Virus record (IMG/VR): IMGVR_UViG_3300037635_002892
Location: 1-21,870 of that record
DNA: 21,870 nucleotides
Origin: a virus
Reading direction: 5' to 3' (one strand)
Shown here: positions 1 to 21,870 of the stretch, piece by piece
How positions within the stretch are numbered: the first letter of the stretch is position 1
Layout of the letters: each line of letters begins with the position of its first letter
Position numbers and translations under genes: made by a program
Notes under the pieces: generated by a model
The model's input: only the letters and a program-made list of their open reading frames with translations
What the model was told of the DNA's origin: nothing
The model's database searches: none

Positions 1-21
1 CAAGCAATAAAAAGTGTAATG

Positions 22-38
22 TTTACAGTAATTTACAG
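22..38. repeat. Short direct repeat TTTACAG x2, 10-bp period
   Basis: TTTACAG occurs at 22-28 and again at 32-38, so the two copies sit one helical turn apart. They lie upstream of the first promoter in the gene-free region 1-232. They could be a protein-binding site, but two 7-mers in AT-rich DNA can arise by chance, so no function is assigned. Confidence 0.35.
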
Positions 39-70
39 GTACCCTAGGCCCTAATCTGAAAATCCAACGG

Positions 71-126
71 GTCAAATTATTGACACCTACCCCCCCATTT
101 AGGGGGTTGACTGTCAAAAAATTGAC
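71..126. promoter_or_regulatory. Pair of inverted-repeat operator candidates
   Basis: GTCAA-N4-TTGAC occurs at 71-84 (spacer ATTA) and again at 113-126 (spacer AAAA). The two sites start exactly 42 bp apart, about four helical turns. An additional TTGAC half-site lies at 107-111, making TTGAC-T-GTCAA at 107-117. A C-run/G-run inverted repeat (90-96 with 102-106) lies between them. Dyads on the same helix face upstream of a promoter that drives an HTH regulator are typical of operators. The assignment to that regulator is inference. Confidence 0.5.
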
Positions 127-172
127 GCGCCCTGTTTTGCACTAACAATCGCCGATTTTTTGAACTACCCCC

Positions 173-201
173 TTGACTATGTGAAATACATTTCCTATTA
201 T
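173..201 (+). promoter_or_regulatory. Sigma-70-like promoter P1
   Basis: A TTGACT -35 box (173-178) is separated by exactly 17 bp from a TATTAT -10 box (196-201). These match the bacterial consensus at 5 of 6 positions each. Transcription would start near 208 and read the two genes beginning at 233 and 465. The operator-like dyads at 71-126 lie just upstream. Confidence 0.65.
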
Positions 202-232
202 CATCACAACAACTACAGTCATGGAGGCAAAG

Positions 233-484
233 ATGACAAAATACACAATCAAAGGGGGCGAGGGGCATTCGTTCCACGCAGATACAGACGCGGAGTTCAT
301 TCAGGGATTGCGTGAACACCACAAGCAGCCCATGCAGGATGATGGTAAGATGCTCAAGTTGATGGCTGCGACCTACTGTGAGTCTCGTCAGCGTTCATTC
401 AGGTTCTCAAGTGTCCCTGATTTTATTGAGGATTGCGTTAGGCACGGTGTTATGGAGGTTTCTGATGCAGAACGGGCGCGGTAA
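233..484 (+). CDS. Hypothetical protein, 83 aa
   Basis: This is the first gene of the window, directly behind promoter P1. An upstream in-frame ATG exists at 221, but it overlaps the GGAGG Shine-Dalgarno (223-227). That element is correctly spaced (5 nt) for the ATG at 233, so 233 is preferred. The 83-residue product is soluble and mixed in charge, with His-rich stretches (GHSFHAD, EHHKQP), a single Cys and no membrane segment. I do not recognise the family. Its end overlaps the start of the XRE regulator by 20 bp, so the two are probably translationally coupled. It may be a partner or small early protein, but nothing in the sequence proves a role. Confidence 0.6.
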   Translation: MTKYTIKGGEGHSFHADTDAEFIQGLREHHKQPMQDDGKMLKLMAATYCESRQRSFRFSSVPDFIEDCVRHGVMEVSDAERAR

Positions 485-851
485 GAGCAAGTATTCATCA
501 TGGACGCCGGAGGATTTAATTAACTTCCGTCAGGCTGCGGGGCTAAGCCGCCGTGAAATAGCGGACAGCTTGGGTGTTTCGTACAGAATGTACTGCTATT
601 ATGAGAGTGGGCACACAAAAATAGACTTGCCGCTCGAGTATGCTGTGCGATGGTTGACGCGCTCAGAAGAAAGTAGCGTATCAGTTGAAAATAGGGTCCA
701 AGGTACCCTGACCCCTTTCCAGAGGGAGCGGATAGACCGCTTATTGAATGGTATCCGTGCATACCCCATAGGCGATTTAGACGAGAGGGGGCAGAAAATT
801 TTATCACAATGTGTTGACGAGATTTCAGTATTAATCGAATCGGTTGCCTGA
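465..851 (+). CDS. XRE-family helix-turn-helix regulator, 128 aa
   Basis: The product is probably a DNA-binding transcriptional regulator. The N-terminal half has the Cro/CI-type HTH pattern: WTPEDLINFRQAAGLSRREI, then ADSLGVSYRMYCYYESG (about residues 12-48), with the usual LSRREIADSLGVS helix-turn-helix core. The C-terminal half (about 70-128) is helical and could dimerise. The frame is open upstream from 378, but the ATG at 465 has GGAGG at 454-458 with 6-nt spacing and the preceding stretch is not HTH-like, so 465 is chosen. It overlaps the upstream gene by 20 bp. Obvious candidate targets are the dyads at 71-126 and the P2 region at 844-905. A role as small terminase is less likely but cannot be excluded, since small terminases also use HTH folds and none is recognised elsewhere. 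Confidence 0.75.
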   Translation: MQNGRGKSKYSSWTPEDLINFRQAAGLSRREIADSLGVSYRMYCYYESGHTKIDLPLEYAVRWLTRSEESSVSVENRVQGTLTPFQRERIDRLLNGIRAYPIGDLDERGQKILSQCVDEISVLIESVA

Positions 852-872
852 AGAGGCAATTTCGCCTATTAT
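844..872 (+). promoter_or_regulatory. Promoter-like element P2 with overlapping hairpin
   Basis: TTGCCT (844-849) lies 17 bp from TATTAT (867-872), the same spacing and the same -10 hexamer as P1. The -35 box forms one arm of a perfect inverted repeat, TTGCCT-GAAG-AGGCAA (844-859), which also contains the regulator's stop codon. The element could therefore be an operator over a promoter, or a weak terminator for transcription from P1, since only three Ts follow. The -35 match is 4 of 6, so this is a plausible rather than a certain promoter. Confidence 0.45.
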
Positions 873-905
873 TATGCTATCAAATTAATTTGAGGCAGGC
901 GAAAT
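859..905 (+). promoter_or_regulatory. Leader inverted repeat covering a start region
   Basis: ATTTCGCCT (859-867) is the exact reverse complement of AGGCGAAAT (897-905). The 3' arm covers the end of the Shine-Dalgarno region (GAGG at 892-895 lies just before it) and the first two bases of the ATG at 904. In an mRNA from P1 the 9-bp stem could mask the start. An mRNA starting near 879 from P2 would lack the 5' arm. Regulation by this means is inference. Confidence 0.4.
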
Positions 906-3399
906 GATGCAAAACAACCCTATGGGCGCTCCTGCGCCTGCAAATCCTCAGACACCTGGTCTAAATTTTCAAAGTGACCCAGGTATGCGTTCTCAGTTCA
1001 AAGGCTTTATGTCGGGCTTGCAGGCCCGGCAGGCTCCTGCTCCTATGATGCAGCCGCCGATGGCGATGCCGACTGTGCCTCAGCAGATGGCAACTACGGA
1101 TATTTTCCAGCCTGTGCAGGCTTTCGCTGGTGGGGGTTCTGTTCCTCGTGAAACGAGCATGGGCGGCCTGCCACATATGCTTTCGTACATTACGCCAGGT
1201 GAGGCCGCTGTTTTGCAGGCTATGGGCGGCACGGGTCAGCCGGGTCCGGGCGGTGTTCCGTCATTTGTATATGACGAAGCTGGTATGGGGATGAGCCGAG
1301 GCTCTTTTACTAAAGGCCCTTCTATGGGGGACCGTTCTTTTGATTACACGAGTGCGGGCTTTAGTGACCCTAGCTTAGGCGATGACGACAACACATTAAG
1401 CATGGGGCAAACTCTTGGCGCCCCATCTATGGTTGCGGATTTGTTTTCTATGGGGAACGACAACCGTACGCAGCCCGGTCAGGTTCTGGTTGATGCGTTG
1501 ACGGCTAAAGACGCTAACATTCCTGAGATTGATGCGTTGCAAGACCAAATTAACCGTAAGCAACAGAATGAGGCGGCGCTTGCACAGGCAAATAGAAATG
1601 CGGCGATGCAGCAGGCTTCACAGGGAATTCAGTCAGTTATTCAGGGCAATCGTCAGTCAGATGCTGACGCTCTGGCGATACTTGATACCAGTATGGACAA
1701 TGAGTTATTGAATGGCGCATTAGACACTGGACCAGAGGCGCAAGATGCTTATGAACAGCGCCTTATTGCTGAGTATATTACTAATCGTGGTGGCAATGTA
1801 TCTGTTGACCCTATGACAGGCCAGGTTTCTGGCAACATTGACCAGGTTTTTGATATTGATACGACATTTGCTCCTTATGAGATTGATGGTATTTCTGCCC
1901 GGCCTATTCCAACACCAGCGCCTCGTCCGGGCACTTTGATTGATTACGCTGACCCGACACAGGTTCCGCGTAATTTACCGTCTGCACCGCCGTCTCGTCC
2001 GAATGCCATTTCAGAGGCTGCTGCGATACGCAATGCTGTAGACGACACTGGCGGTTATGATACGGCTGGTTTGAATGTTCCGACCCCACCTCAAGTTGGT
2101 GATTTAGCCGCTATGGGCGGGGGTGCTTTTCCGGCTGCTCCTCAGATGGAAAGCGTTTTGGACCGTGCGGCGCGTAAGGATGATATGTCTGGCGCCCGTC
2201 AATTGGTTCAGCGCGGCTTTGGCGCTGGCATGACGCCAATGGAACAGCTTGAGGCTCGCACTGGTCGTGAGTATGCGCCATTAGGCACATCCGACATTCC
2301 TAGCGTTGGCGCTGCACTTCAGGGCGCACTAAACGCTGCTGGGCGCGGCACTTCTCAGAAGCTGCTGGACAGAATTAATGCTGGCGGCACTCCTCAGTAT
2401 GACAATACAGGCCAGATTGTTGGCGTTTATACGCCGGACAGCGGATTATTTGGTGCCACTACTTACTTTGGCCGACCTGAGTACCGTGACCCTGCGCGTG
2501 AGCGGGAAGTTGCCCGTCAGTCTGGCGCGAGCACGCTTCCTGAGTCTGTTCTCAAGATTACCGACCCGAATTACGACTTTGGTGACGATGACGATGCTGC
2601 CAATTCATTCTTGCGCCGCTTGGTTCAGGGAAATCTTTTTGAGAAGGGGGGAGAGACACCCACCCCTTTTAGAGCTGGTGGCGGTGTAGGCCGTCAAGAT
2701 TATCAGGGCGGCACTATGCCTGGCGTTACTGGAAATGTGTCTGGCAGTACGACTTCTGATGCAGCATCTAGCCGAGCCACTGAGGGTGTAAATAGCGGCA
2801 CTGGACGTTCTTTCTCCGGCGCTGATTTGTACAGCAACCAGAACATGGCGCAGGACAATGTGCAGTCTGTGATGGCTGCCCCTGCATCTCAGCCGCAAAA
2901 CACTGTAAATGGTGGCCAGCTTGGCTCTCAGTCACCAGATGTTGTGCCTGCCACCGTTTCTGAAGGAGAGTTTTTGAACCCGCTTCAGCCTACAGCTCAA
3001 CAGCCTCAGAATATTCGTGAGCGCATTGCTTCTGTCGCGGATACTTCTACACCGACCATGGGAAATCTTTTGAGTGATTTGTTTAACTTTAGTTCCGACC
3101 CGAATGCGATGAGTGACTTAGAGCGCACACAGCTAGAGGTTCGCGCGGCAAAGGCGGCTCGTGGTGAAGATTACTATGGGCAGAACTTAACGCCGTCACT
3201 TGAGCAGGCATATAGCCAGGCTGGCATAGCGGCAGCCCCCGCTCCTGCCGGGGCTCTTCAAAGAGGGGTTTCTGGTGGTCAGCGTGTAAGTGTTCCTGTT
3301 GCGGCTCAGTATTTAAGCCCTCAACAGGTGGCAGCGGGCAAACAGGCTGGTGTTCAGATGAGGGGTGAGCTGCTTGGTTTGGGTGGTCGATATAATTAG
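904..3399 (+). CDS. Low-complexity virion-associated protein, 831 aa (putative)
   Basis: This large protein is rich in Gly, Ala, Pro, Gln and Met, with little sign of globular repeats. It is probably largely disordered. Residues 40-70 are a Met/Pro/Gln tract. Residues 74-80 (FAGGGSV) and 580-597 (EKGG...FRAGGGVGR) carry a Gly-Gly-x-Val-like motif also found at the C-termini of small proteins further downstream. The segment GLPHMLSYITPGEAAVLQAM (88-107) and VVPATVSEGEFLNP near residue 690 look like conserved islands. ATG codons at 904 and 907 both fit the GAGG at 892-895. The gene lies directly upstream of TerL, where a small terminase is often found, but its size and composition do not suggest one. 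A virion-internal or ejection-related protein is possible. I do not recognise the family. Confidence 0.7.
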   Translation: MMQNNPMGAPAPANPQTPGLNFQSDPGMRSQFKGFMSGLQARQAPAPMMQPPMAMPTVPQQMATTDIFQPVQAFAGGGSVPRETSMGGLPHMLSYITPGEAAVLQAMGGTGQPGPGGVPSFVYDEAGMGMSRGSFTKGPSMGDRSFDYTSAGFSDPSLGDDDNTLSMGQTLGAPSMVADLFSMGNDNRTQPGQVLVDALTAKDANIPEIDALQDQINRKQQNEAALAQANRNAAMQQASQGIQSVIQGNRQSDADALAILDTSMDNELLNGALDTGPEAQDAYEQRLIAEYITNRGGNVSVDPMTGQVSGNIDQVFDIDTTFAPYEIDGISARPIPTPAPRPGTLIDYADPTQVPRNLPSAPPSRPNAISEAAAIRNAVDDTGGYDTAGLNVPTPPQVGDLAAMGGGAFPAAPQMESVLDRAARKDDMSGARQLVQRGFGAGMTPMEQLEARTGREYAPLGTSDIPSVGAALQGALNAAGRGTSQKLLDRINAGGTPQYDNTGQIVGVYTPDSGLFGATTYFGRPEYRDPAREREVARQSGASTLPESVLKITDPNYDFGDDDDAANSFLRRLVQGNLFEKGGETPTPFRAGGGVGRQDYQGGTMPGVTGNVSGSTTSDAASSRATEGVNSGTGRSFSGADLYSNQNMAQDNVQSVMAAPASQPQNTVNGGQLGSQSPDVVPATVSEGEFLNPLQPTAQQPQNIRERIASVADTSTPTMGNLLSDLFNFSSDPNAMSDLERTQLEVRAAKAARGEDYYGQNLTPSLEQAYSQAGIAAAPAPAGALQRGVSGGQRVSVPVAAQYLSPQQVAAGKQAGVQMRGELLGLGGRYN

Positions 3400-3403
3400 G
3401 TAG

Positions 3404-4888
3404 ATGAGCAATCAATTTGATATACCTCTTGAATTCCTTACTGACGATGAAATAGCAGAGCTTAGTAAGGTAGTAGGGCGATTAGATGAGGTGTCTAAAA
3501 GGGACGAGTCGCAGGGCGACTTCATGTCTTTTGTTAAGCAAGTTTGGCCTACTTTTGTAGAGGGTAATCATCACAAGATATACGCAGACAAGCTTCAGAA
3601 GGTTGCTGAGGGGAAAATAAAGCGTTTAATTGTGAATATGCCGCCCCGGCATACTAAGTCTGAGTTTGCCAGTTATCTGTTTCCTTCGTGGTTAATGGGT
3701 AGGAAGCCCGATACCAAGATTATTCAAGCGACACACACGGCTGAGTTGGCTGTGGGTTTTGGTCGTAAGGTTAAGAACCTCATTGACAGTGAGGTGTACC
3801 GCGATGTTTTTCCTGACTTGGCTTTGGCGTCTGATGCCAAGGCTTCAGGGCGTTGGAGTACAAGTAAAGGTGGGGAATATTATGCCGTGGGTGTTGGTGG
3901 CGCGTTGGCTGGTCGTGGTGCTGATTTGTGTATTATTGATGACCCTGTTTCTGAACAGGATGCGTTATCACCCACAGCACTTGATAATATTTACGAGTGG
4001 TACACTTCAGGCCCCCGACAGCGCCTCCAGCCGGGAGGCTCAATAATTATCGTTATGACGCGGTGGAGTATCCGCGACTTGACGGCGAAGGTTTTACAGA
4101 AGCAGGCCGAGGGTGGCGCCGACCAGTGGGAGGTCGTTGAGTTTCCTGCCATTTTCCCTGATAACGACAAGGTTCTATGGCCTGAATATTGGAAAAAAGA
4201 GGAGTTAGAGTCTGTAAAGGCCTCTATTCCTGTAGCTAAATGGAACGCGCAGTATTTGCAGAACCCCACTGCTGAAGAGGGCGCGATTATTAAGAGGGAA
4301 TGGTGGAATGTATGGGATAGCGATAGCCCCCCAGCTTGCTCCTACATCATACAGTCGTATGACACCGCATTCTCTCAGTCAGAGAGAGCTGACTTTTCTG
4401 CCATTACTACTTGGGGTATTTTTGACCCTGGCGATGGAGATGGGGAGGCCATCATACTCTTGGATGCCCAGCGAGGTAGATGGGATTTTCCAGAGCTCAA
4501 GGAGCAAGCGCTCGAGTTATATGATGAGTTCGACCCCGACATGGTTCTGGTTGAACAGAAAGCTTCCGGCACTCCTTTAACGCAGGAATTACGGCGCATG
4601 GGCATTCCTGTGACGCCGTTTACGCCGTCTCGTGGCGCCGATAAATTTACCCGCATGAATGCCTGTGCACCTGTGTTCGAATCTGGTATGGTGTATAGGC
4701 CTGATATGAACTTCGCTGAAGAAGTCGTTGAGGAATGTGCCGCTTTTCCTAACGGCGAGCATGATGACTTGGCGGATTCGATGACACAGGCTATACTAAG
4801 GTTCAGGCAGGGTGGGTTTATTGTTGCTCCCACTGATTATGATGAAGATGATTACAGAGAGTTTCGTAGGAAACGGGAGTATTACTAA
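3404..4888 (+). CDS. terL: Terminase large subunit (TerL), 494 aa
   Basis: This is the ATP-driven packaging motor and nuclease that translocates phage DNA through the portal and cuts concatemers. The N-terminal ATPase shows a Walker A-like MPPRHTKSE (79-87), a Walker B DLCIIDD (174-180) and a coupling-type TRW (219-221). The C-terminal RNase H-like nuclease shows acidic residues in the expected places: D320 in QSYDTAF, E384 in VEQKASG, and D454/D455/D458 in EHDDLADS. Its length is usual for the family. It starts 4 nt after the upstream gene and its stop overlaps the next ATG (TAATG at 4886-4890). No neighbouring small terminase is recognised. All catalytic motifs are present, so it should be functional. 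Confidence 0.95.
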   Translation: MSNQFDIPLEFLTDDEIAELSKVVGRLDEVSKRDESQGDFMSFVKQVWPTFVEGNHHKIYADKLQKVAEGKIKRLIVNMPPRHTKSEFASYLFPSWLMGRKPDTKIIQATHTAELAVGFGRKVKNLIDSEVYRDVFPDLALASDAKASGRWSTSKGGEYYAVGVGGALAGRGADLCIIDDPVSEQDALSPTALDNIYEWYTSGPRQRLQPGGSIIIVMTRWSIRDLTAKVLQKQAEGGADQWEVVEFPAIFPDNDKVLWPEYWKKEELESVKASIPVAKWNAQYLQNPTAEEGAIIKREWWNVWDSDSPPACSYIIQSYDTAFSQSERADFSAITTWGIFDPGDGDGEAIILLDAQRGRWDFPELKEQALELYDEFDPDMVLVEQKASGTPLTQELRRMGIPVTPFTPSRGADKFTRMNACAPVFESGMVYRPDMNFAEEVVEECAAFPNGEHDDLADSMTQAILRFRQGGFIVAPTDYDEDDYREFRRKREYY

Positions 4889-5118
4889 TGGCTGGATGTG
4901 GTTCAAAACCTAAGAAGATGGAAAAGGGCGGCCCTACCGCTCCCATCATGTCTGATGAAGTAAAAGAGATTCGCAAGAGAAAGCGCAAAGAGCGCAATGC
5001 TAGTACAGAGCAAACTGAAATGCCTTCAAAGAAAATGCGCGAAGCTATGGCTAAAGGCTATAAAAATGGCGGCTGTGTGATGTCTGGGCGCGGCGGTAAA
5101 TTCAAGGGGATTTCGTAA
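4888..5118 (+). CDS. Small basic protein with C-terminal GG tag, 76 aa
   Basis: First of a run of small basic proteins between TerL and portal. The protein is rich in Lys and Arg, including the block EIRKRKRKERN in its middle. It ends in NGGCVMSGRGGKFKGIS, which is nearly the same as the end of the 86-aa protein at 5978-6238. A partial echo (KMEKGGP) occurs near the N-terminus. The start overlaps the TerL stop by one base, with GGGAG upstream. The tag codons contain AAGGGG (5104-5109), ideally placed (8 nt) to be the Shine-Dalgarno of the next gene. No enzymatic domain or membrane segment is seen. Its strong positive charge would fit nucleic-acid binding or packaging with the genome, but this is inference. 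Confidence 0.75.
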   Translation: MAGCGSKPKKMEKGGPTAPIMSDEVKEIRKRKRKERNASTEQTEMPSKKMREAMAKGYKNGGCVMSGRGGKFKGIS

Positions 5119-5120
5119 TG
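5062..5120 (+). repeat. Tag-coding DNA repeat, copy 1
   Basis: This 59-bp stretch encodes the end of the 76-aa protein plus the next start codon. It aligns without gaps to 6182-6240, with about 48 of 59 bases matching by my count. Many differences are synonymous, while AAG GGG ATT is invariant. The copy points to duplication or strong shared constraint. Confidence 0.7.
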
Positions 5121-5324
5121 GGTAAAGAAACTACAACTCAGCGAGTGGGTCAGCTTGCAATGAATAAGCGGGCTCCCCATGTGAAAATAGGCGGAAAGCA
5201 TAAAGGAATTCGTTTTACCGTGGACAAAGACGGTAATGTTGTTCGTCACTACAAAGACGGCGGCGCTGTCTGTCGTGGCATGGGCGCTGCAATGGGTGGC
5301 GGCAAATTTGTAGGAGTTAAGTAA
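5118..5324 (+). CDS. Small basic protein with C-terminal GG tag, 68 aa
   Basis: The product is a short basic protein whose centre (KHKGIRFTVDKDGNVVRHY) could form a small beta hairpin. It ends with DGGAVCRGMGAAMGG followed by KFVGVK, a longer version of the tag shared with its neighbours. The start is coupled to the previous stop (TAATG), with AAGGGG at 5104-5109. The last codons include GGAG (5313-5316), which sits 9 nt from the next ATG and can act as its ribosome site. No known fold is recognised. The protein resembles small proteins I associate with uncultured marine phages, without a known function. Confidence 0.75.
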   Translation: MGKETTTQRVGQLAMNKRAPHVKIGGKHKGIRFTVDKDGNVVRHYKDGGAVCRGMGAAMGGGKFVGVK

Positions 5325-5325
5325 G

Positions 5326-5751
5326 ATGCCTAAGAATCAATATTTAACAGCTATGGAAAAGGCCCTTTTGCAGATTGATAACCCTCAGACCAGAGCCCGC
5401 GCCCGTAAGGCCGAGTTAGCTCGCAAACGCGCTGGATTAAAGGTTGCTCAAGATGTAGAAGATATCAAGGCTGGCCGCAGAAACCCGATTATCGAGATTT
5501 TTGAAAATATGGCTGGCAAGTATGAAGATGGTGGCGAGGCTAAGAACAAGCCCGGCTCTACTTTTAAGCCTATGGATATGGGTGGCGACATTCTTAATTC
5601 ATACCTTGAGGGCATTGGCAACAGCAAGGATACCACTGTTAAGGGCGGTGCCAGAAAGCCGAAGCCGAAGAAAATGGCAAAAGGTGGTCATGTTTCTCCT
5701 CGTAAGGCGCAGGGCATGATGTATGGCGGCCAGGTTCGAAAGAAGAAGTAA
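5326..5751 (+). CDS. Basic helical protein with two GGxV motifs, 141 aa
   Basis: The N-terminal half is strongly helical and basic (ARARKAELARKRAGLKVAQD, about residues 24-43). The middle is Gly/Lys-rich, with EDGGEA near residue 67. The C-terminal 25 residues hold two further motifs, AKGGHVSPR and MYGGQVRKKK. They belong to the same GGxV theme as the neighbours but lack the terminal FKGI. It starts one base after the preceding stop and its own stop overlaps the next ATG (TAATG). It is probably a cytoplasmic or virion-internal protein. The family is not recognised. Confidence 0.75.
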   Translation: MPKNQYLTAMEKALLQIDNPQTRARARKAELARKRAGLKVAQDVEDIKAGRRNPIIEIFENMAGKYEDGGEAKNKPGSTFKPMDMGGDILNSYLEGIGNSKDTTVKGGARKPKPKKMAKGGHVSPRKAQGMMYGGQVRKKK

Positions 5752-5978
5752 TGGAAAAGATTGACGGCCTTACACTGAAGCAGATTATGGTAAAGGGGAC
5801 GACACAGGGTGTGTCTAGCCTTACCAATGCTCAGTACGATGCGTTCAACAAGGGCAACGCAAACATTAAGGCTGGTGTTCCAAACTTCAGCAAGAAGCCT
5901 CGTAAGTACGCTTCTGGCGGCGCGGTTCGTGGTTATGGTGCCGCGACCTCTGGCACAAATTTTAAGGGGATTTTCTAA
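5751..5978 (+). CDS. Small protein with C-terminal GG tag, 75 aa
   Basis: The first two thirds are helical and mildly basic (MEKIDGLTLKQIMVKGTTQG onward, with an Asn/Ala-rich stretch). The end is SGGAVRGYGAATSGT followed by NFKGIF, the shared tag. The start is coupled to the upstream stop through TAATG. Inside the tag codons AAGGGG (5964-5969) lies 8 nt from the next ATG at 5978, exactly as in the first tagged gene. The bodies of the tagged proteins are unrelated to each other as far as I can see, so the tag behaves like a transferable module. Function unknown. Confidence 0.75.
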   Translation: MEKIDGLTLKQIMVKGTTQGVSSLTNAQYDAFNKGNANIKAGVPNFSKKPRKYASGGAVRGYGAATSGTNFKGIF

Positions 5979-6238
5979 TGATTAGACAAGCTCCAAAGGC
6001 TGTGCGGAAAAGCAAAGGACCCAAATTACGTTATGAAGGTGGTAAGTTAGGGGACGCTCCTGACGCTGACGCTTTATTCTTGCAGCTAAGGCGTTTGCAG
6101 AGCGGTGATAATACGCTTTATCTTGACCCAGATGCTGAGGCAATAGAAAAAAGCCTTCGCGGCAAAAGGGTTGAGAAAATGAAAAATGGTGGCGCTGTGC
6201 TTTCTGGGCGTGGCGGTAAGTTTAAGGGGATTTTCTGA
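5978..6238 (+). CDS. Small basic protein with C-terminal GG tag, 86 aa
   Basis: The N-terminus is very basic (RQAPKAVRKSKGPKLRYEGG). The middle resembles a short helical domain (DALFLQLRRLQSGDNTLYLD). The end is NGGAVLSGRGGKFKGIF, differing from the 76-aa protein's tag at only a few positions. The stop TGA overlaps the next ATG (TGATG), and AAGGGG at 6224-6229 is again 8 nt from that ATG. Together with its neighbours it forms a five-gene cluster of basic proteins between TerL and portal. Its role is not known. Confidence 0.75.
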   Translation: MIRQAPKAVRKSKGPKLRYEGGKLGDAPDADALFLQLRRLQSGDNTLYLDPDAEAIEKSLRGKRVEKMKNGGAVLSGRGGKFKGIF

Positions 6239-6240
6239 TG
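6182..6240 (+). repeat. Tag-coding DNA repeat, copy 2
   Basis: This is the second copy of the tag-coding segment at 5062-5120, offset by 1120 bp. Recombination between the two copies would delete four intervening gene units while leaving an intact tag and ribosome site. Confidence 0.7.
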
Positions 6241-6651
6241 TCTGTTATCCGCATTGAAATCGACATGAATAGCATTGAGGACATGATTCCCGGCTACGGC
6301 GATGGGGATGATGACAACTTCGTGTGCCCTGTTGCTACGCAGGATGAGAATATAAACGAAGAAAATAAACAGGCTGCTGTGGACGAGTATTCTTATGGAC
6401 CAACAACTGCGACTTGGGAAAACAAGAACGCTCGTTGCGGTACTTGCCAATACTTTAATCTTCAGTCGTCTATGTTGAATTGTATCTCTGAGGGATTAGG
6501 CTTGGAGGAAGGTGTGGGCTATTGTGATAAGTTGCACTTTGCTTGCTCTATGGAGAAGATTTGCAATATGTGGGAACTAGGCGTTCCTAAAACAGATGGT
6601 GATTTAGAGGACTATCCTTCTGACATGGGCAACCAGAGGGATATTCTATAA
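6238..6651 (+). CDS. Cys-rich, possibly metal-binding protein, 137 aa
   Basis: The N-terminal 65 residues are acidic. The second half contains a compact cysteine cluster: C67-x2-C70 (RCGTCQYFN), C82, C96 (GVGYC), C103 and C109, ending in CNMWE. A further Cys lies at residue 30. The spacing CxxC...C...GYC resembles zinc-binding or small iron-sulfur (HiPIP-like) proteins. Similar Cys-rich proteins occur near portal genes of marine phages as far as I recall, without a proven function. It is translated from a TGATG overlap with AAGGGG as ribosome site. Its acidic character contrasts with the basic neighbours. Metal or cluster binding is inferred only from cysteine spacing. Confidence 0.7.
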   Translation: MSVIRIEIDMNSIEDMIPGYGDGDDDNFVCPVATQDENINEENKQAAVDEYSYGPTTATWENKNARCGTCQYFNLQSSMLNCISEGLGLEEGVGYCDKLHFACSMEKICNMWELGVPKTDGDLEDYPSDMGNQRDIL

Positions 6652-6767
6652 TGAGGTTGGGACGGATATTTGTAGACAAGGGCAATGCCCTTCGTCCTTG
6701 TCCTGGCGCGAGTTTTACCTCCAATCCACGCGCCGCATTGTCCGTTCCAACGCTTTTAAAGGGGTAA
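6651..6767 (+). CDS. Very small coupled ORF, 38 aa
   Basis: This short frame fills the otherwise empty 119-bp gap before the portal. Its ATG overlaps the preceding stop (TAATG), and AGAGGG at 6635-6640 provides a ribosome site with 10-nt spacing. The product is basic and Pro/Leu-rich, beginning MRLGRIFVDKG and ending VPTLLKG. The last two codons AAG GGG (6759-6764) are the portal gene's Shine-Dalgarno, the same arrangement as in the tagged genes. A small stem (AAGGGC-AAT-GCCCTT, 6678-6692) lies inside it. It may be a real peptide gene or simply a translated leader that couples the portal to upstream translation. No homology is recognised. Confidence 0.45.
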   Translation: MRLGRIFVDKGNALRPCPGASFTSNPRAALSVPTLLKG

Positions 6768-6770
6768 GAG

Positions 6771-9218
6771 ATGGCTATTGAAAAGGGTATCGGTTCTGGT
6801 GGTGATAACATCATCCCTATGAACCCAGAAGAGCAAATCGACATTGTTGAAATGGCAGCAGAGCCAGGTCAAATAACAATGGATGATGGCTCTGTTCTAT
6901 TGGGTGATATCTCAGAAGAAATGATGATGACTGAGGTGCCAATAGAAATTCCTTTCGATGCCAACTTGGCAGACTACATGGATGAGTCTGATGCCACCGC
7001 GATTGCTTCTGACTTGGTAGGCGATATCGAAGATGATATGAGCTCTCGTCAAGATTGGGAAGATACTTACAAGAATGGTATTGAGCTTCTTGGCATGAAG
7101 TACGAAGAGCGCTCTCAGCCGTTTGAAGGTGCCTCTGGCGTTGTGCATCCTTTGCTTGCTGAGTCTGTTACTCAGTTCCAAGCGCAGGCTTATCGTGAGT
7201 TATTGCCCGCTGGCGGTCCCGTCCGCACACAAATTATTGGTGATGAGAATAGAGATGTTTTGGCGCAAGCTGAGCGCGTCAAGAATTACATGAATTACCA
7301 GATTACTTACGAGATGGAAGAGTATGACCCTGAGTTAGACCAGATGCTGTTCTATCTTCCGCTAATAGGCAGTACCTTTAAGAAGGTTTACTTTGACCCG
7401 TTGTTACAAAGAGCGGTGTCCAAGTTTGTGCACGCTGAAGATTTAGTCGTTCCCTATTCAGCCACAGACTTGGCATCCGCCAATCGCATTACGCACATCG
7501 TAAAGATGAACAAGAATGAGGTTCGCAAGCTTCAGCTTACAGGTTTCTATTCTGACATTGATTTGCCAGGCGATGGTTATTCCGAAGAAGATTACTCAGA
7601 AGTCCAAGAGACTATTGATGACGTTCAGGGCATTTCTCCTACTGGAGACAATGAGGACATTACGTTGTACGAAGTGCATACAAACTTAGACCTTCCTGGG
7701 TTTGAGGATTTGGATGCAGAGAACGAAGAAACAGGCTTGCAGCTTCCTTACATTGTTACTATCTGTGAGAAAAACGGTAAGGTCTTGTCAATTCGCCGTA
7801 ACTATGAGCAGACTGACCCGCTTCGCCGCGCCAAGCCTTATTTTGTTCATTACAAGTTTCTTCCCGGTCTTGGCTTCTATGGCTTTGGTCTAACGCATAT
7901 GATTGGCGGCTTATCGCAGGCAGCCACAAGCCTTTTGAGACAGCTTATTGATGCTGGTACGCTGTCCAACCTTCCGGCAGGATTTAAAGCGCGTGGTGCT
8001 CGTATTCGTGACGAAGATGAGCCACTAAATCCCGGTGAATTCCGAGATATTGATGTTGCTGGCATGGATATTCGTCAGTCACTGATGACCCTGCCATTTA
8101 AAGAGCCCTCACAGACGCTGTACTCGCTTCTGGGTACGCTTGTTGACTCAGGACGTAGGTTTGCGTCTATGGCCGATATGAAGGTGGCTGAGATGGGCGG
8201 AGAGACGCCTGTAGGCACCACTATGGCTATTATGGAGCGCGGCACAAAAGTCATGTCCGCCATTCATAAGCGTTTGCACTATTCTCAGAAGGTTGAGTTT
8301 AAGCTACTGGCCAATGTTTTCGGCAAGTTTATGGCGCCTATGTATCCGTATGCAGTTCCTGGCGCTCCTCCAGAAATAAAGACGACAGACTTTGATGACC
8401 GCATTGATGTCTTGCCAGTTTCAGACCCGAACATTTTCTCTATGTCTCAGCGCATTGCTTTGGCGCAGACAGAATTGCAGTTGGTTCAGTCTAATCCTGA
8501 AATCCATGGAAATGAGCGCGGCCTATATCAAGCGTACAGAAAAATGTATGAAGCGTTAGGAGTTACCAATGTTGATTCCATACTCCCTCCACCACCTCAG
8601 CCACAACCTACTAATCCGGCTAAGGAGAATCAAGAGGCTATGCGAGGCAAGTCTTTACAGGCTTTCCCAACACAGAATCATCAGGCGCATATCGAAGCGC
8701 ACCTCGCTATTATTGCAACACCTGTGGCACAGGCTAACGCAGCTATAGTGATGACCTTGCAGGGTCATATTCAAGAACATCTTGGATTTATGGCTGAGCA
8801 GATGGCTCAAGAAGAAGTTACTTCAGGCCTAACTCAAGAACAAATGATGCAGTTGCAGGCCTCTCCAGAAGGCATGCAAGCATTGCAAGACGACATTGCT
8901 TCTCGTGCTGCTGAGCTTGTTGGAGAGCTAACAGAGCAATATGCACAGGCGGTGGCCCCACCACAACAGCAAGACCCTCTAGTGGCCATTCGCCAGCAGG
9001 AGCTTGCTTTACGCGGCGCTGACATACAGCGCAGAGCTAAAGAGGCTGAAGATAGAGCCCAGCTTGACCGCGAAAAGGAAATGAATGACCAGATGGAAGC
9101 TTCGGCCCGCATTAGCATTCAAAAAGAAGCTCTGGACGAAAAAACCAGAGTTGCAGAGGAGCGCATTCAAACTCAGCGCGATATTGCAGCGTTAAACAAC
9201 ATGTCAAAGGGGCAATAA
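6771..9218 (+). CDS. Portal protein, 815 aa
   Basis: The product is the dodecameric ring at the unique capsid vertex through which DNA is packaged and ejected. The call rests on position after TerL, large size and portal-like features. These are an acidic N-terminal extension (about 1-75), the conserved-looking ERSQPFEGASGVVHPLLAES region (about 106-125), a central beta-rich domain, and an Ala/Gln/Glu-rich C-terminal coiled coil (about 730-805) resembling a barrel. At 815 aa it is in the size class of P22-type portals rather than the shorter T7 or HK97 types. This agrees with a P22 gp4-like adaptor downstream. AAGGGG lies 6 nt before the start. Another AAGGGG (9207-9212) at its end serves the next gene. 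Confidence 0.85.
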   Translation: MAIEKGIGSGGDNIIPMNPEEQIDIVEMAAEPGQITMDDGSVLLGDISEEMMMTEVPIEIPFDANLADYMDESDATAIASDLVGDIEDDMSSRQDWEDTYKNGIELLGMKYEERSQPFEGASGVVHPLLAESVTQFQAQAYRELLPAGGPVRTQIIGDENRDVLAQAERVKNYMNYQITYEMEEYDPELDQMLFYLPLIGSTFKKVYFDPLLQRAVSKFVHAEDLVVPYSATDLASANRITHIVKMNKNEVRKLQLTGFYSDIDLPGDGYSEEDYSEVQETIDDVQGISPTGDNEDITLYEVHTNLDLPGFEDLDAENEETGLQLPYIVTICEKNGKVLSIRRNYEQTDPLRRAKPYFVHYKFLPGLGFYGFGLTHMIGGLSQAATSLLRQLIDAGTLSNLPAGFKARGARIRDEDEPLNPGEFRDIDVAGMDIRQSLMTLPFKEPSQTLYSLLGTLVDSGRRFASMADMKVAEMGGETPVGTTMAIMERGTKVMSAIHKRLHYSQKVEFKLLANVFGKFMAPMYPYAVPGAPPEIKTTDFDDRIDVLPVSDPNIFSMSQRIALAQTELQLVQSNPEIHGNERGLYQAYRKMYEALGVTNVDSILPPPPQPQPTNPAKENQEAMRGKSLQAFPTQNHQAHIEAHLAIIATPVAQANAAIVMTLQGHIQEHLGFMAEQMAQEEVTSGLTQEQMMQLQASPEGMQALQDDIASRAAELVGELTEQYAQAVAPPQQQDPLVAIRQQELALRGADIQRRAKEAEDRAQLDREKEMNDQMEASARISIQKEALDEKTRVAEERIQTQRDIAALNNMSKGQ

Positions 9219-9494
9219 ATGTCAGCAAGTTCACTAAACCGCAAAGTTGCAGAGATAGAAAAAGCCAAGAAAGTGGAGCGTAGAAATGCCGCTATTAAAA
9301 GGTACGAGTCAGAAAACGATATCGTCAAACATATCGAAGTTGAGGAGCGAGGGGTACCCGCAGAGACAATCAGTAGCGATAGCCCTGAACCAATCAAAGC
9401 CGAAGCCCCAAAGGCAAAGCCCAAAAAAGCAGCCAAAAAAGCCAGTAGCGCTAAAAAAGGGTGGAGTAGTAAAAGGGTTCTCTCCGATAGCTAG
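9219..9494 (+). CDS. Basic/acidic coiled protein overlapping the next gene, 91 aa
   Basis: It starts immediately after the portal stop (TAAATG) with a strong AAGGGG Shine-Dalgarno 6 nt upstream. The N-terminal 45 residues look helical (VAEIEKAKKVERRNAAIKRY). The rest is Pro/Glu/Lys-rich and low in complexity, with Ala-Lys repeats (KAKPKKAAKKASSAKKG). From 9286 onward its DNA is also read in another frame by the GG-tagged protein at 9286-9522, giving about 209 bp of dual coding. The start signals argue that it is translated. The low-complexity second half may be a by-product of the Lys/Pro-rich overlapping frame. No family is recognised. Confidence 0.55.
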   Translation: MSASSLNRKVAEIEKAKKVERRNAAIKRYESENDIVKHIEVEERGVPAETISSDSPEPIKAEAPKAKPKKAAKKASSAKKGWSSKRVLSDS

Positions 9495-9522
9495 GCCACA
9501 AAGATTTCAAGGTGTTTTCTAA
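9286..9522 (+). CDS. Conserved small phage protein with C-terminal GG tag, 78 aa
   Basis: The N-terminal 35 residues match a pattern common in small phage proteins: TSQKTISSNISKLRSEGYPQ followed by RQSVAIAL, normally read as a short helical motif of unknown function. A Lys/Pro/Gln linker follows, then KGGVVKGFSPIARPQ and RFQGVF, a diverged version of the tag at 4888-6238. The ATG has GGAG at 9275-9278 with 7-nt spacing. AAGG at 9509-9512 precedes the next start, which overlaps the stop (TAATG). It is encoded largely within the 91-aa gene in a different frame. Because of the recognisable motif this frame is the more certain of the two. Confidence 0.75.
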   Translation: MPLLKGTSQKTISSNISKLRSEGYPQRQSVAIALNQSKPKPQRQSPKKQPKKPVALKKGGVVKGFSPIARPQRFQGVF

Positions 9523-9728
9523 TGAGCGCGGAAGAAGTGGCCCGTAAAATGCTGGAATTACGCATCCTGCCACGATTTATGATGTTTTGCATGACAGGTG
9601 TTTACATTAGATGTATTGAATGGGCGCTTAGTCAGCCCGATTTATCTACACAGCAGAGTGCGTTGATAAGCGTAGTTACTGGTGCAATGACAGGTTCATT
9701 GGCAGTATGGCTAAATTCAGAGAAGTAA
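9522..9728 (+). CDS. Small two-TM membrane protein, holin-like, 68 aa
   Basis: The protein has two predicted membrane segments (about 16-34 and 46-64) separated by a short polar loop containing SQPDLSTQQSA, with charged ends. Size and topology fit small holins, and the gene starts a run of membrane-associated genes leading to the 3TM holin at 10808. Similar proteins with ILPRF...STQQSALISVVTGAMTG are, as far as I recall, frequent in marine phages. Holin function is inferred from topology and context only; an accessory or antiholin role is equally possible. The start is coupled (TAATG). Confidence 0.7.
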   Translation: MSAEEVARKMLELRILPRFMMFCMTGVYIRCIEWALSQPDLSTQQSALISVVTGAMTGSLAVWLNSEK

Positions 9729-10130
9729 ATGGCGGCAAAGCTAAGTGAGAACACTGAGGTAGCACTACCGTTACGCAACATTATTAGTATGGTTGCGGCG
9801 GCTAGTCTAGCAACGTGGGCTTACTTTGGTTTGATTGAAAGACTAAACACACTAGAAACTAACCAGACAATGATGCAGTCTGACTTGGAACAGAACACAG
9901 AGTTTCGCATCAAATGGCCTCGCGGCGAGATGGGTAGCTTGCCCGCAGATAGCGAACAGTTCATGCTGATAGAACACATCGCCACTGAGCTAGAGAAGTT
10001 GCAAACAGAGATTGAAGAAGGTCGCGCGCCGTATGACCAGCAGCAGAAACTTACATTAGAGTTTTACGAGAAGCGTATTAGTGGCCTAGAGGAAAATTTA
10101 GAGAAGTTGCGGAACGGTAGCCATGATTGA
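9729..10130 (+). CDS. Membrane-anchored coiled-coil protein, 133 aa
   Basis: A single N-terminal membrane segment (about residues 17-34, NIISMVAAASLATWAYFG) is followed by a long helical, Glu/Gln-rich domain with coiled-coil character (RLNTLETNQT and LEKLQTEIEEG, then ISGLEENLEKLRNG). A conserved-looking KWPRGEMGSLPADSEQFMLI (62-81) lies between. It sits directly behind the holin-like gene and overlaps the next gene by 8 bp. An inner-membrane anchor with a periplasmic coiled coil recalls i-spanin architecture. The conserved centre is not a spanin feature I know, so a spanin role is only a suggestion. Confidence 0.7.
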   Translation: MAAKLSENTEVALPLRNIISMVAAASLATWAYFGLIERLNTLETNQTMMQSDLEQNTEFRIKWPRGEMGSLPADSEQFMLIEHIATELEKLQTEIEEGRAPYDQQQKLTLEFYEKRISGLEENLEKLRNGSHD

Positions 10131-10332
10131 ACTTACTTTTGTTTTATTGTTGGTTATAGGCGGTGAAAGGGCAGAATACACGCCGTACACTTCCTTGTCT
10201 GAATGCCTATCTACTAGACGTAAAATAGAAAGAAATATAGGGCGTTATCAAAACGACTTTAACAAGCGATGGACTTGTAAAGAGATGACGGTTAAAATGC
10301 AAGACGGGGCTATATTAGAAATAATTAAGTAG
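10123..10332 (+). CDS. Small exported or anchored protein, 69 aa
   Basis: A hydrophobic N-terminus (IELTFVLLLVIGG, 2-14) looks like a signal anchor. It is followed by a short soluble domain with two cysteines (C28, C52) that could form a disulfide outside the cytoplasm. There is no lipobox, so it is not an obvious outer-membrane spanin lipoprotein. It overlaps the coiled-coil gene by 8 bp, which suggests coordinated synthesis and perhaps a physical partnership, as in spanin pairs. Function unproven. Confidence 0.65.
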   Translation: MIELTFVLLLVIGGERAEYTPYTSLSECLSTRRKIERNIGRYQNDFNKRWTCKEMTVKMQDGAILEIIK

Positions 10333-10357
10333 TTGGAGGGTTTGTTTGGAGTAGAAA

Positions 10358-10798
10358 ATGGACCCAGCATCCGCCATAGCCATAGCAACAGCAAGCTTTT
10401 CCGCCCTTAAAAAGGGCTTTTCTATTTCCAAAGATGTCTACGCTATGGCTGGGGACATCGGCAAGTTTATGGACGCTATAGACTCCATAAAAAGCAATCA
10501 CAAAGAACAAAAGAAAAAGTACGGCAGTGTTGGAGAGGAGGCTCTTCAGACATTTGTTGCCAATAGAAAAGCTCAAGACATGGAGAATGAGCTTAGAAAC
10601 TTTCTGATTGCAACTTACGGTCTTAATGCCTGGCAGGACGTTCTCAAGATACAAGCTCAGATAAGAAAAGAAAGGTTAGCCATGCGAGAAGAGAGGCGGC
10701 GCCAAATAAAACAGGCTATAGAAATATCTTTCATAGCTCTTGTAGCCATAATAGGTTTACTTGCTGTATATTTATTTGCTATGTACTTAAAAGGGTAG
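10358..10798 (+). CDS. Helical protein with C-terminal TM, 146 aa
   Basis: It begins MDPASAIAIATASFSALKKG, an Ala-rich amphipathic stretch, continues with a charged helical middle, and ends in one strong membrane segment (about 124-143, ISFIALVAIIGLLAVYLFAM). Ribosome site GGAG lies upstream at about 10345. It belongs to the membrane-gene run between portal and holin. Comparable DPASAIA proteins occur in marine phages, to my recollection annotated only as hypothetical. A tail-anchored topology would place the bulk in the cytoplasm. A terminator-like hairpin lies within codons 16-22. Confidence 0.7.
   Translation: MDPASAIAIATASFSALKKGFSISKDVYAMAGDIGKFMDAIDSIKSNHKEQKKKYGSVGEEALQTFVANRKAQDMENELRNFLIATYGLNAWQDVLKIQAQIRKERLAMREERRRQIKQAIEISFIALVAIIGLLAVYLFAMYLKG
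10403..10421 (+). terminator. Terminator-like hairpin inside a gene
   Basis: GCCCTT-AAA-AAGGGC (10403-10417) is followed by TTTT (10418-10421) and more T/A. This has the form of an intrinsic terminator but lies within the coding sequence beginning at 10358. Translation would normally prevent its action. It may attenuate untranslated transcripts or be a coincidence. Confidence 0.3.
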
Positions 10799-10807
10799 GA
10801 GGTTCAC

Positions 10808-11203
10808 ATGCTACAAGCTTTGATAGGCCCAGCCACTGAAATAATTGGTAAATTTGTCGAGGACAAAGACCAAAAGAACAAGTTGGCGCATGAAATCGCC
10901 ACTATGGCAGAAAAACATGCTCAAGAGCTGGCAAAAGGCCAAATGGCTATTAACGCTGAAGAGGCAAAACACCGAAACATCTTTGTAGCTGGCTGGAGGC
11001 CGTTTATTGGCTGGACCTGTGGCGTTGCATTATTCGCGCATTTTATTTTATTTCCGTCAGCCGATGTGATTGCCGCGTATCTTGGATATGATGCAGTTTC
11101 TTACCCTGCCTTTGATATGGACAGCTTAATGACTATATTATTAGGAATGTTAGGGCTAGGGGGTATGCGGTCTTTTGAAAAGTATAAAAAACTTACGAAG
11201 TAA
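10808..11203 (+). CDS. Holin, 3TM GTA-type, 131 aa
   Basis: Likely the membrane pore-former that times lysis. It shows the arrangement of the gene-transfer-agent 3TM holin family: a charged helical N-terminal part, the signature NIFVAGWRPFIGWTCG (57-72) entering a membrane segment (about 67-90), and a C-terminal segment LLGMLGLGGMRSFEKYK (111-127). The ribosome site GGAGG lies just upstream. It is the last of the membrane-gene run. No endolysin gene is adjacent or visible elsewhere in the window, so the lytic enzyme must be outside it or unrecognised. Members of this family are often annotated only by similarity, without functional proof. Confidence 0.8.
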   Translation: MLQALIGPATEIIGKFVEDKDQKNKLAHEIATMAEKHAQELAKGQMAINAEEAKHRNIFVAGWRPFIGWTCGVALFAHFILFPSADVIAAYLGYDAVSYPAFDMDSLMTILLGMLGLGGMRSFEKYKKLTK

Positions 11204-11221
11204 TCCGCGCCTGGAGGGGTC

Positions 11222-11416
11222 ATGGACGTAATAGCACTTTCCGAACATTTGTTAAAGAACATCCGACAGCAGAAGGATGACTATGCAACTATGCTGTCGA
11301 ATGGTGCGGTAGAGAATATGGAAAACTACCGCTTTATAGTGGGTCAAATACGCGGTCTGACTTATTGTGAAGATGAAATTAGGGCCGCGATGAAAGGTGT
11401 CATTGAAGATGGCTAA
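11222..11416 (+). CDS. Small helical phage protein, 64 aa
   Basis: A short soluble protein, probably a two-helix bundle: LSEHLLKNIRQQKDDYATML and NYRFIVGQIRGLTYCEDEIR. Proteins with the ALxEHLLKxIR...YRxxxGQIRGL pattern are frequent in tailed phages near lysis or head genes, to my knowledge without assigned function. A GGAGGGG Shine-Dalgarno precedes the start. Its end overlaps the GroES-like gene by 8 bp (ATG at 11409). Confidence 0.75.
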   Translation: MDVIALSEHLLKNIRQQKDDYATMLSNGAVENMENYRFIVGQIRGLTYCEDEIRAAMKGVIEDG

Positions 11417-11894
11417 GAAACTATTCGTACCTGATAGGGTTACGGCAAATATGAAGTCTGACGCGCCGCAGACGCAAATCCCAAAGGCGGTAGAAAAAGC
11501 TCTTCCACAAGACGAAGAGAACAAAAACACACAGAACCCATCTGAAATGGACGGCTCTGCTTTAGAGAGGTTGCCACAGCCAGTGGGCTATCGACTTCTT
11601 GTAATCCCATATTACCCACCAGCAAAGACGAAGGGCGGAATCTACATTCCTGATGCAACTCGTGACAGAGAAGCATTTGCTACTGTTGCTGCGTATGTCG
11701 TTAAAGTGGGCCCAGACGCATACAAAGACAAGGATAAGTTTCCTTCAGGCGAGTGGTGTGGTGAAAAATCATGGGTACTTATGGGCAGATATGCTGGAAA
11801 TAGGTTCAAAGTGGACGGTCTTGAGGTAAGGCTCATAAATGACGATAACATTATCGCCACTATACTTGACCCATCAGATATCTCATATGTATAA
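11409..11894 (+). CDS. GroES-like co-chaperonin, 161 aa
   Basis: The protein should cap the host GroEL chamber and assist folding of phage proteins, as gp31 does for the T4 capsid protein. The C-terminal 108 residues carry the Cpn10 fold: PVGYRLLVIPYYPPAKTKGG (58-77), a mobile loop with the GroEL-binding hydrophobic tripeptide in GGIYIPD, then GEKSWVLMGRYAGNRFKVDG and the end NDDNIIATIL. The first 53 residues are a polar, unstructured extension absent from bacterial GroES (about 97 aa). An in-frame GTG at 11397 is possible, but ATG at 11409 gives a normal start. It sits directly before scaffold and capsid genes, which fits a role in capsid folding. Confidence 0.85.
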   Translation: MAKKLFVPDRVTANMKSDAPQTQIPKAVEKALPQDEENKNTQNPSEMDGSALERLPQPVGYRLLVIPYYPPAKTKGGIYIPDATRDREAFATVAAYVVKVGPDAYKDKDKFPSGEWCGEKSWVLMGRYAGNRFKVDGLEVRLINDDNIIATILDPSDISYV

Positions 11895-11912
11895 ATATAT
11901 TGGAGGCATATT

Positions 11913-12833
11913 ATGAGTATTGAAGAAATGCAAGAAGCAGAAGAAACTCTAACATTTGATGTTGATGAATCGGATGATTTGTCCTCTGCAAAGTCAGAAG
12001 ATAAACCCGAACAATTGTTAGATGTTTCTAATGACTCAGGGGCATCAGACGATGGCGCCTCTGATGATGATTTGGAAAACTACAGCGGTAATGTGCAGAA
12101 GCGCATTAACCAATTAACTGCAAAGCGAAAGCAGGCTATTGAAGAAGCGCAAGCCGCCTATCAATACGCTCAGCAAATGGCTCAAGAAAATGAGCATATT
12201 AAACAGCAGTTATCCCAGCAGCAGCAGGGTTATATTAACGAATATGGCACCCGTGTAGAATCTCAGCATGAACAGGCCAAAAGACTTCTAAAAGAAGCTC
12301 GTGATATTGGCGACATCGACAAAGAGATGGAGGCTCAGGACCTTCTTGCTCGCTTAGCTATTGAAAGAGAGCGTGTGCGGGTTCAAAAGACCCGTCAAGA
12401 GCAAGTTACAGAGCAGCCAGTTCAACAGGCACAGCAAGCGGCTCCACAGAGGGCGCAAGCTCAACCGTTGGACCAGAAGCTGGTTAGCTGGATGGAAAAG
12501 AATGATAGCTGGTTTAACAAGGATATGGTGATGACAAGTGGTGCAAAGGCCATTCACGATACTCTTGTTGGGGCCGAGGGCTTTGACCCAACCAGTGATG
12601 ATTATTATGCGGAAATTGATAAGCGTATGCGTAAAGAGTTTCCTCACAAGTTTCAGTCGCAGCGGCAAAACGCCCAAGCTGTTGCGCCTGCGTCCTCTGG
12701 ACGGTCTGTAAAATCAGGGCGGAAAAAGACGGTGGAATTATCCCCAGGACAAGTGGCTTTCGCCAAGAAGATGAATATTCCTCTTGAGCGGTATGCAAGA
12801 GAAGTCGCTAAACTAGACTCAAGGAGTTCATAA
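11913..12833 (+). CDS. Capsid scaffolding protein, 306 aa
   Basis: This is an internal scaffold that guides procapsid assembly and leaves before DNA packaging. It has the classical layout. There is an acidic, disordered N-terminus (1-55, Asp/Glu/Ser-rich), then a long Gln/Ala/Glu coiled coil (about 62-165). A Gln/Pro linker follows, and then a basic C-terminal part (about 240-306, including SGRSVKSGRKKT) suited to binding the capsid shell. GGAGG lies upstream. It is followed without gap by the head-region gene and then the capsid. No protease gene or protease domain is seen nearby, so cleavage is not indicated. Confidence 0.8.
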   Translation: MSIEEMQEAEETLTFDVDESDDLSSAKSEDKPEQLLDVSNDSGASDDGASDDDLENYSGNVQKRINQLTAKRKQAIEEAQAAYQYAQQMAQENEHIKQQLSQQQQGYINEYGTRVESQHEQAKRLLKEARDIGDIDKEMEAQDLLARLAIERERVRVQKTRQEQVTEQPVQQAQQAAPQRAQAQPLDQKLVSWMEKNDSWFNKDMVMTSGAKAIHDTLVGAEGFDPTSDDYYAEIDKRMRKEFPHKFQSQRQNAQAVAPASSGRSVKSGRKKTVELSPGQVAFAKKMNIPLERYAREVAKLDSRSS

Positions 12834-13288
12834 TGGTAGACCGCACAAGCCGGGATTCGCAAACCCGTGAAAAAACAGCGAGAGTAGATGCTTGGCGCCC
12901 ACCATCAACCCTTGAAGCACCAGAGGCCCCTGTGGGCTTTAAACACCGCTGGATTCGTGAGTCCGTAATGGAATACGATGACCGCAACAACGTCCATAAG
13001 CGCCGCCGTGAAGGTTGGGAGCTTGTACGGGCGGAAGATTACCCTGATTTTGATGCACCTGTCATTGATGAAGGAAAGAACGCTGGCGTAATCGGCGTAG
13101 GTGGTTTGGTTCTTGCCAGAATACCTGAAGAGATTGTGGAACAGCGTGATGCACATTACCGTAGTGTCACAGAAAATCAAATGGAAGCTGTAGATAGAGA
13201 CTGGATGCGTGAGTCCAATGCGGCCATGCCCAAGCTAAATCCGCAGCGTTCAAGTCAAGTAACTTTTGGCTCAAGAGGCCAAAAATAA
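12833..13288 (+). CDS. Conserved head-region protein, 151 aa
   Basis: A soluble charged protein lying between scaffold and decoration/capsid genes, the position in which I recall similar proteins in marine phages. Recognisable islands are FKHRWIRESVMEYDDRNNVH (35-54), then GWELVRAEDYPDFD and GGLVLARIPEEIVEQR. The ending NPQRSSQVTFGSRGQK is basic. It starts on the scaffold's stop codon (TAATG), with AAGGAG upstream. Function unknown; the location suggests a part in head assembly. No catalytic motif is seen. Confidence 0.75.
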   Translation: MVDRTSRDSQTREKTARVDAWRPPSTLEAPEAPVGFKHRWIRESVMEYDDRNNVHKRRREGWELVRAEDYPDFDAPVIDEGKNAGVIGVGGLVLARIPEEIVEQRDAHYRSVTENQMEAVDRDWMRESNAAMPKLNPQRSSQVTFGSRGQK

Positions 13289-13308
13289 ACTCGTAAGGAG
13301 AGTTCAAA

Positions 13309-13890
13309 ATGGCAAATAAAGATGCTGCCTTTGGTCTGCGCCCAGCGCGGATGATGAACGGCTCAGCCTTTATGAACCAACAGAACCGCTATCGTATCGC
13401 TTCTGGCGCTACAACTGCAATTTTCCAAGGCGACCTAGTGGAAACACTGACTGCCGGAACAATTGGGGTTAAAGCCGCAGGCGAAACCGATGCTGCTCTG
13501 GGTGTGTTCAACGGCTGTCGTTACACTGACCCAACCACGAAAAAGGAAACTTTTTCAAACTTCTACCCTGGCTCAATTGCTGCTTCTGACATTGAAGCAT
13601 TCGTAATTGACGCACCAGACGTAGTTTATGAAATCCAGGCTGACGCTGCAATGCCAGTAACAGACCTGTTCGGTAACTTTGACATTGTTGTTGGCACAGG
13701 CGACACAAATTCAGGGCTTTCACGCACTGAAATTGGTGTTTCAACTGGTGCGACCACTGCAACACTGCCTCTGAAAGCGATTGATATTTCGCAAGACCCA
13801 GAGAACAGTGACACTGGCTCAGCTAACACAAACGTCATGGTTGTTATCAATAATCATTTGCTGTCTGCTGGCACAGTTGGCTTGGCATAA
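13309..13890 (+). CDS. Probable head decoration/structural protein, 193 aa
   Basis: The sequence is beta-rich with many Thr, Gly and Ala residues and very few Lys in the later part, typical of virion surface proteins. It starts MANKDAAFGLRPARMMNGSA and continues with YRIASGATTAIFQGDLVE and GVFNGCRYTDPTTKKETFSN, a family I associate with genes directly upstream of marine-phage capsid genes. A strong AAGGAG precedes the start. It is separated from the capsid gene by only 12 bp. A decoration or capsid-stabilising role is inferred from position and composition. Confidence 0.7.
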   Translation: MANKDAAFGLRPARMMNGSAFMNQQNRYRIASGATTAIFQGDLVETLTAGTIGVKAAGETDAALGVFNGCRYTDPTTKKETFSNFYPGSIAASDIEAFVIDAPDVVYEIQADAAMPVTDLFGNFDIVVGTGDTNSGLSRTEIGVSTGATTATLPLKAIDISQDPENSDTGSANTNVMVVINNHLLSAGTVGLA

Positions 13891-13902
13891 GGGGACTAGA
13901 TA

Positions 13903-14811
13903 ATGGCTATTTCAAGAGCACAGCTAGTTAAAGAACTAGAGCCAGGCCTGAACGCCCTGTTCGGCATGGAATATGACCGCTATGACGCGGAACACGCTGA
14001 AATTTACGACACCGAATCATCAGACCGTGCGTTTGAAGAGGAAGTAATGCTCGTAGGTTTTGGAAACGCCCAAACCAAACAAGAAGGTGCAGGCGTATCT
14101 TTCGACAGCGCTTCAGAAGCATACACAGCACGTTACAGCCATGAGACTATCTCATTGGCATTCGCGCTGACTGAAGAAGCAATGGAAGATAACCTGTATG
14201 ACCGTCTTGGTGCACGTTACACACGCGCACTGGCACGTTCAATGGCACACACCAAGCAAGTTAAAGCTGCCGCAACGCTGAACAATGCGTTTGACAGCAG
14301 CTTCGCTGGTGGCGATGGCAAAGAGCTTTGTGCAACTGACCACCCGCTTGCTGGTGGTGGCACATTCCGCAACGAGCCATCAACTGCTGCTGACCTCAAC
14401 GAAACTTCACTTGAGAATGCTCTGATTGACATCTCAACTTTCGTTGACGAGCGTAACTTGATTATCGCCCTGCGCGGTACCAAGCTTATCGTTCCACCAC
14501 AGCTTCAGTTTGTTGCTGACCGTCTGCTGGAATCTACACTGCGTGTAGGTACCGCCGACAACGATGTGAACGCCATTCGCAACATGGGTATGCTGCCAGA
14601 GGGTTACACTGTTAACCACTTCTTGACAGACCCAGATGCGTTCTTCATCAAGACAGACGCTCCAAACGGCTTCAAGCACTTTGAGCGTACTCCAATGACC
14701 ACAGGCATGGAAGCTGACTTCGACTCAGGTAACATGCGGTTTAAAGCTCGTGAGCGTTATAGCTTCGGTTATTCTGACCCACGCGCAGTGTTCGGTTCAC
14801 CGGGCGCCTAA
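13903..14811 (+). CDS. Major capsid protein, 302 aa
   Basis: Forms the icosahedral shell, most likely with the HK97 fold. Support comes from its position after the scaffold and decoration genes, its length (about 300 aa), and its layout. The helical N-terminal arm (ISRAQLVKELEPGLNALFG) is followed by a beta-rich E-loop-like region around residues 65-85, a long helix (RYTRALARSMAHTKQVKAA), and a mixed P/A-domain-like end with YSFGYSDPRAVFGSPGA. No long cleavable delta domain is evident. The gene appears to use C-ending codons (TTC, AAC, GAC) more than most neighbours, as expected for a very highly expressed protein. AAGGGG stands upstream, and an intrinsic terminator follows within 35 bp of the stop. 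Confidence 0.85.
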   Translation: MAISRAQLVKELEPGLNALFGMEYDRYDAEHAEIYDTESSDRAFEEEVMLVGFGNAQTKQEGAGVSFDSASEAYTARYSHETISLAFALTEEAMEDNLYDRLGARYTRALARSMAHTKQVKAAATLNNAFDSSFAGGDGKELCATDHPLAGGGTFRNEPSTAADLNETSLENALIDISTFVDERNLIIALRGTKLIVPPQLQFVADRLLESTLRVGTADNDVNAIRNMGMLPEGYTVNHFLTDPDAFFIKTDAPNGFKHFERTPMTTGMEADFDSGNMRFKARERYSFGYSDPRAVFGSPGA

Positions 14812-14844
14812 AGAACCCCTCCCTTGTTTTCGTACTTGGGACGT

Positions 14845-14872
14845 AAGGGCGGCTTCACAGCCGCCCTTTTTT
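14845..14872 (+). terminator. Rho-independent terminator after the capsid gene
   Basis: A perfect stem AAGGGCGGCT-TCAC-AGCCGCCCTT (14845-14868) is followed by a T-run to 14872 and AT-rich DNA. It is the best terminator in the window and ends the packaging/head transcript. Downstream genes must be reached by read-through or by a promoter that I cannot identify in 14873-14939. Confidence 0.9.
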
Positions 14873-14895
14873 ATTATATACTTAGCTATCCCTGA

Positions 14896-14914
14896 CAGTC
14901 GCATGGTGCGGCTG
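14896..14914 (+). other. Stable leader hairpin before the next gene
   Basis: CAGTCGCA-TGG-TGCGGCTG forms an 8-bp stem with one T-G pair, 25 bp upstream of the start at 14940. No T-run follows, so it is not a terminator. It could be an RNA stability or processing element. Confidence 0.4.
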
Positions 14915-14939
14915 ACACTAGCCACGACAGGAGATAATC

Positions 14940-15170
14940 ATGGCTCGCACAACTTTTTCAGGTCCAGTTAAGTCAAACACTGCTTTCTGGGCAAACCCAA
15001 TCCTTTTTGCAGACCTACCTACTGCCTCAGCAGACAACGAAGGGTACATTTATTATGTATCAAATGCGTTGAAAGCTTCTGAGACAGCAACAAACGGTAC
15101 AGGCAACATTGTGTTTTCTGACGGTTCTAACTGGATTCGCGTAGACACAGGCGCAACCGCCGCTGCTTAA
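14940..15170 (+). CDS. Small virion protein (putative), 76 aa
   Basis: A short Ala/Thr/Ser/Asn-rich protein starting MARTTFSGPVKSNTAFWANP, with a central ASADNEGYIYYVSNALKA and an ending VFSDGSNWIRVDTGA. The SDGSNW motif is typical of repeats in phage fibre or surface proteins. AGGAG lies 6 nt before the start. It opens the second structural block after the terminator. A structural role is inferred from composition and position. Confidence 0.65.
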   Translation: MARTTFSGPVKSNTAFWANPILFADLPTASADNEGYIYYVSNALKASETATNGTGNIVFSDGSNWIRVDTGATAAA

Positions 15171-15182
15171 TAGGAGGCTATT

Positions 15183-15464
15183 ATGGCTGGTCCAGTAAAA
15201 GCCTTTAATTTCGACCAAGGCGATACCGCCGCTGTAGTCGGCGCCGCACGTTCTCGTGTCCGTCAGGTCGTTATATATGCCGCTGCTGCGGGTGCATTGA
15301 CTATAAAAAATGGTTCAGCTTCTGGTGAGGTTTTGCTTCAGCAAAGCTTTGGCATTGGGAACCATGTTATGAATATTCCTGATGATGGCATTATTGCCAC
15401 GGAAGGATGTTTTGTAGCAGCTTTGTCAGGCACAAACAACAAACTAACAATCTTCCTGTCATAG
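15183..15464 (+). CDS. Small beta-rich virion protein (putative), 93 aa
   Basis: A compact, mostly beta protein: MAGPVKAFNFDQGDTAAVVG, then VRQVVIYAAAAGALTIKNGS, then LLQQSFGIGNHVMNIPDDGI. The pattern resembles small head-fibre or decoration modules in which a conserved hydrophobic strand pair precedes a Gly-Ser turn. GGAGG is 6 nt upstream. It is encoded between two other probable virion proteins. The exact role is unknown. Confidence 0.65.
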   Translation: MAGPVKAFNFDQGDTAAVVGAARSRVRQVVIYAAAAGALTIKNGSASGEVLLQQSFGIGNHVMNIPDDGIIATEGCFVAALSGTNNKLTIFLS

Positions 15465-15473
15465 GAGACTGTT

Positions 15474-16223
15474 ATGCCCCACGAGATACGCTCTATAACC
15501 CAGGTTGGTACATCTGAACCATTTGAGTTACAGGTGTCTCGTGGGCAAATTACTTTACATTACAACCTTCATAAGTTTGGTTTTAATTCTCTTGTTCAGA
15601 ACGTAGAGGAAACCATTTGGGATGTGGGCGGTATATATGCCTACCCATCTTCTGCTGTAAAGATGACAGCGACTAGCACAGATGGCGCTAATGATGAAGA
15701 TGTGCAAGTAACCATTCAAGGCCTTGATGCAGATTATAATGAGCTGTCTGAAACGGTGACGCTTGATGGTTCAGGAACAGCAGAGACAAATAGTTTCTTC
15801 TTGCGTGTAAACAGAGCGTTTATTGCTGGCTCACAAGAGCCTTCAGGTACCATCAACATTACTAACGCCTCCACTACATACGCACGCATAACTTTGGGCG
15901 AGAATCAAAGTTTAATGGCTATATGGACTGTACCCGCTGGTTATACCGCGTATATGTTCCAAAACAATACAACTTGTTACACTGAGCAAAACAATAAGTT
16001 CGGCATCACAAAGCTTGTCACGAGAGAGCCTGGCGGCGTATTCAGAACACAAGACAAACATACTGTTGTTTTGAGTCAAAATGTTGTTGATTACCTAATT
16101 CCTAAGTCTATCCCAGAAAAAACTGATATTGAAATGAGAGCTATTGCCAGTAGCTCAAACGCGAACCTACAGGTTTCCGCAAGCTTTGATATCGTGTACA
16201 TTAAGAATGAGGTAGGTGTATAA
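15474..16223 (+). CDS. Virion structural protein, 249 aa
   Basis: This is a beta-sandwich-like protein rich in Thr, Ser, Val and Asn. It has islands that I recall from structural proteins of marine podoviruses and related phages: ETIWDVGGIYAYPSSAVKMT (66 onward), then QGLDADYNELSETVTLDGSG, then LMAIWTVPAGYTAYMF and a late EKTDIEMRAIASSS. The alternation suggests two beta domains. It may be a capsid-associated or fibre protein. The ribosome site AGGAG is close to the start. Its stop overlaps the next ATG (TAATG). Confidence 0.75.
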   Translation: MPHEIRSITQVGTSEPFELQVSRGQITLHYNLHKFGFNSLVQNVEETIWDVGGIYAYPSSAVKMTATSTDGANDEDVQVTIQGLDADYNELSETVTLDGSGTAETNSFFLRVNRAFIAGSQEPSGTINITNASTTYARITLGENQSLMAIWTVPAGYTAYMFQNNTTCYTEQNNKFGITKLVTREPGGVFRTQDKHTVVLSQNVVDYLIPKSIPEKTDIEMRAIASSSNANLQVSASFDIVYIKNEVGV

Positions 16224-16516
16224 TGGCACGCAAAAAAGAAAAGCCCATTCGCAAGACCACTGGTAAGGGCGGTAATTACCGCAAGACCAAAGCTGGCGCG
16301 GGTATGACAAAGAAGGGCGTTGCAGCTTATCGCAAAGCAAATCCTGGCTCAAAGTTAAAGACCGCCGTAACGGGTAAGGTTAAAAAAGGTTCGGCTGCTG
16401 CAAAGCGCCGCAAATCATTCTGCGCTCGTAGCGCTGGTCAAATGAAGAAGTTTCCGAAGGCGGCCAAAAATCCTAACAGCCGTCTGAGACAAGCGAGGCG
16501 GAGATGGAAGTGCTAG
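16223..16516 (+). CDS. Highly basic conserved protein, DUF6321-like, 97 aa
   Basis: About a third of the residues are Lys or Arg. The core TKAGAGMTKKGVAAYRKANP then GSKLKTAVTG, followed by KRRKSFCARSAGQMKKFPKA and a final RLRQARRRWKC, matches a conserved small family that I believe is DUF6321, found in tailed phages and also in some eukaryotic viruses. No structure-based function is known to me. The charge suggests nucleic-acid binding, perhaps within the virion, because the gene lies in a structural block. Its last 13 bp overlap the following membrane-protein gene. Confidence 0.75.
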   Translation: MARKKEKPIRKTTGKGGNYRKTKAGAGMTKKGVAAYRKANPGSKLKTAVTGKVKKGSAAAKRRKSFCARSAGQMKKFPKAAKNPNSRLRQARRRWKC

Positions 16517-16746
16517 TTAAAATATTAATAGCTGTAATAGGCTTTTTCACAGCATTGTCAGTGCCATTTATTGGCTGGGTTGGGATTAGCATTGTTGATA
16601 TGAAGGTTGACTTGGCGGAAACGCATGCGAAGGTTGATGCAAATTATCAAATGATTAGACCCATATGGGAAAAATTTATTTCGGAGAAAAGTGTTGCCAA
16701 TTTCACGCTCGCAGATGTCCCAGCAAATCAGCAAGCCGGGGAGTAA
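16504..16746 (+). CDS. Small single-TM membrane protein, 80 aa
   Basis: An N-terminal membrane segment (about 5-30, VKILIAVIGFFTALSVPFIG then WVGISI) is followed by a helical, charged tail. GAGG at 16495-16498 is 5 nt from the start. It overlaps the upstream DUF6321-like gene by 13 bp, and the next gene's ribosome site lies in its last codons. Topology resembles phage membrane proteins of the XhlA/i-spanin type with a short coiled region. It could be an additional lysis accessory protein, but it lies far from the lysis-gene run. Function unassigned. Confidence 0.6.
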   Translation: MEVLVKILIAVIGFFTALSVPFIGWVGISIVDMKVDLAETHAKVDANYQMIRPIWEKFISEKSVANFTLADVPANQQAGE

Positions 16747-16750
16747 GAAG

Positions 16751-16936
16751 ATGCCAAAAGATGCTTGTTATAAAAAAGTAAAAGCGCGTTACCGCGTGTT
16801 TCCTAGCGCGTATGCAAGCGGCGCCATTGCAAAGTGCCGTAAAGTTGGCGCAAAAAATTGGGGAAACAAATCTAAAGCGAAGAAAATGCGCGGCGGCGGT
16901 GCCGTTATGAGAGACAAGCCAACATCTATGTATTAA
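16751..16936 (+). CDS. Small basic conserved protein with GGGAV motif, 61 aa
   Basis: It starts MPKDACYKKVKARYRVFPSA, then YASGAIAKCRKVGAKNWGNK, a recognisable short phage family of unknown function with paired cysteines (C6, C30). The C-terminus is MRGGGAVMRDKPTSMY, which carries the GGxV motif of the tagged proteins but not their FKGI end. The frame is open from 16691, but GGGGAG at 16738-16743 is 7 nt from the ATG at 16751 and the family pattern begins there. It lies between the membrane protein and the DUF5872-like gene in a compact cluster of basic proteins. Confidence 0.75.
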   Translation: MPKDACYKKVKARYRVFPSAYASGAIAKCRKVGAKNWGNKSKAKKMRGGGAVMRDKPTSMY

Positions 16937-16946
16937 TGGGTCGAAT

Positions 16947-17225
16947 ATGGCGGTTAGAAAAACAAAAGCTGGAGCTAGTCTCAAGCGGTGGTTCAAAGAG
17001 GACTGGAAGGATGTCCGCACGGGGAAGGCGTGTGGCCGTAGCAAAGGTGAAAAACGGGGTACTCCATATTGTCGCCCCTCTAAAAGAGTCTCTTCTAAAA
17101 CCCCCAAAACATCCAAAGAGATGACTGCTGCCGAAAAACGTAGTAGGATATCACAAAAGAAGCGTATAGGTCAGCCAGCAGGGAAGCCGCGCCGTGTAAA
17201 GTCTCTAAAGAGAAAGAAAAAGTAA
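16947..17225 (+). CDS. Highly basic conserved protein, DUF5872-like, 92 aa
   Basis: The sequence KAGASLKRWFKEDWKDVRTG (7-26), KACGRSKGEKRGTPYCRPSK (27-46) and RVSSKTPKTSKEMTAAEKRS matches a small conserved family that I believe is DUF5872, known from phages, some large eukaryotic viruses and a few cellular genomes. Two cysteines (C29, C42) and Arg/Lys clusters could form a small metal- or nucleic-acid-binding unit. The C-terminus is a pure basic tail. The ribosome site is weak. An alternative frame starting at 16936 on the preceding stop is less likely. Its role in the phage is unknown. Confidence 0.75.
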   Translation: MAVRKTKAGASLKRWFKEDWKDVRTGKACGRSKGEKRGTPYCRPSKRVSSKTPKTSKEMTAAEKRSRISQKKRIGQPAGKPRRVKSLKRKKK

Positions 17226-17891
17226 ATGGCAGTATCAGGCTCTACAAATTTTGAACTAGATGTATCTGACTACATTGAAGAAGCTTTTGAGCGTTGTGGG
17301 CTGGAAGTTAAGACAGGTTATGACCTAAAGACCGCTAAGCGCTCTATGAACCTTATGTTTGCTGAGTGGGCAAACAGAGGGCTTAATCAATGGACAATTG
17401 TTCAGCGAACTCAGGCTTTAACCACTGGTACATCTTCTTATTCTCTAGACAATGATGTTATTGATGTTCTTTCGATGGTTGTGCGCCGCAGCGGCACAGA
17501 CATTAGTATAGAGAAAATAAGCCGTGATGAGTTTTTAAATATCCCGAACAAAAGTACGGAAGGGCGCCCAAGCCAATTTTTTATTGATAGACAGGTAACG
17601 CCTGTTCTTAAAGTGTGGCCTGCGCCTGAGAATAGCACAGATGTATTAATTTACGATTGTTTGACACGGTTGGATGATGCCGACACGTTTACCAATACTG
17701 TTGATGTTCCATTCAGGTTCTATCCGTGTCTTGCGGCTGGATTGGCCTACTACCTCGCTATTAAGCGTGCGCCAGACCGTATTCAATTGCTAAAGTCTGT
17801 ATATGAGGAAGAGTTTGATAGGGCTCTGTCAGAGGACAGAGACAGAGCTTCCTTCAATGTGGCGCCTAACCTTAGATACTATAGGGTCTGA
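17226..17891 (+). CDS. P22 gp4-like tail accessory factor / head-tail adaptor, 221 aa
   Basis: This protein would bind under the portal ring to close the filled head and receive the tail. It shows the typical helical pattern with the islands YDLKTAKRSMNLMFAEWANR (32-51), GLNQWTIVQRTQALTTG, ISRDEFLNIPNKSTEGRPSQ and a late FRFYPCLAAGLAYYLAIKRA. These agree with the gp4 family of podoviral tail accessory proteins (usual size about 160-220 aa). It follows the DUF5872-like gene without gap. It supports the reading of this phage as podovirus-like, in line with the long portal. Confidence 0.75.
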   Translation: MAVSGSTNFELDVSDYIEEAFERCGLEVKTGYDLKTAKRSMNLMFAEWANRGLNQWTIVQRTQALTTGTSSYSLDNDVIDVLSMVVRRSGTDISIEKISRDEFLNIPNKSTEGRPSQFFIDRQVTPVLKVWPAPENSTDVLIYDCLTRLDDADTFTNTVDVPFRFYPCLAAGLAYYLAIKRAPDRIQLLKSVYEEEFDRALSEDRDRASFNVAPNLRYYRV

Positions 17892-17894
17892 TAA

Positions 17895-18620
17895 ATGGCA
17901 AAATATGCTGCTGGTAAATACGCTTACGGCATATCAGACCGTTCTGGCTTTCGCTATCGCTTAAAGGATATGCGAAGAGAGTGGACGGGATTTCTGGTTG
18001 GCAAGGACGAGTGGGAGCCAAAGCACCCACAGCTAGAGCCTAAAAGGCATCCTACGGATGCGGAGGCCTTGCGCGACCCCAGGCCAGACACAAACAATAT
18101 AATGTCTGCTACAATTACTTTTCCTACGTTTGATTTAACAACATTAAAATATATACCTACAGTGAAGGCTACATCTTCTGTAGGAACCGTAACGCTTCTT
18201 GGGGTGGTGGAGACAGTCAACCCGACAGGAGTTTCTGCTACCTCTGCTGCTGGCTCTGTAACCATCTCAACAACAAGTGTGGTTATAGCTCAGACTTTCG
18301 CTGTGACTGTAGCTTCGTATCTGGGAGCTAATAAGTATTATATTGATAGCGTCAGGCAGGATACAGTTAATTTAAATGAAGGAAGCACATATAGGTTTGA
18401 CCAGTCTGACAGTAGCAACTCAGGTCATCCGCTCAGACTATCAACAACCTCTGATGGCACGCATGGCGGCGGTACCGAGTACCTTACAGGAGTTGTAAAG
18501 GTAGGCATACCAGGTTCTCCTGGTGCCTATACACAGATAACAGTAGCCACAGGGGCGCCAACACTGTACTATTACTGCCAGGTACATAGCGGTATGGGCG
18601 GGCAGGCGAATACACCATGA
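17895..18620 (+). CDS. Virion protein with C-terminal cupredoxin-like domain, 241 aa
   Basis: The N-terminal 65 residues (KYAYGISDRSGFRYRLKDMR, 8-27, then EWEPKHPQLEPKRHP) form a module that I recall from neck/tail-region proteins of marine phages. Residues 66-130 are Thr/Ser/Val-rich, with two similar strands (SSVGTVTLLGVV and SAAGSVTISTTS). The last 105 residues resemble a cupredoxin: TYRFDQSDSSNSGHPLRLST with H178, then a beta strand and LYYYCQVHSGMGG with C228, H231 and M234. These are the four ligand types of a type-1 copper site, although the His-to-Met spacing is two residues rather than four as in plastocyanin. Copper binding is inference; the fold may be used only structurally. It overlaps the next gene by 4 bp (ATGA). 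Confidence 0.75.
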   Translation: MAKYAAGKYAYGISDRSGFRYRLKDMRREWTGFLVGKDEWEPKHPQLEPKRHPTDAEALRDPRPDTNNIMSATITFPTFDLTTLKYIPTVKATSSVGTVTLLGVVETVNPTGVSATSAAGSVTISTTSVVIAQTFAVTVASYLGANKYYIDSVRQDTVNLNEGSTYRFDQSDSSNSGHPLRLSTTSDGTHGGGTEYLTGVVKVGIPGSPGAYTQITVATGAPTLYYYCQVHSGMGGQANTP

Positions 18621-19261
18621 CTTACAATCTAACGCAGTTGAAGCAAGCTATTCAGGATTATACTGAAAACAGCGAAACTACTTTTGTTAACAATTTAGAT
18701 AACATTATTCGCAATGCTGAAGAGCGCATTCTAAAGCTTGTGGATTTGGATTACTTTAGAAAAAACGCCACTGCAAATATGGCTACAGGAAACAAGTACC
18801 TGAGCGTTCCGGGAGATTACCTTTCCAGCTTTTCATTTGCTTTTACAGATTCTAATGGCGATACGCAGTTTTTATTGCAAAAAGATGTCAATTTTCTGCA
18901 AGAGTACGCGCCGGACTCGTCTGTGACAGGTGTGCCTAAGTATTATGCTCAATTTGATATTGATAATTTTATTATGGCGCCTACGCCAGACAGCAGCTAT
19001 GTTGTAGAAATACATTATTTTTACAGGCCAAACTCAATAACAGGCTCCGCGCAAACTTCTTGGTTTGGCGATAACGCTCCAGATGTTTTGTTATACGCAA
19101 GTCTTGTTGAAGCTTATACCTTTATGAAGGGCGAGGCAGACATGCTTCAATTGTACGAGTCAAGATTTGCTGAGTGCATCTCAAGACTTAAAAACTATGG
19201 GGAAGGCCTAGAGAACACTGATGCGTATAGAGAGGGTCTTGTTCGCATACGCAAAACTTAG
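18617..19261 (+). CDS. Adaptor-like virion protein, 214 aa
   Basis: A mixed helical protein starting MTYNLTQLKQAIQDYTENSE, continuing AEERILKLVDLDYFRKNATA, then PKYYAQFDIDNFIMAPTPDS and LLYASLVEAYTFMKGEADML. This is the pattern of head-tail connector or adaptor proteins of marine podovirus-like phages. Together with the gp4-like gene it probably builds the connector below the portal. The start overlaps the cupredoxin gene's stop (ATGA). It is the last conserved structural gene before the oxygenase cassette. Confidence 0.7.
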   Translation: MTYNLTQLKQAIQDYTENSETTFVNNLDNIIRNAEERILKLVDLDYFRKNATANMATGNKYLSVPGDYLSSFSFAFTDSNGDTQFLLQKDVNFLQEYAPDSSVTGVPKYYAQFDIDNFIMAPTPDSSYVVEIHYFYRPNSITGSAQTSWFGDNAPDVLLYASLVEAYTFMKGEADMLQLYESRFAECISRLKNYGEGLENTDAYREGLVRIRKT

Positions 19262-19281
19262 GCACTTAGCTTGGAGGGGCA

Positions 19282-19857
19282 ATGCAATCAACATCTATAT
19301 CTAAACACTCTTTTAAAACGCGAGCCTCAATATTCCATGACAGTCTTGGTCAGGAACATTGTGACCTGGTTCTTTCTGCGTATAGTGAGTCCCAAAAAAT
19401 AGATAACACGGGACCAAAAAGAGACAATCTTTTAAACACGGAAAGAACTGGCTGGGACATCCATAAAAATCCTTTAGCTAATAGCGTTTGGAAGGAAGTC
19501 TCTTATAGATTTTCTCAGTTGTTCCATGATGATATGTTTCACCCAGGTTTAGAGTTCGTAGAGTTAAATGTCTTTGAGTCATGGATTGGGGTTTCTCAAG
19601 AAAATGCTGTCGTAGAGCCACATCATCACGGCGCCTGTCCTTTTTCTTGGTCTTTTGTATTTTACGCTAAAATACCAAACCTACACTCTTCTTTAAACTT
19701 TGTGGATTTTAGCTATGACCATTTAAAAATAAAGGTTAGAGAAGGGGACGTTTTATGGTTCCCTTCTAATATTGGTCATTATTCTAATGACACTGCTCCA
19801 GGAAGAACTGTATTTTCAGGAAACTTTTCTGTATCAATGAACATGAAGGGAAATTAG
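19282..19857 (+). CDS. 2OG-Fe(II) oxygenase-like protein A, 191 aa
   Basis: This is probably a 2-oxoglutarate and iron-dependent dioxygenase acting on an unknown substrate. The double-stranded beta-helix motif is visible: an iron site in VEPHHHGACPFSWSFVFYAK (111-130; H114, H115 and H116 available), a distal His in GDVLWFPSNIGHYS (H166), and the 2OG-binding Arg R175 in PGRTVFSGNFSVS. An HxH in place of HxD/E at the first site occurs in several phage members of the superfamily. A GGAGGGG ribosome site is present. It opens a three-gene cassette with a DUF115-like protein and a second, different oxygenase. Its substrate could be a protein, nucleotide or glycan; the sequence does not tell. Confidence 0.75.
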   Translation: MQSTSISKHSFKTRASIFHDSLGQEHCDLVLSAYSESQKIDNTGPKRDNLLNTERTGWDIHKNPLANSVWKEVSYRFSQLFHDDMFHPGLEFVELNVFESWIGVSQENAVVEPHHHGACPFSWSFVFYAKIPNLHSSLNFVDFSYDHLKIKVREGDVLWFPSNIGHYSNDTAPGRTVFSGNFSVSMNMKGN

Positions 19858-20616
19858 ATGTTAGATGCAAGCTTAGAGGGTAAAGAAATAGCTATTGTCG
19901 CGCTGGGGGGGAGTTTTTCTGACTTTGTTTATGCGCGTATGAATTCACAGCATTTTGATGAAATATGGGGAATCAACTGCATTGGCGGCATATTTCACGT
20001 TGACCGCACATTTATGATGGACCCAGCGGCGCGTTTTCTTGATGATGTTAAAGCTGGCACCCAAACGGGCATCGCTGAAGAGTTTTTGTTAAAAACCCCT
20101 AGCAAGGGGCCTATATATTCTTGTTGCCTTGATGATAGGGTTCCTGAGATTATTGAATACCCTTTAGAAGAAGTTATAACCGCAACTAAATTTAGTTACT
20201 TCAACAATACAGTTGCATACGCAGTGGCCTTTGCAGTCGCTCAAAATGTTAGCAAAATATATATGTATGGTGTTGATTTTAGCTACAGGCAAAACCTTCA
20301 TTTCGCGGAAGCTGGTAGGTCATGCGTAGAGTTTTGGTGCGCTATGGCCCTAGCTAATGGTATTTCCATACAAGTGGCGCCGCATTCTGGGCTTCTTGAT
20401 ACTAATGTTCCTGAAGATGAAAAGATATATGGGTATCATCGCCTTGATGACCCCCTTGTTCAGAGGGTAACTGATGGGGAATTAATCATATCTAAAAAGT
20501 CAAAAATGTCTGAGTTTGAAAGTGAAAATGGTTTGTCATCACCAGAGCCTTTGGATGGCAGAGAGCCTGTTCTTATTGGCAGGCATGATGTTAAGGGTGT
20601 TACATACCATGATTGA
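19858..20616 (+). CDS. Rossmann-type DUF115-like protein, 252 aa
   Basis: It begins with a nucleotide-binding-like strand-turn (IAIVALGGSFSDFVYARM, 11-28), then INCIGGIFHVDRTFMMD (39-55), which recalls the DUF115/MAF and sialyltransferase-like fold, where a Gly-rich turn follows the first strand and a motif ending in Asp binds a nucleotide sugar. Later islands are FNNTVAYAVAFAVAQN and IYMYGVDFSYRQNLHFAEAG, then SCVEFWCAMALANG. The C-terminal 50 residues are polar and linker-like. I recall the same protein from other marine phages without known activity. It directly follows oxygenase A and overlaps the next gene by 8 bp. A glycan- or nucleotide-linked role is inference. Confidence 0.65.
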   Translation: MLDASLEGKEIAIVALGGSFSDFVYARMNSQHFDEIWGINCIGGIFHVDRTFMMDPAARFLDDVKAGTQTGIAEEFLLKTPSKGPIYSCCLDDRVPEIIEYPLEEVITATKFSYFNNTVAYAVAFAVAQNVSKIYMYGVDFSYRQNLHFAEAGRSCVEFWCAMALANGISIQVAPHSGLLDTNVPEDEKIYGYHRLDDPLVQRVTDGELIISKKSKMSEFESENGLSSPEPLDGREPVLIGRHDVKGVTYHD

Positions 20617-21145
20617 GGTGGATTTATTCCCTGTTAAGTGTTTCTTACTGGAGGTTTCCTCGCCGCAAGAAATCCTTAACGAATGTCTTGAGAAGAAAGA
20701 GTCTATAAAAGATGTGGATTTTTCAAACAACTTAACTTGGCATAAAAATCATTTTACTGATTACTCAAGCCCCGTGAAAATATTTTCGTTTGAAAATCAA
20801 ATCAAAGAGGCGCTAACTTCCTTTCACAAAAAAACAGGTCTAACAGTTTCTTTGATAGAATATTGGACAGCTTTTTATGGAGAGGGCGCCGTGCATGAAC
20901 CACATGTCCATAATATAAGTATTTTTGATAGTATAAATTACTCTGGGGTTTTGTATTTAACGGGACAGGGTGGGACATCTTTTTTTTGTAATCATGGGCT
21001 TAGTAAAGAAACAACAGCTACCACAGACGGAAAGCCTGGAAGTGCGTTTTTGTTTCCCGCAGCTTTGCCTCATACTTTCAGTAAAGAAGGTGAAGGGGAG
21101 AGAGTTGTAATGTCGTTTAATTTAAATATACATGGGTCAATATAA
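20609..21145 (+). CDS. 2OG-Fe(II) oxygenase-like protein B, 178 aa
   Basis: A second, clearly different member of the superfamily. Core motifs are EYWTAFYGEGAVHEPHVHN (84-102, with H99-x-H101 as probable iron ligands), NYSGVLYLTGQGGTSFF (110-126), a distal His in FLFPAALPHTFS (H155), and the 2OG-binding Arg in ERVVMSFNLNI (R165). This is the form often called 2OG-FeII_Oxy_5-like. The frame is open upstream to 20516, but residues from there do not match the fold. ATG at 20609 overlaps the preceding stop by 8 bp, so 20609 is chosen. Together with gene A it sandwiches the DUF115-like gene, which suggests that the three work on one target. Confidence 0.75.
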   Translation: MIEVDLFPVKCFLLEVSSPQEILNECLEKKESIKDVDFSNNLTWHKNHFTDYSSPVKIFSFENQIKEALTSFHKKTGLTVSLIEYWTAFYGEGAVHEPHVHNISIFDSINYSGVLYLTGQGGTSFFCNHGLSKETTATTDGKPGSAFLFPAALPHTFSKEGEGERVVMSFNLNIHGSI

Positions 21146-21435
21146 TGATTAGTTTTCCAACAGAAATACAAGTAGCCAAAGTAAATGTGATGACTTCTGA
21201 TGAAGGTGGTCACAGCACCGAACAAATTGTTGAGCTAGCTATGGACAGGATACTAAAAGTTTCTGAAACCGCCCCGCCAGCGATTAAAGAACAGGCCGAA
21301 GCCTTCCAAAACAACATACGTCAGGTGCTCTATGATTACATGGAGTTGGCAAGGCGCGAGGAGCGTGGTACAATCGCTCAGAGAATGGCTAAATCCGGCC
21401 ATAATGAAATAGCTGACCTTGTAAGGAGAATTTAA
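21145..21435 (+). CDS. Small conserved helical protein, 96 aa
   Basis: It contains AKVNVMTSDEGGHSTEQIVE, AMDRILKVSETAPPAIKEQA and FQNNIRQVLYDYMELARREE. This pattern is common in phages in genes just before beta-rich virion proteins; function unknown to me. It starts on the oxygenase B stop (TAATG), and its own stop overlaps the following ATG. GTAAGGAG near its end is the next gene's ribosome site. Confidence 0.7.
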   Translation: MISFPTEIQVAKVNVMTSDEGGHSTEQIVELAMDRILKVSETAPPAIKEQAEAFQNNIRQVLYDYMELARREERGTIAQRMAKSGHNEIADLVRRI

Positions 21436-21870
21436 TGGCTATCACTCAGGCAATGTGTACCTCGTTTAAGACACAGCTTCTTACAGGAACACACGATTTT
21501 ACAAATGGTTCTGGCGGCACGTTTAAGTTAGCTTTGTACGCAATTAGCGGTGGCGGTAAGTCGTCAACAACAGCTACTTTGGGCGCGTCTACAACTGCAT
21601 TCAGCACAACTGGTGAGGTTGCTTCATCTGGCTCATACGCAACTGGCGGCGGCACGTTAACAAATGTCACCCCTAGTGCAGATGGTACAACCGCAATCAC
21701 TGACTTTAATGATGTTAGCTTCACAACAGCTACAATTACTGCTCGCGGTGCGTTGATTTACAATTCGTCTGCCACAAATGCAGCGGTTGCAGCTTTGGAC
21801 TTTGGTGGCGATAAGACATCAACAGCCGGAACTTTTACAATTCAGTTTCCAACTGCTGACGCTTCTAACG
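21435..21870 (+). CDS. Virion protein, C-terminally cut by window edge
   Basis: The ATG overlaps the preceding stop (TAATG), with AAGGAG upstream. The frame stays open for 145 codons to the window edge. It starts MAITQAMCTSFKTQLLTG and continues with FKLALYAISGGGKSSTTAT, TITARGALIYNSS and FTIQFPTADASN. This is a beta-rich phage structural family. Related proteins that I recall end only a few residues after this point, so little is probably missing. It may be a tail or fibre-associated protein. Confidence 0.75.
   Translation, partial: MAITQAMCTSFKTQLLTGTHDFTNGSGGTFKLALYAISGGGKSSTTATLGASTTAFSTTGEVASSGSYATGGGTLTNVTPSADGTTAITDFNDVSFTTATITARGALIYNSSATNAAVAALDFGGDKTSTAGTFTIQFPTADASN

Follow-up and report, generated by a model that had tools for sequence, protein, structure and literature searches.

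Why should several small basic proteins with different bodies, encoded around the terminase and portal genes of a single phage, end in one and the same short peptide? This question is raised by a stretch of viral DNA of 21,870 nucleotides (IMG/VR record IMGVR_UViG_3300037635_002892; analyzed at its full length and hereafter called the window), in which an earlier note had pointed out five such proteins. That observation is real, and it is larger than was described: in one lineage of marine phages, dozens of small basic proteins that are otherwise unrelated terminate in a common short peptide, hereafter called the tag. This peptide resembles an address label that a shared partner would read and, if it is one, it predicts the destination of dozens of unknown proteins.

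Tagged Proteins of the Window

All five proteins were confirmed together with their tags. The tagged cluster is bordered upstream by the gene for the terminase large subunit (TerL; 3404–4888, + strand; phrog_38, E 2e-113) and downstream by the portal gene (6771–9218, +; phrog_1216, E 2.2e-50). Between these borders, a basic protein of 76 aa (4888–5118, +; pI 10.2) ends in the class A tag NGGCVMSGRGGKFKGIS (5065–5115, +), a protein of 68 aa (5118–5324, +; pI 10.6) in the class C tag DGGAVCRGMGAAMGGGKFVGVK (5256–5321, +), a protein of 75 aa (5751–5978, +), relatives of which carry class A or class C tags, in the class C tag SGGAVRGYGAATSGTNFKGIF (5913–5975, +), and a protein of 86 aa (5978–6238, +; pI 10.2) in the class A tag NGGAVLSGRGGKFKGIF (6185–6235, +). 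Past the portal, a protein of 78 aa (9286–9522, +) ends in the class D tag KGGVVKGFSPIARPQRFQGVF (9457–9519, +), and the N-terminal 44 residues of its body are covered by a match to the phrog_2423 profile (E 6.4e-12). The class labels are regular expressions that are approximate at their edges: A denotes GRGGKFKGxx, C denotes RGxGAAxRGxxFxGxx (the 5118 tag of the window included), D denotes FSPIARPQRFxGxx, and E denotes GGTSSQMTGxxFKGxx.

The end F-x-G-[IV]-x-COOH is present in exactly five of the 35 listed genes of the window; when residues were shuffled within each protein, the mean was 0.012 such ends per window, with a maximum of three in 20,000 trials. The earlier note had also counted GGxV-bearing stretches as partial forms of the tag, and this part did not hold up. 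GGxV is a common Gly-rich spacer here, and is too common without an FxG end to count as a partial tag: it also occurs in the 831-aa protein (residues 77, 296, and 592), in the portal (residue 148), and in the product of 12833–13288 (residue 90), and the 5326–5751 protein has GGxV units and no terminal FxG.

TerL, portal, GroES, scaffold, and the major head protein (a phrog_371 match) are homologous to, and in the same order as, their counterparts in the HTVC023P-type/SU10-portal lineage; the GroES co-chaperonin gene (11397–11894), located between portal and scaffold, is retained in the cultured relatives of this lineage. The product of 6238–6651 is an acidic protein (pI 4.1) with Cys residues amid the basic tagged genes. 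In addition, 9219–9494 and 9286–9522 overlap by approximately 200 nt on the same strand in different frames, the second being the tagged one; relatives of the former are found in 58, and of the latter in 89, of 148 TerL/portal loci.

Occurrence in Related Phages

Searches of IMG/VR with TerL and portal yielded these 148 loci. A tblastn search of cultured phages with a 21-aa tag and the 86-aa protein returned no matches; short tags require DNA patterns, and pattern scans for three tag classes added about 330 further loci, at least. Overall, at least 507 distinct tagged proteins were found among related viral contigs. Single linkage places them in about 92 body families, 56 of which are singletons; this number is approximate, as the largest family is joined by shared sub-modules (so that 92 may be too low there) and a few overlong ORF calls are included. 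The cultured pelagiphage HTVC023P, which infects HTCC1062, has two tagged genes, namely gp32 (QGZ17661.1), located directly after the portal, and gp51 (QGZ17680.1), near the tail genes, which make the tag simply testable in a cultured phage.

Position of the Tag

The patterns used in the position scans set no condition on the stop of the reading frame, and the distance of the tag from the carboxyl end is exact in this lineage. The protein ends exactly two residues past FxG in all 84 distinct contexts listed for class C, in all 95 listed for class D, and in 79 of the 94 listed for class A. Fourteen of the 15 class A exceptions are on contigs without any of seven lineage marker genes, and the fifteenth is on a contig (L259) with a TerL match only. 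When contigs with lineage genes are considered, the motif lies exactly two residues before the stop in 98/98 (A), 137/137 (D), and 123/127 (C) of the matches listed; outside the lineage, RGGKFKG is found internally in unrelated proteins.

A search of 84,980 genomes of bacteria and archaea gave no match for the class C pattern and five for the class D pattern. Three of these five are terminal and belong to contigs of metagenome-assembled genomes (MAGs; Rhodobacteraceae, Planktomarina, and Verrucomicrobiota) that encode the lineage portal, and these are most likely phage contigs binned with bacteria; the other two are non-terminal, with no lineage gene. The placement of these three contigs (L493, L494, and L495) could be a hint to the hosts or a result of misbinning.

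A comparison that presupposes no motif gave the same picture. When the small proteins encoded on one contig were compared with each other in 14-residue words (13,685 pairs from 96 contigs, some of them redundant), a score of at least 25 was reached by 169 pairs of C-termini, 6 pairs of N-termini, 3 pairs of the stretch preceding the tag, and no pair of random internal words. The position scans, the roughly 92 body families, and this comparison thus bear out the proposal that one tag sits on unrelated basic proteins, strictly at the C-terminus.

Protein-Level Conservation

It might be thought that the shared end merely encodes the ribosome site of the next, overlapping gene and that the amino acids follow. 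Codon usage does carry such a signal: GGA encodes Gly(-3) in 52% of coupled and 33% of uncoupled genes, as against 19% in bodies, and Lys(-4) is present in 74% of coupled versus 31% of uncoupled genes. AAAGGA thus doubles as the Shine-Dalgarno sequence of the next gene. However, the tags draw on all four Gly codons and on both codons for Phe, 126 proteins retain the tag with no start within the next 30 nt, and the conserved positions -9, -8, and -15 are located upstream of the Shine-Dalgarno position. An origin at the DNA level is thus refuted as the sole cause, and we regard this account as extremely improbable; it stays as an overlay on codon choice. The earlier note had named two outcomes that would refute its reading, namely no excess of the tag at protein ends and conservation at the DNA level only; neither was obtained, although the codon bias at the last Lys-Gly is real.

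The tag consensus is R-G-x-x-F-x-G-[VI]-x. The definition of the set fixes F(-5) and G(-3) in the 92 family representatives, and at positions partly or not fixed by the search the conservation is also high: R(-9) 91%, G(-8) 85%, G(-15) 85%, and V/I/L at -2 89%. Compared with the body, the tag has a lower pN in each of the seven families that have enough members; its dN/dS is also lower in five of six families for which a value could be computed. Both comparisons are biased in that members that have lost the tag fall outside the set. Overall, the sequences place the conservation at the protein level, with the ribosome site only biasing codons.

Bodies and Exchange of Tags

The tagged bodies are basic (median pI 10.1; 90% above 8) and otherwise diverse. 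Among 90 tagged proteins, Pfam gave scattered single matches only, and PADLOC, which spans defence rather than counter-defence proteins, gave no families. The first 42 residues of the tagged protein of contig L298 are shared with PHIKZ165.1 and with the N-termini of two PHROGs that carry an annotation as virion structural proteins, the virion label reaching this one short module only. Some bodies are also found without a tag: the CARGKAAAKRKFKVYPSAYANAY module occurs in Prochlorococcus phage P-SCSP2, where it lies next to the scaffold gene, and the phrog_2423 body in P-HS2, PP21, and a Manatee Spring phage.

Single body families bear tags of different classes. In the clearest case, the bodies of two proteins (contigs L016 and L103) are 96% identical over 143 residues, whereas one ends in AVMAGRGGKFKGIS and the other in IALRGNNFKGVF; class A is carried in one phage and class C in another. 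As judged from such sequences, tags are modular add-ons to bodies. In AlphaFold models for two families (5751–5978 and 9286–9522), the body forms two helices, and the tail behind it, modelled at low confidence, has hardly any predicted structure; fold searches of two body models found nothing in the PDB at E 0.001 or better. Short modules also recur within bodies at many loci (L197, L251, and L016, for example), namely SGKTISDADRARL, SKLPExVQxKMDPxLAxKY, and the EF-hand/dockerin-like DLTGDGKVTRxDIL, and the small proteins seem to be assembled from shared pieces.

Genomic Placement and Candidate Receptors

The expectation that tagged genes cluster near TerL and portal was borne out. In 80 non-identical contigs, 143 of the 261 genes between TerL and portal are tagged. 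By comparison, none of the 460 genes upstream of TerL has a tag; the portal–capsid interval has 6 among 211 genes (the class D gene, which is mostly directly after the portal, is often missed by the gene caller as it overlaps another frame), and the 69 genes after the capsid have none. If the second type of terminus (see below) is counted, a tagged gene is present in the TerL–portal interval or immediately past the portal in 75 of the 80 contigs. Gene content in the TerL–portal interval turns over only moderately faster than downstream: at 80–90% TerL identity the Jaccard index is 0.23, versus 0.40 for portal–capsid, and at 97% or more there is no difference.

Relatives with no detected tag have portal, scaffold, and capsid genes in common with the tagged phages, and a receptor should therefore be a lineage-specific site or protein. 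The 831-aa protein was rejected as a candidate, since the presence of its relatives is not associated with the tag (p = 1.0), and so was the acidic 6238–6651 protein as a universal receptor, as it is missing from most tagged loci. Relatives of the latter occur only at loci with tags between TerL and portal (26/63 versus 0/17, p 0.0008), an association confounded by relatedness.

Proposed Function of the Tag

The exact distance to the carboxyl end, the fixed aromatic and Gly residues, the flexible linker, and the exchange between bodies together point to a C-terminal recognition peptide. From this anatomy we infer that the tag is recognized at the C-terminus, which is well supported, and that one protein receptor would read the free carboxyl end. 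The confinement of the tag to one structural lineage, and the crowding of tagged genes next to TerL and portal, suggest in turn that the partner takes part in virion assembly. We therefore propose, seeing an even chance that it is correct, that the tag is a C-terminal sorting peptide: a single protein of virion assembly would recognize it, and small proteins, in a set that can change, would in this way be loaded into the particle. The flexible Gly-rich linker (GGxV) would present the terminal element, that is, basic residues followed by F-x-G-[I/V]-x-COOH, which would fit a groove on one lineage-specific protein, probably of the head or packaging-vertex assembly. Any small protein gaining the tag would be carried to the same place, so that a single address would serve these phages for a variable repertoire of small basic cargo. 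The cargo would most likely become part of the virion, inside the head or in the portal region, and could there neutralize or organize DNA, or it could be delivered to the host. The analogy with the capsid-targeting sequence (CTS) of T4 and with encapsulin peptides makes loading into the particle the most likely outcome; the literature searched held nothing usable on virion proteomes of relatives or on a virion role of phiKZ 165.1.

The clustering between TerL and portal, and the class D gene right after the portal, might also suggest that the tag recruits small assembly cofactors to the packaging/portal machinery in the infected cell, and that these leave before or during maturation rather than become virion cargo. 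We consider this somewhat unlikely, because HTVC023P-like phages have a tagged gene near the tail genes and rapid turnover of bodies is unusual for cofactors of conserved machines. The Arg/Gly-rich tags and the high pI of the bodies would also suit a nucleic-acid-binding, RGG-like tail, acting together with the basic bodies to condense DNA or bind RNA and needing no specific protein receptor; however, RGG-type elements need no fixed distance to the C-terminus, the terminal aromatic-Gly-aliphatic pattern is preserved, and RG is missing from the class D and E cores except for the RPQRF stretch, which makes this account improbable. Hydrophobic C-terminal ends can act as degrons, and a signal for degradation or regulated proteolysis is conceivable but very unlikely: to our knowledge, the tag ends do not resemble ssrA-type ends, and such a role leaves the restriction to one structural lineage and to the TerL–portal interval unexplained.

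A Possible Second Type of C-Terminal End

Similar proteins of the same lineage bear other ends, including GGxV-RGMGRAYMGxPRKxKIR, GGKFKVR, GGIVSRVKKTKYF, and KKKTKIY. A second shared end (GGxV-RGMGRAYMGxPRKxKIR, KKTK[IY][YF]-like) is found at six loci (L058, L074, L138, L140, L189, and L214) and apparently in the window, where a small basic protein (16751–16936, +) ends in GGGAVMRDKPTSMY, possibly a second tag type that is not FxG. By their sequences, this protein and HTVC023P gp30 (GGGMARMKPTKMY) look like members of this second kind. It should be noted that the small basic products of 16223–16516 and 16751–16936 match different parts of single large PHROG proteins (phrog_727 and phrog_3477), the modules of which are fused in some phages and separate in the window, and that the 16751 module is widespread among T4-like cyanophages.

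A broader proposal, which we offer tentatively and as the less probable outcome, is that the lineage has a C-terminal sorting code, in which two or more kinds of terminal peptide (F-x-G-[IV]-x and Lys/Arg-rich ...K-[IVM]-[RY]) would direct dozens of small proteins, unrelated to one another and swappable, to defined virion sites, for delivery with the genome.

Comparison with Known Systems

A full-text search of the open literature, with subscription papers outside its scope, returned no description of the motif. Small proteins of phrog_2423 include the 9286–9522 body as a member, and the member from DSL-LC04 ends in KKKTKIY instead. The basic adaptor domain of PBCV-1 is a small basic element in different virion-packaged, DNA-associated proteins (PMC3281028). 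The tag is likewise a small basic element on different proteins, whereas that of PBCV-1 is a domain and belongs to eukaryotic viruses; its Pfam domain had no match among 90 tagged proteins.

The CTS of T4 is N-terminal and is cleaved by the prohead protease. It is a short conserved terminal peptide on diverse small basic internal proteins that are co-packaged, the bodies of which vary (PMC3012670). The likeness lies in one short terminal peptide on varied small basic proteins; however, the phage tag is C-terminal on its carriers (98/98, 137/137, and 123/127 contexts listed), and is unrelated in sequence, and the packaging of its carriers is a proposal.

Encapsulin cargo-loading peptides are short and C-terminal, are located on different cargo proteins, and are recognized by an HK97-fold shell (PMC8346489). 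The tag has the same layout, in that unrelated proteins carry it as a short C-terminal peptide preceded by a flexible linker, but its consensus, R-G-x-x-F-x-G-[VI]-x, is not TVGSL-like; in addition, encapsulin cargo consists of enzymes, and the receptor of the tag is only postulated. Overall, the tag is a member of neither the T4 CTS nor the encapsulin peptide family, differing in position from the one and in consensus from the other, and by analogy it may work like them. A shared address label of this kind could provide genetically encoded cargo loading into phage particles, as T4 CTS and encapsulin peptides do.
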